From positions 23,045 through 87,044 of the forward strand of contig VXSP01000009.1 of assembly GCA_009837885.1 (NCBI GenBank): 64,000 bases of DNA, written 5' to 3'. Positions 1 through 64,000 of the stretch are shown here, one piece after another (the stretch's first letter is position 1; each line of letters opens with the position of its first letter). The position numbers were made by a program, and so were the translations under genes. This DNA comes from Holophagales bacterium (lineage in GTDB: Bacteria; Acidobacteriota; Thermoanaerobaculia; Multivoradales; Multivoraceae). The notes under the pieces were generated by a model. It saw only the letters and a program-made list of their open reading frames with translations, made no database searches and was not told the origin of the DNA.

Positions 1-2
1 GT

Positions 3-554
3 CCGCTCAACCTGCTGATCTGGATCTACGCCGCCGGACAGATCGGCATGGCGGGGATGACCGCGATCATCGGTCTCTACCTCGGGCGCCGGTTTGGCGT
101 GGGCGAGTCGAACATCGGCCTGTTCTTCTTCTACCTGGGCGGTCTGTCGATCGCCTTCCGGGTCTTCGTCCTGGGGCCGGCGGTTCGGCGTTTCGGCGAG
201 ATCAGGATCCTGCGCGCCGGCGCCGTGAGCTTCGGCGTCGGGTTGATCGCCATTCCGTTCGCCACGGGTCTCTGGACGCTCGGAGCGGCGATCTTCCTGG
301 TCCCGCTCGGAACGTCGCTGCTCTTCCCCTGCACGACATCCCAGGTCTCGAAGCGCGCCCCCGGAAGCGGCGTCGTCGGGCAGGTTCTCGGTGTGCAGCA
401 GGCGTACGGCAACGGCAGCAAGATCGCGGCGCCGCTGGTCGCGGCCTACATGTTCCAGGCCTTGTCGCCTGAGGCTCCGTTCGTTGCCATCGGAGCGATC
501 CTGATCGTCGCGGCGGTGATGTCCGCGCGATTGCCGGCCGAGCGGGCCGGGTAA
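3..554 (+). CDS. MFS transporter, C-terminal part (5' truncated by window edge)
   Basis: Frame is open from base 3 (PLNLLIWIYAAGQIGMAGMTAI...); hydrophobic TM helices, MFS-like C-terminal half. Confidence 0.7.
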   Translation, partial: PLNLLIWIYAAGQIGMAGMTAIIGLYLGRRFGVGESNIGLFFFYLGGLSIAFRVFVLGPAVRRFGEIRILRAGAVSFGVGLIAIPFATGLWTLGAAIFLVPLGTSLLFPCTTSQVSKRAPGSGVVGQVLGVQQAYGNGSKIAAPLVAAYMFQALSPEAPFVAIGAILIVAAVMSARLPAERAG

Positions 555-579
555 CCTCCCTGAGAACGGAGGTACAGGC

Positions 580-1668
580 ATGCCGCAGTTCTCGTTGTCC
601 GCGCTGTCGGCCGGCACCCTGCTCGAGGCGGCGGGGATGCTCCTGCTGTTCATCGGCTTTCTCTTCGTGGGGTCGATGGTCCTGCCGGGCCGGCGGGTCG
701 CGGGGCCCGAACTCGAGGGGGAGACACGCGTCTACAAGCTGAACGGCCTTCCCCTGTTCCTGGTCACCGTGACCCTGGGGGTCGTCGCCCAGGGGTTCGG
801 GTGGTTCTCCTTCTCCGTGCTGCACACGCACTTCGCCGCGTTGTTCGTCGTCGCGAACGTGTTCGCCGTTGCCGCGTCCGTCTGGCTCTATCTCCGGGGA
901 ACACGGGCCGGGAGTGCCGGCTCGGGAGATGGTCGGAGCTTCCTCATGGGTTCGGAACTCAATCCGACCTGCTGCGGCGTCGACCTGAAGATGTTCAGCT
1001 ACCGCCCGTCGCTCATCGGCCTGGCGGTGTTCAACCTGTCCTTCGCCGCCGTCCAGTACGAGACCGACGGTCGGCTGACGCTGGCGATGGCCGTCTATCA
1101 GGCGATTACCTTCGTGTACGTCTTCAACTACTTCCAGTTCGAGTACGGAATGGTCCACACGTGGGACATCATCGCCGAGCGGTTCGGGTTGGGGCTGGTC
1201 TGGGGCGACTACGTCCTGGTGCCCTTCTTCTACTGCCTTGCCGGATGGTGGCTGGTCGACGCGCCGGACAGCCTGCCGCCGGCCGCGGTGGTCGGGATCG
1301 TCCTGCTCGCCGCCTTCGGCTTCTGGATGTTCCGCGGCGCCAACCAGCAGAAGCACCGCTTCAAGCAGGATCCGAACGTCAGGATCTGGGGGCGGCCGGC
1401 CGAGACCCTGGATGGTCGTCTGCTGGTTTCGGGCTTCTGGGGACTCGGCCGGCATCTGAACTACACCGGCGAGATCTGCGTCTACCTCGCGTTCACCCTG
1501 ACCACCGGCTTCGTGTCCTGGGTGCCCTTCCTGCTCCCGGCGTGGCTCACGGGGCTGCTGTTGCACCGTTCCCGGCGGGACGATCGCCGCTGCCGCGCGA
1601 AGTACGGCGAGCTCTGGGAGCGCTACACGAAGCGGGTGCCTTACTCGGTCCTGCCGTTCATTCCTTAG
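580..1668 (+). CDS. ERG4/ERG24-family sterol reductase (delta-14 / DHCR-like), multi-TM
   Basis: Motifs LLVSGFWGLGRHLNYTGE and RRDDRRCRAKYGELWERYTKRVPYSVLPFIP typical of ERG4/ERG24; GGAGG upstream of ATG. Confidence 0.85.
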   Translation: MPQFSLSALSAGTLLEAAGMLLLFIGFLFVGSMVLPGRRVAGPELEGETRVYKLNGLPLFLVTVTLGVVAQGFGWFSFSVLHTHFAALFVVANVFAVAASVWLYLRGTRAGSAGSGDGRSFLMGSELNPTCCGVDLKMFSYRPSLIGLAVFNLSFAAVQYETDGRLTLAMAVYQAITFVYVFNYFQFEYGMVHTWDIIAERFGLGLVWGDYVLVPFFYCLAGWWLVDAPDSLPPAAVVGIVLLAAFGFWMFRGANQQKHRFKQDPNVRIWGRPAETLDGRLLVSGFWGLGRHLNYTGEICVYLAFTLTTGFVSWVPFLLPAWLTGLLLHRSRRDDRRCRAKYGELWERYTKRVPYSVLPFIP

Positions 1669-1680
1669 GGCTGAACGCGA

Positions 1681-1710
1681 AAAGGGCGCGGCCGGGAAGC
1701 CGCGCCCTTT
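1681..1710. terminator. Bidirectional intrinsic-type hairpin between convergent sterol reductase and tRNA
   Basis: Perfect 12-bp inverted repeat AAAGGGCGCGGC-cgggaa-GCCGCGCCCTTT. Confidence 0.75.
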
Positions 1711-1717
1711 GAAGACT

Positions 1718-1794
<77 letters not shown>

Positions 1795-1806
1795 TCAGGA
1801 CTGAAA

Positions 1807-1835
1807 ATCGTGGCACAGCCGGTGGGAGGTGTCAA
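1807..1835 (-). promoter_or_regulatory. Candidate sigma70-type promoter for tRNA-fMet
   Basis: Reverse strand TTGACA-N17-CACGAT with TGn extended -10, about 12 nt upstream of the mature tRNA 5' end. Confidence 0.5.
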
Positions 1836-1884
1836 CCACTCGGACGCTCCGGTAGTGAGACTTCGGCTCGTGTAGGCTTCTCCC

Positions 1885-2235
1885 GTGTCGGCGACGCCTC
1901 CAGACGGGCGCGAACGGCTGCGGGAGCGCGTGGATCGTTGGCGCGAGAGGGCTCAGCGTTCGCTGCGGACGTTGATCGGCGTGGGGCTGATCCTTGCCCT
2001 TCTGTTTCTCGCGAGGGCGGGCTCCGAGAGCTACGCGGGACTGGCTGAACTGGCGGAGCGCGAGGGCGAACTCGAGATCGACCTCGAGGAGACCCGAGTG
2101 CGCGTGGAGCGACTCAAGCGCCGGGTGGACTTGCTCCAGGACGATCCCGTGGTGTTGGAGCGGCTGGCGCGCGAGGAGTTGGGCCTCGTGAGGCCGGGCG
2201 ACACGGTTGTCGTCCTGCCGCAGACGGACGACTGA
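1885..2235 (+). CDS. ftsB: Septum formation initiator FtsB/DivIC family
   Basis: Short protein with one TM helix followed by a coiled coil (EGELEIDLEETRVRVERLKRRVDLL), typical LAREELGLVRPGD ending. Confidence 0.75.
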   Translation: MSATPPDGRERLRERVDRWRERAQRSLRTLIGVGLILALLFLARAGSESYAGLAELAEREGELEIDLEETRVRVERLKRRVDLLQDDPVVLERLAREELGLVRPGDTVVVLPQTDD

Positions 2236-2252
2236 CCGCGACTCCCCGACCG

Positions 2253-5200
2253 GTGTCCGCCTGGCGTGATCTGGGCCGTCGCATTCGTCGCGGCCGCGAC
2301 TACCGCGAGTTGGCGGATACCGAGAGGGCGGCGGTCGTCGGTCTGCCGGTGCGGGCTTCCGCGGTGGTGTTCGAACTGCTGGCGGAGGACCGCGATGGGC
2401 CGCAACTCGTCGTCGTGCCTAGCGAAAGCGAGGTCCTGGCCTGGACCGAGGCGGCGGCGCTGCTGCGCGGGCCGAACCGGGCCCGGCTCATTCCCTTCCC
2501 GTCGCCGGCGCTGACCCCCTACCAGCAGGCGGAGGCGTCGCTGCTGGTGCGCGCCCAGGAGAGCACCGCCTACGATGCCCTGCTCGGGGCTCCGAGAGTC
2601 ACGGTGGTCTGTACGCCGCGGGCCCTGTTTCACCGTCTGGCACTGCCGGACGCGTTCCTCGGATCGGTGGTCGAACTCGAGGTCGGCGGTCAGGCCGCGC
2701 CGGAGGACCTGTTGCCCCGTCTGCTCGCCCACGGCTACCGGCGGAGCGACCTCGTGGCGGCGGTCGGCGCGGTGGCGCAACGCGGCGGCGTGTTCGATCT
2801 CTTCGCGCCCGGCGAACCCCGACCGGCGCGTCTCGACCTGTTCGGCGACACGGTCGAGAGCATTCACCGCTTCGATCCGTCCACCCAGCGTTCCGAAGAG
2901 CCGATCGAGTCTCTGCGGATCCGGCCCCTCACGCCCTTCGTCGCCGGGCCGGAACGAGCGGCCGCCCTGTCGGCGCTGCTGCTGGAAGAACGGGGCGGCG
3001 ACCTGTCCGACCGGTCCCGGGCCCAGTTGGAGGAGATGGCGGCGGGAGAACCCTTCGACGGCTGGGAGAAGTACCTGCCCCTGCTCGAAGCGAGCACGAG
3101 CCTCGGCGAGGTGATGGCGGTTGCTCCGGTGGTCGTGGTCGATCCCGAGCGGGTGAGGGGCGAGGTCGAACAGCACGCCGGGCTGTTGTGGGAGGAGTAC
3201 GGCCGGCGTTCCGACGACGGCGAAATCGCGGCCGAGCCGGAGCGGCTGACGGTGCCGGCGGATCAGGTGATGGAACTCGTCGAGCGGGCGGAGTTCCGGG
3301 TCGGCGGAACGCTTGATCCTGCTTCGGGAGGCCGGCGCGTCCGGGTCGACTTCGGCGCGGTCGAGACGGACGTGCTGGTCGATCAGCTTCCCCGTTTCCC
3401 GCGCGAGGTGGAGACGGCCGCCGCGCGCGGCGAAGACCTCTGGCTGGTGGCGCGCTCCGAACGGCACGAGGCGCTCCGCCAGACGCTGGGCCCTCGCGAG
3501 ATCGACTGGGACGGCGGCGCGGTGCGCCTCGTCGACGGCGAGCTGGCTCGGGGATTCCGGCTGCCGAACGCGGGTCTGGTGCTCTATGGCGAGGGTCAAC
3601 TCTTCCGCCAGAGGCTCGCCACGCGGCGTCGTCGCCGGATGGGTCCCTTCGTCTCCGGCCTGCGCGACCTGCGCGTCGGTGAGTTCGTGGTCCACGAAGA
3701 TCACGGCATCGGTCAGTTCCTGGGGCTCAAGACCCTCGACGGTCCGTCCGGCGAGGGACCGGCGGTTACCGGCGACCCGCTCCGGCCGCGGCAGGCGCGC
3801 GCGGTCGAGGTGATGGAACTTCTCTACTCGTCGGGGAGGACCCTGCTCCTGCCGCTGACCCGCCTGGACGAGATCGAGCGCTACAGCGGCATCGACGGCA
3901 TCGCGCCCCGGCTCGACCAGTTGGGCGGCAGCAGTTGGGCGAAGAAGAAGAGCCGGATCCGGCGCAGTCTCAAGGCGATCGCCACCGACCTCCTGAAGCT
4001 CTACGCCGAGCGCCGGCTGGCGCAGGCCGTGCCCATGGACGCGGACAGCGACCGGCAGCTCCAGTTCGAGAGCGCCTTCCCCTACGAGGAAACGCCCGAT
4101 CAACTGGAAGCGGTGCGGACGATCAAGGAGGATCTCGCCCGGGACCAGCCGATGGACCGCCTGCTGTGCGGCGACGTCGGCTTCGGCAAGACGGAAGTGG
4201 CGATGCGGGCGGCGTTCAAGGCGGTCGACAACGGGCTTCAGGTCGCGGTTCTGGCGCCGACCACGATCCTCGCCGACCAGCACCTGCGCACCTTCCGGCG
4301 GCGCTTCCAGGGCTTCGACGTCGAGATCGAGATGGTGTCCCGGTTCCGGTCGGCTGCCGAGATTCGGGCGATCCGGGCCCGGCTCGCCGAAGGGCGGATT
4401 CACGTCCTGATCGGCACGCACCGGTTGCTCAGCCGGGACATCGACATGCCGTGCCTCGGTCTGGTAGTGATCGACGAGGAGCAGCGCTTCGGTGTCGCCC
4501 AGAAGGAACGGTTGCGCGAACTCCGGCGCAACATCCACGTGCTCGCGATGTCCGCGACGCCGGTGCCACGCACCCTGCAACTATCCCTCGCCGGCGTGAG
4601 GGACCTGTCTCTCATCGAGTCGCCGCCACGCGACCGGATGGCGGTCGAGACCCGCATCCTGCCGTTCTCGGGCGACCTCGTGCGCGAGGCGATCGAGTTC
4701 GAAGTCGAGCGCGGCGGCCAGGTGTTCTACGTCTACAACCGGGTCGAGGACATCGAGGGGATCCTCCGCTACCTGCGCGAGCTGGTCCCCGGACTCAGGA
4801 TCACCGTCGGCCACGGGCAGATGGAAGAGGCGGAGCTGAGCCGGCGCATGCGCGCCTTCACAGCGGGCGAGTACGACCTGCTGCTCGCGACGACGATCAT
4901 CGAGAACGGCATCGACATCCCGAACGTGAACACGATGCTCGTGCACCGCGCCGACCGGTTCGGCCTGGCCCAGCTCTACCAGTTGCGGGGCCGGGTGGGC
5001 CGCAGCGATCAGCTTGGCTACTGCTATCTGCTGGCGCCGCCGGATACCGTGCTGTCGGAAGAGGCGCGCAAGCGGCTCGTGGCGATCCGCGAGTTCACGG
5101 AGCTCGGGGCGGGTTTCCGGATTGCTGCCCGCGACCTGGAGATCCGGGGCGCGGGTAACCTGCTCGGCGCCGAGCAGAGCGGTCACATAGCGGAGGTCGG

Positions 5201-5732
5201 AATCGAGACCTACATGAAGATGCTGGAACATGCGATCGCCGAACTGCGCGGCGAGGCGCCGTCGGAGGTTCCGTCCGCGTCGATCAGCCTGCCCGCGGCC
5301 ATGTCGATCCCGGAGGACTACATCGGCGAGATCTCGCTCCGGCTGGAGATCTACCGTCGCCTGGCGGACGCCGCGGAGGATCCGGCGATGCTGCTCGCCG
5401 AACTTCGCGACCGCTTCGGTCCGCCGCCCGAGCCCGTCCACACCCTGATCCAGGGCGCCGAACTCAAGCGGATCGCCGAGGGTGTCGGCGTCCAGGCGAT
5501 CGCCCACCGCAACGACCGGCTGACGATCCGGCTGCGCCGCGACGCGAACGTCGACGTCGAGCGCTTGATCCGCTTCGTGTCCGAACGGGAGGGCGCCGCC
5601 TTCGCGCCGGACGGCGTGCTGACCCTGCGGAACGTCCCGGGACGGGAGTCGATGGAGATCTCGCTCCAACTGCTCGAGCTTCTGTCGGGCGAAGCGCAGC
5701 CGCGACTGGGTGGCGCGGAGACGGTCCATTGA
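2253..5732 (+). CDS. mfd: Transcription-repair coupling factor Mfd
   Basis: 1159 aa; LLCGDVGFGKTEVAMRAAFKA, DEEQRFGVAQKERLR, TTIIENGIDIPNVNT, QLYQLRGRVGRS. Confidence 0.97.
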   Translation: MSAWRDLGRRIRRGRDYRELADTERAAVVGLPVRASAVVFELLAEDRDGPQLVVVPSESEVLAWTEAAALLRGPNRARLIPFPSPALTPYQQAEASLLVRAQESTAYDALLGAPRVTVVCTPRALFHRLALPDAFLGSVVELEVGGQAAPEDLLPRLLAHGYRRSDLVAAVGAVAQRGGVFDLFAPGEPRPARLDLFGDTVESIHRFDPSTQRSEEPIESLRIRPLTPFVAGPERAAALSALLLEERGGDLSDRSRAQLEEMAAGEPFDGWEKYLPLLEASTSLGEVMAVAPVVVVDPERVRGEVEQHAGLLWEEYGRRSDDGEIAAEPERLTVPADQVMELVERAEFRVGGTLDPASGGRRVRVDFGAVETDVLVDQLPRFPREVETAAARGEDLWLVARSERHEALRQTLGPREIDWDGGAVRLVDGELARGFRLPNAGLVLYGEGQLFRQRLATRRRRRMGPFVSGLRDLRVGEFVVHEDHGIGQFLGLKTLDGPSGEGPAVTGDPLRPRQARAVEVMELLYSSGRTLLLPLTRLDEIERYSGIDGIAPRLDQLGGSSWAKKKSRIRRSLKAIATDLLKLYAERRLAQAVPMDADSDRQLQFESAFPYEETPDQLEAVRTIKEDLARDQPMDRLLCGDVGFGKTEVAMRAAFKAVDNGLQVAVLAPTTILADQHLRTFRRRFQGFDVEIEMVSRFRSAAEIRAIRARLAEGRIHVLIGTHRLLSRDIDMPCLGLVVIDEEQRFGVAQKERLRELRRNIHVLAMSATPVPRTLQLSLAGVRDLSLIESPPRDRMAVETRILPFSGDLVREAIEFEVERGGQVFYVYNRVEDIEGILRYLRELVPGLRITVGHGQMEEAELSRRMRAFTAGEYDLLLATTIIENGIDIPNVNTMLVHRADRFGLAQLYQLRGRVGRSDQLGYCYLLAPPDTVLSEEARKRLVAIREFTELGAGFRIAARDLEIRGAGNLLGAEQSGHIAEVGIETYMKMLEHAIAELRGEAPSEVPSASISLPAAMSIPEDYIGEISLRLEIYRRLADAAEDPAMLLAELRDRFGPPPEPVHTLIQGAELKRIAEGVGVQAIAHRNDRLTIRLRRDANVDVERLIRFVSEREGAAFAPDGVLTLRNVPGRESMEISLQLLELLSGEAQPRLGGAETVH

Positions 5733-6619
5733 GTGCGTTGCGCGGGTCTTCCGACCCTCTGCCGCCGCAGGCGGCCAGAGAGACGCGCCGGCCGCAAGGC
5801 CGGCCCCGCTTTGCCGGGCTGTTGGCAGTCCTGGGTTTGGCCTGTGCTGGCAGTCTCCCGGAGGGAGTCGTCGTGCGAATCGGCGGCGAGGAGAAGAGCT
5901 ACGAGGACTTCGACCGCTACGTGCTGAGAGTCCTCGACGTCGACGCCTCCCGGTCGAGCAGCGCAGTGCTGTCAAGGCTGTTCGAGCGGTTCGTCGACGA
6001 CGAGCTCCTGTTGCGCTGGGCCCGGGACCGGGGATTCGCGGACGAGGCGGCGACCTCGCACGAGGCCGCCGCCGCGGTGCTCGAGGCTTCGCCGCCCGAC
6101 ATCTCGTCCACCGATGTCGAGCGCTACTACGCGGAGCACCGGAGCGACTACCAGCGGCCCGCCCGGGCGCGTCTGCGCCAGATCCTGGCGGAGGATCGCG
6201 CCAGCGCGGAGCTGGCGCTGGCCGAACTCGAAGCCGGAGTCGACTTCGGCGAAGTGGCGCGGATCCGTTCGATCGGACCGAGCGCTCAGGACGGCGGCTT
6301 CCAAGGCGAACTGTCGCGGGAGGACCTGCCCGGAGCCCTTGCCGACGTCGTCTTCGCCCTCGACGAAGGAGAGTGGAGCGCACTGCTGGAAGCGGACTAC
6401 GGATTCCGCATCTTCCAGGTCGAGCGCTTCCTGCCGGACGAGACGCTGTCGCTCCAGGCCGCCGCGCCTTCCATTCGGTCCCGGCTGGTCGCGGAACGGA
6501 GCGAGGCGCTGATTCGGCAGGCGATAGAAGAGGCGAGGGGGGAATACAATCTGCGGGTTGCGGTTTCACGATTACCGTTCGAGTACAGCGGCCCCTACAG
6601 CGAACCCGCAGCCGAGTGA
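5729..6619 (+). CDS. Parvulin-type peptidyl-prolyl isomerase, exported
   Basis: PpiC-like domain (ARLRQILAEDRASAELALAELEAGVDFGEVARIRSIGPSAQDGGFQGELSREDLP); TTG start overlaps the mfd stop. Confidence 0.75.
   Translation: MSALRGSSDPLPPQAARETRRPQGRPRFAGLLAVLGLACAGSLPEGVVVRIGGEEKSYEDFDRYVLRVLDVDASRSSSAVLSRLFERFVDDELLLRWARDRGFADEAATSHEAAAAVLEASPPDISSTDVERYYAEHRSDYQRPARARLRQILAEDRASAELALAELEAGVDFGEVARIRSIGPSAQDGGFQGELSREDLPGALADVVFALDEGEWSALLEADYGFRIFQVERFLPDETLSLQAAAPSIRSRLVAERSEALIRQAIEEARGEYNLRVAVSRLPFEYSGPYSEPAAE
5742..5810. repeat. Copy 1 of dispersed GC-rich hairpin repeat (modules M2 and M3)
   Basis: GCGGGTCTTCCGACCC...CGCGCCGGCCGCAAGGCCGGCCCCGCT; matches 41845-41897. Confidence 0.7.
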
Positions 6620-6629
6620 GGAAGACGAC

Positions 6630-7790
6630 ATGAGCCGAGAATCCCTTCGCCGTCGCCGTGCCGACTTGCGATTGGCGGCCCTGGCGACGCTGGTCGCCGC
6701 GCTGGTTGCGCTCCCGGCGGCCGCGCAGTCGGAGCCGGGCGCGGAGAACCGCGTCGTCCTGCGGGTCAACGACCGGATCGTGACCCTGTACGAGTATCAG
6801 AGGGCGGTTGCCGTGCAGATACGCGACATCCGGAACGCCCCGGGCCTTACCGATCTGCGACGTCAGGAGCTGCTGGGCGAGGTCGGCCGGATGATCATGA
6901 AGGCGCTGTTCGAGGAGCAGTTGATCCTCTCCCGGGCCGACCAGCTCGCAGTGGCCGTTGACGAGAGCGATGTCGAGGAGCAGATCCGGGCGATGTGGGA
7001 GCGGGCCGGCATTGAGAATGAGGAGCAGTTCCAGGATGCCCTCGCCCAGCAGGGCATGCGCGAGCAGGACTTCCGCGACCAGATGCGCAAGCAGTTGCGG
7101 TCCAACATCGTGCGCGGCCGCGAGGTCGCGCCGCGGATCGACCTGGCGGACGAGGATCTGCGCCGGTTCTACCGCGACAACCAGGAGCGTTTCGCGATCT
7201 CCGAGAGGGGCCGCTTCGAAGAAGTGGTGATTCTCGAAGGCGTCGTTCCCGCGGACCGGATGGCGCCGCTGGCGTCGCTGGCGCGGACCCGGCTGGTAGC
7301 CGGTGAAGCGGCCACGGACGTGGCGGAAGGTCTTGGCGAGGGATCAACCGCCGTCGACGTCGGCTGGGTCACGCCGGGCGACCTGGCGCCGGCGCTGGAT
7401 GCCGTTGCCTGGGACCTGCAATCCGGCGACGTGGCGGAAGCCGTCCCGGCGCGTGGCGGTCTCCACGTGCTGAAGATGCTCGAGCGCGAACCCGCTTCGG
7501 TCCAGCCGTTCGAGGACGTGCGCGATGCGATCGAGCGGGAGGAACGGGGCCGTCTCTTCGACGAGGAGTACGTTCTTTACATGGAAGAACTCGCCGAGGC
7601 CGCCTACATCGTCGAGCGCCTGCCGGAGGAAGCGGTGGGCTACCGGCCGGTCGCGGCGCCGTCGCTCGATGCCGACGCCCTCGGGCTGCTCAGCCGCTTC
7701 GGGCCCGATGCGAGCGTTCAGCCCGATGCGGGTGCCCAGGACGCGGAAGAGCCTGCGGCCGAAGAGACCGGCGACGGTCCCGACGCGTAG
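6630..7790 (+). CDS. surA: SurA-like periplasmic chaperone / PPIase
   Basis: Signal peptide, SurA N-terminal-like domain (VVLRVNDRIVTLYEYQRAV), rotamase-like C-terminal domain. Confidence 0.75.
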   Translation: MSRESLRRRRADLRLAALATLVAALVALPAAAQSEPGAENRVVLRVNDRIVTLYEYQRAVAVQIRDIRNAPGLTDLRRQELLGEVGRMIMKALFEEQLILSRADQLAVAVDESDVEEQIRAMWERAGIENEEQFQDALAQQGMREQDFRDQMRKQLRSNIVRGREVAPRIDLADEDLRRFYRDNQERFAISERGRFEEVVILEGVVPADRMAPLASLARTRLVAGEAATDVAEGLGEGSTAVDVGWVTPGDLAPALDAVAWDLQSGDVAEAVPARGGLHVLKMLEREPASVQPFEDVRDAIEREERGRLFDEEYVLYMEELAEAAYIVERLPEEAVGYRPVAAPSLDADALGLLSRFGPDASVQPDAGAQDAEEPAAEETGDGPDA

Positions 7791-7838
7791 GCAGCCGGCG
7801 GCGGAAGATCGCGCTAGGGCTGCCGAGATCGCACTACA

Positions 7839-7857
7839 GCGGCGCGAGTCACGCCGC
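7839..7857 (+). terminator. Weak candidate terminator hairpin downstream of surA
   Basis: GCGGCG-cgagtca-CGCCGC inverted repeat, no long T-tract. Confidence 0.25.
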
Positions 7858-7877
7858 GTTCCAGCGCTTCGTTGTCG

Positions 7878-7929
7878 AGTGGAGCAGAGTGGCCTGAAGT
7901 AGACAAGAATGGCCTAACGGTGCTAGTGT
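7878..7929 (+). promoter_or_regulatory. Candidate dcw (mraZ) promoter with MraZ-box-like direct repeats
   Basis: Four 10-bp-period repeats (AGTGGA, AGTGGC, AGTAGA, AATGGC) with TAGACA-N18-TAGTGT and extended TGn -10. Confidence 0.5.
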
Positions 7930-7989
7930 TCCGCCTCTGAGCGTCAGTTTGTGGGCAAGTCCGCCCACCTGACTCTCGGGGCGTGAGCG

Positions 7990-8460
7990 ATGTTTCGAGG
8001 GCATGCAGAGGCCAAGATCGACGCCAAGGGCCGACTCAAGGTGCCGAGCGTCTTCCTCCGCCCGCTCCAGGAGCGGTACGGCCCGGACATCTTCACCACG
8101 TCGCTGCGTGGCGACTGCGCGTGGATCTACCCGCTCCGGATCTGGGAACAGGTGGAGGAGAACTACGGGAGGCTGCCCGGCTCCAACACGCGCTTGCGCG
8201 ACTACCTGCGGCGGACCAGCTACTTCGGCCAGCAGAGTCGACTCGATTCCCAGGGCCGGCTGATGGTCCCGGGCCGGCTTCGAAAGTGGGCGGGCATCGA
8301 TGGGGAAGTCGTCCTCTTCGGCAAGCGGGACCACCTGGAGGTCTGGAACCTCAAGCGAATCGAGGAGGAGATCGAGGCCAACCCGTTCACGGACGAGGAC
8401 CTCGACGCACTGACGAGGGACCTGGCCGCGCTCGATGCCAACGGGAGCAGGGACGGCTAG
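7990..8460 (+). CDS. mraZ: Transcriptional regulator / division protein MraZ
   Basis: MFRGHAEAKIDAKGRLKVPSVF and SRLDSQGRLMVPGRLR duplicated MraZ motifs; first gene of dcw cluster. Confidence 0.95.
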   Translation: MFRGHAEAKIDAKGRLKVPSVFLRPLQERYGPDIFTTSLRGDCAWIYPLRIWEQVEENYGRLPGSNTRLRDYLRRTSYFGQQSRLDSQGRLMVPGRLRKWAGIDGEVVLFGKRDHLEVWNLKRIEEEIEANPFTDEDLDALTRDLAALDANGSRDG

Positions 8461-8464
8461 CGAT

Positions 8465-9436
8465 GTGGGCGAACCAACCGTCTCCCACCTGCCCGTCCTG
8501 GTTGACGAGGTGCTGCGGCTACTCGAGCCCGAACGGGGCGGCTGGTTCGTCGACTGCACGGTCGGGTTGGGCGGCCACGCGGCCGAGGTGCTTCGGCGTC
8601 ACCCGGCGACCTCGGTCCTGGGCATCGACCGGGACACCGAGGCCCTGGAACACGCCTCGATCCGGCTGCGCGAGTTCGGCCCGAGGGTCCGCCTCGTCCA
8701 CGGCGACTTCGGGTCGCTCCGGGAGGTCGTGGCGGAAGCGGGAATCGGGAAGCCGGCGGGAATCCTCGCCGACCTTGGTGTTTCGTCGCTCCAGCTGGAC
8801 CGGCCGGAACGCGGCTTCAGTTTCATGCGGTCCGGGCCGCTCGACATGCGGATGGACCAATCGCCTGGATCGGCAACGAGGACTGCGAGGGACGTCGTGA
8901 ATCTGGAACCCCAGAACGTGTTGGAGACCGTGCTGCGCGACTACGGCGAGGAACGGCAGGCCCGCAGGATCGCGCGGGCGATCGTCGAGCGCCGCCGCCA
9001 CGAGCCGATCGAGACCACGGACGACCTGCGCGATCTGGTTCACGAGGCGGTCGGCGCCTCGCGGGTGCGGCGCGGTCGCGCCTTGCGGGCCGGGGCCCGA
9101 TCGATCGATGCAGCGACGAGGACCTTCCAGGCGCTCCGCATCGCCGTGAACGAGGAGCTGTCCGGGCTCGGAGCAACGCTCGAACAGGCGATGAAGCTGC
9201 TCGACCGGGACGGTCGGCTGGTGGTCATTTCGTACCACAGTCTGGAAGACCGGATCGTGAAGCACCGCCTGCGCGCGAGCGCCGTGGGCGAAGTGGATCC
9301 GATCACAGGCCGGCCTCGCACCGAGACCCGTCTGATCGAGCTGATGACCCGGAAGCCGATCCGGCCCGAGCCGAGCGAGGTGGAGTACAACCCGAGGTCG
9401 CGGTCCGCCCGGTTGCGGGCGGCGAGGCGCCTCTAG
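8465..9436 (+). CDS. rsmH: 16S rRNA m4C1402 methyltransferase RsmH (start could be 8435)
   Basis: HLPVLVDEVLRLL, VDCTVGLGGHAAEVL, SYHSLEDRIVKHRLR. Confidence 0.95.
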   Translation: MGEPTVSHLPVLVDEVLRLLEPERGGWFVDCTVGLGGHAAEVLRRHPATSVLGIDRDTEALEHASIRLREFGPRVRLVHGDFGSLREVVAEAGIGKPAGILADLGVSSLQLDRPERGFSFMRSGPLDMRMDQSPGSATRTARDVVNLEPQNVLETVLRDYGEERQARRIARAIVERRRHEPIETTDDLRDLVHEAVGASRVRRGRALRAGARSIDAATRTFQALRIAVNEELSGLGATLEQAMKLLDRDGRLVVISYHSLEDRIVKHRLRASAVGEVDPITGRPRTETRLIELMTRKPIRPEPSEVEYNPRSRSARLRAARRL

Positions 9437-9461
9437 CGCCTGGGTTCAGGGAACCGGGACG

Positions 9462-9848
9462 GTGAAGACCGGCTACAGCGTCAGCAAGGAGGTCGCGAAT
9501 CCCTTTCTGGTGCGCCAACGGGATCCCGGTCGCCTGCGCGGTCTCTGGCCGGTGTTCGCGATCCTCCTGCCGTTCGCGGCGGCCGTGTTCGCGTACACCT
9601 GGGTGCACGAACAGGGACTCGAGGCTGGCTACCGCATCGAGGAACTCGAGCGGAGCCTGGAGGAACTGCGGCAGCAGGAGCTTCGCCTCGAGTTGGAGGC
9701 CACCAGGCTCAGCCGGCCGGAGCGGCTCTCGGCACTCGCTCTGGAAGAGCTCGGGATGGCGCCGCCGACGCTGGACCAGATGGTCTTCCTGAGCTCTGAG
9801 AGCGTGTCCCTCGTCGAGGCCGGCGCTGCCGCGGGGGCGACGCCGTGA
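9462..9848 (+). CDS. ftsL: FtsL-like cell division protein
   Basis: Position between rsmH and ftsI; one TM plus coiled coil; SRPERLSALALEELGMAPPT. Confidence 0.7.
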   Translation: MKTGYSVSKEVANPFLVRQRDPGRLRGLWPVFAILLPFAAAVFAYTWVHEQGLEAGYRIEELERSLEELRQQELRLELEATRLSRPERLSALALEELGMAPPTLDQMVFLSSESVSLVEAGAAAGATP

Positions 9849-11695
9849 GCGCGCTGGGACCCCGGGCACGGAGCGCCAGGCGCCGCTACGCCGGAAGGTT
9901 GGCGGTGCTGATCGCGTTCGTTGGTGTGTGGACGGGCGCGATCGCGGTGCGACTGTTCGACCTGCAGATTCGCGGGGCTGATGAGTACCGCGAACGGGCC
10001 GCGCGCCAGCAGCGAAGCGAAGTCGTCCTGAACCCCAAGCGGGGCACGATCTACGATGCCCGCCAGCGGCCGCTCGCGGTTTCGGTGGAGACGCGCACGC
10101 TCTATGCGGAAACCGCGAAGGTAGGCGATCCGGCGGTCGTTGCCGCGGAGATTGCTCCCCTGGTGGGCCGGTCCAGGGAACGGATCGAGGCGCTGCTCAA
10201 CAAGCCGGGCCACGTGCCCCTGGCGCGCAAGCTCGACCATGACGTGGCGGACCGGATCGACCTGTCCGCGTTCCCCGGCCTCTACTTTCTCGGCGAGAGC
10301 AAGCGCAAGTACCCGATGGGTCCCCTGATGGCCCACGTGCTCGGCTTCGTCGGCACGGACCGCAGTCTTGCCGGTCTGGAGTACCGCTATGACCGGGAAG
10401 TCGCGGGCGAATCGGTCAGACGGCATGTTCTCCGCGATGGCCAGCAGCGACTCGTGGTGGTTGCCGGTTCCCTGGGCGAGCCGAAACCGGGGGCGGACCT
10501 CCATCTGACGATCGACGCGACGATCCAGCACCTCGCGGAGCGCGCCCTGCGCGAGACGATCGAGTCAAACGGCGCCAGCGCCGGCAGCGTCGTCATCCTG
10601 GCCCCCGAGGACTCGGCCGTGCTGGCGATGGCCTCCTACCCGACCTTCGACCCGAACCGGTTCGGCGATTTCGGCCCGAACGAGCGGCGGAACCGCGCTT
10701 TGCAGGATTCGTACGAACCGGGCTCGACGTTCAAGATGGTCACGGCGGCCGGCGCGTTCGAGCGGGGCGTGGTTCATCCCGACCAGATCATGGACTGCGG
10801 CAACGGCCGGATCCGGGTCGGCAAGGCGCTGATCAAGGACCACAAGCCGTTTCCCGAACTGACCTTCCGCACCGCGATCGCCAAGTCGAGCAACGTCTGC
10901 GCGATCAAGGCGGGTGGCCTGGCTGGACCGGAGACGATGCGGGAACTCGTGACGGCCTTCGGCTTCGGCGAAGTCACCGGCATCGATCTTGGAGGTGAAC
11001 ACCCGGGCATCGTTCCGCTCCGGGTCTGGGACCGGGAGACGACGGCGTACGCCTCGATGGGTCACGGCCTGGCGGTGACGCCTCTCCAGCTCGCGAATGC
11101 CTACGCGGCGATTGCCAATGGCGGGGTCTGGAACCGGCCCTACCTGGTCCGCGCGCTGGAACGGGAAGGGGAAGTCGTCGATGTGCGGCCCCGCAACCGG
11201 GGCCATCGCGTGATCTCCAAGGCAACGGCGTACCGCGTGATCCGCCTGCTCGAGGAGGTCGTCGTCAGCGGCACGGGCCGCAAGGCCGCGATCGCCGGCT
11301 ACCGGGTGGCCGGCAAGACGGGCACGGCCGAGAAGTCGGACGCTTCCGGCTACTCGGAGACCGGCCGCGTCGCCGGTTTCGTCGGTATCGCTCCGGCGCG
11401 GGCCCCGCGCCTGGTCTGTCTGGTGATGATCGATGAGCCGTCCGTCTCCACCTCCGGCGGCGAAGTGGCGGCGCCGGCCTTTCAGCGCATCATCAGCGAA
11501 GCCCTGTTCTATCTCGGCGCCACGCCGTCGCGCCAGCCGATGGGCTGGAGCCAGCCCGTCTGGTTGCAGCCTGCGCCCGCGCCGCTTGAAGGGCCGCCGC
11601 AGATCCGGGTCGCGACGGCAGCCGGGCAGGCCGCGGCCGATCAGGACGTCGCGCCGACGGAAGGCGAGTTGTGGACGGCGGCGGGATCGAGCTGA
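9845..11695 (+). CDS. ftsI: Penicillin-binding protein FtsI (PBP2/3 transpeptidase)
   Basis: DSYEPGSTFKMVTAAGAFE, AKSSNVCAIK, RVAGKTGTAEK (SxxK/SxN/KTG). Confidence 0.95.
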   Translation: MSALGPRARSARRRYAGRLAVLIAFVGVWTGAIAVRLFDLQIRGADEYRERAARQQRSEVVLNPKRGTIYDARQRPLAVSVETRTLYAETAKVGDPAVVAAEIAPLVGRSRERIEALLNKPGHVPLARKLDHDVADRIDLSAFPGLYFLGESKRKYPMGPLMAHVLGFVGTDRSLAGLEYRYDREVAGESVRRHVLRDGQQRLVVVAGSLGEPKPGADLHLTIDATIQHLAERALRETIESNGASAGSVVILAPEDSAVLAMASYPTFDPNRFGDFGPNERRNRALQDSYEPGSTFKMVTAAGAFERGVVHPDQIMDCGNGRIRVGKALIKDHKPFPELTFRTAIAKSSNVCAIKAGGLAGPETMRELVTAFGFGEVTGIDLGGEHPGIVPLRVWDRETTAYASMGHGLAVTPLQLANAYAAIANGGVWNRPYLVRALEREGEVVDVRPRNRGHRVISKATAYRVIRLLEEVVVSGTGRKAAIAGYRVAGKTGTAEKSDASGYSETGRVAGFVGIAPARAPRLVCLVMIDEPSVSTSGGEVAAPAFQRIISEALFYLGATPSRQPMGWSQPVWLQPAPAPLEGPPQIRVATAAGQAAADQDVAPTEGELWTAAGSS

Positions 11696-13242
11696 TGAGA
11701 CTCGGCGACGCGGTCGCCGACCTGCCTCTGCGCTCAGATCTGAGCCCTCCCGCGGCCGATACGGAAGTCACCGGGATTCAGCACGACTCCCGGCGCATCG
11801 GCAGCGGCGATCTCTTCGTGGCCTGGCGGGGCGAGGTCCACGATGGCCGGGCCTTCGCGACCGATGCCATAGCCCGCGGCGCCGCCGCGGTCCTTTCCTT
11901 CGGACCCCCGCCTGCCGCGCCTTCCGTTCCCTGGCTGGAGGTCGACGATCCACGGGGCCGGATGGGGCCGGTGGCCGCCAGACTGTACGACCACCCCGAG
12001 CGGGAGCTCGTGACCGTCGGGATCACCGGCACGAACGGCAAGAGCACGACCGCCCAGTTGATCGGCTCCTGCCTGACTCATGCCGGTCGATCGGCGGCGG
12101 TGATCGGAACCCTGGGCAGGAGCGTCCACCTGCCGGGCGCCGGGCTTTCCGACACGAGGCCGCTGAGTTCCACCTTCTCCGGCCGGACGACGCCGGAGAG
12201 CAGCGACCTGTTTCGGATCCTCAGACGGGCCGTGGATCTGGGAGCGCGGTCCGCGGCGGTCGAGGTCTCGTCCCACGCGCTCGATCAGGGGCGGCTGAAC
12301 GGGATGAAGTTCGACGCCGCCGTGTTCACGAACCTCACCCGCGACCATCTCGACTATCACCCGTCGATGGAGGCCTACTACGAGGCCAAGCGCCGGCTCT
12401 TCTCCCTGCTTCGCTCGGGCGGTCGCGCGGTGATCAACGTCGACGACGAGTACGGCCGCCGGCTGGCGCTGGAGGTCGGGAACGACGCTGACGTGTGGCG
12501 CTACAGCGCCGCCGGCCGTAGCGATGCCGAGGTGCGCGTCGTCCGGTCCGAACTCGACCTCGCGGGCGTCCGGGCCGAGATCGAGACGCCGGGGCGCGAT
12601 CTCTCGCTCGTCAGCCGGCTGCTCGGCCGGTTCAATCTCGAGAACCTGACGGCGGCCGTGGCCGCCGCCGCCGCCATGGGAGTGTCGCCCGACGTGATCC
12701 GGGCGGCGGTTGCCGCGGAGAAGCCCCCGGACGGCCGGCTGGAGCCCGTGGACCGCGGGCAGGAGTTTCCTGTGCTCGTCGACTACGCCCACACCGACGG
12801 CGGTCTACGCGCCGCGATCGGGGCGATCGGCGAACTGAGCGACCGGCGCATCCTGGTCGTGTTCGGCTGCGGCGGCGACCGGGATCGCGGCAAGCGGGAG
12901 TTGATGGGGCGCGCGGTGGGCGAACTCGCGGATCTCGCCATCGTCACCGACGACAACCCACGGAGCGAAGACCCGGCGCGGATCCACCGGGCGATCGTGG
13001 CCGGGCTGGCGGCGGCAGCGGGTTGCGGCCACGAGGTCGTCCCCGATCGCCGCGCGGCGATTCGGCGAGCCGTCAGATTGGCTGCAGCCGAACCGGGGTG
13101 GGTGGTGCTCATCGCGGGCAAGGGTCACGAGGCGACGCAGACGATAGGGGAACGCGAGTTGCCCTTTCGGGACCGGGACGAGGCCGAGCTGGCCCTGATT
13201 GCGCTGAACGGGGAGTTCCGAGGTGAGACGGCCCCTTGCTGA
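11695..13242 (+). CDS. murE: UDP-MurNAc-tripeptide synthetase MurE
   Basis: TVGITGTNGKSTTAQLIGSCL, EVSSHALDQGRLNG, ILVVFGCGGDRDRGKRELMG, DDNPRSEDP; the DNPR signature is compatible with meso-DAP ligase. Confidence 0.93.
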   Translation: MRLGDAVADLPLRSDLSPPAADTEVTGIQHDSRRIGSGDLFVAWRGEVHDGRAFATDAIARGAAAVLSFGPPPAAPSVPWLEVDDPRGRMGPVAARLYDHPERELVTVGITGTNGKSTTAQLIGSCLTHAGRSAAVIGTLGRSVHLPGAGLSDTRPLSSTFSGRTTPESSDLFRILRRAVDLGARSAAVEVSSHALDQGRLNGMKFDAAVFTNLTRDHLDYHPSMEAYYEAKRRLFSLLRSGGRAVINVDDEYGRRLALEVGNDADVWRYSAAGRSDAEVRVVRSELDLAGVRAEIETPGRDLSLVSRLLGRFNLENLTAAVAAAAAMGVSPDVIRAAVAAEKPPDGRLEPVDRGQEFPVLVDYAHTDGGLRAAIGAIGELSDRRILVVFGCGGDRDRGKRELMGRAVGELADLAIVTDDNPRSEDPARIHRAIVAGLAAAAGCGHEVVPDRRAAIRRAVRLAAAEPGWVVLIAGKGHEATQTIGERELPFRDRDEAELALIALNGEFRGETAPC

Positions 13243-14698
13243 TGCGGCACTTGTCATGAGCGGCACCCTGATCGGAGACGTCGACGCAGGCGCCTGCTAC
13301 CGCGGCGCTGCCATCGACTCACGGCGGGTCGAGGGCGGCGAGCTCTTCTTCGCGCTTCCAGGGGAGCGGACCGACGGCCACCGCTTCGTTGCCGCGGCCC
13401 TGGCCGCGGGCGCGGCGGCGGTCGTGGTCAGAACCCCGGTCGAGGACGCCGGCGGTCCCCAGATCCGCGTCGACGACGTGACGGAGGCGCTCCACGACCT
13501 GACCCGAGATCACCGGCGACTGCTCGATGTCCGGGTGGCCGGCGTGACTGGTTCGGCGGGCAAGACGACGACGAAGGACCTGCTGGCCCTGCTTCTCGGC
13601 GAGCGCTGGCGGGTGCGGAAGAGCCCGGGCAACCTGAACAACCTGCTCGGCTTCCCGCTCACCCTGCTTGCCATCGGCACGGATTGCGAGTGGCTGGTCG
13701 CCGAGATGGGGATGTCGGTGCCGGGCGAGCTGGCGGCGGTGAGTCGCCTCGGGCGGCCGGACGTGGCCATCTTCACGAATGTCAGGCCGGCACATCTGGC
13801 CGGCTTCGAGGAGCCGAATGGCGCCCCTGCCGACGTCGAGGCGATCGCCCGTGCCAAGTCGGAACTCCTGGAGGGTCTTGCTGACGACGGCCTGATCGTT
13901 GCCAACGCCGGCGACCCGCGGGTCGTCGGTCTGGTCGAGAGACACCTGGTCGCCCGCGGCGGCGCGGCCCCGGCTCCTGGGAAATGCATGGAGCGCGTGG
14001 TCTGGTTTGAAGTGGAGCCGGCACCGGGCAAGGTACCGAGCGCCGAAGTCACGGCTCACGGCCTGGAGCCCCTGGCCGGTGAGCCGGGCACGCGGTTCAC
14101 GCTGGAGTACCGGGGCGATTCGGCGAACGTCGAACTGCCGCTTCACGGCAGGGTCAACGTCGAGAACTTCCTGGCAGCGGCGGCCTGCGCCCTGCGCCTC
14201 GGCGTGCCGCTCGAGACGGTCGCGTCCGCGGCGCGCCGGCCCCGTCCCGCAGCCGGCCGCGGCGAGGTCATTTCGCTGCCGTCGGGCGCCACGCTCGTCG
14301 ACGACTCCTACAACTCGAACCCCGAGGCGGCTCGCCTGGCGCTCGAGGCGGCGCGTCAGCTCGACGGCCGTCGCCATGTCGCGATCCTGGGCGACATGCT
14401 CGAGCTGGGCAGCGCCGAGCGCCGCTACCACAGGCAACTGGGCCGCGACGCCGCGGAACTCGGCTTCGGCCTGGTCGTGGGCGTTGGCGAACTGGCGTCG
14501 GAGACGGTCGCGGCCGCCGGCGAGGCCGGCGTCGAGACCGCCTGGTTTGCTGACGCGCGGACCGCGAGCGCCGGTGCTTCAGCCCTGATCAGGGAGGGCG
14601 ACGTCGTCCTGGTCAAGGGCTCGCGCGGTACGGCGCTGGAGCACCTGGTCGACAGGCTGGTCCCGGAGAGGACGCCGGTTCAGGAGAGGCCGAACTGA
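13223..14698 (+). CDS. murF: UDP-MurNAc-tripeptide:D-Ala-D-Ala ligase MurF
   Basis: GVTGSAGKTTTKDLLALLL, DDSYNSNPEAARLALE, ILGDMLELG. Confidence 0.95.
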   Translation: MRRPLADAALVMSGTLIGDVDAGACYRGAAIDSRRVEGGELFFALPGERTDGHRFVAAALAAGAAAVVVRTPVEDAGGPQIRVDDVTEALHDLTRDHRRLLDVRVAGVTGSAGKTTTKDLLALLLGERWRVRKSPGNLNNLLGFPLTLLAIGTDCEWLVAEMGMSVPGELAAVSRLGRPDVAIFTNVRPAHLAGFEEPNGAPADVEAIARAKSELLEGLADDGLIVANAGDPRVVGLVERHLVARGGAAPAPGKCMERVVWFEVEPAPGKVPSAEVTAHGLEPLAGEPGTRFTLEYRGDSANVELPLHGRVNVENFLAAAACALRLGVPLETVASAARRPRPAAGRGEVISLPSGATLVDDSYNSNPEAARLALEAARQLDGRRHVAILGDMLELGSAERRYHRQLGRDAAELGFGLVVGVGELASETVAAAGEAGVETAWFADARTASAGASALIREGDVVLVKGSRGTALEHLVDRLVPERTPVQERPN

Positions 14699-15774
14699 TG
14701 CTCCTGGAACTGCTCCTGCCGCTCGGCGATCGGATCGCTCCCTTCAACGTCATTCAGTACATCACCTTCCGTTGCGCCTGCGCGGCCCTCACCGGCGTCG
14801 TGCTCAGCCTCCTCCTGGGCCCCAGCTTCATTCGAACGGCGCGCAGGCTCTCGATCGGCCAGACGATCCGCGAGGAAGGCCCGGAGCGGCACCAGAGCAA
14901 GGCCGGCACGCCGACGATGGGCGGGTTGCTGATCCTGACCGCCGTCATCGTGCCGACCCTGCTGTGGTCGGATCTCTCGAACGTCTACGTCTGGCTAGCC
15001 ATCGGTACGACGATCGGGCTGGGCGCCGTGGGCTTCGTGGACGACCTGCTCAAGGTGAGACGGCGCCACAACGGGGGCCTGAGCATGAGGGCGAAGTTCG
15101 CCCTGCAGTTGGTCGTGGGCGCGGCGCTCGGCGCCGCCCTCGTCAACCTCACGGAACTCGACCCGACTCTGAGCTTCCCTTTCTTCAAGACCCTGGTGCT
15201 CGAACTCGGGGTCTTCTACATCCCCTTCGTGGCGATCCTGATCGCGGGTTCCTCGAACGCGGTCAACCTGACGGACGGTCTCGACGGGCTGGCCATCGGC
15301 GCCACCCTGGTGGCGGCCGCCACCTACGCGATCTTCGTCTACATCGCCGGCAACTCGATCGCCGCCGGCTACCTGCAGGTGTCCTACGTGCCGGGGGCCG
15401 GCGAGGTCGCGATCATCTGTTCCGCCCTGGTCGGGGCCAGTCTCGGCTTCCTCTGGTTCAACGCCCATCCCGCCCAGGTGTTCATGGGCGATGTGGGGTC
15501 GCTGGCGATCGGCGGCACGATCGGGGCGGTGGCCGTGCTCTCGAAGCAGGAGCTGCTGCTCGTGCTGGTCGGGGGGCTGTTCGTCCTGGAGGCGCTGTCG
15601 GTGATCGTCCAGGTCGCGTCATTCAAGATGACCGGCCGGCGGGTCCTGCGGATGGCGCCGCTCCATCACCACTTCGAACTCCGCGGGTGGAGCGAGAACC
15701 AGGTCATCGTCCGGTTCTGGATCCTCGCCGTCCTGTTCGCCTTCCTGGGTCTCTCGACCCTCAAGCTGAGGTAG
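14698..15774 (+). CDS. mraY: Phospho-MurNAc-pentapeptide transferase MraY
   Basis: HQSKAGTPTMGGLLIL, NAVNLTDGLDGLAIG, MGDVGSLAIGGTIGAVAV, PLHHHFEL. Confidence 0.97.
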   Translation: MLLELLLPLGDRIAPFNVIQYITFRCACAALTGVVLSLLLGPSFIRTARRLSIGQTIREEGPERHQSKAGTPTMGGLLILTAVIVPTLLWSDLSNVYVWLAIGTTIGLGAVGFVDDLLKVRRRHNGGLSMRAKFALQLVVGAALGAALVNLTELDPTLSFPFFKTLVLELGVFYIPFVAILIAGSSNAVNLTDGLDGLAIGATLVAAATYAIFVYIAGNSIAAGYLQVSYVPGAGEVAIICSALVGASLGFLWFNAHPAQVFMGDVGSLAIGGTIGAVAVLSKQELLLVLVGGLFVLEALSVIVQVASFKMTGRRVLRMAPLHHHFELRGWSENQVIVRFWILAVLFAFLGLSTLKLR

Positions 15775-15777
15775 CGG

Positions 15778-17232
15778 GTGACCCTTGAAGTGAGCCGGGA
15801 CGGGATGACCGCAGCAACGCCGGTTTCCTCGTGGCGGAGCGTGCTGGTCTACGGCCTGGGCCTGTCGGGCGTGGCCGCGTCCCGGGCCCTGTCCGACCGG
15901 GACGTCCGGGTGATGGCGGTGGACGGCCGCCCGGCCCCGGACCTGGGAGCGGCTGCCCGCGAACTCCTGCGAACGGGCCGGGTCGACCGGTTGTTGGCCG
16001 AGGAAGAGATCCGGTTGCCGGCCGGCCTCGACGCGATCGTGTTGAGTCCGGGTGTGCCGCCGGACCGTCCGCTCCTGCGGGCCGCCCGGTCGGCGGGCGT
16101 TCCGGTCCTGGCCGAGGTCGAACTCGCGTGGCGCCTGCTGGAGGCGAAGGCCTCGCCGACCGTGGTCGGCGTGACCGGCAGCAACGGCAAGAGCACGACG
16201 ACCGCGCTGACCGGGGCGCTGCTCGAGGCGGCGGGCTATCCGGTCGAGGTCTGCGGCAACATCGGCACACCGCTCTGCGCCCGGGTCGACGGTCCGCCGG
16301 ACCGCGTCTTCGTGGTGGAACTCTCGAGCTTCCAGCTCGAGGCGGTGGACCGGTTCCGTCCACGCGCGGCGGCCCTGCTCAACATCAGCCCCGACCATCT
16401 CGACCGCTACGCGAACGTCGCGGAGTACGCGGCCGCGAAGGCGCGCATCTTCGGCAGGCAGGCCGCCGGCGACGTCGCGGTCGTGAACGCCGACGACAGC
16501 GAGGCCCGTCGCTGGAGCGGCGGTCGCCGCGGCGCGCCGCCCGCGGTCAGACGCCGGTTCTTCTCCCGGTTGCGAAGGGTCGAGGACGGCTGCTATCTCG
16601 ACCGGGACCGGGTGATCGAAGTGGGACCGGAGTTCCGGCGGGAGCTGTTCCGTCTTGGCGACCTGAGGCTCGACGGGCTGCACAACGTGGAGAACGCGAT
16701 GGCGGCCGCCCTCCTCGCGACGGCCGTCGGCGCCGACCCGAGCGGATTCGCGCCGGCGCTGCGCGGCTTTGACGGCCTGCCGCACCGGATGCGCCTCGCC
16801 GGCACGGTCGGCGGCGTGCGCTACTACAACGACTCGAAGGCGACGAACCCGGCGGCGGCCGTGAGGGCGCTGGCCGGGTTCGGGGACGGCAGCGTCCACC
16901 TGATCCTCGGCGGCCGGGCGAAGGACGAAGGCGCCGCCTTCAGCGAACTGGCGTCGGTAGCCGCCGTCAAGGCGGCGGCGGTGTACCTGATCGGTGAGGC
17001 GGCGCCGGCAATCGCCTCGGTGCTCACAGACGCTACCGAGCGCCGCCTCTGCGGGACGCTCGAACGGGCTGTCCAGGCGGCGTCGACGGCTTCAAGCGAG
17101 GGCCAGGCGGTTCTGCTCTCGCCGGCCTGCGCCAGCTTCGACCAGTTCGAGGACTTCGCGGATCGCGGGTGCCGTTTCGAGGAACAGGTACGGGCGCTTG
17201 CCGCGGCCGGCCGGGAAGGCGGCCATGGCTAG
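15778..17232 (+). CDS. murD: UDP-MurNAc-L-Ala:D-Glu ligase MurD
   Basis: GVTGSNGKSTTTALTGALLEA, NISPDHLDRY, LPHRMRLAGTVGGVRYYNDSKATN, LSPACASFDQFEDFADRG. Confidence 0.95.
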   Translation: MTLEVSRDGMTAATPVSSWRSVLVYGLGLSGVAASRALSDRDVRVMAVDGRPAPDLGAAARELLRTGRVDRLLAEEEIRLPAGLDAIVLSPGVPPDRPLLRAARSAGVPVLAEVELAWRLLEAKASPTVVGVTGSNGKSTTTALTGALLEAAGYPVEVCGNIGTPLCARVDGPPDRVFVVELSSFQLEAVDRFRPRAAALLNISPDHLDRYANVAEYAAAKARIFGRQAAGDVAVVNADDSEARRWSGGRRGAPPAVRRRFFSRLRRVEDGCYLDRDRVIEVGPEFRRELFRLGDLRLDGLHNVENAMAAALLATAVGADPSGFAPALRGFDGLPHRMRLAGTVGGVRYYNDSKATNPAAAVRALAGFGDGSVHLILGGRAKDEGAAFSELASVAAVKAAAVYLIGEAAPAIASVLTDATERRLCGTLERAVQAASTASSEGQAVLLSPACASFDQFEDFADRGCRFEEQVRALAAAGREGGHG

Positions 17233-18301
17233 GAAGCTCGCGATCGACAAGGTTCTCTTCACGGTCGTCGTGCTGCTCGTCGTTGGGGGCCTGGTGATGG
17301 TCTACTCGGCCAATCCGCCCGACCCCGACGGCGGCTTCAAGCGCCAGTTCGTCACCCAGTTGCTGGCCGCCGTCGTCGGTCTGGCGGCGATGCTGGTGCT
17401 CATGAGCATCGACTACCGGAGCTGGGCGAAGCCCTGGCTGGCCTACGCCGGCCTCGGCGCGTCGCTCGTCCTCCTGGTCGCCGTGCTGGCGGCGGCGCCG
17501 ATCAACGGCAGCAGCCGCTGGTTGTCGGTGGGACCATTGACCTTCCAGCCCTCCGAACTGGCCAAGATCGCGGTCGTCGTCTTCATCGCCTACCAGATCC
17601 ACCGCTGTCCGGAAGGGGTAAGCCAGCCCCGGGTGCTCGTGCCATGTGGCCTCGCGGTGGGTCTGGTTACGCTGCTCGTCCTGCAGGCGCCGGACTTCGG
17701 CAGCGCCGCGCTCATTCTCGGGATCGCCGGCGTCATGCTGTTCCTTGCCGGCCTCTCCTGGCGCTGGATCGTCCCCGCGATGGTGGTTCTGCCGGGGTTG
17801 TTCGCTCTCTTCATCTGGGCCGAGCCCTATCGCAGGGAGCGTCTCCTCGGCTTTCTCTCACCGGAGAACGACCCCTCGGGGAACGGCTTTCAGGTGCTGC
17901 AGTCCCTGATTGCGATCGGATCGGGCGGCGTGACCGGCCAGGGTCTGGGCGAGAGCGCCCAGAAGCTCTACTTCCTGCCGCTCGCGACTTCCGACTTCAT
18001 CTTCTCGATCGTCAGCGAGGAACTTGGACTGCTCGGCGCCGTCGCGGTGCTGGCCGCGTTCGCCGTGCTTGCCTGGCGCGGCTATGTCGCCGGACACCGT
18101 GCGCCGGATGCCTTCGGCCGCTTCCTTGCCTGGGGGCTGACGTCGGCCGTCCTGATCCAGGTTCTGGTCAACGTCAGCGTCACCGTTGGACTGGTTCCGG
18201 TGACGGGCACGCCATTGCCGTTTCTGTCGCACGGGGGGTCATCCCTGGTCATGACCCTCGTCGCATGCGGTCTGCTGTTGAGCGTCTCGGAGCATGGATG
18301 A
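17225..18301 (+). CDS. ftsW: Peptidoglycan glycosyltransferase FtsW (SEDS)
   Basis: Multi-TM SEDS protein; FQPSELAKIAVVVFIAY, VTGTPLPFLSHGGSSLVMTL; ATG at 17225 within the longer ORF. Confidence 0.93.
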   Translation: MARKLAIDKVLFTVVVLLVVGGLVMVYSANPPDPDGGFKRQFVTQLLAAVVGLAAMLVLMSIDYRSWAKPWLAYAGLGASLVLLVAVLAAAPINGSSRWLSVGPLTFQPSELAKIAVVVFIAYQIHRCPEGVSQPRVLVPCGLAVGLVTLLVLQAPDFGSAALILGIAGVMLFLAGLSWRWIVPAMVVLPGLFALFIWAEPYRRERLLGFLSPENDPSGNGFQVLQSLIAIGSGGVTGQGLGESAQKLYFLPLATSDFIFSIVSEELGLLGAVAVLAAFAVLAWRGYVAGHRAPDAFGRFLAWGLTSAVLIQVLVNVSVTVGLVPVTGTPLPFLSHGGSSLVMTLVACGLLLSVSEHG

Positions 18302-19419
18302 GCACCGGCACTCACCGCGGCACGGTCGTCTTCTCGGGCGGCGGCACGGGCGGCCACGTGTTCCCCGGCCTGGCGGTGGCCGAGGAGCTGCGGACCCGCG
18401 GCTGGGACGCCGCCTGGATCGGTCGCCGCGGCAGCCTGGAGGAGCGGCTGGTTGCTTCGGCCGGGGTCGACTTCAGGGCGATGCCCGCCCGCCCGTTCGT
18501 GGACCGTGGCGGCGCCCAGCGGGCGGTTGCCCTGGCGGTCCTTCTGCTGTCGACACTCCGCGCCGCGGCGCTGCTGCGCCGGTTCCGGGCGGCGCTCGTG
18601 TTCGCGACCGGCGGCTACGTCTGCGCTCCGGCGGCCCTGGCGTCCCGGCTCCACGGCTGCGGGCTCTACCTGCTCGAACCGAACGCGGAGAGCGGCTCCG
18701 CGAACCGGACACTGTCGCGCTTCGCGACCGAGGCGGGCGTCGCCTTCGAGTCCGCGGCCGGTGGTCTGGCGTGCGAGGCGCGCCTGGTCGGCGTGCCGGT
18801 GCGCCGCGCCTTCCGGGAGATCGACGAACTGCGTCTGGCCGGCGATCGCGTTCGGATCCTGGTGCTTGGCGGCAGTCAGGGTTCCGATGCGCTCAACCGT
18901 CATCTGCCGGGCCTGTTCGCCCGTGCCGCCGGGCCGGACCAGGTCGAAGTCACGCACCAGTCCGGTCCGGCCTCGGTCGACGAGACCCGCGAACGCTACC
19001 GGGAGGTGGCGACGCCTGGGCTTTCCTCGACGGTGACCGGCTTCATCCAGGACACCGCCGGCGCGATGCAGGCGCACGACCTGATCGTGTCGCGCGCCGG
19101 GGCGGTGACCGTGGCCGAGATCGCGGCCGCCGGCCGGCCGGCGGTCTACGTTCCGTTGCCGATGGCCGCCGGACACCAGCGCGGCAACGCCGGTGCGATG
19201 GTCGAGGCGGGCGCCGCGATCCTCGTCGAGCAGGAGGAACTGCGGGACGAGGCGGCCGCGGAGCGCTGCGCGCGGCTCTTTGGGGATCGCGAGCGTCTTC
19301 TGGCCATGGCGCGGACGGCCCGGGGCCTGAGCCGGAACGACGCGGCGACCGACATCGCCGCCCGGGTGTGCGAGATCGCGGAGCGTGGAGTCTCCAGGCG
19401 TCGGCGGAGGGCCGGCTGA
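18298..19419 (+). CDS. murG: UDP-GlcNAc transferase MurG
   Basis: VFSGGGTGGHVFPGLAVAEEL, SRAGAVTVAEIAAAGRPAVYVPLP. Confidence 0.95.
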   Translation: MSTGTHRGTVVFSGGGTGGHVFPGLAVAEELRTRGWDAAWIGRRGSLEERLVASAGVDFRAMPARPFVDRGGAQRAVALAVLLLSTLRAAALLRRFRAALVFATGGYVCAPAALASRLHGCGLYLLEPNAESGSANRTLSRFATEAGVAFESAAGGLACEARLVGVPVRRAFREIDELRLAGDRVRILVLGGSQGSDALNRHLPGLFARAAGPDQVEVTHQSGPASVDETRERYREVATPGLSSTVTGFIQDTAGAMQAHDLIVSRAGAVTVAEIAAAGRPAVYVPLPMAAGHQRGNAGAMVEAGAAILVEQEELRDEAAAERCARLFGDRERLLAMARTARGLSRNDAATDIAARVCEIAERGVSRRRRRAG

Positions 19420-20840
19420 TGCTGCTGTTTCTGCGCACGGCGGGACTCGAGCGCGTCCATTTCGTGGGCATCGGTGGCGCCGGCATGAGCGGGATCGCCG
19501 AGATCCTGCTGAACTACCAACTGAAGGTCAGCGGCTCCGACCTGGAGGGGAGCGAAACGACCGAGCGGCTCGCGGCGCTCGGCGCGCGAATCGCCATCGG
19601 CCACAGCGCCGGGAACATCGATCGCGCCGACCTGGTGGTCATTTCGTCCGCCGTGCCGGCTGGCAACGAGGAAGTCGTGGCGGCCCGCCGGCGCGGCGTG
19701 CCGGTCGTGCGCCGCGCCCAGATGCTCGCCGAACTGATGCGGCTCAAGTACGGCGTCGCCGTGGCCGGTACGCACGGCAAGACGACGACGACTTCGCTCA
19801 TTGGCAGCGTGCTGACCGATGCCGGCCTCGATCCCACGGTGATCGTCGGTGGACGCCTTCGCGTCTCGGGCACCGGCGCCCGCTTCGGCAGCAGCGACTA
19901 CCTGGTCGCCGAGGCGGACGAATTCGACCGGAGCTTCCTCGATCTGGCGCCGGTGGTCGCGGTGATCACGAACATCGACGTCGATCATCTCGACACCTAC
20001 CGCGACCTGGCCGACATCCAGGATGCCTTCGCGAGCTTCGCCGGCCGCGTGCCCTTCTTCGGCCAGGTGATCGCCTGCGCCGACGACGCGAACGTCCGGG
20101 ACCTGCTGCCGCGCCTCGCGGACCGGCGGATCGTCACCTACGGCTTCAACCAGGGGGCGAATCTCCGGGCGCTGGAGGTGTTGGCGACCGGGACGGGCGT
20201 CCGGTTCGAGGTCGCCGACGCCCAGCTCGGCCCGCTCGGTGTCCTGGAACTGCCGATGCCGGGGCGACACAACGTCCTGAACGCCCTCGCGGCGGTGGCC
20301 GCGGCGAGGGCAGTCGGGCTCGACTTCGACGCAACGGCCAGGGCGCTCTCCCGCTTCCGGGGAGTCCACCGGCGCTTCGAGCGGGTGGGGCGGTGGCGAG
20401 GCGCGACGGTGATCGATGATTACGCGCACCACCCGACCGAAGTCGAGGCGACGCTGAACGCGGCCCGTGAAGTGCTCGATCCCGGCGGCAACGGCGCCCG
20501 GACGGTCCGGATACACGCCGTGTTCCAGCCCCACCTGTTCAGTCGCACGCGGGACATGGCGGACGATTTCGGCCGCGCGCTGCTGCTTGCCGACAATGTG
20601 CTGGTCGCCGACATCTATCCGTCCCGCGAGCGACCCATCCCGGGAGTCGACGCGGGCCTGGTGGTGGCCGCGGCTACTCGCGCCGGTCATCCCAGCATCA
20701 GTGGTTGCGGGCCGTGGCAGGCGGCGGCCGACCGGCTGCGTTCAGAGGTCGGGGAAGGCGATCTGGTCCTCACGCTGGGAGCCGGCGACATCTACCGGTT
20801 GGCTCATCGGCTCGCCGGCGGCGGAGGGGACGTGTCGTGA
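19419..20840 (+). CDS. murC: UDP-MurNAc:L-Ala ligase MurC
   Basis: VHFVGIGGAGMSGIAEILL, VAGTHGKTTTTSLIGSVL, VIDDYAHHPTEVEATL. Confidence 0.95.
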   Translation: MLLFLRTAGLERVHFVGIGGAGMSGIAEILLNYQLKVSGSDLEGSETTERLAALGARIAIGHSAGNIDRADLVVISSAVPAGNEEVVAARRRGVPVVRRAQMLAELMRLKYGVAVAGTHGKTTTTSLIGSVLTDAGLDPTVIVGGRLRVSGTGARFGSSDYLVAEADEFDRSFLDLAPVVAVITNIDVDHLDTYRDLADIQDAFASFAGRVPFFGQVIACADDANVRDLLPRLADRRIVTYGFNQGANLRALEVLATGTGVRFEVADAQLGPLGVLELPMPGRHNVLNALAAVAAARAVGLDFDATARALSRFRGVHRRFERVGRWRGATVIDDYAHHPTEVEATLNAAREVLDPGGNGARTVRIHAVFQPHLFSRTRDMADDFGRALLLADNVLVADIYPSRERPIPGVDAGLVVAAATRAGHPSISGCGPWQAAADRLRSEVGEGDLVLTLGAGDIYRLAHRLAGGGGDVS

Positions 20841-21778
20841 GTCGCGGGGCGACTCGCAGGCGGTCGGGCGCTCGCCGTCCGGTGCGCCGCAGACGGCCGC
20901 GGCCCGTCGTCTGGCTGGCGTTGGGAGCGGGAAAGGTCCTGCTCGGCATCGCGCCGGTGGTAGGGGTCGGCGTGTGGCTGGCGACGGCGCCCGTGTTCGA
21001 CCTCGAACTCGACATCCAGATCGAGGAGGCGGAGCGGGTGTCCGAACAATGGGTGCGAAGCCGGCTCGCTCCGCTGGAGGGACGGAACCTGCCGCTTCTC
21101 TCCCTGGAGCCCGCCGCGCGACGGCTCGACCACGAGTGGATCCGTGAGGCGGAACTGGTCAAGCGCCTGCCGAACGAACTCACGGTGCGGGTCGTCGAAC
21201 ATCAACCGGCGGCCCTGTTCGCGGCCGGCGACCGTGCGTGGGTGATCGACCGCGATGGTCGGGCGATCGTGGCGTGTGACCGGGCACCCGATTTGTGCGA
21301 CGGTGATCTGGTCAGCGTTTCGATCGAAAGCGCCCTGGCGGGAGAGCGTCCTGGGGACGGCCCGGCGCGGAACCCGGGCGCTGGCGCCGGATCGTCCAGA
21401 GGAGCTGGCGCGTCCAGGAACGTGCAGGGCGAGGTTCTCGCTCGAACGTTGAAACGGGCGCTCGATGTGGCCGCCGAAGTCAGGGCGTTCGAGTGGGGAC
21501 GGCAGGTCCGGGCGGTCGAAGTCATCAGCGACGACGACTACCTGCTCGCATGTACCGGCCGTCCGGCGACGGTACTCGTTCGCGGCAGCGACCTGACGGC
21601 CAAGGCCTCGGTGTTCGAACTGCTGCGCAACGCGATCACGGAACACAACGATCCCGAAGTCGTGGACCTGCGGTTCAGGGATCGGATCGTCCTGTCGATG
21701 GAAGCGCCGGGCGCGCAGATCGCCACGGACACGGAGGTCGCCGCGGGGGTCCGGGACGGAGTTCAAGCCCCTTCATAA
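20837..21778 (+). CDS. ftsQ: FtsQ/DivIB POTRA-domain division protein
   Basis: Basic N-terminus, one TM, POTRA region (IREAELVKRLPNELTVRVVEHQPAAL), between murC and ftsA. Confidence 0.85.
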   Translation: MSRGATRRRSGARRPVRRRRPRPVVWLALGAGKVLLGIAPVVGVGVWLATAPVFDLELDIQIEEAERVSEQWVRSRLAPLEGRNLPLLSLEPAARRLDHEWIREAELVKRLPNELTVRVVEHQPAALFAAGDRAWVIDRDGRAIVACDRAPDLCDGDLVSVSIESALAGERPGDGPARNPGAGAGSSRGAGASRNVQGEVLARTLKRALDVAAEVRAFEWGRQVRAVEVISDDDYLLACTGRPATVLVRGSDLTAKASVFELLRNAITEHNDPEVVDLRFRDRIVLSMEAPGAQIATDTEVAAGVRDGVQAPS

Positions 21779-21797
21779 CGGGAGAGGACAGAGAGGA

Positions 21798-23048
21798 ATG
21801 CCGAAGACGGATACACATGTGGTCGCCATCGACGTGGGCTCGGCGAAGGTCGCCGTGCTGATCGCCGATCGCACTGAGGTCGACGGAGAACCGGCCCTCA
21901 GGATCGTCGGCGTCGGGCGTGCGCCCAACCGCGGCACGCTGAGGGGTCACATAGTGCACCTCGACGCGACGGTGAGTGCGCTCAAGCGGGCGACCGAGGA
22001 GGCGGAGACCATGGCGGGCGTCGAGATCTCCCGTGCCTTCGTCGGCATCGGCGGATCCGATCTGCGGTCGGCGAACAGCCACGGCACCGCCTATGTCGAC
22101 TGTGGCGACCGGGGCATCGCCCGTGCCGACATCGACCTCGTCCTGAACGCCGCTCGGGGAGTGCCGCTTCCGCCCGACCGGGAGATCCTGCACGCGATTC
22201 CGCAGGAGTTCTCGGTCGACGACCACGGCGGCATCGCGGACCCGCACGGGATGCTGGGCAGCCGGCTGGAAGCCAAGGTTCACCTGGTCATGGGCCATGC
22301 GCCGCGCACCAGGACGCTCGTCCGCTGCCTGAACCGCGCCGGCGTGGAGGCCCGGGAGATCGTCTTCGAACCTCTCGCCACGGCGGAGGCGGTCCTTCTT
22401 CCCGACGAGCGCGAACTGGGCGTTCTGTTGCTGGACATCGGGTCCGGAACGTGCGGCTTCGCGTTTTTCCAGCACGCCGAAGTGCAGTACAGCGGAGTCC
22501 TTCCGTTCGGCGCCAGTCACTTCACGGCCGATCTTGCCTCGGTCCTTCGGACGTCGTTCGCCGGCGCCGAGACGCTCAAGCTGCGGGATGGTTGTTGCCT
22601 GGTCGGTCTGGTCGACGGCGACGAGGGACTGGTCGTGCCGAGCGTCGGAGGCGGCAGCAGCAAGGCGATCGCGCGCGGCAATCTCGCCGAGATCCTGCAG
22701 GCCCGCGCCGAGGAGATGTTCCACCTGATTCAGGCCGAGCTCGAGAAGGCCGGGTGGGCAGATCAGCTTCGCGGCGGACTGGTCCTGAGCGGGGGCGGTT
22801 CGAAGCTGGTCGGCCTGCCCGAGCTGGCCCAGCAGGTCTTCTCCTGCGACGTTCGTTACGGAGTACCGCTCGGTCTCGTGAGCGAGATCGAGGGCCTCAC
22901 CGACCCGACCTGGGCCACGGCCGCGGGTCTTCTTCGCTATGCGGTCGCCTCCGAGGAGGCTCGCCAGCCCATTGCGCGCCGCCGCTCGCTGGGCGGCGTG
23001 CGCTCGGTGATGGGCAATCTGCGCCAGATGTTCAGCGATCTTGTCTGA
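21798..23048 (+). CDS. ftsA: Cell division protein FtsA
   Basis: [51 protein letters not shown]. Confidence 0.93.
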
Positions 23049-23058
23049 TTTGAGTTTG

Positions 23059-24342
23059 ATGAACCAAGGGTTCGAAATGGAGGGAGCCATGATTCTGATG
23101 GAAGAACAGCAGCCGACCGAGGTCAATCCGACAGTCGACGGAGAACTCTCGTCCGAGGACAGCTTCGGACCGGCGAAGATCGTCGTGGTCGGCGTAGGAG
23201 GCGGCGGCGGCAACGCCGTCAACCGCATGATCGCCGCCAATCTCGGCGGCATCGAGTTCATCGCCGCCAATACCGATCTTCAGGCTCTGCGGCGTTGCGA
23301 AGCGTCGACGAAGCTGCAGCTCGGGCGCAAGATCACCCGCGGCCTGGGCGCCGGCGCCGATCCGGAGGTCGGCCGCAACTCGGCGCTCGAGGACACGGAC
23401 AAGATCCTCGACATGCTGAACGGGGCGGACATGGTGTTCCTGGCCGCCGGCCTCGGCGGCGGCACGGGCACCGGCGCGGCGCCCATCATCGGCTCGCTCT
23501 CGGCGGAAGTCGGCGCCCTGACGGTCGCGGTGGTCACGAAGCCGTTCGCGTTCGAGGGCCGGCGCCGGATGCTGCTGGCGGAACGCGGGCTCGAGGAGCT
23601 GCACAAGGCGGTCGACACGGTGATCGCGATACCGAACGAGCGGCTGCTGAGCTTCGTGGACCGGGGCACGTCTCTCGCAGACGCCTTCGTGACCGCGGAC
23701 GACGTTCTGCGGCAGTCGGTCCAGGGCATCAGCGACCTGATCACGATGCCGGGCGAGGTGAACGCCGACTTCGCCGACGTGCGGGCGATCATGTGCGGTC
23801 AGGGCATCGCCGTGATGGGCACGGGCGTGGCCTCGGGTGACAGCCGGGCTCTCGAAGCGGCGCAGCGGGCGGTGTCGTCACCCCTGCTCGAGGATGCTTC
23901 GATCGAGGGCGCCAAGGGCTGTCTGATCAACATCACCGGTGGCAGCTCGCTGACCCTCCACGAGGTGGCAGAGGCGGCCAGCACGATCTCCGACGCGGTC
24001 GACCCCGACGCGACGATCATCTCGGGTCTCGTGGTCGACGGGACGATGGACGAAGAGGTGAAGGTGACCGTGATCGCCACCGGCTTCTCCGAGGACCGGC
24101 AGCCGCGCGACGGCGCCGGGGTCCAGGCCGCCGAGGCCGGAGCGGCCGCCCCGGCCGACCCGAACCTGGCCGATGCCACTCCCGGAAACGAGGGGGCCGG
24201 CGAGGAGGAAGCCGGCAAGGGCGAGTTCCGCGATCGGATGCTGGCCGAGCACCACAAGATCGATCCGGGCGGCTACGGCCCCAACTGGAGGAACGTCGAC
24301 GACTACGACATTCCGACGGTGCTGCGCAAACAGATGGACTAG
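23059..24342 (+). CDS. ftsZ: Cell division GTPase FtsZ (exact start uncertain, 23041-23098)
   Basis: [34 protein letters not shown]-terminal peptide [12 protein letters not shown]. Confidence 0.97.
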
Positions 24343-24457
24343 TTGAGTTAGCCGAGGGCCTGTTCCGGCGACGCCTACCGGTCGCTGTCTTCGAAGTCAT
24401 CGAACGGCACGGCTTGGTGGGGTACCGGGGAGCGCGAGCCCGCGAAGCGGGAACGTC

Positions 24458-24784
24458 TTGGCGCTGGAACTCGAGGGTGCCAATCCGCTCGTGCCACTCG
24501 TGTTGCTGCCGGAGGAGTTCGTGACGATCAACGCCAGCGTGGAGCTGGACTTCCGGATTTCTGACACGGAGGGACTGGTCATCGACGGCGAGATAGCGCA
24601 TGACTGCATGCCGGCCTTTGAGCTCTACGTCGATGGAACGGCGGCGTACACTTGGGCGCCGTCGACCGCTACGCTAGGGAGTTTGGGCCGGATCGGAGTC
24701 TGTCTAGCTCCCCCCAAGAACGAACGCGGGAGCTTCCAATGCACCAAGGACTCCCAAGGAGGGTTCACGTGTCGCGGACAATAG
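24458..24784 (+). CDS. Hypothetical protein, TTG start, possible remnant
   Basis: Open frame only; overlaps the next ORF. Confidence 0.3.
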   Translation: MALELEGANPLVPLVLLPEEFVTINASVELDFRISDTEGLVIDGEIAHDCMPAFELYVDGTAAYTWAPSTATLGSLGRIGVCLAPPKNERGSFQCTKDSQGGFTCRGQ

Positions 24785-24840
24785 GGAGATTACGAAGACA
24801 GGCGTCGTGGGCTGATCCGAGGGCGACCGTCCGCGCGTGG

Positions 24841-26439
24841 ATGCGTGGAGTCGCGACGGCCGTGCTGCTGATGTTCGTGGTGCATTCTCCAGGCGCCGCT
24901 GTTAGCGACTGGGTGCTCCAGGCGCTTCTTTCCGAGGATGCGGCGACCGTGGAAGAGGCGGTGCCGAAGCTGTCGGACGCGCTCTACGGCCCGTCCGCTA
25001 GTGGCCCGTGGACGGCCGAATCCGTCGGTGCCCTGTTTCGAGACGACGTGGACGTTTCATCGTGGTTTGGCGAGGTTCTGGCTAGGGGCCTTCCCGACGC
25101 GCGGGAGGCCGCTGGCTGGTCTCTCTTGCTTTTTTCGCAGGTCTTCTTTTTCACGGATTTGATCGAGTTTGCGGCGGAGAACCACAGGTCCGCCGAGGAG
25201 ATCTTCGAGGACTGGCCCGACGACAACTGGTTTCCGACGATGGAAGATCTGCGCAGCCAGGGGGGCTCCTTCGGGCTGTTGGCGGAGTTGTCGGAAAGCG
25301 TGACGGACGACGAGGCCAGACGCCTGGCGCTTGTGTTCGCTAGCCAGATGAAGCGGGTTCAGGCGGCCCTCCCCCGGCTCATCGAGGAAGAGCACGAGAG
25401 GAGGCGGCGCTCGGGAACCATCGGTTCCGATGAAGTGCTTGGCCTTCTTCTCCACAGCCTCGCCCCCTTGCAGAGATATGTGGGTACGGAAGAAGCACGT
25501 GTCGTCGCCTGGACGAAGTGGATGGAAGAACGCGAGGCTCAGGGGCTTCCCACGAAGGTGGTCGGAGTCGAGGCGCCATGGAACCTGTTCGGCATGGGCA
25601 TAGCGTACGAGCTCGGCGAGTCCGCCATTCCGGTCGAGGGCCGGAAACTCGCGCCCGGGGTCCGGCGAGCGGCCCTGGCGCTGACCGCTGAACCCTCGAC
25701 GGAGCCATGGCCTAGTGCCCGGGGCAAGATCTTCGAGGGCGAGGAGACCGTCGACGGCCTGGAGGCTGCGGTGTCGCTCCTGGCGAACGAACGGCCTTTG
25801 GCTGAGGAGGCCGGGAGGCGCATCTTCGACCTCTACTGCGGGTCGCTCGACGGCGACTGTTTCGAGAAGCTGAACCTGCTGTACGCCGGGCCTGACGATC
25901 CGTCCTTGCGCTCGATCGAGGCGGATGTCGGCAGGCGCGTGGTGGAATCGCTCGTCGGCCTCTTGGAGGAGAAGGAACGGCACTGCGACGTGCTGGCGGA
26001 GTGCGACGATGCTGACTGCACGACCGTGCTCCGCGTGATGTCGAAGGCGGAGTCGCTGAATCTTGCCCAGCGCCTCGGCCCGGATCTTCGAGAAGCCTGG
26101 ATTGGCTCAAGCGAGGGAGCTTGGCGCCTCGCGGAAGGCGAAACTCAGTTTCGCCTAGTGGTTCCAGTCCGGGAGCGGATCGGTTCGATCGGCGAAGAGT
26201 TGCAGGAAGTCCTTGCTCTCGTCGAACGGCTGGACACCATCCCTAGCCCGGTCCTCGACGGCGTGTTCGCGTTCTGGTCGGCGGAGCGGTTCCCGGAGGC
26301 GCGCCGGATTCTCGAGGAAAACGACTGGCTGGGGCCTGAGGCCACGGCCGTGTCGTTGGCGCAGAGAGTGGGGGCTGGAGCCGGGCCGGGTCCGAGGCGC
26401 CGCATCGGCGTGGCGGAGCTCTGCGAAGGGCGCCTCTGA
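24841..26439 (+). CDS. Large hypothetical exported protein, no recognised domain
   Basis: ATG followed by signal-like MRGVATAVLLMFVVHSPGAAVSDW; 532 aa, Glu-rich, helical character. Confidence 0.55.
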   Translation: MRGVATAVLLMFVVHSPGAAVSDWVLQALLSEDAATVEEAVPKLSDALYGPSASGPWTAESVGALFRDDVDVSSWFGEVLARGLPDAREAAGWSLLLFSQVFFFTDLIEFAAENHRSAEEIFEDWPDDNWFPTMEDLRSQGGSFGLLAELSESVTDDEARRLALVFASQMKRVQAALPRLIEEEHERRRRSGTIGSDEVLGLLLHSLAPLQRYVGTEEARVVAWTKWMEEREAQGLPTKVVGVEAPWNLFGMGIAYELGESAIPVEGRKLAPGVRRAALALTAEPSTEPWPSARGKIFEGEETVDGLEAAVSLLANERPLAEEAGRRIFDLYCGSLDGDCFEKLNLLYAGPDDPSLRSIEADVGRRVVESLVGLLEEKERHCDVLAECDDADCTTVLRVMSKAESLNLAQRLGPDLREAWIGSSEGAWRLAEGETQFRLVVPVRERIGSIGEELQEVLALVERLDTIPSPVLDGVFAFWSAERFPEARRILEENDWLGPEATAVSLAQRVGAGAGPGPRRRIGVAELCEGRL

Positions 26440-26448
26440 CCTCTTGAA

Positions 26449-26909
26449 GGGGCCCGCGACCCAACGCCCTGACGGCGACGGGCGCCCTGGGCATCCAGTC
26501 GTACTTCCTGCCGGACCTGAGGGTGGTGGACGGGCATGGCCTGGTGGACGCGGTGGGTGGCGCGCAACCCGGTGGTCCGACCCAACCGCGAGCGACTGAT
26601 GGCGCACGACCGGAGGCCTCCGCCGCCGCCGCCGCTGCGCGCGTCGCCGACGCGCAGACTTCGGAGGCCGGCCTGTTCTTCTTCTTTGCGCCAGCGAACC
26701 TGGAGGTCCTGGTCAAGGTGCTGGACGGTTGCGATGTGAACGGCCATCACTGGGTCTCCGCGGCTTCCGCGACCGACATGGGACTCGATCTGGTGGTGCG
26801 CGACCTGAGGAGTGGAGCGAAACGCCGCTACGTGAAGGCGGCGGGTGAGCCGGAGGCCTTCACGGACACGTCCGCGTTTCGCTCGGCGTGCGTCGGCGAA
26901 GCGTCGTAG
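26449..26909 (+). pseudogene. Composite remnant: C-terminal end of a membrane glycosyltransferase-like protein, frameshifted, followed by a secreted-protein C-terminal domain
   Basis: Frame A reads NALTATGALGIQSYFLPDLRVVDGHGLVDA; next frame continues VARNPVVRPNRERLMAHDRRPPPPP; frame A resumes GLFFFFAPANLEVLVKVLDGCDVNGHHWV. Confidence 0.55.
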
Positions 26910-27004
26910 CCGAGAGCAAGTGGCCGGAGTAGAGCCGATCGCCTGGCCCTACAGATCTGGTGTCGTGCCTGGAGTGCCGGACGGCGGGGGAACGTGCGAC
27001 GGGC

Positions 27005-28945
27005 CTACATCCGCTCGGGCAGCGGCACGCCCAAAATCGCGCCGAGCGCCTCGAGTGAGCGCTCGAAGACCTGGGTCACCGCGAGCCGGGCATCCCGGAG
27101 GTCCGCGTCCTGTTCGTGCAGGATGGGATGGCGGTGGTAGATCGCGTGGAACTTCTGGGCCATGTCGACTGCGTGCCGGGCGATGAGGGAGAGTTCGAGC
27201 GTCGCCGCCGCCCGTTCGACGACTTCCTGGCACTGGGAAGCGAGCAGCACGAGGTCCCAGAGGTCGTCGGACCAGACGCCGGCGGGCAGGCTGGCGACGC
27301 GGCTCCCGGGGACCTCCTCCGCCAGACCCTCCTCGCGCAGGCGGCGGCGGATGTTCCTGGCGCGCACGATGGAGTACTGGAGATAGGGGCCCGACTCGCC
27401 TTCGAACGAGGTGGCGTCGTCGATGTCGAAGGCGATCACGCGCGTGGTCGTGGCGCGGGCCATGAAGAAGCGCAGCGAAGCCGTGGCGATCTGGCGGGCC
27501 AGGACGCCTATGTCCTCGCCGGCCGCCTCGCCGTCGCCGTCGGCGGCCCGCCGCTCCAGGATCTCGTCCCTGCTCTTCGCTTCGAGCTGATCGAGCAGGT
27601 CGTCCGCCTTGACGCCGATGCCCTTCCGGCCCGACATCTCGAGCCTCGCATCGCCTGAGAACCCCAGGCGCTCGGCGGTCTTCGCCGACAGGGCGACCAT
27701 CTCGTACGCGAAGTGGATGCTGGCCCGGGCCTCGTCCTGGTGTCCGAGCGCTTCCAGGCCGGCGCGGACGATGCGCTGCAGGTAGGCCTGCCGCGCGTCG
27801 ATCACGTTGATCACGCGGGAGCCCTCTCCGAACCGCTCCCTGTCATCGTCGCCGGCGTCCGGTTCCGCCGGCGCGGTCTCCCATAGCGGACCGCCGTCGA
27901 ACCGGGCGTACTCGAAGTCGCGTCCCAGCAGGCCGAACTTCCAGAGCTGGTAGGCGATGTCCTTGCCGACGTAGGTCACCGTGCCGTCGGAGCGGACGAT
28001 CACCTTGTCCGGGTCCTCCAGGCCCTGGAACTCCTCGCTGTCGGCCAGCGGCATGACCCAGCAGCCGGCGTTCTTGCCGCTCTCTTCGAACCGGACGGCC
28101 CCGGTCTCCTTCAACTGCTCGAAGGCGGCGACGAAGAAGTCCAGGCGGAGAATCTCGCTCTCGCGGGTCAGCAGGTCGTAGTCGATGTCGATGCGGGCCA
28201 TCGTGGCGAGATGCCGAATGACGATCCGCCGGGCGACGAGCCGGCCGGCCTCGGCGCGCCGGCCCTCTCCCGCTTCCAGTGCGTGGAGGGTGCGCCGGCG
28301 GAGTTCGAGCCGCTGCGGATCGCCTTCGTACCAGCGGCCAACCTCGCTGTAGATGTCCCAGCAGACGTAGTCGAACGGCTCGGGCAGAGCCTCGATATCG
28401 GCGACCGAGCAGCCGCGCAGGTCGAGGAAACCGACGACGACGTCGGCGACCTGCACGCCGGTGTCGTCGATGTAGTTCTGGACTTCCGTGGTCTGGCCGA
28501 GGCGGCGGAGCGCCCGCGCCAGGACGTCGCCGAGCACGGCGTTGCGCAGATGGCCGATGTGCGCCGCCTTGTTCGGATTGATGTTCGTGTGTTCGACGAT
28601 CACCTTGGCCTGGGAGTCGACGGCCGCGGATCGCGCCACAGGATCCGCGTCGATCATCGCGGCTGCGAACCGGCTCCTGCCGAGGTGGAAGTTGACGTAG
28701 CCGGCGCCTTCGACCGTCACCCGCTCGAAACCCTCGGGCAGCTCGAGACACTCGACGAGGCGCTCCGCGATCTTCCGTGGCGCCTGGCGCAGCTCGCGCG
28801 CGAGGTGCAGGGCGCAGGGGCTCGCGAGGTCGCCCAGACGACGTTGAGGCGGCACTTCGACCACCGGGTCGTGATCGAGTCCGAAGGCCCGCGAGAGGGC
28901 GCTCCGCAGCGCGCCGGCGACGATGGTTCTTTCGCGCTGCAGCAT
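27005..28945 (-). CDS. argS: Arginyl-tRNA synthetase
   Basis: VIVEHTNINPNKAAHIGHLRNAVLGD, MSGRKGIGVKADDLLDQ, C-terminal DALR-like domain. Confidence 0.95.
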   Translation of the reverse strand: MLQRERTIVAGALRSALSRAFGLDHDPVVEVPPQRRLGDLASPCALHLARELRQAPRKIAERLVECLELPEGFERVTVEGAGYVNFHLGRSRFAAAMIDADPVARSAAVDSQAKVIVEHTNINPNKAAHIGHLRNAVLGDVLARALRRLGQTTEVQNYIDDTGVQVADVVVGFLDLRGCSVADIEALPEPFDYVCWDIYSEVGRWYEGDPQRLELRRRTLHALEAGEGRRAEAGRLVARRIVIRHLATMARIDIDYDLLTRESEILRLDFFVAAFEQLKETGAVRFEESGKNAGCWVMPLADSEEFQGLEDPDKVIVRSDGTVTYVGKDIAYQLWKFGLLGRDFEYARFDGGPLWETAPAEPDAGDDDRERFGEGSRVINVIDARQAYLQRIVRAGLEALGHQDEARASIHFAYEMVALSAKTAERLGFSGDARLEMSGRKGIGVKADDLLDQLEAKSRDEILERRAADGDGEAAGEDIGVLARQIATASLRFFMARATTTRVIAFDIDDATSFEGESGPYLQYSIVRARNIRRRLREEGLAEEVPGSRVASLPAGVWSDDLWDLVLLASQCQEVVERAAATLELSLIARHAVDMAQKFHAIYHRHPILHEQDADLRDARLAVTQVFERSLEALGAILGVPLPERM

Positions 28946-29029
28946 CGGGGGCGCAGCCTATACCTCCCGGGTGGCGCGATCCGTGCCGGACGGGTTGAGC
29001 CAGAATACGGACGTGCGAGGATCGACGCC

Positions 29030-30832
29030 ATGACGAGACGCGAGCGGCCGTGGCCCCCGACCGTGCCTGACTCGGTGGTCGCCCGGCGGGTTCTCGTCCT
29101 GGCGCCTCACTACGACGACGAGGTGCTCGGCTGCGGGGGGCTGTTGCTTCAACTTGCCGCGGGCGGCGCGGAGATCGTCTGCGCCTTCCTGAGCGATGGT
29201 TCGGGAGGGGGCGAGGGCCCCCCGGAAGGGATGAGCGGCGGCGACTACTCGGCGCTGCGGCGCGCGGAGTCCGAGGCCGCCTCGGCCGCGCTTGGTATCG
29301 GCCGAGTGGAGCATGTGGGCTACCGGCGGGGCTTCCCGGACGGCCGTCTGGTCTCTTCGTTGGCCGAGCTCACCGGGCAGATCGAGGCGTTGCTTGAGGC
29401 CGGCCGTCCGGACCTCGTCCTGGTGCCTTCACCGCTCGAAGTCACCACCGACCACCAGGCCACCTTTCGTGCATTGCACGAGGCCCTGATCGCCCGTCGC
29501 CGGGGAGGGGCGGACGGGAACGAAGCTTCGGACGATTCGTCGCCTGGTGACCTGTTGCTCCGCGTCCTCTGCTACGAAGTGAACCATCCCTTCTACCCGG
29601 ATCTTCTGGTCGACGTCACGGCCGAGATCGACGGGATCGCCGCGGCGATGGCCCACTACCGGAGCCAGCAGGAGCGCCACGACTACCTCGATTCCTGCCT
29701 CGGCCTGCGCCGCTTCCGCGCGCACAGCCTGCCGCGGGAGTGCGGGTCGGCTGAGGGCTACTGCCAGTTGAAGGCGAGCGACTTCACCACCCGTAGCCCG
29801 GCTCAGCTCATCGCCCATCTGGGAGGCGTTCCGGCGCTGGTCGAAGTGGATTCGCCGCGCCGGGTCTCGATCGTGGTGAGAACGTACAACCGACCGCGCC
29901 GCCTGGCCGAAGCGCTGGCGAGTCTGGCCCGGAGCACTTACCGGAACGTCGAGACCGTGCTGGTGAACGACGGGGGCCGCCGGCCCGAGGTGCCGGACGG
30001 CTTTCCGTTCTCGCTGGTGCGCGTCGAACACGAGTCCAACCGCGGCCGCGCCGCGGCGGCGCAGGCGGGCGTCGAGGCGGCGACCGGTGACTGCATCGGG
30101 TTTCTTGACGACGACGACCTGCTGGCGCCGGAGCACCTCGAGTCCCTGACCTCGCTGCTCCGCGGCGACGTCGACGTCGCCTACAGCGACGCGGCCGTGG
30201 TCACCTACGAACCGACCGTTGGCGGCTACCGGGAGTCGAGCCGGGGCCTCCCCTACAGCCGGGACTTCGACCGCGGGATCCTGCTGCTGGACAACTACAT
30301 TCCATTTCACACGGTGCTGATGACCAGGGATGCCCTGGAGAGGGCTGGTCCCTTCGACCTCGGGTTGCCGGCCTTCGAAGACTGGGATCTGCTGATCCGG
30401 CTGTCGCGTTCGTCTCCGTTCGTCCACCTCGCGCGGACGACCTGCGAGTACCGGCACTTCCTGGGGGGCGCCGGCGGCGGGTCCTCGGGAGGCCACGCCT
30501 TGGGCGGAGCGGCGTCCGGGCGACACGACTTCGAGGCTCTGAAGGCGCGGGTGCTGGCCAAGTACGCGGACGAGCTCGATGCGGAATCACTGGCGGGCGC
30601 GGTGACCCGAATGCGGCGCGAAGCGGTGCTGGCCGCCGCGGCGGCGCGGTCGATGCTGAGGAAGACGCAGGCGGAGCTCGAACTCGTCCAGGCATCCAAT
30701 CGCGCGCGTGGAGCGGAGGTGGAGCGGCTCCACCTCCGCGAGCGCGATCTGATGGCGGAGATCGAGAAGATGAGGTCCACCCGTGCCTGGCGGCTGCACG
30801 AAACCCTGCAATCCTGGCGCGGTTCCGGGTGA
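29030..30832 (+). CDS. PIG-L (LmbE) deacetylase fused to GT2 glycosyltransferase
   Basis: VLAPHYDDEVLGCGG and TDHQATF (PIG-L) then VSIVVRTYNRPRRLAEALASL...GFLDDDDLLAPEHLE (GT2). Confidence 0.85.
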   Translation: MTRRERPWPPTVPDSVVARRVLVLAPHYDDEVLGCGGLLLQLAAGGAEIVCAFLSDGSGGGEGPPEGMSGGDYSALRRAESEAASAALGIGRVEHVGYRRGFPDGRLVSSLAELTGQIEALLEAGRPDLVLVPSPLEVTTDHQATFRALHEALIARRRGGADGNEASDDSSPGDLLLRVLCYEVNHPFYPDLLVDVTAEIDGIAAAMAHYRSQQERHDYLDSCLGLRRFRAHSLPRECGSAEGYCQLKASDFTTRSPAQLIAHLGGVPALVEVDSPRRVSIVVRTYNRPRRLAEALASLARSTYRNVETVLVNDGGRRPEVPDGFPFSLVRVEHESNRGRAAAAQAGVEAATGDCIGFLDDDDLLAPEHLESLTSLLRGDVDVAYSDAAVVTYEPTVGGYRESSRGLPYSRDFDRGILLLDNYIPFHTVLMTRDALERAGPFDLGLPAFEDWDLLIRLSRSSPFVHLARTTCEYRHFLGGAGGGSSGGHALGGAASGRHDFEALKARVLAKYADELDAESLAGAVTRMRREAVLAAAAARSMLRKTQAELELVQASNRARGAEVERLHLRERDLMAEIEKMRSTRAWRLHETLQSWRGSG

Positions 30833-30854
30833 GGGCGACGATGGGAGGGCGCCG

Positions 30855-32147
30855 GTGACCCGCGTCGGCCTGGTGTGCAGCGAAGCGCTCGGGGAGCGCG
30901 CGGCCGGCATCGGCATCCGCTACCTGGAAATGGCGCGGCGTTTGCCGGGGTTCGGCTTCGAGGTCGCTCTGGTTTCGCCCTGGCGTTCAAACGAGCCGCC
31001 GGAGTTGCCGGCCCTGTCCGGCGAGACGCGACCCGTCGAGGCGCGCCGGTTCGACTCCGCGCCGCTGCCGGAACTGTTGAGTGACTGCGACGCCGCCGTC
31101 GCCCAGGGTCAGTTGGCGAACGACGTGCTTCACCTGGTGCCCGACCTGCCAACCGCAATCGATCTCTACGACCCCTTCCTCGTCGAGAACCTGAGTCATC
31201 TGTCGACTCTGGGGCTCGACCCCTACCGGAACGATCACCGGAGTTGGGTCCACCAACTGTCCCGCGGCGACTTCTTTCTCTGTTCCTCTCCTGAGCAGCG
31301 GTCGTACTACCTGGGCTTCCTGACCGCTCTCGGGCGGGTGAACCCGCATCGCTACCGGGACGACCCAGGCCTCTCCGGCCTGATCGCGGAGGCGCCGTTG
31401 GGCGTGCCGGATCCGCTGCCCGAACACCGGCCGCTGCTGCCGCCGCGCGCGGACGGAGAGCGGCGTGTGCTGTTCGGCGGGTTGTATGACTGGTACGACC
31501 CGGAGCCTTTGCTCGAGGCGTTCGCCGCTCTGCCCGACCCGAACGCGAGACTACTGTTCGTGCGGCAGCCGCCGGGCGCTCAGGCGCCGCAGCGCCTGCT
31601 GGCGGAGGTGGAGGCGCGCAGCCGGCGGGAAGATCCGCACCGCATCGGCTTCCTCGACTGGGTGCCCTTCGAGCGCCGCTACGACCTGCTGCGAGACGTG
31701 GACGCGCTCGCCGCCTGCCATCGGCCCGGGCTGGAGACCGACCTCTCCCTGCGCACGCGGTTCCTCGACGCGCTCGCGGTCGGCTGCCCGGTGCTCACCA
31801 CGGAGGGCGGAACGGTGCCGCGGCTGCTGCGGGAGTGGGACGCGGGACTCGTCGTTCCCTGTGGCGACGTCGAGGCGCTCCGTGCCGGCCTCGCCGAGCT
31901 GGTAGCCGGCGGCGGGGAGGTCGAAGGGCGGGCGCGCCGCGGTCGGGAGCGGGTTCTGCTCGACTACTCCTGGGAGCGCACGCTGGCCCCGCTGGTGACC
32001 TTTCTTTCGTCGCCGCGTAGCGACCCGACCAAGGCCGGGTTCGCCTTCCGGCCGGAGACGGCGGCGCCGGCCGACGACGCGGGTTTCCGCCTGCGGCGCT
32101 GGGTGCGGACGCGGCTGGCGGGCGCCCTCCCGGCGGGCCGGTCATGA
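30855..32147 (+). CDS. GT4-like glycosyltransferase
   Basis: RVLFGGLYDWYDPEPLLEAFA, RFLDALAVGCPVLTTEGGTVPRLL...CGDVEALRAGLAEL. Confidence 0.75.
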   Translation: MTRVGLVCSEALGERAAGIGIRYLEMARRLPGFGFEVALVSPWRSNEPPELPALSGETRPVEARRFDSAPLPELLSDCDAAVAQGQLANDVLHLVPDLPTAIDLYDPFLVENLSHLSTLGLDPYRNDHRSWVHQLSRGDFFLCSSPEQRSYYLGFLTALGRVNPHRYRDDPGLSGLIAEAPLGVPDPLPEHRPLLPPRADGERRVLFGGLYDWYDPEPLLEAFAALPDPNARLLFVRQPPGAQAPQRLLAEVEARSRREDPHRIGFLDWVPFERRYDLLRDVDALAACHRPGLETDLSLRTRFLDALAVGCPVLTTEGGTVPRLLREWDAGLVVPCGDVEALRAGLAELVAGGGEVEGRARRGRERVLLDYSWERTLAPLVTFLSSPRSDPTKAGFAFRPETAAPADDAGFRLRRWVRTRLAGALPAGRS

Positions 32148-33457
32148 GCGACCGGGTCGAAAGCGTCGACATCCTGGTGGTGAGCTGGAATGGTCGGCGG
32201 CACCTGGAGACGCTGCTGCCGGCGCTCGAAGCGCAGCGCGATCCAGGCGCCGCCGTGGGGATCAGGCTGTTCGACAACGGGTCGACGGACGGAACGGCGG
32301 CCTGGGTGCGTTCCAGACACCCCCGGGTCGATCTCGTGGAGCATCCGGTCAACCTCGGGTTCTCCGCCGCGAACAACCGTCTCGCGGAGGCCAGTTCGGC
32401 CGACGCGCTCGTGCTGGTCAACAACGACACGCGGCCGCGGCCGGACTGGCTCGCCGAACTCGTGGCCGCAGTACGCGCTGCGCCTCCGGATGTGGCCGCG
32501 CTGTCCGGCTGCATCGTCGACTGGGATGGGGAGCGCCTCGACTTCGGGCGCGGCGTCATGGCCTTCGATGGCCACGCCTTCCAGCTCGACTACGGCCGCC
32601 TCCTGGAGGACGTGGAGACCCCGGCCGAAGGCGCTGAACTGCTCTTTCCCTGCGGCGGCAACATGATCGCGCGCCGCGCCGCCTTTCTTTCGGCCGGGGG
32701 CTTCGACGAGAGCTATTTCGCCTACCTGGAGGACGTCGATCTCGGGTGGCGGTTCTGGTCGGGCGGCGAACGTGTGCTGTCGGCGCCGCGGGCCGTCGTC
32801 CACCATCGCTCGAAGGCGACGAGCAATCTGCTGGGCAACGCCAACCGGGGTCTGCTGTTCGAACGCAACGCCTACTTCACGGCCTTCAAGAACTACGACG
32901 CCGAGCTTTGGCCGCAACTGATGCCGGCGGTCCAGTTGACGTTGCTTGCGCGCACGCAGCACCTGCTTGCCCGCTGCAACCCCAACGGCGACGTGCTGGC
33001 GCAGGATCCCTTCCGCACGGTTGTGGACGGGAGCGGGAAGGCGTCCGCCGATCGCGGCGCCGTGCCTCGCGGCGGCGCCGGCGCGGCTCCGCGGGGCCTG
33101 TGGCAGCGGGCGCGTGACGTCGTCGCCCTGCGGACCCGACTGAGAAGGCTCGCTAGACGGTTGGGCGGCTTGCCCGCCGGTGCGCCGGCCGTCGTCGACG
33201 ACCAGACCGTTGCTCAGGTCCGGGCGCTGTCGGCGATCGTCCGTGGTCTGGACGGCGCCTCGGAACAACGGCGCCTGGTGCAGGCCCGGCGGCGGCGGCC
33301 CGATCGGGAGATCCTGGAGCGTTTTCCGCTGTACGTGGTGCCGACCTATCCCGGCGACGAGCAACTGTTCGCGAGCGAAGGCTTTGAGGCCCTGTGGCCG
33401 GCGGACCTGGATCCGGTTCGCCTGCGTCTGGACGACGTGATGGAGATGGAGCGGTGA
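32144..33457 (+). CDS. GT2 family glycosyltransferase (rhamnosyltransferase-like)
   Basis: VDILVVSWNGRRHLETLLPALEAQ, NLGFSAANNRLAE, GGFDESYFAYLEDVDLGWRFWSGG. Confidence 0.85.
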   Translation: MSDRVESVDILVVSWNGRRHLETLLPALEAQRDPGAAVGIRLFDNGSTDGTAAWVRSRHPRVDLVEHPVNLGFSAANNRLAEASSADALVLVNNDTRPRPDWLAELVAAVRAAPPDVAALSGCIVDWDGERLDFGRGVMAFDGHAFQLDYGRLLEDVETPAEGAELLFPCGGNMIARRAAFLSAGGFDESYFAYLEDVDLGWRFWSGGERVLSAPRAVVHHRSKATSNLLGNANRGLLFERNAYFTAFKNYDAELWPQLMPAVQLTLLARTQHLLARCNPNGDVLAQDPFRTVVDGSGKASADRGAVPRGGAGAAPRGLWQRARDVVALRTRLRRLARRLGGLPAGAPAVVDDQTVAQVRALSAIVRGLDGASEQRRLVQARRRRPDREILERFPLYVVPTYPGDEQLFASEGFEALWPADLDPVRLRLDDVMEMER

Positions 33458-34434
33458 CCGGGCCGCCGGAGTGGAGCATCGTCATTCCGACCTTCGACCG
33501 GTTGCCGGCGCTGAAGGAAGTACTGGAGGCCGTCCGTGGCCAGGAGGGGCCCGCGTTCGAAGTCGTCGTGGTCAACGACGGCAGCACGGACGGCACCGCG
33601 CCCTGGCTCGACGAGCGCGCTTCGGGGGGCAGCGCCGGTGGGCCGGAGCTGCGGGTCCTTCATCAGGAGAACCAGGGGCCCGCGGTGGCCCGGAACCGCG
33701 GCGTGGCGACGGCCCGGGGCCGCTGGGTGGCCTTCCTTGGGGACGACACTGTCCCCGGTCCGGGATGGTTGGCCGCACACCGCCGAGCCCAGGAGGAGCC
33801 GCTGGCGCGGGCGATTCGCGCGGAGGGCGGTTGCGTCGGCGTCATCGGCCGCACCGACTGGCACGAACGGATGCGGCGCACGCCCTTCCTCGACTACATC
33901 AACGAGAACGGACTGCAGTTCGGATTCGCCCTGATCGAGAATGACGACGACGTGCCGTTCAACTTCTTCTACACGTCGAACCTCTCGATCGACCGCGAGG
34001 CGATGGCGGCGGAGCCCTTCGACCCGGCGTTTCCGTTCGCGGCCTGGGAGGACGTCGAAGCCGGATACCGCCTGGCCGGGCGCGGCCTGCGCCTCCTGTA
34101 CCGGCCCGAGGCGCGTGTCGCTCACGACCATCCGACGGGTCTCCAGCGGTTCGCGAAGCGGCAGTACCGCGCGGGATACTCCGCGGTCGTCTTCTTCCGG
34201 CGGCATGAGCAACTCGGCCCTTTCCTCGGGTTCCACGACGGCGAGCCCCCTCCGGCCGGCGGCGCTCGCGACCGGGCCGTGCAGTGGCTGCAGGAGCGGT
34301 TGGCGCGGACGTTGCAGGGTTTTCCGGTCAGGCTGCCCCGGCTGTGGGAGAGGACGATGCGATATCACTATCTGGAAGGTCTGAGGAACGGCTGGTCCGA
34401 CGGCGTCGGTCTGGATCGGGGAGGTGCATCGTGA
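33454..34434 (+). CDS. GT2 family glycosyltransferase
   Basis: WSIVIPTFDRLPALKEVLEAVRGQ, VVVNDGSTDGTAPWL, FPFAAWEDVEAGYRL. Confidence 0.85.
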   Translation: MTGPPEWSIVIPTFDRLPALKEVLEAVRGQEGPAFEVVVVNDGSTDGTAPWLDERASGGSAGGPELRVLHQENQGPAVARNRGVATARGRWVAFLGDDTVPGPGWLAAHRRAQEEPLARAIRAEGGCVGVIGRTDWHERMRRTPFLDYINENGLQFGFALIENDDDVPFNFFYTSNLSIDREAMAAEPFDPAFPFAAWEDVEAGYRLAGRGLRLLYRPEARVAHDHPTGLQRFAKRQYRAGYSAVVFFRRHEQLGPFLGFHDGEPPPAGGARDRAVQWLQERLARTLQGFPVRLPRLWERTMRYHYLEGLRNGWSDGVGLDRGGAS

Positions 34435-35351
34435 GTTCGAAAGCAAACGCGGCTCTGATGGCGCTACCGTTGGCCGGTTTGCTGGGCCTCGGCCTGGCGG
34501 GCGGCGCCGAAGCAGGTGCCGGCGGGCATGGCGGAACGGTTCCGGTCGTTCAAGCCCTCGCGGTTCAGGCGCCGGTCGCGGTCGAGGCCAGCGAGCGGGC
34601 TCGCCGGGGAGACGGCGACCGGCGCAAGGGCCGCCGGTCCCGCACCTACGTGCGGCCCTACTACGGTTCCTTCGGCTGGTATGGCGGCTTCGGTCCCTTC
34701 TGGCCCTACGCCTGGTCGCCGTACTACTACGGGTACGGACCCTACGGCTGGGCTTCCGGAGCGGTCGGCTACGCGGACGCCGGTGCGCTCGACATCAACA
34801 CCCGGCCCAAGAAGGCCTCCGTCTATGTTGACGGCGAGCTGGTCGGTCGGGTTGACGGCTTCGACGGCTTCCCGCGCTACCTCTGGTTGCGCGACGGCAG
34901 CTACCGGATCGCGATCTTCATGGAGGGCTACGAAACCCTGGAGCGCCGGATCCGCGTGCAGCCGGGTGTGGTTGTCCGGATCGACGAGGATCTCGTCCCG
35001 GGGACCGCGGAACGGCCGCGGCCCGCGCCGCCGAAGCCGCCCTCGGCGCCTCCGGCCCCGGAAGGCGAGTCGTGGAGGGTCGAGAACCGCGGCCGTCCGA
35101 TCGAGCAGGACCAGCGGCGAGAGCCGGCCCGGCTGCGGGTCGAAGTCGTGCCTGCCGACGCCGTCGTCTACCTGGACGGCCGCCTGCTCGGGAGCGGCGC
35201 GGAACTGGCGAGCCTCCACTCGGCTCTGATCGTGGATCCCGGTGCCCACCGGCTCGAGGTGATTCGTCCCGGCTACGCAGCCGAAGTGCGAGGGTTTGAA
35301 GCCGAGCAGGGAGAAGATGTTTCCCTGCGCATCGTGCTCCGGGAGGAGTGA
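34431..35351 (+). CDS. Exported PEGA-domain protein with Tyr/Gly-rich linker
   Basis: Two PEGA-like repeats (ASVYVDGELVGRVDGF..LRDGSYRIAIFMEGYE; AVVYLDGRLLG..DPGAHRLEVIRPGY); linker YYGSFGWYGGFGPFWPYAWSPYYYGYGPYGW. Confidence 0.75.
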   Translation: MSSKANAALMALPLAGLLGLGLAGGAEAGAGGHGGTVPVVQALAVQAPVAVEASERARRGDGDRRKGRRSRTYVRPYYGSFGWYGGFGPFWPYAWSPYYYGYGPYGWASGAVGYADAGALDINTRPKKASVYVDGELVGRVDGFDGFPRYLWLRDGSYRIAIFMEGYETLERRIRVQPGVVVRIDEDLVPGTAERPRPAPPKPPSAPPAPEGESWRVENRGRPIEQDQRREPARLRVEVVPADAVVYLDGRLLGSGAELASLHSALIVDPGAHRLEVIRPGYAAEVRGFEAEQGEDVSLRIVLREE

Positions 35352-35412
35352 ACTTCTTTCGGGAGAAGTGAACCTCCGCCTCGCGTCGACATAGAAAAGT
35401 AGCCATGCTACC

Positions 35413-35991
35413 ATGACTCCCGTGGTGCATGAACTCGCGAGCCGTGCCGGGTCGCGCGCCGGTGCGCCCGCCTGGCCAGCGCCGCGCGCCGCCGAACCGT
35501 TGCGGGTGCTGGTCGCCTCGCCGCTCGGTTCGCTGGGGCTCGAGTTCATCGGTCGACTGATCACCCGGCTGGTCATCGCGCCGAAGGGCGCCGAGAAGGC
35601 GCTGTTCACTTCCCTGGGGTCGGTGGAGACGACCGATTTCGTCGACGAGGCCCTGGGCCGTCTGTCGGAGTACTTCGCCGGCGCGCGGAGGAACCTCGAT
35701 CTGCCCTACGACCTCGATCGGACCGGGATCGATGCCCTGTCCCGGCGCATCTTCGAGGAGACGGCCAGGATTCCCTACGGGCATACGCGCACCTACCGCA
35801 ACGTGGCTACGTCATCCGGCCAGGCGGGGGCCTACCGCCTGATCCGTTCCCGGTTGATGGCCAACCCCTTGCCCATCCTCGTTCCGTGCCACCGGGTGGT
35901 GCCGCGCAGGAGCGGTCCCGGCTCCTACATCGGCGGCGAGAGGCGCAAGGCGCAACTGCTCGCCCTGGAACGCAAGCACGCCGAGGACTAG
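35413..35991 (+). CDS. ogt: Methylated-DNA--[protein]-cysteine S-methyltransferase
   Basis: RIPYGHTRTYRNVA...NPLPILVPCHRVV active-site motif. Confidence 0.85.
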   Translation: MTPVVHELASRAGSRAGAPAWPAPRAAEPLRVLVASPLGSLGLEFIGRLITRLVIAPKGAEKALFTSLGSVETTDFVDEALGRLSEYFAGARRNLDLPYDLDRTGIDALSRRIFEETARIPYGHTRTYRNVATSSGQAGAYRLIRSRLMANPLPILVPCHRVVPRRSGPGSYIGGERRKAQLLALERKHAED

Positions 35992-36929
35992 GCGAGCCTG
36001 CGTCGGGCGTCCTCCCAGATCGCCTCCAGGGCCTGCTCGAAGCTGCGTTTCGGGCGCCATCCCAGGGCGCGCAGGCGGCTGGCGTTGCCACACATCAAGG
36101 GAACGTCCGCGGGTCTCATGCGGTCGGGGTCCTGCCTGATCTCGACCTCCAGGCCGCTGATCCCGATGAGCTGCCGGAGTGCCGCCTCGAGTTCGATCGC
36201 TTCGCCCCGGGCGACGTTGTAGACGCTGCCCGGTTCGCCGCGCTCTACCAGGAGCGCGTAGGCGTTGGCGCCGTCGTCGACGTGGACGAAGTCCCGCCGC
36301 GGGGTCAGGTTGCCGACGTGCAGCACGGGTTCCTCACGGCCCGCTTCGATCGCCGCGAGTTGCGTCGCGAACGAGGGGAGGGCGAAGGTGGCGCCCTGTC
36401 CGGGTCCGATCAGGTTGAAGGAACGGACGACGATGGCGCCCAGGGGAAGGCTCAGCCGTTCGACCGCGGCCTTGGTCAGGGCGTACGGGGAGCCCGGTTC
36501 GAGGCCGCGGTCCTCGCGCGCCGGCAGTTCCGCTTCCGGCACCGCGCCGTAGACCTCGGCGCTCGAGGCCACGACCAGCCGGCACGTGTCGGACAGGGCG
36601 CGCGCAGCGCGGGCGACGTGCTCGGCGCCCTCGACGTTGATCCGGTAGTAGTCGTCGATTCGCCGCCAGGAGTCCGCGACGTCGGACAGGCCGGCCAGGT
36701 GGACGACCGCATCCGGTGCCGCATGCCGGAAGACGCCCTCGACCGCGTCGCGGTCGCGGATGTCAAGGGCGATGCGCTCCACGGGGGCTCGTGCGCCGGC
36801 GCCGTCGTCGTCGCCGGTGAGCATCTCCGGCGCATGGCAGGCGGTGACGGTCGCTCCCCGTGAGACCAGTCGCGGCACCAGACGGCCGCCAACGAACCCC
36901 TCGGCGCCGGTGACGAGGACGCGCGTCAC
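35988..36929 (-). CDS. NAD-dependent epimerase/dehydratase (GDP-sugar reductase-like SDR)
   Basis: VLVTGAEGFVGGRLVPRL, SSAEVYGAVPEAELP, YALTKAAVERL. Confidence 0.8.
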   Translation of the reverse strand: MTRVLVTGAEGFVGGRLVPRLVSRGATVTACHAPEMLTGDDDGAGARAPVERIALDIRDRDAVEGVFRHAAPDAVVHLAGLSDVADSWRRIDDYYRINVEGAEHVARAARALSDTCRLVVASSAEVYGAVPEAELPAREDRGLEPGSPYALTKAAVERLSLPLGAIVVRSFNLIGPGQGATFALPSFATQLAAIEAGREEPVLHVGNLTPRRDFVHVDDGANAYALLVERGEPGSVYNVARGEAIELEAALRQLIGISGLEVEIRQDPDRMRPADVPLMCGNASRLRALGWRPKRSFEQALEAIWEDARRRLA

Positions 36930-37804
36930 GCCTCTGCCTTGCCCTGTCCCAGCCGCTCGAAGTAGTCGTCGAGACCGGGTCGCCACTCTTCGACCCGCCG
37001 GTTGGTCAGGGACTCGAAGCGCTCCGTGTCGAGCACCGAGTACGCCGGCCGGACCGCGGGACGGGGCAGGTCGGCGGTCGCGATCGGCTCCACCTCGGCG
37101 CTCAGGCCGAGGGCCGCGACGATGTCGACCGCGAAGCCGTGCCAGGAAGTGGCGGGTGTGTTGCAGTAGTGGACGATGCCTGCGGCGCCGGCCGCGTGGA
37201 GGTCGACGAGGGCGCGGGCGAGATAGGGCGCGTAGGTCGGGCAGCCGACCTGGTCGGAGACGACGCGGAGCGACTCACCTCGGCCGAGCCGGCCGGCGAT
37301 CGCGGAGACGAAGTTACGGCCCTCCGGCCCGAATACCCAACTCGTGCGGACCACCAGCCCTCCCGCATCGACCACGGCCTGCTCGGCGCCGAGCTTCGAG
37401 CGTCCGTAGACGGTGGCGGGCGCCGTCGCGTCCTCTTCGCGGTACGGCCGCCGGCCGCGGCCATCGAAGACATAGTCGGTCGAGACGTGGATCAGGCGGC
37501 AATGGCCCGGCAGGGCGGCCGCCAGGCGGGCGGGCGCCCGGCCGTTGATCTCCAGAGCGGCCTCCGGTTCGCTCTCGCAGCCGTCGACGTCGGTGCTGGC
37601 GGCGCAGTTGTAGACGGCCGCGGCGCCGAACCTCACGGCCAGCGCCGCGGTTGCGTCGGTCTTCGTAAGGTCCGCGCGCCGGCGGTCGGCGGCGAGCACA
37701 TCGACGCCGCGCCGGCGGAGCTCGTCGGCGACCTCTCGTCCGAGTTGACCCGCCGCGCCGAGTACCACGGCCCTGGCGCCGGCGCCGGGGGCTTCCGCGG
37801 TCAC
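36926..37804 (-). CDS. rmlD: dTDP-4-dehydrorhamnose reductase RmlD
   Basis: VVLGAAGQLGREVADEL, YNCAASTDVDGCESEPEAALEIN, VSTDYVFDGRGRRPYREED, YGRSKLGAEQAV. Confidence 0.88.
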   Translation of the reverse strand: MTAEAPGAGARAVVLGAAGQLGREVADELRRRGVDVLAADRRRADLTKTDATAALAVRFGAAAVYNCAASTDVDGCESEPEAALEINGRAPARLAAALPGHCRLIHVSTDYVFDGRGRRPYREEDATAPATVYGRSKLGAEQAVVDAGGLVVRTSWVFGPEGRNFVSAIAGRLGRGESLRVVSDQVGCPTYAPYLARALVDLHAAGAAGIVHYCNTPATSWHGFAVDIVAALGLSAEVEPIATADLPRPAVRPAYSVLDTERFESLTNRRVEEWRPGLDDYFERLGQGKAEA

Positions 37805-40161
37805 AGCGCTTCGCTCTGGCCGCCGGTGATGTCGAAGAAGGCGCCGACGCTCTTCAGCGTGACGAGCAGCCGGTACTGGGTGTCGCGTCGGAGCGCGGTG
37901 CGGAAATCGGCCACTTCGAACCGCAGGCCGTAGCAGCAGGCTCTGAAGTCGACGACATGACGCTGGATCTGCAGGATCTGCTGTTCGATGTCGTAGCTCA
38001 CCATGCTGTTCACCCGCAGCTTGTTCGGGATCACGTCGAGACCGGTCGAAACCTGGACGTGGTGGCGGCGCGTCCGGTCGAGTTCCGCGTTGCGGCGGAC
38101 CGCCCAGCGCAGGCCGACCGAACCGGTGGCGCCGACGCCCAGCGTCGCGGAAACGCTGGTGGAGGAAACCTGAGAAAAGAGCGTGTCGTAGAGCGCGTCG
38201 AAGCGGAGGCCCGTGCGCCGGGACGGATTGAACCGGAGAAGGGCGCCGATCGGGCCGTTCGGGCTCGTGAGTGAGCGATCCGCGGAGCGCAGCAGGGCCT
38301 TCTCGCTGTCGAGCGAGAAGTCCCGGAAGAACTGGACCGACAGGATCTCGAAGGCGCCGCCCTGCTCGGGATCGGCGGGTTTGGCCAGCAGTCGGTTGTA
38401 GAGACTGACGCGGGCGACGTTGCGGCCGCGGAGGTTGTCGATCTCGTCGAAGAGCGGGATGCGGAGACGGTCGTCAAAGTCCTCGAAGTAGGCGTAGGCC
38501 ACGCGCGGCTCGATGACGTGCTTCATTCGCGAGAAGCGTCCGCCTTCGGCGAGATCGAAGATGCGGGACAATCCGGGGCCGACGATCTCCGCGCGAGCGG
38601 TCGGAACCAGCCGCACCAGATCCTGGCCCCGGAAGTCCGTTGTCGTCATCATCTCTCGCCGTTCCTGAGCGCTGATCAGGCTGTCTCCGTACCAGGTGAG
38701 GTGACCGCCGGCCGTCAGCGACAGCGAGAACCAGCTCGCCAGCGGAATCGGGACGCTGATCTCCGGCTCGAGATGGGCGCGCCCGTAGCGGCCGATGCGT
38801 CGCGCCGACCGGTTCGTGTCGAGGTAGTGCAGCGAGCTCTTCACCTGAAAGTAGAGGGGCGAGCTTCCCAGCCGTGTGGAGCGCAGCTTGTACTCGATCT
38901 CGGGAAGCTGGCGGAGCTGGACCTCGCGGCTGGCCGAAATGAACGTCTTGCGCTGATCGAGCTGGACGTTGAGCGACTGGTTGCCCCAGTTTCGCGAGAT
39001 GAAGGCCGTCGAGTAGAGCTGGCGCAGGCTGTTGCGGTCGACGCGACGTTCGAAGTCGCGGAAGAACTCGAAGTCGGACACGTCCTCGAAGCGGATGACG
39101 CCGCGGAATCCCCCGGGAAGATCCCGCGACTGGTGATTCCAGCGCATGCGCCAGCGGCGCTCGCCGCGCTCCGTATCGTCGATCAGGTAGCCGTCGAACT
39201 CGCCCGCCGTGCCTTCGGTCGGGCGGTAGCGGAACTCGGTGCCCAGGCCCCAGAAGGGCTCCGTGGAGAAGGCCTGGGTACTGCCGCTCGGGGCGCCGGC
39301 ATAGAGGTCCACGTTGAAGGTGGCGTCGTAGCTCCGGTTGATCGCCCAGTAATAGGCGAGACCGAGCGACGGGCCGCGGCGGGTGGAGAAGCCGGGCTTC
39401 GGCGTCAGGAAGCCGCTCACCCTGGAGCTCTGGACCGGCCACAGCATGTAGGGCAGGTAGACGAGCGGCACCTTCCTGGTCCGGAAGGAGACGCCGCGGG
39501 TCTTGGCGTAGCCGTTGGCGTTCACGTCGACGCGCTTCGCGCGGAAGCTCCAGTCCGGCGCTTTGCCGTCGTCCCCGACCTCGCAGGCGGTGAACTGGGC
39601 GTCGAGGATCGTGAAGCGGTCCTCGCTCAGCATGTGGACCGCCGCGCCGGTGAAGAAGAGGTCGGCGCCGATGTTGCCGTCCGCGTCGAAGATCGAGGCC
39701 GTTTCGGCCGACACGTCGAACTCGAGCCGCGAACCCCGCAGCACTTCGTTGCCTCGCATCAGGACGACCGGGCCCTCGGCCTCGAAGCGTTCGTTCGCGT
39801 GGTCGTACACCGCCCGATCGCCGGAGACCTGGTAGTCGCGGAGCCGGATCCAGAACCCGTTCGAGAGCGTGTGCTGCTCCTCGAACGTGCCCTCCATGGC
39901 GCCGGCCCAACCTTCCACCTGTCCGGGACCGGACTCGTCCTCGACCGCGAAGCTGAAGGTGTTGGCGCCGGGAGGCGGTGGCGGTCCGGTATCCGCGGGT
40001 TCCTCCGCCGCGGCTTCGGTCGCGTCGGGGGCGGGTTCTTCGACCGCCGCCGGAGCGTCCTCCGGGGACGCCTCGGCGGCTTCAGGCTCCTGGGCCACGG
40101 CGGCGGCCGTCACGGTCAGGGCCAGCAACACGGCGGCGACCGGCTGGTCAGCGCTAGACAT
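37801..40161 (-). CDS. lptD: LPS-assembly protein LptD
   Basis: 786 aa, OstA-like N-terminus (EGPVVLMRGNEVLRGSRLEFD) then beta-barrel; VPLVYLPYMLWPVQSSRVSGFLTPKPGFSTRRGPSLGLAYYWAIN. Confidence 0.9.
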   Translation of the reverse strand: MSSADQPVAAVLLALTVTAAAVAQEPEAAEASPEDAPAAVEEPAPDATEAAAEEPADTGPPPPPGANTFSFAVEDESGPGQVEGWAGAMEGTFEEQHTLSNGFWIRLRDYQVSGDRAVYDHANERFEAEGPVVLMRGNEVLRGSRLEFDVSAETASIFDADGNIGADLFFTGAAVHMLSEDRFTILDAQFTACEVGDDGKAPDWSFRAKRVDVNANGYAKTRGVSFRTRKVPLVYLPYMLWPVQSSRVSGFLTPKPGFSTRRGPSLGLAYYWAINRSYDATFNVDLYAGAPSGSTQAFSTEPFWGLGTEFRYRPTEGTAGEFDGYLIDDTERGERRWRMRWNHQSRDLPGGFRGVIRFEDVSDFEFFRDFERRVDRNSLRQLYSTAFISRNWGNQSLNVQLDQRKTFISASREVQLRQLPEIEYKLRSTRLGSSPLYFQVKSSLHYLDTNRSARRIGRYGRAHLEPEISVPIPLASWFSLSLTAGGHLTWYGDSLISAQERREMMTTTDFRGQDLVRLVPTARAEIVGPGLSRIFDLAEGGRFSRMKHVIEPRVAYAYFEDFDDRLRIPLFDEIDNLRGRNVARVSLYNRLLAKPADPEQGGAFEILSVQFFRDFSLDSEKALLRSADRSLTSPNGPIGALLRFNPSRRTGLRFDALYDTLFSQVSSTSVSATLGVGATGSVGLRWAVRRNAELDRTRRHHVQVSTGLDVIPNKLRVNSMVSYDIEQQILQIQRHVVDFRACCYGLRFEVADFRTALRRDTQYRLLVTLKSVGAFFDITGGQSEAL

Positions 40162-40314
40162 CTCGGCTATGACTCACCGTCAGGATCGCGATGACGGCTC
40201 TGCCGTCCGGGACGCCCTGTGCATGGTGGTCATGCTAGCAATTGCCGGGCCAACTCGAGGCGTCGGTTCCGGTCGGTTGACAGTCCCGCTGGGCCGTTTC
40301 AGAGTGACCGCACT

Positions 40315-40728
40315 GTGCGTCTTCTCGGCATCGATCTGGGCGAGAAGCGTGTCGGTGTGGCGACGGGGGACTCACAGGTGGGCGTCGCGGTGCCGCACTC
40401 GACGATCCGGCGCACCGGGGACCGGCAGGTGATCGCGGAACTCAGGGCGCTGGCGGCCGATTCCGGGGCCGAGGTGCTCGTCGTTGGCGAGCCGCGGCGG
40501 CTGGACGGCTCCGTGGGGCCGGCGGCCGAGCGTGCTCGCTCCTTCGCCCGGAAGCTGGGCGAGGCCTGCGATCTGCCGGTCCGGACGGTGAACGAATCGC
40601 TGACCTCGGTGGAGGCGGAGCGCCGGCTACGGGCGGTGGGTGTCGATCCGCGGCGGCACCCGGAGCGGGTCGACGCGGTAGCGGCGCAGATCCTCCTCGA
40701 GGAGGAGCTTGGCCGGGAGACCGGATGA
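40315..40728 (+). CDS. ruvX: RuvX/YqgF Holliday junction resolvase family
   Basis: RLLGIDLGEKRVGVATGDS, VGEPRRLDGSVGPAAERARSFA, VNESLTSVEAERRL. Confidence 0.9.
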   Translation: MRLLGIDLGEKRVGVATGDSQVGVAVPHSTIRRTGDRQVIAELRALAADSGAEVLVVGEPRRLDGSVGPAAERARSFARKLGEACDLPVRTVNESLTSVEAERRLRAVGVDPRRHPERVDAVAAQILLEEELGRETG

Positions 40729-41789
40729 AGCGGAGGAAGCCGCCGCGCCGTCGCCGCAGGCGGCGCCTGCTGCCGTGGCTCGCGGCCGGCGCCGTTGCGA
40801 TGCTGGCGGCCCTCGCCGCCGCGGCGGCCGGTCTTGTCGCCTGGGCGGAACGGGAACTCGAACAGCCGCGGGGAACGGAGATCGTCGAGCTGACCATCGA
40901 GCGCGGCGCGCCGATGACCGCGATCCTCGACCAGTTGGCCGCGGCCAACGTCGTCGGCGACCCGCTGCTGGCCCGGCTCCACCTCGACTACCGGCGTCCC
41001 GGCGAGACGCTGCAGGCCGGTGAGTACCGCTTCGCGCAACCGCTGAGCCCGGTGGAGGCGCTCGACCGGGTGATCCGCGGCGAGGTGGTCACCTACCCGG
41101 TGACCGTGATCGAGGGTCTGACCCTGCGCGAAACCGCGGAGAGCCTTGCCGCCGACGGCTTCGGCGAGCTGGATGCGTTCCTTGCGGCGATGTCCTCGCC
41201 GCGGCTCGTCGCGGACCTGGATCCTGCCGCCGAGTCCCTGGAGGGCTACCTGTTTCCCGACACCTACGCTTTCCCGCGAGGCACCGGCGAGGGCGAGATC
41301 GTGGAGGCCATGGTCCGCAACTTCCGCCGTCGCGTCGAGGACCACCTGGACGCCGCGGCCGGCCACGGCCTGGACCTGCGGGGTCTCGTGACGCTGGCGA
41401 GCATCGTCGAGAAGGAAGCGGGCGCGATAGAGGAGCGTCCGCTGGTTTCGGCCGTCTTCCACAACCGGCTGGAGCGCGGCATCGGCCTCTACGCCGATCC
41501 GACGATCATCTACGCGCTGAAGCTGGCCGGCACCTGGGACGGCAACCTGCGCCGCCGTGACCTCGAACTCGACTCGCCCTACAACACGTACGTCCATCCG
41601 GGCCTGCCGCCGGGTCCGATCTGTTCGCCGGGCGAGCACAGCCTGAGCGCCGCGGCGGCGCCCGCCGACGCGCCATACCTCTACTTCGTCAGCCGGAACG
41701 ACGGCACTCACGTCTTCGCGGAGACCCTCGCCGAGCACAACCGGAACGTCGCCCGCTGGCAGGTCCGGTACTGGCGGGAGCGCCGGTAG
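40725..41789 (+). CDS. mltG: Endolytic transglycosylase MltG
   Basis: LEGYLFPDTYAFPRG, LASIVEKEAGAIEERPLVSAVFHNRL, YNTYVHPGLPPGPICSPG. Confidence 0.95.
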   Translation: MKRRKPPRRRRRRRLLPWLAAGAVAMLAALAAAAAGLVAWAERELEQPRGTEIVELTIERGAPMTAILDQLAAANVVGDPLLARLHLDYRRPGETLQAGEYRFAQPLSPVEALDRVIRGEVVTYPVTVIEGLTLRETAESLAADGFGELDAFLAAMSSPRLVADLDPAAESLEGYLFPDTYAFPRGTGEGEIVEAMVRNFRRRVEDHLDAAAGHGLDLRGLVTLASIVEKEAGAIEERPLVSAVFHNRLERGIGLYADPTIIYALKLAGTWDGNLRRRDLELDSPYNTYVHPGLPPGPICSPGEHSLSAAAAPADAPYLYFVSRNDGTHVFAETLAEHNRNVARWQVRYWRERR

Positions 41790-41810
41790 GCGCGGCGCTG
41801 AGGCCGCACA

Positions 41811-41897
41811 CTGGGTGCGCCGGCGTCCCCGCCGGCTTGTGGCCGCGGGTCTTCTGACCCGCGGAGAACACGCGCCGGCCGCAAGGCCGGCTCCGCT
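41811..41897. repeat. Copy 2 of dispersed GC-rich repeat (modules M1+M2+M3)
   Basis: CTGGGTGCGCCGGCGTCCCCGCCGGC / GCGGGTCTTCTGACCCGC / CGCGCCGGCCGCAAGGCCGGCTCCGCT; three consecutive hairpins. Confidence 0.75.
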
Positions 41898-41925
41898 ATG
41901 GAGCTGGCGGCAGATTGCCTGGAAG

Positions 41926-42135
41926 TTACTTCTTGGCTTCCTCGGACGGCATAGCCACTTCGCGCCTCTCGGGCTCGATCCGGGTGGACGGGTAGCGGAC
42001 GTAGGTACGCCCGGAAGTCTCCTGGATCTCCCGGTAGTGCTTGAATATGCCCTCTACGGTGTTGCCGTGCTTGGCAGCGAGTCGCTCCCGAATGGCGCGC
42101 ACTTCGGCGACGATGGGGTCGTCGTAGGAAGTCAC
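41926..42135 (-). CDS. Antitoxin-like small protein partner of PIN toxin
   Basis: VTSYDDPIVAEVRAIRERLAAKHGNTVEGIFKHYREIQE; GTG start overlaps the TGA of the toxin remnant. Confidence 0.6.
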   Translation of the reverse strand: MTSYDDPIVAEVRAIRERLAAKHGNTVEGIFKHYREIQETSGRTYVRYPSTRIEPERREVAMPSEEAKK

Positions 42136-42382
42136 TGTTCGATCTCCAGGAGTTCTTCGGGTGTGCAGATTAGTGGCGGCCGCGTGCCGCTTCCGGATCG
42201 CCGCCAGCCGCTTCGTCTCGGACGATGTCCGATGCAACAAGGTCGAATCGCCGGGCCGCCGAGCGCCACCACTCCCGCGTGATGTGCTGGTGGGCGAGTG
42301 TCACGATGTCGCGGGACGGCCGCGCTGTCAGGTAGCTGACGACCGTTGTTTCGACGTAGACCTTGGGCTTCGTTGCTGACAT
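42132..42382 (-). pseudogene. VapC-like PIN-domain toxin with large internal deletion and frame change
   Basis: N-terminus KVYVETTVVSYLTARPSRDIVTLAHQHITREWW...VASDIVRDEAAGGDPEAAR joins directly, +1 frame, to the C-terminus PPLICTPEELLEIEQ*. Confidence 0.75.
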
Positions 42383-42534
42383 CGGCTTCTCTCGGCGACG
42401 TTACTCGACGATCCCGAACCCTGGTTGCCTTGGGGAAAGGTCGTGCTGTAGAGCGAGGACCACGACGCATGGGGAGCTAGCAACCGGCTGAGCCGGCACA
42501 GCCTGTGCATCCACCGGGCTAAGCTCCATGCCCG

Positions 42535-42945
42535 ATGCACCTGCCCACGCTCAACGCGATTCTGAACGCCACGGCGGCGACGCTGCTGGTGATCGGCTAC
42601 GTGCTGATCCGCCGCGGCAACCGGGAACGGCACAAGCAGGTCATGCTGTCGGCGCTGGGGTGCTCGGCGGCGTTCCTGATCTCCTATCTCTACTACCACT
42701 ACCAGGTCGGTTCGGTTCACTTCGAGGGCGAGGGAACCGTGCGGACGGTCTATCTCGGCATTCTGCTGACCCACACGGTGCTGGCGGCCGCGGTGCCGTT
42801 TCTGGCGATCATCACCGTCGTCCTGGGCCTTCGGGGCCGGTACGAGCTGCACAGAAAGATCGCCCGCGTCACGCTGCCGATCTGGCTCTACGTGTCGGTG
42901 ACCGGGGTCGTCGTGTACTGGATGCTCTACCGCATGTCGTGGTGA
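42535..42945 (+). CDS. DUF420-family membrane protein
   Basis: Four TM helices; RGNRERHKQVMLSAL, YYHYQVGSVHFEGEGTVRTVYLGILLTHTVLAA, RYELHRKIARVTLPIWLYVSVTGVVVYWMLY. Confidence 0.85.
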   Translation: MHLPTLNAILNATAATLLVIGYVLIRRGNRERHKQVMLSALGCSAAFLISYLYYHYQVGSVHFEGEGTVRTVYLGILLTHTVLAAAVPFLAIITVVLGLRGRYELHRKIARVTLPIWLYVSVTGVVVYWMLYRMSW

Positions 42946-45473
42946 CGTTCGCGGCAAACCGTGTGCGCGCCGTTGGCGTGCTGCTCCTGGCGGCCTTCCT
43001 GCCGGCGGCCCTTGCCATCGCCCAGGAGGCCGAGTGGCGGCTCACCGAGTGGACTGCCGACGAGCGGGAGTTCTTTCTCGACGGGCCCCAGTTTCTGCTC
43101 GCGCCGGCCGAACTGGAGCGAGTGCGAAACCTGGATCCGCTGTCCCGACTGGAGTACATCGACACTTTTCTGAACCGCGGCACCGTAGCCGAGGCGGTCG
43201 AGCATCGGCGGCAGCGGGTGCGCATGGCCGGTCTGCCCTTCTTCGACGTCCGCGCACGGTTGCTGTTCCTGCACGGCGAGCCGGACGCGGTCGACCCGGT
43301 CGACTGCGATCAGACGTTCCGGCCGATCCAGCTCTGGCGGTACGGACCGGAGGAGGGCGAGCACACGAACCTCGTCCTCTTCCAGCCGAAGCCGAACGAG
43401 GTCTTCCGGCTGTGGCTGCCGGAGGACACGAAGCGCGCCCTCTACATGCCGGAGATGGAGTACTTCCTCGAACAGTACGAGGAACTCCGGGGTCTGCTGA
43501 GGGCCCGCCGCTTCGACCTGCAGGTCTGCGAGGAGGCCCGCCGGGTCGACGAGATCACGGGAATTCGCGGCCTGTTCGGCTTTCGCCGCGACCGCCGGAC
43601 CGACGAGGACTTCCTGGCCTGGCTGGCGCCGCCGCCGGATCTCGAAGTCTGGGCGGAAGAGGCCGCCGCCGACGTCGTGTCCGGTCCGCCGCCGCTGGAG
43701 CTGGAGGACCCGATCCTCACCTTCCCGGACCGGCAGGGACAGCGGATCGTGGCCCGGATTCTCCTCTCGCTGCCTCCGGGCTCGCCGATCGAGCCCTTCA
43801 TCGACGACGCCGGCAGGCAGCAGACGCGGATCAACGTGGAGGGCATGGTCGAGTTGCCGGGTCAGGTCTTCGACACCTTCAAGATGCGGTTCGTCGGGGG
43901 CGCGCCGGAACCGGACCGCTCTCTGGCCCTGCCGGTCGAGCAGCTCTTCCGGCCGGGTTCGGTCCTCCTGATTCGCCTCTTCGTCCGCGACGAAGTCGGC
44001 GGCGCGGCCGCTTTCGCCTCGGTTCCGGTCGAGGTGCCCCTGAGGCCGGAGGCGGTTCCCGTGGAACCCGAAGATCAGCTCCGGCTAGTCATGGCGTCCG
44101 AGGATCTGCCGGAAACCGTCCTCGACGCGCGGAACGCGATCATGCTGGTGCCGCCGGAGAGCGAGGTCGTCATCGGTCTCTGGCGTGCCGACACGCTGAT
44201 CACCGGCGACAACATCGTCGCCGTCCGGTTCCTCGTCGACGACAGGGTGCAGGTGACCCGCCGCCGCCCGCCGTTCACCGCGGAGGTCCGGCTGGCGAAG
44301 TACCCGGAGGAGCAGGTGGTCCGGGTCGAGGGCCTGAACGCGGAGCGCGAGGTCGTGGACGCCGACGAGATCGTGCTGAACCAGCAGCGGGGCGAGCTCC
44401 GGGTCACGATCAACGAGCCGCGCCGGGGCGCCCGCGTCTCGGGCACTGTGGAGGCCGTGGCCACGGTCGTCGTGCCCGAGGAACGAGTCGTCCGGGAAGT
44501 CGAGTTCAGCGTCGACGGGAAGGTCCAGACGGTGCTGAGCCGGCCCCCGTGGCGGGCTGAGGTGGAGGTGCCGGCCGGCGTCGGCGAGCAGGACCTGGTC
44601 TACCTGACGATCGCGGCCGCGCTCGACGACGGAAGCCGGGCCGAGGATGTCCGCTTCCTGAACGCGCCGGCCTTCACCGAGACGCTCGAGGTCGATCTCG
44701 TGGAGCTCTACACGACGGTCGTGGACGGCCAGAACCGGCCGGTGACGAGCCTGGTGGAGGCCGACTTCACCGTCTTCGAGGATCGGCGGCGCCAGGAACT
44801 GGCGAAGTTCGAGCTGGTCGAGGACCTGCCGCTGACCCTGGGGGTGGTGATCGACACGTCGGGCTCGATGGAGACCTCGCTGGGCGAGGCGCGCCGGACC
44901 GCGTCGCAGTTCCTGACGAACATGATCACGCCGCGCGACCGGTCCTTCGCCGTGGCTTTCGCAACGCGGCCCGAGTTGCTGATCGGACGGACCTCGGACG
45001 TCAGCGCGGTGGCCTCGGTGATCGAGAGGCTGCGGGCCGCGGGCGCGACGGCTCTGCACGACGCGCTGATCACCAGCCTCTACTACTTCCGGGGCGTTAG
45101 GGGCCGGCGCGCTCTGGTGCTGCTTTCCGACGGCGAGGACACGTCCAGCAGCATCGACTACCGGGACGCCGAGGAGTACGCGCGGCGCTCGGGCGTCGCG
45201 ATCTACACGATCGGGCTCGGAGTCGGCCGGACCCAGATGATCCTGCGCAACAAGCTGAGCGATCTGGCCAAGGTCACCGGCGGGCGCTCCTTCTTCATCT
45301 CCAAGGCCGAGGAGCTGGCTCCCGTCTACGGCGACATCGAGCGCGAACTGCGCTCCCAGTACCTGCTGGCCTACACCTCCGACCGCGCCGGCGAAGGTGA
45401 GGAGTACCGTGAGGTCGAGGTCCGGGTGAAGGGACGCTACAAGGCGCGCACGATCAGCGGCTACTACCCGTGA
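42942..45473 (+). CDS. Exported VWA (VWFA-related, acidobacterial-type) protein with GWxTD-like N-terminus
   Basis: TADEREFFLDGPQ...RARLLFLHGEPDAVDPVDC; VDLVELYTTVVDGQNRPVTSLVEADFTVFEDRRRQELAKFE; GVVIDTSGSMETS; VLLSDGEDTSS. Confidence 0.85.
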   Translation: MTFAANRVRAVGVLLLAAFLPAALAIAQEAEWRLTEWTADEREFFLDGPQFLLAPAELERVRNLDPLSRLEYIDTFLNRGTVAEAVEHRRQRVRMAGLPFFDVRARLLFLHGEPDAVDPVDCDQTFRPIQLWRYGPEEGEHTNLVLFQPKPNEVFRLWLPEDTKRALYMPEMEYFLEQYEELRGLLRARRFDLQVCEEARRVDEITGIRGLFGFRRDRRTDEDFLAWLAPPPDLEVWAEEAAADVVSGPPPLELEDPILTFPDRQGQRIVARILLSLPPGSPIEPFIDDAGRQQTRINVEGMVELPGQVFDTFKMRFVGGAPEPDRSLALPVEQLFRPGSVLLIRLFVRDEVGGAAAFASVPVEVPLRPEAVPVEPEDQLRLVMASEDLPETVLDARNAIMLVPPESEVVIGLWRADTLITGDNIVAVRFLVDDRVQVTRRRPPFTAEVRLAKYPEEQVVRVEGLNAEREVVDADEIVLNQQRGELRVTINEPRRGARVSGTVEAVATVVVPEERVVREVEFSVDGKVQTVLSRPPWRAEVEVPAGVGEQDLVYLTIAAALDDGSRAEDVRFLNAPAFTETLEVDLVELYTTVVDGQNRPVTSLVEADFTVFEDRRRQELAKFELVEDLPLTLGVVIDTSGSMETSLGEARRTASQFLTNMITPRDRSFAVAFATRPELLIGRTSDVSAVASVIERLRAAGATALHDALITSLYYFRGVRGRRALVLLSDGEDTSSSIDYRDAEEYARRSGVAIYTIGLGVGRTQMILRNKLSDLAKVTGGRSFFISKAEELAPVYGDIERELRSQYLLAYTSDRAGEGEEYREVEVRVKGRYKARTISGYYP

Positions 45474-46159
45474 CCGCGTGCGCCGGCCGCCTGCGGGCAG
45501 GACACCTTGTGCTGGCGCTCGCCGCTTCCGCACCGGCCCTGGCCCAGGAAGCCCTCGCCCAGGAGGAAGCGGGCGTCCGGACGGTCTCGTTCGAGCGGCT
45601 GAACCGGGTCTACGAGGAACTGATCGACGACCTGTCCCTCATCCGGATCGGGCCGGCGGAGGTGGCCCTGCGCTCTCCCGCTCACTCCCTGACCGTCAGC
45701 CGCCATGCGGCGACGCTTACGGCCGGCGACGATGGCGTCTTCGCAACCGAACTCGAGCTGGAGATCGCCGGTTCGGGACAGATCGCCGCGGACGTCGTCA
45801 TCGGCAGCCTGGAAAGCCAGTTGACCCAGGAGCTCGTTGTGCCCGTCCAGACTCTCCGCCTGGAGGGCGAGATCGCCATCCGGCGCGACGAGGAGGGCTA
45901 CTGGATCCGCACGGAACGCATGCCGCCGACGACCCAGGTGCGGATCGAGAGCGAGCTCGGCACGCAGCTCTTCACGGTGTGCCGGCAGATGGCCCTGGTC
46001 CTGGTCAGCCTGGACTGCGAAGCGATCGAGCGCGCCGTCACGCTGATCAGCGTTCCGCTGCCGGAGGCGGGCGGCGAGTACCTGATCGCCCTGGAGGACA
46101 CGACGCCGGAAGAAAGAAGGGATTTCGACCGGTTTCTGCGCCAGAGCCGGGAGCCCTGA
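45470..46159 (+). CDS. Hypothetical exported protein
   Basis: Signal peptide; overlaps the upstream VWA stop codon. Confidence 0.6.
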   Translation: MTACAGRLRAGHLVLALAASAPALAQEALAQEEAGVRTVSFERLNRVYEELIDDLSLIRIGPAEVALRSPAHSLTVSRHAATLTAGDDGVFATELELEIAGSGQIAADVVIGSLESQLTQELVVPVQTLRLEGEIAIRRDEEGYWIRTERMPPTTQVRIESELGTQLFTVCRQMALVLVSLDCEAIERAVTLISVPLPEAGGEYLIALEDTTPEERRDFDRFLRQSREP

Positions 46160-46223
46160 ACGACCGGCATCCGGTAGGATTCGCGCCCCTCGGCCGCAAC
46201 GGCCGACCAGGAGTTGAACACCC

Positions 46224-46772
46224 ATGGCTACCCGTCGGATGATCTCGCGCCTCTTCTACTTCACGATCGAAGATGAGGGCATCCTCGCCGAATCGTTCGG
46301 GGGGCTGGACTCGGAAACCTTCGCGATCGCCTACAAGGTCGAGGACACGGACGACGTCTTCGTCATGACCAGCGAGACGCGGGACGCGCTGGACCGGTCG
46401 GACGTGCCGTACAACCTGCTCGCCGAGGAGGACGGTTCGAAGATCGCCCTCTTCCACTCGCCGCTCTCGCGCGAAGAGCTGTCCGACTTCGAGGAGCCGC
46501 TGAAGGCGCTCGCGCTCGCGTACCGGGCGATCGCCATGGCCTGCGTCGGCGTGAACGGCGAATCGGATCTCGGCTTCGACTTGAGCGAGGGGATGCGCAA
46601 CTACACCTATTTCACCGCGCCGGCCGGCCACACCTTCATCTGGCGGCTGTTCAGCCATCGCGACGAGGCGCGGCAGTTCCTGGACAAGCTGACGATCGGC
46701 GACAAGAACGCCCTCGAGTGGGCCGAGGCGATTCCGATGGAATCCGTGGCCGAACTCAAGGGCTTTCATTGA
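46224..46772 (+). CDS. Hypothetical conserved-looking cytosolic protein, 182 aa
   Basis: Good coding character, no signal peptide, overlaps xseA start. Confidence 0.6.
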   Translation: MATRRMISRLFYFTIEDEGILAESFGGLDSETFAIAYKVEDTDDVFVMTSETRDALDRSDVPYNLLAEEDGSKIALFHSPLSREELSDFEEPLKALALAYRAIAMACVGVNGESDLGFDLSEGMRNYTYFTAPAGHTFIWRLFSHRDEARQFLDKLTIGDKNALEWAEAIPMESVAELKGFH

Positions 46773-48211
46773 GCCGTCCCAGGCCGCGCGAGTTGAATCG
46801 CCTCGATTCCGAACTGCCGGCCGGCACCTACACCGTCTCCGAGTTCGCCTGGGAGATGAAGGGAGTCCTCGCCGACGCGTATCCCGCGGTATGGGTAGCC
46901 GGAGAAGTCCAGCGGCTGCGGCCGGCGGCCAGGGGTCAGCTCTACTTCGAGCTGATCGAGAAGGGCCGCGGCGACCGGATCCAGGCGAAGCTCGACTGCG
47001 TGCTCTGGGCGGACGAGCGCGCCGTCACCGAGGCTGAACTGCGCGAGGCCGGAGTCGAACTGGCCGAGGGCGTCGTGCTGCGATGCTGCGGCCGGCCCGA
47101 GTTCTGGCCCGGCGGCGGCCGGCTCCAGTTCACGGTCCGCGAGGTCGATCCGCTGTTCTCGCTCGGCGCGCTCGAGAAGCGGCGCCGGGAGACGCTCAAG
47201 GCGCTGGAGGCCGAGGGCCTGCTCGAGCGCAACAAGAAGCTGGCGCTGCCGCCGGCCCCGCTCGAGATCGGGCTCATCACGTCCGAGGGGAGCGCCGCCT
47301 ACCACGACTTTCTCGACACCCTGGTCAACTCCGGCCTCGGCTTTCGCGTGCACCTCGTCCATTCGGCGGTCCAGGGAGCGGCGGCGGAGGCGGAGATCGA
47401 CCGTGCCTTCAATCTGCTGGGCGCCTTCGCGCGCGGTGGCCGCCGGCTCGACGCGATCGCGCTGATTCGGGGCGGTGGGTCGCGCTCCGACCTGGCCACG
47501 TTCGACAGCCGCCGCGTGGCGCGTGCGGTGGCCCGGTCGCCGGTGCCGGTCATCTGCGGCATCGGCCACCAGATCGACGTGTCGATCGCCGACGTCGTCG
47601 CCCACACCTCGTGCAAGACCCCGACGGAAGCGGCCGAGTTTCTGGCCGGCAGGGTCGGAGAGGCGGCGTACCGGGTCGAGGATGCGGGCCGCGCGCTCGC
47701 GCGGCAGGCCACGGACCTGCTGCGGGCCGCCAGGCAGCGGGTTTCCTCCCTCCCGCCGCGGCTCGTGTCTCCGAGTCGCGCCCTGCTCAGGAATCGCATC
47801 GCCGAGTGCCGGGCCCTCCGGCGTGACCTGGGTCGGGCTGCCGGGAGAGCGCTGTCGGCGAGAACGCTGGAGTGCCGGCTGGCGGCGAGCCGGGCGCGGA
47901 CGGCCGCCGAACGGCTCGTCGCGGCGGCCAGGCAGCAGGAGGAGCTCCGTCGCGAGGGTCTGATCCGCAACGCGCTCAAGCCGGTGGGCCGGTCGGCCGA
48001 ACGGCTGGAGGCCCACGGTCGACTGTGCGAGCAGCTTTCGCCGGAGCGGACGCTCGCGCGCGGCTTCAGCGTCACCCGCCGCGCCGATGGCGGACTCGTG
48101 CGGCGGGCGTCGGACGTGGCGGCGGGCGACGAACTTCGTACCCGGCTCGCCGACGGCACGGTGGCGAGTACCGTGGACTCGCGTACTCCGGCCAGCAAGG
48201 AGACGGCATGA
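46769..48211 (+). CDS. xseA: Exodeoxyribonuclease VII large subunit
   Basis: YTVSEFAWEMKGVL, GQLYFELIEKG, IRGGGSRSDLATFDSRRVARAVARSPVPVICGIGHQIDVSIADVVA. Confidence 0.93.
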   Translation: MSRPRPRELNRLDSELPAGTYTVSEFAWEMKGVLADAYPAVWVAGEVQRLRPAARGQLYFELIEKGRGDRIQAKLDCVLWADERAVTEAELREAGVELAEGVVLRCCGRPEFWPGGGRLQFTVREVDPLFSLGALEKRRRETLKALEAEGLLERNKKLALPPAPLEIGLITSEGSAAYHDFLDTLVNSGLGFRVHLVHSAVQGAAAEAEIDRAFNLLGAFARGGRRLDAIALIRGGGSRSDLATFDSRRVARAVARSPVPVICGIGHQIDVSIADVVAHTSCKTPTEAAEFLAGRVGEAAYRVEDAGRALARQATDLLRAARQRVSSLPPRLVSPSRALLRNRIAECRALRRDLGRAAGRALSARTLECRLAASRARTAAERLVAAARQQEELRREGLIRNALKPVGRSAERLEAHGRLCEQLSPERTLARGFSVTRRADGGLVRRASDVAAGDELRTRLADGTVASTVDSRTPASKETA

Positions 48212-48528
48212 GCGACGACCGGACCGGCGGTGACGTGGCCGAACTGAGCTTCAGCGAAGCGATGGAAGAACTCGAGAGCGTGCTCCGGCGGATCGAGGGC
48301 GACGAGATCGACGTCGATCAACTGGGCCGCGAACTGGGCCGGGCGGCGCAGTTGCTCGAGATCTGCCGCAAGAAGATCCGCCGGGCCGAGGTCGAGGTCC
48401 GGCAGATCGTTGAACAGATCGAGGAAGAAGGGGCGGACTCGGGAGCCGCGCCGCCGGAGGCACCGGAGGCCGAGTCGTCCGCCGAGTCGCCCGCGTCGCC
48501 TGACGACCAGGACGACATCCCGTTCTGA
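48208..48528 (+). CDS. xseB: Exodeoxyribonuclease VII small subunit
   Basis: LSFSEAMEELESVLRRIEGDEIDVDQLGRELGRAAQLLEICRKKIRRAE. Confidence 0.9.
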   Translation: MSDDRTGGDVAELSFSEAMEELESVLRRIEGDEIDVDQLGRELGRAAQLLEICRKKIRRAEVEVRQIVEQIEEEGADSGAAPPEAPEAESSAESPASPDDQDDIPF

Positions 48529-49373
48529 TGTTCGAGCGCCAGAAGACAGGCTCCGTCGTCTGCCCCGGCTGCGGCCGGCTGGTCGGCGTGCAGGACGAGC
48601 GCTGCTGGAACTGCGGCCGGGCCCGGCCCAGCCTGTTCGGCTTCTCGCGCGCCCTGCAGAACCTCGGCAACGAGGCGGTGTTCTCCACCCTCGTGATCGG
48701 CATCTGCGTCGTCATCTTCGTGCTGGAGCTGCTGATGTCGCCTCGCGGGATCAACACTCAGCTCGGCTTCGGCTTCCTGGCGCCGGACCTCGAGATGGGC
48801 GTCCGGTTCGGCGCCAGTGGCGCACCGATCGTCTTCGACTACGGCCGCTGGTGGACCATTCTCAGCGCCGGCTGGCTGCACGGCGGCCTGCTGCACATCG
48901 CCTTCAACATGTACTGGGTCCATCAGCTCGGCCCGGTCATTGCCCGGCTCTACGGCGTTCCCCGGGCGGCGATCATCTACCTCCTGTCCTCGGCGATGGG
49001 CTTCCTGGTGACCAGCGCCATGCCGGTGGTGGCGCCGTGGATGCCGTTCGCCAACCGCAACGCGGTGACGCTGGGCGCCTCGGCGGCCGTGTTCGGCTGG
49101 CTGGGAGCGCTGATCTGCTACTCGCGGCAGACGGGCGGGCGGATGTTCATGCGGCAAGTGATGGGGATGGCGATACCCCTGGTGCTGTTCGGCCTGTTGA
49201 TCCCCGGGATCGACAACTGGGCTCATCTCGGCGGGCTGGCCGGTGGATACCTGCTGGCGAGCCGCTACGGTCCGAACACCGAAGAACGTCCCGGGCAGGT
49301 TCTCACCGCTCTCGTGCTGCTCGTCCTGTCGCTGCTGGCGGTGCCGCTCTCGTTCCTCTCCTGGTCGTTCTGA
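48528..49373 (+). CDS. Rhomboid-family intramembrane serine protease with N-terminal zinc ribbon
   Basis: CPGCGRLVGVQDERCWNCG ribbon; HGGLLHIAFNMYWVHQLGP, LGASAAVFGWLGAL, NWAHLGGLAGGYLL. Confidence 0.87.
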   Translation: MFERQKTGSVVCPGCGRLVGVQDERCWNCGRARPSLFGFSRALQNLGNEAVFSTLVIGICVVIFVLELLMSPRGINTQLGFGFLAPDLEMGVRFGASGAPIVFDYGRWWTILSAGWLHGGLLHIAFNMYWVHQLGPVIARLYGVPRAAIIYLLSSAMGFLVTSAMPVVAPWMPFANRNAVTLGASAAVFGWLGALICYSRQTGGRMFMRQVMGMAIPLVLFGLLIPGIDNWAHLGGLAGGYLLASRYGPNTEERPGQVLTALVLLVLSLLAVPLSFLSWSF

Positions 49374-49388
49374 CGGATCGGGCGGCGA

Positions 49389-49420
49389 GCGAATAAGTTT
49401 TCGCCAAAGTGGTGTACTAT
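49389..49420 (+). promoter_or_regulatory. Candidate arg operon promoter/ARG-box-like operator
   Basis: Imperfect palindrome GCGAATAAGTTTTCGC (49389-49404) and -10-like TACTAT (49415-49420) just upstream of the argC GTG. Confidence 0.4.
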
Positions 49421-49430
49421 TCGCGGCCTT

Positions 49431-50471
49431 GTGATTCGGGCTGCGATCGCCGGGGCGTCCGGCTACAGTGGAGCAGAACTCGTCCGGTGGTTGCACGGCC
49501 ACCCGGAAGTGGAGCTTGGTGCGCTCGCGGCGGGTCGCCAGGCGGGCCGCTCCGCCAGTGACGTCTTCCCTCACCTGAGGGCCGCCGTCGCCGCCGACCT
49601 GGTGGAGACGGACTGGGATCGCCTGGGAGACGCCACCGACGTCGTGTTCCTGGCCCTGCCGCATGGTGAGGCGCTTGGCGCCGCGGGCCGGTTGCTCGAG
49701 ACCGGAGCCAGGGTCGTCGACATCGGCGCGGACTTCCGGCTCCGGAGCCCGTCGGCCTACCGGCGCTGGTACGGCAGCGAGCACACGGCAGCGGCCCTGC
49801 TCGCGGAGGCGGTCTATGGCTTGACGGAGTGGCACCGCTCAGGGGTGGCCGGAGCGCGCCTCGTCGCCAATCCCGGCTGTTATCCGACCGCCTCGGCCCT
49901 GGCGCTCAAGCCGCTCTTCGAGAGGTTCGGCGGCCGGGTGGACGGCGCGGTGGTGATCGACGCGAAGTCCGGCGTCTCGGGCGCGGGCAGGAACGCTCGG
50001 GACGGCTACCAGTACTCGGAGTTGAACGAGAACCTGAGACCCTACGGTTCGGGCGCTCATCGCCACCAGCCCGAGATCGAGCAGGAACTGGCCGCCGCAG
50101 GCGAGACGCCCCGGGTGTTCTTCTCGCCCCACCTCGTGCCGATGACTCGCGGCATCCTGGCCGCCTGCTACGTGCCGATGACCGCGCCGCCGAGCCGCGA
50201 TGAGCTCGAAGCGGCGTACCTCGATCGCTATGCCAGCGAGCCCTTCGTGCGGGTGCTGACCGGTTCGGCGCTGCCCCAGACGAAGGCCACCCTGGGCTCC
50301 AACTACTGCGACCTCGCCGTCCGCGTCGATGCCGAGCGCGGGCTCGCGGTCGTGTTCGCGGCGCTCGACAACCTCGTCAAGGGAGCCGCCGGTCAGGCGG
50401 TGCAAAACATGAATGTGATGTTCAATATGGAAGAAACCACGGGCCTCTCGGCCGTGCCGGTGTTCCCATGA
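49431..50471 (+). CDS. argC: N-acetyl-gamma-glutamyl-phosphate reductase
   Basis: AAIAGASGYSGAELVRWL, NPGCYPTASALALKPL, HRHQPEIEQEL. Confidence 0.95.
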   Translation: MIRAAIAGASGYSGAELVRWLHGHPEVELGALAAGRQAGRSASDVFPHLRAAVAADLVETDWDRLGDATDVVFLALPHGEALGAAGRLLETGARVVDIGADFRLRSPSAYRRWYGSEHTAAALLAEAVYGLTEWHRSGVAGARLVANPGCYPTASALALKPLFERFGGRVDGAVVIDAKSGVSGAGRNARDGYQYSELNENLRPYGSGAHRHQPEIEQELAAAGETPRVFFSPHLVPMTRGILAACYVPMTAPPSRDELEAAYLDRYASEPFVRVLTGSALPQTKATLGSNYCDLAVRVDAERGLAVVFAALDNLVKGAAGQAVQNMNVMFNMEETTGLSAVPVFP

Positions 50472-51670
50472 GCTGCGGCGTCACCGCCCCCCAGGGGTTC
50501 GTTGCCGCGGGCGTGCACTGCGGCCTGAAGAAGAGGCGGCTCGATCTCTCGATCATCGCCTCGACCGTCGACGAGCCGTCGACCCTGGCGGCCGTGTTCA
50601 CCCGCAACCAGATCCAGGCCGCGCCCCTGCTCTACTGCCGCGAGGTCCTGGCGGGCGGCCGGGCGCGAGCGATCGTGGCGAACAGCGGCAACGCGAACGC
50701 CTGCACGGGTGAGCCGGGCCTGGCCGACACCCGGGCGATGGCGGAGCGGGCCGGCGCGGCGCTCGACATGGACCCGGGTCACGTGCTGGTGGCCTCGACC
50801 GGCGTGATCGGCGTCCCCATGCCGATGCCGACCGTGCTCGCCGGCATCGACCAGGCGGCGACCGCACTCAGCCCGGGGGGCGGCGTGTCGGCGGCCGAGG
50901 GGATCCTGACGACGGACACCCGGCCGAAGATCAAGGTCGAGAAGGTAAGCCTCGCCGGAGGCGAAGTGACGATCGGCGGGATTGCGAAGGGGGCCGGGAT
51001 GATGGCGCCGGACATGGCGACGACCCTGGCCTTCGTCACGACGGACGTGAAGGCGTCGCCGGAGGCGCTCGACCTCGCCCTGCGAACGGCGGTGGAGCCG
51101 ACCTTCAACAGCATCACGGTCGACGGCGACACGAGCACGAACGACTGCATCCTGCTGCTTGCCAACGGCGCCGCCGGCGTCGAGGCCGAGTCCGCGGACG
51201 ACCTGGAGGGCTTCACGGCCGCCCTGCAACGTGTGCTCGGCCGGCTCGCGGTCGCCCTGATCGCCGACGCCGAGGGAGCGAACCGGGTGATCGAGATCCG
51301 GGTGAAGGGCGCGCGCACCGACGCCGCGGCCCGGCAGGTCGCGAACACGATCGCCAACTCGCCCCTGGTCAAGACGGCCTACCGTTCCGGTCAGCCGAAC
51401 TGGGGCCGCTTCATGGGCGCGATCGGGCGCGCGGGAGTCGACATCGTCGAGCAGCGGATCGGCATCGCGGTGCTCGCCGACGGCGAGCGGGTCGAGGTCG
51501 TGCGGGGCGGTCTGGGCGTGGGCGACAACCTCGAGGGTCTGGCTCGGACGATGCTCGCGGACCACACGGTTCTCGATGTCGATCTCGGGCTCGGCACAGG
51601 CCGCTGGACGGTCTGGACCTGCGACCTGTCCGAGGGTTACATCGAGATCAACGCCAGCTACATCAGTTGA
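50468..51670 (+). CDS. argJ: Bifunctional ornithine acetyltransferase/NAGS ArgJ
   Basis: ANSGNANACTGEPGL, GGIAKGAGMMAPDMATTLAFVTTD, DGDTSTNDCILLLANG. Confidence 0.95.
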   Translation: MSCGVTAPQGFVAAGVHCGLKKRRLDLSIIASTVDEPSTLAAVFTRNQIQAAPLLYCREVLAGGRARAIVANSGNANACTGEPGLADTRAMAERAGAALDMDPGHVLVASTGVIGVPMPMPTVLAGIDQAATALSPGGGVSAAEGILTTDTRPKIKVEKVSLAGGEVTIGGIAKGAGMMAPDMATTLAFVTTDVKASPEALDLALRTAVEPTFNSITVDGDTSTNDCILLLANGAAGVEAESADDLEGFTAALQRVLGRLAVALIADAEGANRVIEIRVKGARTDAAARQVANTIANSPLVKTAYRSGQPNWGRFMGAIGRAGVDIVEQRIGIAVLADGERVEVVRGGLGVGDNLEGLARTMLADHTVLDVDLGLGTGRWTVWTCDLSEGYIEINASYIS

Positions 51671-51677
51671 GGCCGAC

Positions 51678-52571
51678 GTGACGATGAAGGCAGAAAGGGA
51701 TCTCGGCCAGGAGATGGCGGCGGCGTTGCGCTACGCCTCGGCGTGGCGCGGCAAGCGCGTCGTCATCAAGTACGGCGGCCGCGCGATGGCGGGCGAGAAG
51801 TTCGGCACCCTGATCGAGGATCTGGTGCTGTTGCGGAGCGCCGGGTTGCGCCCCATGCTGGTCCACGGCGGCGGCGCCGAGATCTCGACGATGCTCCAGA
51901 CGATGGGCATCGAACCGCGCTTCGTCGACGGCCTGCGGGTCACCGACGAGGACACGATGCGAGTCGTCGAGATGGTCCTCGGCGGTTCCGTGAACAAGCG
52001 CCTGGTCGGCATGATCCAGCGCGCCGGCGGACGCGCCGTCGGCCTCACCGGAAAGGACGGCGACCTGCTGCGGGTGCGTCCCCACGCGCGGGCGGACGAA
52101 CTCGGCTTCGTCGGCGAGATCGAGAGGGTCGATACGTCGCTCCTCGACCAGCTCACGAACTCCGGCTACGTGCCGGTGATCGGTTCGCTCGGCGTGGGGC
52201 CGGGCGGCCAGACCTACAACGTCAACGCCGACACCGCGGCCGCGGCACTCGCCGCCGAAGTGGGGGCGGAGAAGCTCCTGCTCCTGACCGACGTGCGCGG
52301 GATCAACGACAACGGCGCGTTCCGGTCGCGGCTCACGCCCGCCGAAGCGCAGGAGCTGATCGACTCCGGCGTGGTGTCCGCCGGCATGGTGCCCAAGGTG
52401 CGAGCCTGTCTGAGCGCGCTGGAGGCCGGAGTCGGGAGCGCCCACATCGTCGCCGCCGGCGAACCGCACGGGCTCCTGGTGGAGCTCTTCACGGAAGGCG
52501 GCATCGGAACGATGATCAAGCAACCCGGGCAACCCGTAGCCCGGCAACTTCCAGGAGTCGAGTGGTCATGA
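51678..52571 (+). CDS. argB: Acetylglutamate kinase
   Basis: RVVIKYGGRAMAG, LRPMLVHGGGAEIS, YVPVIGSLGVGPGGQTYNVNADTAAAALAA. Confidence 0.95.
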   Translation: MTMKAERDLGQEMAAALRYASAWRGKRVVIKYGGRAMAGEKFGTLIEDLVLLRSAGLRPMLVHGGGAEISTMLQTMGIEPRFVDGLRVTDEDTMRVVEMVLGGSVNKRLVGMIQRAGGRAVGLTGKDGDLLRVRPHARADELGFVGEIERVDTSLLDQLTNSGYVPVIGSLGVGPGGQTYNVNADTAAAALAAEVGAEKLLLLTDVRGINDNGAFRSRLTPAEAQELIDSGVVSAGMVPKVRACLSALEAGVGSAHIVAAGEPHGLLVELFTEGGIGTMIKQPGQPVARQLPGVEWS

Positions 52572-53746
52572 CCGAGGACAGCCTGTTTGCGAACTACAAG
52601 CGGGCGCCGGTGGCGTTCAGCCACGGCGACGGAGTGCGTCTCTGGGACACCCAGGGCCGCGAGTACCTAGACTTCCTGGCGGGCATCGCGGTTTCGTCCC
52701 TGGGCCACAACCACCCGGCCCTGACCGAGGCGATCACCCGCCAGGCCGGGCGCTACCTGCACGTCTCGAACCTGTTCCGGATCCGGGAACAGGAGCGGGC
52801 GGGCGAGTTGCTGGTGGAGGCCACGAACGGTCTGCTCCACCGCGCCTTCTTCTGCAACAGCGGCGCCGAGGCGGTCGAAGCCGCGATCAAGCTGGCCCGG
52901 CGCTACGCCTACGACCGCGACGGCTCGGGTGACCGACATCGGATCGTCACCGCGGAGGGCGGTTTCCACGGCCGTACCCTGGGAGCTCTGGCGGCGACGG
53001 CCACGCCCGCCTACCAGGTCGGCTTCGGCCCCCTCCCGGGAGGTTTCGCGGCCGTGCCCTTCGGCGACCTGGAGGCGGCGGCGGGCGAGATCGACGGCAG
53101 CACCTGCGCGGTGCTCATCGAGGCCATCCAGGGCGAGGCCGGCGTGATCGAGCCGCCGGTGGGCTACCTCGAGGGCCTGCAGGCACTCTGCCGTGAACGC
53201 GGCGCCCTGTTCATTCTCGACGAGGTGCAGACCGGGATCGGCCGCCTCGGCCGCGCTTACGGCTTCCAGCACTACGGCCTCGAACCGGACATCGTGACCC
53301 TGGCCAAGGGGCTCGGCGGCGGCGTTCCGGTGGGCGCCGTGCTGGCGCGCGGCGAGGTCGCTTCGGCTCTCGTGCCGGGCACCCACGGCACGACCTTTGG
53401 CGGCAACCCGCTCGCCAGTGCGGCGGTCCGGGCGGTGCTCGAGACGGTGTTCGAAGCGGACTTCCTCGAACGGGTGGTCCGCGCGGGCGAGTACCTGCGG
53501 GCGCTTCTCGGTCAGCTCAGCGCCGGCGGCCTGGTCACCGAGGTGCGGGGACAGGGGCTGATGGCCGCGATCGAGTGCACGCCGGAAGCGCCCGACGTCG
53601 CGACCCGCTGCCTGGAGAACGGCCTGATCGTCAACGCGCCGCGGCCCCACAGCATCCGGATGCTGCCGCCTCTCGTGGTTCACGATCCGGAGATCGAGCG
53701 GGCGGTCGGGATCCTGGCGCACGCACTGGAGGAAGCCGCGGCTTGA
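52568..53746 (+). CDS. argD: Acetylornithine aminotransferase
   Basis: FLAGIAVSSLGHNHPALTEAI, FCNSGAEAVEAAIKLAR, LDEVQTGIGRLG, TLAKGLGGGVPVGAVLA. Confidence 0.95.
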   Translation: MTEDSLFANYKRAPVAFSHGDGVRLWDTQGREYLDFLAGIAVSSLGHNHPALTEAITRQAGRYLHVSNLFRIREQERAGELLVEATNGLLHRAFFCNSGAEAVEAAIKLARRYAYDRDGSGDRHRIVTAEGGFHGRTLGALAATATPAYQVGFGPLPGGFAAVPFGDLEAAAGEIDGSTCAVLIEAIQGEAGVIEPPVGYLEGLQALCRERGALFILDEVQTGIGRLGRAYGFQHYGLEPDIVTLAKGLGGGVPVGAVLARGEVASALVPGTHGTTFGGNPLASAAVRAVLETVFEADFLERVVRAGEYLRALLGQLSAGGLVTEVRGQGLMAAIECTPEAPDVATRCLENGLIVNAPRPHSIRMLPPLVVHDPEIERAVGILAHALEEAAA

Positions 53747-55248
53747 GCGGGAAGGCCGGTGGGCCCGCTACGCCCCGCCTGTGGGGCGGCGCGTTCGACG
53801 CGGAGGTCGATCCGGTCATCGACGCGTACACGCGGTCGCTTCCCTTCGACCACCGGCTTGCCGCCGCGGACCTGGTCGGGTCGCTGGCGCACGCCCGGAT
53901 GCTGCTCGAGACCGGAGTCGTCGACCGGGACTCGGCCGCCGCCATCCTCTCCGGCCTGAGCTCGATGCTCCGGCGCGTCGAGGGGGGCGAACTCGAGGTC
54001 GGGGGCGCGGACGAGGATGTCCACACCTGGATCGAACGGCAGCTCACCGAGGAGATCGGCGACGCGGGCCGGCGACTGCACAGCGCCCGCAGCCGCAACG
54101 ATCAGACGGCGGTGGCCTTTCGGCTGTGGCAGCGGTCGGCGGCGGAGCGCGCGCTCGGTGCGGCCCTGGGGCTGGTCGAGGCCCTGCTTGCCCAGGGGCG
54201 GCAGCACGTGGAGACGGCCCTGCCCGGCTACACCCACATGCAACGGGCCCAGCCGACGACGCTGGCGCAGCACCTGCTCGCTCACGCCTGGTCCGTCCTG
54301 GCCGACGCGGGCAGGCTCAGGGGGGCGCACCGGACGGCGGGCCTGAGTCCGCTCGGCGCCGGCGCGATGGCCGGGTCGCCCCACCCGATCGATCCCGTCC
54401 GCAGCGCCGAACTGCTCGGGTTGGACGCGGCCTATCCGAACAGCATGTGGGCGGTGGCCGACCGCGACTACGTGGCCGAGGCGCTCTTCGCCTGCGCGCT
54501 TGCCATGGTCCACCTGTCCCGCTGGGCCGAGGAAGTCGTGCTCTGGACCTCGAGCGAGTTCTCCTTCGCCCGGCTCCAGGACCGGGCCGCCAAGGGCTCG
54601 AGCATCATGCCGCAGAAGAAGAACCCGGAACCCGCGGAGATCCTGCGCGGCAAGTCGGGTCGCGCGGTAGGCGACCTGGTGTCGCTGCTGGTCACGGTCA
54701 AGGGCCTGCCGCTGACCTACAACAGCGACCTGCAGGAGGACAAGGAGGCCCTGTTCGATGCGTTCGACACGGTGACGGCCTCGTTCGGGGTGGCCCGGGT
54801 GCTTGGCGAGAGCCTCGAGTTCGACCGCGAGACGATGGCGGCGGCGCTGGAGGGTGCGTACATCACCGCCACCGATCTGGCCGATCTGCTCGCCGCTGCC
54901 GGCGTGCCCTTCCGCAGCGCCCATGAGCGCACCGGGGCCGTCGTCCGGGTCGCCGGAGAGCGCGGCGTGGAGCTGTGGCAGCTTGCGGCGTCGGATCTCG
55001 AGGAGCTCGTGCCGGAGATCGAGGACCGGGAGGGGTTGCTGGCCGCGCTACGGCCGGAGGCCTCGCTCGCCGCCCATCGAAGCTACGGCGGTCCCGCGCC
55101 CGAGCGGGTCCGCGAGCAGATCGACGAGATGGACGAGCGGCTCGCGGCGGATCGACGGTGGCTGGAGTCGCAGGAGCCGCCGCCGATCTACCGGGCCCAC
55201 GTGGAGGGCGCTCTGCTCGCGGAGACCATTCCGGGAGCCGGCTCATGA
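53743..55248 (+). CDS. argH: Argininosuccinate lyase
   Basis: LWGGAFDAEVDPVIDAYTRSLPFDHRL, HSARSRNDQTAVAFRLW, PGYTHMQRAQPTTLAQHLL, KGSSIMPQKKNPEPAE. Confidence 0.95.
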   Translation: MSGKAGGPATPRLWGGAFDAEVDPVIDAYTRSLPFDHRLAAADLVGSLAHARMLLETGVVDRDSAAAILSGLSSMLRRVEGGELEVGGADEDVHTWIERQLTEEIGDAGRRLHSARSRNDQTAVAFRLWQRSAAERALGAALGLVEALLAQGRQHVETALPGYTHMQRAQPTTLAQHLLAHAWSVLADAGRLRGAHRTAGLSPLGAGAMAGSPHPIDPVRSAELLGLDAAYPNSMWAVADRDYVAEALFACALAMVHLSRWAEEVVLWTSSEFSFARLQDRAAKGSSIMPQKKNPEPAEILRGKSGRAVGDLVSLLVTVKGLPLTYNSDLQEDKEALFDAFDTVTASFGVARVLGESLEFDRETMAAALEGAYITATDLADLLAAAGVPFRSAHERTGAVVRVAGERGVELWQLAASDLEELVPEIEDREGLLAALRPEASLAAHRSYGGPAPERVREQIDEMDERLAADRRWLESQEPPPIYRAHVEGALLAETIPGAGS

Positions 55249-55703
55249 CCACCGCGATCCGTCACGGCGCCATCCTGGACATCATCGGCCGTCGGCCTGT
55301 GTCGAGCCAGAAAGACCTGGTGCGCGCCCTCGGACGTCGTGGCTTCCAGGTGTCCCAGGCCACCGTGTCGCGCGACGTGCGGCGGCTCGGCCTGTTGAAG
55401 GTACCCCTGGCGGGCGGAGGCTTCCGCTACGCGCCGGCGGACCAGGCGGCGGGACCGGTTCGGCCCGACGCCGAGCGCGCCATGCGGATGTTCGTGACCG
55501 GCGTGGCCGAGGGTGAGGCGCTCCTCGTGCTGAGGACGCGCAGCGGCAACGCGAACGCGCTCGCCGTCGTGATCGACCAGGCCGACTGGCCCGAGGTCGC
55601 CGGCACCCTGGCAGGCGACGACACCGTCCTCCTGGTCCTCAAGACCGTCGCCGCCCGCGACCGCATCCGCGAGTCCCTCGCGGCGTTACTCGAAGGCGAC
55701 TAA
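55245..55703 (+). CDS. argR: Arginine repressor
   Basis: SSQKDLVRALGRRGFQVSQATVSRDVRRLGLLKV; C-terminal RTRSGNANALAVVIDQADWPEVAGTLAGDDTVLLV. Confidence 0.92.
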   Translation: MTTAIRHGAILDIIGRRPVSSQKDLVRALGRRGFQVSQATVSRDVRRLGLLKVPLAGGGFRYAPADQAAGPVRPDAERAMRMFVTGVAEGEALLVLRTRSGNANALAVVIDQADWPEVAGTLAGDDTVLLVLKTVAARDRIRESLAALLEGD

Positions 55704-55710
55704 CTCCGGA

Positions 55711-55760
55711 CTGGGTGCGCCGGCGTCCCCGCCGGCATCAGGCGCGATGCCGCGAAGCGG
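55711..55760. repeat. Copy 3 of dispersed GC-rich repeat (M1 + GCCGCGAAGCGGC hairpin)
   Basis: 26-bp CTGGGTGCGCCGGCGTCCCCGCCGGC identical to 41811-41836. Confidence 0.75.
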
Positions 55761-55773
55761 CGAGCGCGAATCC

Positions 55774-56400
55774 TCAGCCCTGCAAGGCCCTCCGCACCTG
55801 CCACGCCTGCCGCGTCTCCTGCGACGAGAACCGCTGCTCGGCCCAGGGGTCGCCGTACGTGTGGTAGCCGTTCTGCTCCCAGAACCCGCGCTCGTCTGCG
55901 TTCAGGAGTTCGATGCCGGAGACCCACTTGGCGCTCTTCCAGGCGTAGAGATGGGGCACCACGAGCCGGAGCGGACCGCCGTGATCCGGCGCCAGCAGTT
56001 CGCCGCCGTGGCGGTCGGCGAGCAGCGCGTGTTCGGAGAGCAGGTCGTCGAGCGGCAGGTTCGTCGTGTAGCCGCCGTAGCAGTGGATCATCGCGTGCGT
56101 GGCTTCCGGAGACGGCGCCACCGCGCCGAGCACGTCCCGCGTCGCGAACCCGGACCACCGGTTGTCCAGGGTCGAGAACCGGGTCACGCAGTGAAAGTCG
56201 GCGGTCACCTCGCGCCGCGGCAGCGACTGCAGCGCCTGCCAGTCGAACGCGTGCTCGGCCTCGACGCGGCCGAACAGCCGCAGCTCGAACCCGGCCACCT
56301 CGACCTCGGGCGTGTCGCCGACGGACAGCACCGGCCACTTCTTCGTGACGTACTGGCCGGGGGGAACCCGGTCGTCGCCGCGTCTCGGGGAATCGTCCAT
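55774..56400 (-). CDS. Molybdopterin-dependent oxidoreductase (sulfite-oxidase/YedY-like fold)
   Basis: FHCVTRFSTLDNRWSGFATRDVL, HCYGGYTTNLPLDDLL, GGPLRLVVPHLYAWKSAKWVSGIEL. Confidence 0.87.
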   Translation of the reverse strand: MDDSPRRGDDRVPPGQYVTKKWPVLSVGDTPEVEVAGFELRLFGRVEAEHAFDWQALQSLPRREVTADFHCVTRFSTLDNRWSGFATRDVLGAVAPSPEATHAMIHCYGGYTTNLPLDDLLSEHALLADRHGGELLAPDHGGPLRLVVPHLYAWKSAKWVSGIELLNADERGFWEQNGYHTYGDPWAEQRFSSQETRQAWQVRRALQG

Positions 56401-56584
56401 GGCGCGGGGAGACTATCGACAGTCGCCGCGTCGTGCAGTGCGTCGGTTGTAAATGTGAGCGATGTGGTCAACAATTCCCGCTCGCCGCGCCGGGGCTCGT
56501 CCGAGCCGCCCGCCGGAGTCCGTTGCGAGGTGTCTTCCGCGGCTCTGGAGGAACGGGGGCGATCGTCCTGATAGGGAAACGTCG

Positions 56585-57592
56585 ATGATCACCGAATCCG
56601 CTTCCAGCGAGTACGCCGCAGCCGCCGTCGAGCTGGCCGGGCCGCCGATTCCGGAGGGGCTCGGCGACGGTGCCCGGCGGCTGCTGTCGCGGGTCGGCAA
56701 CACGCCCCTGCTCGACCTGAGCCACGTCCTCGGACCGGCCGCAAGGGAACTCGGGTCGGAGCTTCTGGCCAAGGCGGAGATGGCGAACCCGGGCGGCTCG
56801 GTCAAGGACCGGCCGGCGCGTCACATGATGCTGGCGGCCCGTGACGCCGGCCAGCTCGACGGCGGCCGCCGTGTCCTGGACGCGACCTCGGGCAACACCG
56901 GCATCGCGCTCGCGATGATCGGCGCGGCGATGGGCATCGGCGTGACGCTCTGCCTGCCGAGCAACGCCTCGATCGAGCGACGGCGCATCCTCGGCGCGTT
57001 CGGCGCCGAACTCGTGCTCACCGATCCGATGGAAGGCTCCGACGGCGCCATCCGCGAGGCGCGCCGGATGATCGAGGCGGATCCGGAGGCGTTCTGCTAC
57101 GTCGACCAGTACAGCAACACCGCCAACTGGCGGGCTCACTTCGAGACCACCGGCCCCGAGATCTGGATGCAGACGGAGGGGCGTCTGACCCACTTCGTCG
57201 CGGGTCTCGGTACCAGCGGCACCTTCTGCGGCACGGCCCGGTACCTGGCCGAACGCGCTCCCGGGGTCCGGCTCATCTCGATGCAGCCGGACGGCCCCTT
57301 CCACGGGCTGGAGGGCATGAAGCACATGCCGAGCGCCCTCGTGCCGGCGATCTACGACGATTCGATCGCCAGCGAGGAGACGGAGGTCAGCACCGAGGAC
57401 GCCTACGCCGAGATCAAGGCGCTCGCCCGCGGGAGCGGCCTGCTCGTCGGCATCTCGGCGGCCGCGAACGTGGTCGCCGGGCGGCGGATCGCCGAGCGCG
57501 CGGCCGAGGCCGGGGAGCGCGCCGTGGTGGTGACCATCCTCTGCGACGGCGCCGACAAGTACCTGTCCGAACCGTTCTGGGACGAGGACTGA
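56585..57592 (+). CDS. cysM: PLP-dependent cysteine synthase, CysM-like
   Basis: VGNTPLLDL, NPGGSVKDRPARHMM, TSGNTGIALAMIGAAMG, VAGLGTSGTFCGTARYL; next to a JAMM and a CysO-like fusion as in mycobacterial mec-cysO-cysM. Confidence 0.85.
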   Translation: MITESASSEYAAAAVELAGPPIPEGLGDGARRLLSRVGNTPLLDLSHVLGPAARELGSELLAKAEMANPGGSVKDRPARHMMLAARDAGQLDGGRRVLDATSGNTGIALAMIGAAMGIGVTLCLPSNASIERRRILGAFGAELVLTDPMEGSDGAIREARRMIEADPEAFCYVDQYSNTANWRAHFETTGPEIWMQTEGRLTHFVAGLGTSGTFCGTARYLAERAPGVRLISMQPDGPFHGLEGMKHMPSALVPAIYDDSIASEETEVSTEDAYAEIKALARGSGLLVGISAAANVVAGRRIAERAAEAGERAVVVTILCDGADKYLSEPFWDED

Positions 57593-57599
57593 ACCGCCG

Positions 57600-58058
57600 A
57601 TGATCGAACTGTCTCCAGGCGACCTGGCCCGCATCCGCGCGCACGGCGAGGCGACGTACCCGGAGGAGTGCTGCGGCATCCTGGTTGGCAGCAGCGAGAA
57701 GACGGCCGGTGAAGATCCCGCGCCTCTCGCTCGTGTCGTGCGCCTGGTCGGCGCCGAGAACGAACGCGAGGACGAGAGCCGGCACAACCGCTACCTGATC
57801 CCGCCCGAAGTCATCCTGCGGACGGAGCGGGAAGCGCGCGCGGACGGCCTCGACGTGGTCGGCTACTACCACTCGCACCCGGATCACCCGTCGCGCCCCA
57901 GCGACTTCGACCGGGACCACGCCTGGCCGGGCTACAGTTACCTGATCGTCTCGGTGCGCGAGGGCCGCGCCAGGGACGAGCGGAGCTGGCGGCTCAGCAA
58001 CGACCGTTCCCGCTTCGACGAGGAACCGATCCGCACCCCTGAACCGCCCGCGACCTGA
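57600..58058 (+). CDS. JAMM/MPN+ metalloprotease (Mec-like)
   Basis: EECCGILVGS and HSHPDHPSRPSDFD (HxH-x(n)-D JAMM motif). Confidence 0.88.
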   Translation: MIELSPGDLARIRAHGEATYPEECCGILVGSSEKTAGEDPAPLARVVRLVGAENEREDESRHNRYLIPPEVILRTEREARADGLDVVGYYHSHPDHPSRPSDFDRDHAWPGYSYLIVSVREGRARDERSWRLSNDRSRFDEEPIRTPEPPAT

Positions 58059-58095
58059 ACACGCAAAAGACCGAAGAGTCCCACGGAGACCGACG

Positions 58096-59547
58096 ATGAC
58101 CGTACTCATACAGATTCCCACGCCCCTGCGGGGCTTCGCCGACGAGCAGGCCGAGGTGGCGGTGGCCGCCGCCACGGTCGGCGAGGCGATGGAGCAGCTC
58201 GTGACCCGCTACGAGGGCCTGCGGCCGCACCTGTTCGGCGACGACGGCAAGCTGCGCACCTTCGTCAACCTGTTCCTGAACGACGAGGACGTGCGCTACC
58301 TGGAGCGCGAGGCGACGCCGATCAACGGCGACGCGACGCTGGCCATCATCCCGTCGATCGCCGGCGGCACGGTGGCGGAGCCGCCGGCTCCAGCGACCAC
58401 CGAGGAGCTGAGCCCGGAGGAAATCCTCCGCTACAGCCGCCACCTCATCATGCCCGAGGTCGGCTCCGAAGGGCAGTTGAAGCTCAAGGCCGCCAAGGTG
58501 CTGATGATCGGCACCGGCGGGCTCGGCTCGCCGCTCGGCATGTACCTCGCCGCGGCCGGCGTCGGCCGCCTCGGCCTGGTCGACTTCGACGTCGTCGACG
58601 AATCGAACCTGCACCGCCAGTTGCTCTACAGCAACGCGGACGTCGGCCGGCCCAAGCTCGACGCCGCGGTCGAGCGCCTGCACGAGGTGAACCCGCACAT
58701 CGAACTCACGCCGCACCCGGTGCTGCTCGACTCGAGCAACGCGCTCGAGATCTTCGAGGACTACGACGTGATCGTCGACGGCACGGACAACTTCCCGACC
58801 CGCTACCTGGTCAACGACGCATGCGTCCTGCTCGGCAAGCCGAACGTCTACGGGTCGATCTTCCGCTTCGAGGGCCAGGTGTCCGTGTTCTGGGGCGCCA
58901 AGGGTCCCTGCTACCGCTGCCTGTTCGCCGAGCCGCCGCCGCCGGGACTCGTCCCCTCATGCGCCGAGGGCGGCGTCCTCGGCGTGCTGCCCGGCATCAT
59001 CGGCAGCCTGCAGGCGAACGAGGTGATCAAGCTGATCATCGGCCAGGGCGATCCGCTGATCGGCCGACTGGTGCTCTTCGACGCGCTGCGCATGAGCTTC
59101 CGCGAGCTGAAGCTGCGCAAGAACCCCGATTGCCCTATCTGCTCCGAGAATCCGATTCAGACGGAGCTGATCGACTACGAGCAGTTCTGCGGCGTCCCCG
59201 CCGTCGCCGAGGAGCCGGCGCTCGACGACATGATCGACGTGACTCCGACCCAGGTCCAGTCCTGGATGAACGACGGCCGCGACTTCAGCATTCTCGACGT
59301 CCGGGGCCCGCAGGAGTACGCGATCTGCCGGATCGACGGATCGACCCTGATTCCGGTTGCCGAACTCGAGGGCCGGCTAGCCGAGCTCGACCCTTCGAAG
59401 CTCTGGGTCGTCCACTGCCACCACGGCCCGCGGTCGACGCGAGCGACGAACATCCTCCGCGACAACGGCTTCCCGCAGGCTTACAACCTGGCCGGCGGGA
59501 TCGATGCGTGGGCGGTGGAAGTGGATCCGTCGTTGCCGCGGTACTGA
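58096..59547 (+). CDS. Ubiquitin-like (CysO/MoaD/ThiS) - E1 (MoeB/ThiF) - rhodanese triple fusion
   Basis: UBL ending ..LAIIPSIAGG (Gly90-Gly91); GTGGLGSPLGMYLAAAGVGRLGLVDFDVVDESNLHRQ; CYRC..CPIC zinc cysteines; rhodanese loop CHHGPRS. Confidence 0.92.
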   Translation: MTVLIQIPTPLRGFADEQAEVAVAAATVGEAMEQLVTRYEGLRPHLFGDDGKLRTFVNLFLNDEDVRYLEREATPINGDATLAIIPSIAGGTVAEPPAPATTEELSPEEILRYSRHLIMPEVGSEGQLKLKAAKVLMIGTGGLGSPLGMYLAAAGVGRLGLVDFDVVDESNLHRQLLYSNADVGRPKLDAAVERLHEVNPHIELTPHPVLLDSSNALEIFEDYDVIVDGTDNFPTRYLVNDACVLLGKPNVYGSIFRFEGQVSVFWGAKGPCYRCLFAEPPPPGLVPSCAEGGVLGVLPGIIGSLQANEVIKLIIGQGDPLIGRLVLFDALRMSFRELKLRKNPDCPICSENPIQTELIDYEQFCGVPAVAEEPALDDMIDVTPTQVQSWMNDGRDFSILDVRGPQEYAICRIDGSTLIPVAELEGRLAELDPSKLWVVHCHHGPRSTRATNILRDNGFPQAYNLAGGIDAWAVEVDPSLPRY

Positions 59548-59556
59548 GGGAGCGGC

Positions 59557-60531
59557 CTAGGTTTCGGGGGCCAGTGGTCCGAACGAGACGTTCCGGCCGT
59601 CGACCTCTACCCTCGCGCCGGGCAGGGCCTCGACAGCCCGTCGCGGCAGCAGGGCGAGCCCGATGGCGGCGTCGTCGCGCGGCGATGGGGAGACGCTGGT
59701 GACCGTACCGGCGGTTCGACCGTCGAACTCGATCTCCGCTCCGGCGGACGGGCTGTGCCCGGGCTCGAAGACGAGCCGGCACATGCGGCGGGCCGGCTGG
59801 CCGCGGTAGTGGATGCGGGCGACGATCTCCTGGCCCAGGTAGCAGCCCTTCTCGTAGTCGACAGCGTCTTCGATGCCTGTCTCCTGGGGCAGGTTGGCGT
59901 CGTCGTAGTCGACGCCCCAGAGCGGATGGCCGTGTTCGATGCGGAGGGCCTCGGTCGCTTCGCGGCCGGCTCGCTGCAGACCTGCTTCGGCCAGGTCGTC
60001 GGCCATGAGCGGCGCGATCGCGGAGGACTGCCACAGCGAGAAGGCCGGCACGCCGCCGTCGCCCTCGCGCACCAGGCGGGCTTGGTAGTCGAGGAATCCG
60101 ACCTGGGTGTGGTTCCATGGCTCGGTCAGGTCGCGGGCCGCTGAGGCGCCGAGATCGGCCAGCACCTCGGCGCTCCTCGGCCCGGCGATCCTCACCGAAG
60201 CCATGTCGCCAAGCGGCAGGATCTCTACCTGGTCGGTGACGATGTACTTCTCAAGGTGCTCGATGATCGTCCTGCCGCGCCCCTTGGGGATCTCCAGCCA
60301 CAGGCGATCTTCGAGCGCCAGCACGGCGGCGCTGGCGAGGATGCGGCCGCGGACGTCGGTGATGAAGCCGAAGCGGCCTGCGCCGGGTTCGAGACCTTCG
60401 ATAGCCGCGGTCACCATGCCGCCGAAGAACCGTTCGCGGTCGGGGCCCATGAGTTCCAGCCGGGAGGCCGGCGGCGGTTCGCACAGGGCGGCTTCGGTGG
60501 TGAGCAGTTCGACGTCGCGTTCGAAGCTCAT
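59557..60531 (-). CDS. ygfZ: YgfZ/GcvT-like folate-binding protein
   Basis: DYEKGCYLGQEIVARIHYRGQPARRM signature. Confidence 0.9.
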   Translation of the reverse strand: MSFERDVELLTTEAALCEPPPASRLELMGPDRERFFGGMVTAAIEGLEPGAGRFGFITDVRGRILASAAVLALEDRLWLEIPKGRGRTIIEHLEKYIVTDQVEILPLGDMASVRIAGPRSAEVLADLGASAARDLTEPWNHTQVGFLDYQARLVREGDGGVPAFSLWQSSAIAPLMADDLAEAGLQRAGREATEALRIEHGHPLWGVDYDDANLPQETGIEDAVDYEKGCYLGQEIVARIHYRGQPARRMCRLVFEPGHSPSAGAEIEFDGRTAGTVTSVSPSPRDDAAIGLALLPRRAVEALPGARVEVDGRNVSFGPLAPET

Positions 60532-61232
60532 GGCGTCCGCCGCGGGCCGCCGTGGCCGTCGAGGAGGATCTCCCGCACGGAGGCGTGGCGCAGGTCCGGC
60601 ACGACCCAGCGGGCACCCGCTTCTTCCAGCCGGTGGTCAGGCGTGAAGCCGGTGGCCACGGCCAGTACTGGGACGCCATGGGCGTCGCCGCAGGCGATGT
60701 CGCGGACCGTGTCGCCGATGATGACGATGTCGTTCGGCTCCGGTGGAGCGCCGAGCTGCCGGGCGGCCCGTTCGACGGCGACAGGCACCAGCTCATTGCG
60801 CCGGACGCCGTCCTCGCCGAACGCGCCGAAGTCGAAGAAGCGGTTCAGGCCGAAGGGTTCGAGCTTGGCCCGGGCGCCGATCTCCCAGTTGCCGGTGAGC
60901 AGGGCCACGCAGGTGTCCTCGGCGGCGGCCAGTTCCTCGAGCAGTTCGACGACGCCGGGCAAGAGCCTCATCTGCGCCGGGTCGAGCCGCTCGAGCAGGT
61001 GGCTGTAGTGGGAACGCACCTCGCCCAGGCGGCCTTCGACCTCGTCGCGCGGCAGGCCGGCCTCAGTCATCAGGTCGATCACCGCCTCCGTGTCCGTCCT
61101 GCCACCGAAGTCGTAGGCGCGGACGTTGCCCGTCCGGCCGAACGTGCGCTTGAGCGCGCCCATGAAGATGGGCCCGATCTGAGGGCCGCACCGAACCAGG
61201 GTGCCGTCGATGTCGAAGAGCAGGAGCCGCAT
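60528..61232 (-). CDS. HAD-family hydrolase (phosphoglycolate phosphatase-like)
   Basis: LLLFDIDGTLVR, LLTGNWEIGARAKLEPFGL, DIVIIGDTVRDIACGDAHG. Confidence 0.87.
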   Translation of the reverse strand: MRLLLFDIDGTLVRCGPQIGPIFMGALKRTFGRTGNVRAYDFGGRTDTEAVIDLMTEAGLPRDEVEGRLGEVRSHYSHLLERLDPAQMRLLPGVVELLEELAAAEDTCVALLTGNWEIGARAKLEPFGLNRFFDFGAFGEDGVRRNELVPVAVERAARQLGAPPEPNDIVIIGDTVRDIACGDAHGVPVLAVATGFTPDHRLEEAGARWVVPDLRHASVREILLDGHGGPRRTP

Positions 61233-61292
61233 CGGGTAACCGGTGTTCCAGAGTAAGCGCGGAGACTATCCGCCCTGTTAGCCTTTCCCATC

Positions 61293-61982
61293 TTGATCGT
61301 ACGGGTGCTGAGCTTCGCCACCGCGCTGGACGCTGTAGGCAGCGCCGAGACGGAACATGACCTCCCGGACGGCAGCACGGTCGCTGACCTCGTCGAGCGC
61401 CTGACGGCGGCGTATCCGGATCTGGAAGCCCTCTGGCCGCGTCTGGCGGTAGCCATCGACGGGGAAGTCGCCGGGGACCGGACGGCACCCCTTCACGATG
61501 GCGCCGAAGTGGCACTTCTCCCGCCGGTATCCGGCGGCTCCTGCGGCGCCGGAGCCCGCCGGCTGCGCGACGGCGCCGTCGACGCGGACACGGTGTCGGC
61601 GGTACGCGCCGGCGTAGAGGACGCGGGCAAGGGAGCGGTGGTCGTATTCGTCGGCAACGTCCGCAACTCCTTCGGCGGACGGCCGGTCGAGCGGATCACC
61701 TACTCCGCGTACCCGGCGATGGCGGAGAGGCGCCTCGAACGGATCGTTAGCGAGCTTGGAGCCGCTGAACCCGGAACCCGCGTTGAGATCGTCCACGGCC
61801 TGGGTACCCTCGAAGTAGGCGATGCGAGCGTAGTCATCGCGACTGCTTCCGCCCACCGGCGTCAGGCTTACGAGACGAACCGGCTCGCCCTGGAGCGTCT
61901 CAAGGCAGAAGTCCCCATCTGGAAAAGGGAGCACTACGCGGACGGCAGGTCCGCATGGCGGGAAGAGGAACCGCTGGAGTGA
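61293..61982 (+). CDS. MoaD-MoaE fusion (molybdopterin synthase small + large subunit)
   Basis: MoaD-like N-terminus ending EVALLPPVSGG (Gly81-Gly82), then MoaE: GAVVVFVGNVRN..ASAHRRQAYETNRLALERLKAEVPIWKREHYADG. Confidence 0.9.
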   Translation: MIVRVLSFATALDAVGSAETEHDLPDGSTVADLVERLTAAYPDLEALWPRLAVAIDGEVAGDRTAPLHDGAEVALLPPVSGGSCGAGARRLRDGAVDADTVSAVRAGVEDAGKGAVVVFVGNVRNSFGGRPVERITYSAYPAMAERRLERIVSELGAAEPGTRVEIVHGLGTLEVGDASVVIATASAHRRQAYETNRLALERLKAEVPIWKREHYADGRSAWREEEPLE

Positions 61983-62042
61983 GAGGCCTGTCCGGCGTAC
62001 GCCGAAGCGCGGCCCCCTAGCGGCGGTCGCTGATCCCTTTCC

Positions 62043-62081
62043 TTGAAGACTGTCAGAAACATGGCTAGAGTTCCGACAGTC
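62043..62081 (+). promoter_or_regulatory. Candidate promoter/operator of AbiEi-like antitoxin
   Basis: GACTGTCAGAA-N12-TTCCGACAGTC inverted repeat (10/11) overlapping TTGAAG-N17-TAGAGT. Confidence 0.6.
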
Positions 62082-62094
62082 GAGAGGTGTCGCC

Positions 62095-62688
62095 ATGGAA
62101 CATTTGAGCGAAACGGTACTGCGGTACGCGGAAAGCCAGCCGGAAGGCACCCCGGTGCTGGCGAAGGGGCTACTGCATCTTGGCAGTCGGGCGGCGATTG
62201 ACCAGGCCCTGTCGCGTCTTGTGCGGCGCGACGCGCTGCTGCGGGTGGGACGGGGTGTGTATGTTCTACCGGTCGAGAGCCGTTTTGGCAGCCGCGCGCC
62301 GTCGGTCGAGAAGACAGTCACGGCACTCGCGGCCGCGCGTGGGGAGCGGATCGCGAACAGCGGCGCGATGGCGGCGAACGTGCTCGGCCTCACCGGGCAG
62401 GTGCCCGCCAGGCGCGTCTTTCTGACGTCGGGACCGAGCCGTAGTTTGACGCTCGGCCGCGAGCGGGTCGAATTGCGCCATGCGCCGCCGTGGCAACTGG
62501 CGCTGGCCGGCCGGCGTGCCGGCGAGGCGATCAGGGCGCTCGTCTGGCTCGGGCGTGACCGGGCCGGTGAAGTGACGGAGCTGGTGCGGGAACGGTTGAG
62601 CGAGGAGGAGCGCCGGGAACTCGGCAGCGTCAGCGCGCAGATGCCCGGATGGCTGGCCGTGCTCGTGAACGAAGTGGCCCATGGCTGA
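62095..62688 (+). CDS. AbiEi/DUF6088-family type IV antitoxin-like protein
   Basis: N-terminal wHTH-like GTPVLAKGLLHLGSRAAIDQALSRLVRRDALLRVGRGVYVLP; GERIANSGAMAANVLGLTGQVPARRVFLTSGPSR. Confidence 0.8.
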   Translation: MEHLSETVLRYAESQPEGTPVLAKGLLHLGSRAAIDQALSRLVRRDALLRVGRGVYVLPVESRFGSRAPSVEKTVTALAAARGERIANSGAMAANVLGLTGQVPARRVFLTSGPSRSLTLGRERVELRHAPPWQLALAGRRAGEAIRALVWLGRDRAGEVTELVRERLSEEERRELGSVSAQMPGWLAVLVNEVAHG

Positions 62689-62788
62689 TCGGCTCGTTCC
62701 CGCTGGAGGCGCGCTGTCGGCCTTGGCCGACGACTACGCGCGGATGGTGGAGGGCGGACGGGCGCTAGCTCCGCCGCGCGGCGGCTAG
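62681..62788 (+). pseudogene. Internally deleted AbiEii toxin remnant
   Basis: 35-codon ORF MADRLVPAGGALSALADDYARMVEGGRALAPPRGG overlapping the antitoxin stop; N-terminal start joined to an AbiEii-like C-terminal LADDYxxM segment. Confidence 0.5.
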
Positions 62789-63174
62789 ACGGCGAACGAC
62801 GACCCGCAGCCGCAGGTGCCGACGGCCTTCGGGTTCGAGAACTTGAAGCCGGTGCCGGCGACGCCGAGCTGGTAGTCGATCGTCGTGCCCTTGAGGTAGC
62901 GGGCGCTGATCGGGTCGACGTAGACGCGCAGCCCCTCGTAGTCGAAGACTTCGTCCGTCTCGCGGCGGTCCTTCTCGAAGTCGAGCGCGTACTCGAAACC
63001 GCTGCAGCCGCCGCCGCGGACCGCGACCCTCAGCCCATGGTCTGCGGACAGGCCTTCGTCCTCGCGGGTGAGCTTGATCATCCGCACCGCCTTGGCGGTC
63101 ACGTGCAGGGTCTCCGGCGCCTGCGCGGGTGCGGGCGTCGGTGCCGGCGGGGTCGGAAAGTCGATCTCAGGCAT
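62785..63174 (-). CDS. erpA: A-type Fe-S cluster carrier (IscA/ErpA family)
   Basis: LRVAVRGGGCSGFEYALDF, YVDPISARYLKGTTIDY, FKFSNPKAVGTCGCGSSF. Confidence 0.93.
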   Translation of the reverse strand: MPEIDFPTPPAPTPAPAQAPETLHVTAKAVRMIKLTREDEGLSADHGLRVAVRGGGCSGFEYALDFEKDRRETDEVFDYEGLRVYVDPISARYLKGTTIDYQLGVAGTGFKFSNPKAVGTCGCGSSFAV

Positions 63175-63300
63175 CGGTTCAGGGGGGCGCGTGATGGGCG
63201 GCCTCGTTGCCCGAGAGTATCATCGAGGCGTGCTGACCGGGACGTTGGAGGGTTCGATGCGGCCCGCCGCGGTTGGCCGCGACGCGACGGGAGAAGGCCC

Positions 63301-63903
63301 GTGATCCGGGAGCAGGGCCGGGGCGACGGCGGCTGCATCGAGGTCATCAGCGGCGGCATGTTCTCCGGCAAGAGCGAGGAGTTGCTGCGCCGGCTCCGGC
63401 GCGCGCTGATCGCGCGCCAGCGCGTCCAGGTGTTCCGCATCGCCACCGACACGCGCGGCGGCGAGGGGGATGTGCTACGTACGCGGGACAACCGCAGCCT
63501 GTCGGCGGAGACGGTGGCCTCCAGTGCCGAGATGCGCGAGAAGCTGATGCTTGGCGTGGAAGTCGTCGGCATCGACGAGGCCCAGTTCTTCGACAGGGGC
63601 CTGGTCGACCTGGTGACGGAACTCGCCGACCTGGGCGTACGGGTGATCGTGGCCGGGCTGGACCTGGATTTCCGGCGCCGCCCGTTCGGGCCGATCCCGG
63701 AACTCATGGCGATCGCGGAGTACGTCGACAAGATGCACGCGGTCTGTGTGCGCTGCGGCGCCGCGGCCCAGTACTCGCTGCGGATCGCTGGCGGTGACCA
63801 GCAGGTGCTGGTCGGGGACGTGGAGACCTACGAGGCGCGGTGCCGGCGTTGTTTCAACTCGTCGGAGGGGGCCTTGGAGGCGGATCGGGCGCACGCCAGT
63901 TAG
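63301..63903 (+). CDS. tdk: Thymidine kinase
   Basis: IEVISGGMFSGKSEELLRRLRR, VVGIDEAQFFD, VCVRCGAAAQYSLRI..CRRC. Confidence 0.95.
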   Translation: MIREQGRGDGGCIEVISGGMFSGKSEELLRRLRRALIARQRVQVFRIATDTRGGEGDVLRTRDNRSLSAETVASSAEMREKLMLGVEVVGIDEAQFFDRGLVDLVTELADLGVRVIVAGLDLDFRRRPFGPIPELMAIAEYVDKMHAVCVRCGAAAQYSLRIAGGDQQVLVGDVETYEARCRRCFNSSEGALEADRAHAS

Positions 63904-63916
63904 CGCGCCAGAATGG

Positions 63917-63967
63917 TCGCCGCTTCGCGGCGGGCTGTTCTCAGAAGCCGGCGGGGACGCCGGCGCA
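63917..63967. repeat. Copy 4 of dispersed GC-rich repeat (reverse orientation)
   Basis: TCGCCGCTTCGCGGCGGG and GCCGGCGGGGACGCCGGCGCA = reverse complement of module M1 core. Confidence 0.7.
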
Positions 63968-64000
63968 TGTATGGTCCGCCCCGCTTGTGCAAGGGCTCTT

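Follow-up and report, generated by a model that had tools for sequence, protein, structure and literature searches.

A conserved fusion of a ubiquitin-like domain, an E1 enzyme and a rhodanese as a probable pro-protein in bacterial CysO-type cysteine operons

Introduction

Like many of its relatives, ubiquitin is synthesised as a precursor and trimmed by a protease to a terminal Gly-Gly. The 64,000-nucleotide stretch of Holophagales bacterium DNA analysed here (the window) raises the question of whether a bacterial carrier might be handled likewise: a ubiquitin-like (UBL) domain runs in one frame into an E1 enzyme and a rhodanese, its Gly-Gly is internal, and genes for a CysM-type enzyme and a JAMM protease lie directly upstream.

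The closest known system is the CysO/MoeZ/CysM/Mec cycle of Mycobacterium tuberculosis, in which the job of Mec is to hydrolyse the CysO-cysteine adduct (PMC3227635) and which shares all four activities with the window (UBL, E1-rhodanese, JAMM, CysM). In M. tuberculosis, however, CysO is a separate protein that ends at its Gly-Gly, whereas the window's UBL is fused to its E1, and moeZR (Rv3206c) is encoded apart from cysO-cysM (Rv1335-Rv1336), whereas the window's genes form a single cluster.

Results

The fusion gene (58096-59547, plus strand, as are all window features below) encodes 483 residues in a single frame, with a Shine-Dalgarno-like GGAG at its start. Its CysO/MoaD-like UBL domain (residues 1-91, 58096..58368; ThiS/MoaD-like Pfam PF02597 at residues 5-91, E 1.4e-9) ends in SIAGG, and its closest solved structure by sequence is M. 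tuberculosis CysO (3dwg chain C, E 6.9e-12). Gly90-Gly91 of this motif sit immediately before the linker TVAEPPAPATTEEL, the start of which (58369..58404) is predicted to be flexible from AlphaFold2 pLDDT and from its variability in relatives. There follow a MoeB/ThiF-type E1 adenylation domain (58405..59145; PF00899 at residues 113-347, E 1.3e-82), with MoeB and Uba4 as closest solved structures by sequence (E. coli MoeB 1jw9, E 2.2e-64), and a rhodanese domain (59242..59514; PF00581 at residues 383-473, E 3.1e-17) whose active-site loop CHHGPRS carries Cys441. Domains and invariant residues are those of a MoeZ-type E1-rhodanese with intact catalytic residues: GxGGxG, the four cysteines of a likely zinc site and Cys289 are invariant in the E1 domain, as are C441, G444, R446 and S447 in the rhodanese (49 sequences). 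Against the PRK07878 MoeZ model the fusion matches over its full length at 500 bits, under the 647-bit cut-off. The AlphaFold2 model (pTM 0.67, no inter-domain error available) gives residues 90-101 a pLDDT below 50, and the fusion junction is thus modelled as disordered.

Upstream, a CysM-type PLP cysteine synthase gene (56585..57592; PF00291, E 7.2e-62) is separated by 7 bp from the JAMM gene, which in turn lies 37 bp ahead of the fusion. The start of the former, ATG 56585, is the best start as picked from the sequence, the longest open reading frame beginning at 56462; its product scores 320 bits against TIGR01138 cysM, under the 394-bit cut-off, and is matched by M. tuberculosis CysM chains at E 4e-51. 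The JAMM/MPN+ metalloprotease (57600..58058, 152 residues; Prok-JAB PF14464, E 2.9e-27) contains HSHPDHPSRPSDFD and has 2kcq as its closest solved structure (E 3.6e-29). Its catalytic HSHP...SxxD motif is intact, as it is in 136/136 homologues; with this motif and its position beside the fusion, we regard it as Mec-like by context. No promoter or terminator signals were found in the region 56300-59700. The coordinates and domain anatomy given in a preliminary description of this DNA (the reading frame, SIAGG, the linker, the CHHGPRS loop and both intergenic gaps) all hold.

That description had implied that the architecture is rare, and this did not survive a scan of GTDB species genomes. Among the best 80 loci, fetched with patterns that did not include the Gly-Gly, 71 carried the fusion and 9 were split, mostly with CysM and JAMM genes directly upstream, and the fusion is therefore not a chance event. 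Identities ranged from 92-98% in Holophagales/Thermoanaerobaculia MAGs down to about 60% in other Acidobacteriota, Ignavibacteria, Gemmatimonadota, Elusimicrobia, Omnitrophota and Eisenbacteria, the operon itself recurring in Acidobacteriota, Ignavibacteria/Bacteroidota, Gemmatimonadota, Elusimicrobia and Omnitrophota. The idea of a rare fusion was rejected, given its presence across phyla in the GTDB scan and in the Acidobacteriota and Ignavibacteria-phylum collections described below.

The architecture had also been reported in part, in some archaea and Acidobacteria. A moaD-moeBR (MoaD-MoeB-rhodanese) fusion with the same three domains as the window's was described in archaea, with transfer from Acidobacteria inferred (PMC11237513); the accessible part of that paper treats these clusters under molybdopterin biosynthesis and contains no JAMM, CysM, cysteine link or processing test. 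The gene content of the operon (ThiS/MoaD, E1-rhodanese, JAB, cysteine synthase) also matches class 4c in Iyer et al. 2006 (PMC1779556), a class that includes an acidobacterium (Susi). Its authors proposed that JAB proteins process Ub-like proteins at the C-terminal glycine; neither the UBL-E1-rhodanese fusion nor residues after the Gly-Gly are mentioned in the passages and table consulted. Ubl-E1 fusions were further noted in Thaumarchaeota (PMC2948915), where the UBL precedes the E1 as in the window, but in these Ubl-E1-TBP proteins no rhodanese is named and the C-terminal domain is TBP-like. What is new here is the comparative evidence for processing.

The logic of that comparison is that if the UBL is freed after its Gly-Gly, the Gly-Gly should be kept whatever follows, while the sequence beyond it should be free to vary. 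Further UBLs were collected by profile search of 396 Acidobacteriota genomes and of 346 from the phylum to which the Ignavibacteria locus belongs, and the set was de-replicated at about 90% identity to 158 sequences; these are MAG data from two overlapping collections, some flanks span only 1.5 kb, and related sequences are non-independent. Of the 158 UBLs, 85 are fused, 10 stop exactly at the Gly-Gly and the other 63 are unfused but continue for 1-26 residues past it; every one of them (158/158) has the Gly-Gly. In the fusions, which all (85/85) retain it at the domain junction, neither glycine varies (entropy 0), against 2.0 bits for the residue that follows and 3.0-3.75 bits for later positions. 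Extra residues after the Gly-Gly occur in 63/73 unfused UBLs and vary in sequence (TA, VS, RL, ARK, SAGNAN and APSHSPRGGSI, for example). The linker measures 10-46 residues up to the RYSRH motif of the E1 in all fusions except L170 and L171, where the order is UBL-rhodanese-E1 rather than UBL-E1-rhodanese, the JAMM adjoins and the Gly-Gly junction is the same. A small residue (A/S/T/V) follows the Gly-Gly in 80/85 fusions versus 33/63 tails (Fisher p 2.8e-9), but across independent tree pairs the sign test gave a median p of 0.125, and we treat this preference as a lead only.

We also mapped the fused or split state onto a tree of 133 E1-rhodanese sequences, which requires 16 changes, at least 9 of them forced by well-supported branches. 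L022, at 75% identity the nearest relative without the fusion, has a UBL ending SIAGG-VGQ, its TGA stop overlapping the ATG of the E1 gene (ATGA), and the E1 start there, MTVAEA, is homologous to GG-TVAEPP of the window. In that overlap (L022:4268-4285) the codons GGA GGA of the UBL Gly-Gly resemble the Shine-Dalgarno sequence of the E1 gene. From these sequences, fused, tailed and exact-GG UBLs appear to be three interchangeable starting forms, and since fused and tailed forms are the majority, the Gly-Gly is invariant, the residues after it vary and the state has changed repeatedly, the UBL seems usually to be born as a pro-protein. The preliminary description had gone further, suggesting that the carrier is covalently pre-loaded on its own activating enzyme; we found no support for such a functional device, as the state flips readily, the linker is unconstrained, the model shows a disordered junction, and no covalent tie would persist once the fusion is cut.

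The Gly-Gly pattern is most simply explained by a cut after Gly91, and we place the predicted JAMM cleavage site at Gly90-Gly91/Thr92 (58363..58371) given the invariance of the Gly-Gly, the variability beyond it and the precedent of JAMMs that cleave behind a Gly. HvJAMM1 splits SAMP1-MoaE behind the C-terminal Gly (PMC4443979), DRJAMM cuts MoaD-MoaE (PMC8832034), and M. tuberculosis MoaX is active only once cut between Gly82 and Ser83 (PMC4326299). In all three, a buried Gly-Gly is freed by a cut after its last Gly, as predicted here, but their partner is MoaE, a molybdopterin synthase subunit, whereas in the window it is the activating E1. The earlier claim that the JAMM must release the UBL after Gly91 is supported to this extent: given the Gly-Gly in 85/85 fusions and the tails of 63/73 unfused UBLs, a pro-protein to be cut after Gly91 is most likely what the gene encodes, and the neighbouring JAMM is, by analogy with these Ubl fusions, the natural candidate for the protease.

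Genomic context bears on the choice of protease. Where 1.4 kb or more of upstream sequence was available, the JAMM gene adjoins 72/80 fused and 56/62 tailed UBLs, six tailed ones being without it, and whole-genome searches placed a JAMM elsewhere in the genome for most fused loci that have no adjacent one. A JAMM with catalytic residues is encoded in this genome and in almost every other one examined, with two exceptions: no clear JAMM was found in G015 (0.9 Mb, probably partial) or in G012/G170 (91% complete), and both keep the Gly-Gly of the fusion intact. In the Omnitrophota locus L054, the fusion directly follows CysM with no JAMM between them and lies downstream of genes for a SufS-like cysteine desulfurase and a SufU-like protein; no JAMM was found in the 0.9 Mb of its genome that were searched. 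The JAMM also adjoins five exact-GG UBLs, and so must have a second job. A rule that a tail goes with an adjacent JAMM and an exact Gly-Gly with none, hinted at by Acidobacteriota loci, is broken by Bacteroidota exact-GG UBLs that have the JAMM.

Discussion

Our reading is that UBL-E1-rhodanese represents a real, conserved and fairly widespread architecture which, judged from comparative sequence data, would be a pro-protein form of a CysO-type carrier. Within one bacterial operon type, the carrier may end exactly at its Gly-Gly, bear spare residues or run on into its E1, and the Gly-Gly is never lost despite the switches. The family offers a direct and inexpensive way to test whether a bacterial JAMM processes precursors, and it carries a warning for annotation, such fusions probably being pro-proteins and not single working enzymes.

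We consider it likely that the locus is a CysO-type cysteine operon (cysM - JAMM - UBL-E1-rhodanese) whose carrier starts out as a pro-protein, with the JAMM acting in both its maturation and product release. The JAMM would hydrolyse Gly91-Thr92, giving free UBL-GG and E1-rhodanese; the E1 would then adenylate the UBL C-terminus, the rhodanese persulfide would convert it to the UBL thiocarboxylate, and CysM would build the presumed product, cysteine, on the carrier from this thiocarboxylate. The resulting UBL-Gly-Gly-Cys amide would probably be hydrolysed by the JAMM, as by Mec, letting cysteine out and regenerating the carrier. One protease could perform maturation and release, since both break the same Gly-X bond. 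As to whether this is the sole cysteine route, the genome has a CysE-like match (132 bits, under the cut-off) and a second CysK/CBS-like enzyme, and cysteine may therefore have other routes.

Another protease could cut the UBL, in which case the JAMM would serve only in cysteine release as a Mec-like enzyme. Its retention beside the five exact-GG UBLs, which need no trimming, fits such a division of labour, as does M. tuberculosis, where CysO ends at its Gly-Gly (3dwg chain C aligned to the last residue) yet Mec is present; PMC4326299, moreover, leaves the mycobacterial protease that acts on MoaX unnamed. We nonetheless think a separate protease unlikely, as the JAMM is the sole non-RadC JAMM in the genome, archaeal and Deinococcus JAMMs cut linear Ubl fusions (PMC4443979, PMC8832034), and maturation and cysteine release concern the same kind of Gly-X bond. 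Nor does the genome favour a UBL that is never released and instead serves its E1 as a docking or regulatory domain, with other UBLs as the carriers. Other UBLs do exist in the genome, and a distinct, non-ThiS UBL fused to some ThiF proteins, found alongside a free-standing ThiS, is suspected of a different role (PMC1779556); however, the window's genome yielded no further CysO-like UBL, the Gly-Gly is absolutely conserved in 85 fusions next to an unconstrained linker, and many relatives encode the orthologous UBL separately at the equivalent operon position, making a docking domain very improbable.

The preliminary description had also noted, correctly, that GTG 58372..58374 is in frame and without a clear Shine-Dalgarno sequence, and had offered it as an alternative start of the E1. 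If the E1-rhodanese were mostly translated from this codon, the enzyme would be free without cleavage. The GTG, at Val93, is kept in 13/13 same-genus copies, and the E1 of the split relative L022 starts at the homologous place, but L022 has GGAGGAG ahead of that start, a linker start codon with a Shine-Dalgarno-like motif occurs in only 4/84 fusions and an ATG in the linker in only 17, and an internal start would still leave the UBL C-terminus unfreed. The codon is thus probably unused, and we hold such translation to be extremely unlikely.

Both the E1 and the JAMM may act on further carriers in this genome. The fused E1 is the single ThiF-family protein in the genome and hence probably serves every UBL, ThiS and MoaD included. 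JAMM and RadC are the only JAB proteins, and the genome gave four UBL matches: the E1 fusion, a MoaD-MoaE fusion, a UBL-phosphotransferase and a ThiS ending exactly at Gly-Gly. The MoaD-MoaE fusion (61293..61982, its longest open reading frame starting at TTG; PF02597 E 2.5e-14, PF02391 E 2e-30) has a buried Gly-Gly (LLPPVSGG/SCGAG) with a GG-Ser junction like that of MoaX, kept in five relatives (L008, L009, L010, L015, L019), and is likely a second JAMM substrate. The UBL-phosphotransferase (L005:67-1815, minus strand, contig C16 of G000) joins a ThiS/MoaD-like domain ending LLAPVAGG, with a ThiS match of 21 bits just under the Pfam cut-off, to an APH-type phosphotransferase and DUF6285, and its gene lies 22 bp after one for aldehyde ferredoxin oxidoreductase. 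Up to three buried-GG carriers may therefore depend on one JAMM.

A more speculative extension, which we regard as distinctly unlikely, is that the uncut fusion keeps the cell's sole E1 inactive or self-occupied and that the JAMM cut is a switch. With the JAMM divided between the pro-protein and UBL-Gly-Gly-Cys, cysteine flux would then govern the supply of E1 to cysteine, molybdenum cofactor and thiamine synthesis, and the Cys-first tails of a related acidobacterial family (UBL-GG-C), as exact copies of the covalent intermediate, would be built-in competitors or sensors.

Unfused UBLs of that Acidobacteriota family (f21) carry cysteine-rich tails between the Gly-Gly and the stop codon (L125, L128-L136, L138-L141, L143, L145-L147, L149, L150, L152 and L155), such as CCPLAACCCR, SACCC, TNCCL, CCCCCCL and TDRKNSLCCSCCPLL. 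Over 21 de-replicated f21 loci, several of which probably share ancestry so that not all are independent, cysteine makes up 37/148 tail residues in the frame used, while translating the other two frames gives 6 and 4; in fused linkers it makes up 4/1275. Cysteine sensing or mimicry of the UBL-Cys adduct are possible roles, and no shared terminator of a cysteine-responsive attenuator was evident by eye in the gaps inspected. Four UBL genes (L125, L132, L164 and L226) end in SIAGGC or AIAGGC, the Gly-Gly-Cys end of the covalent intermediate of the CysO pathway.
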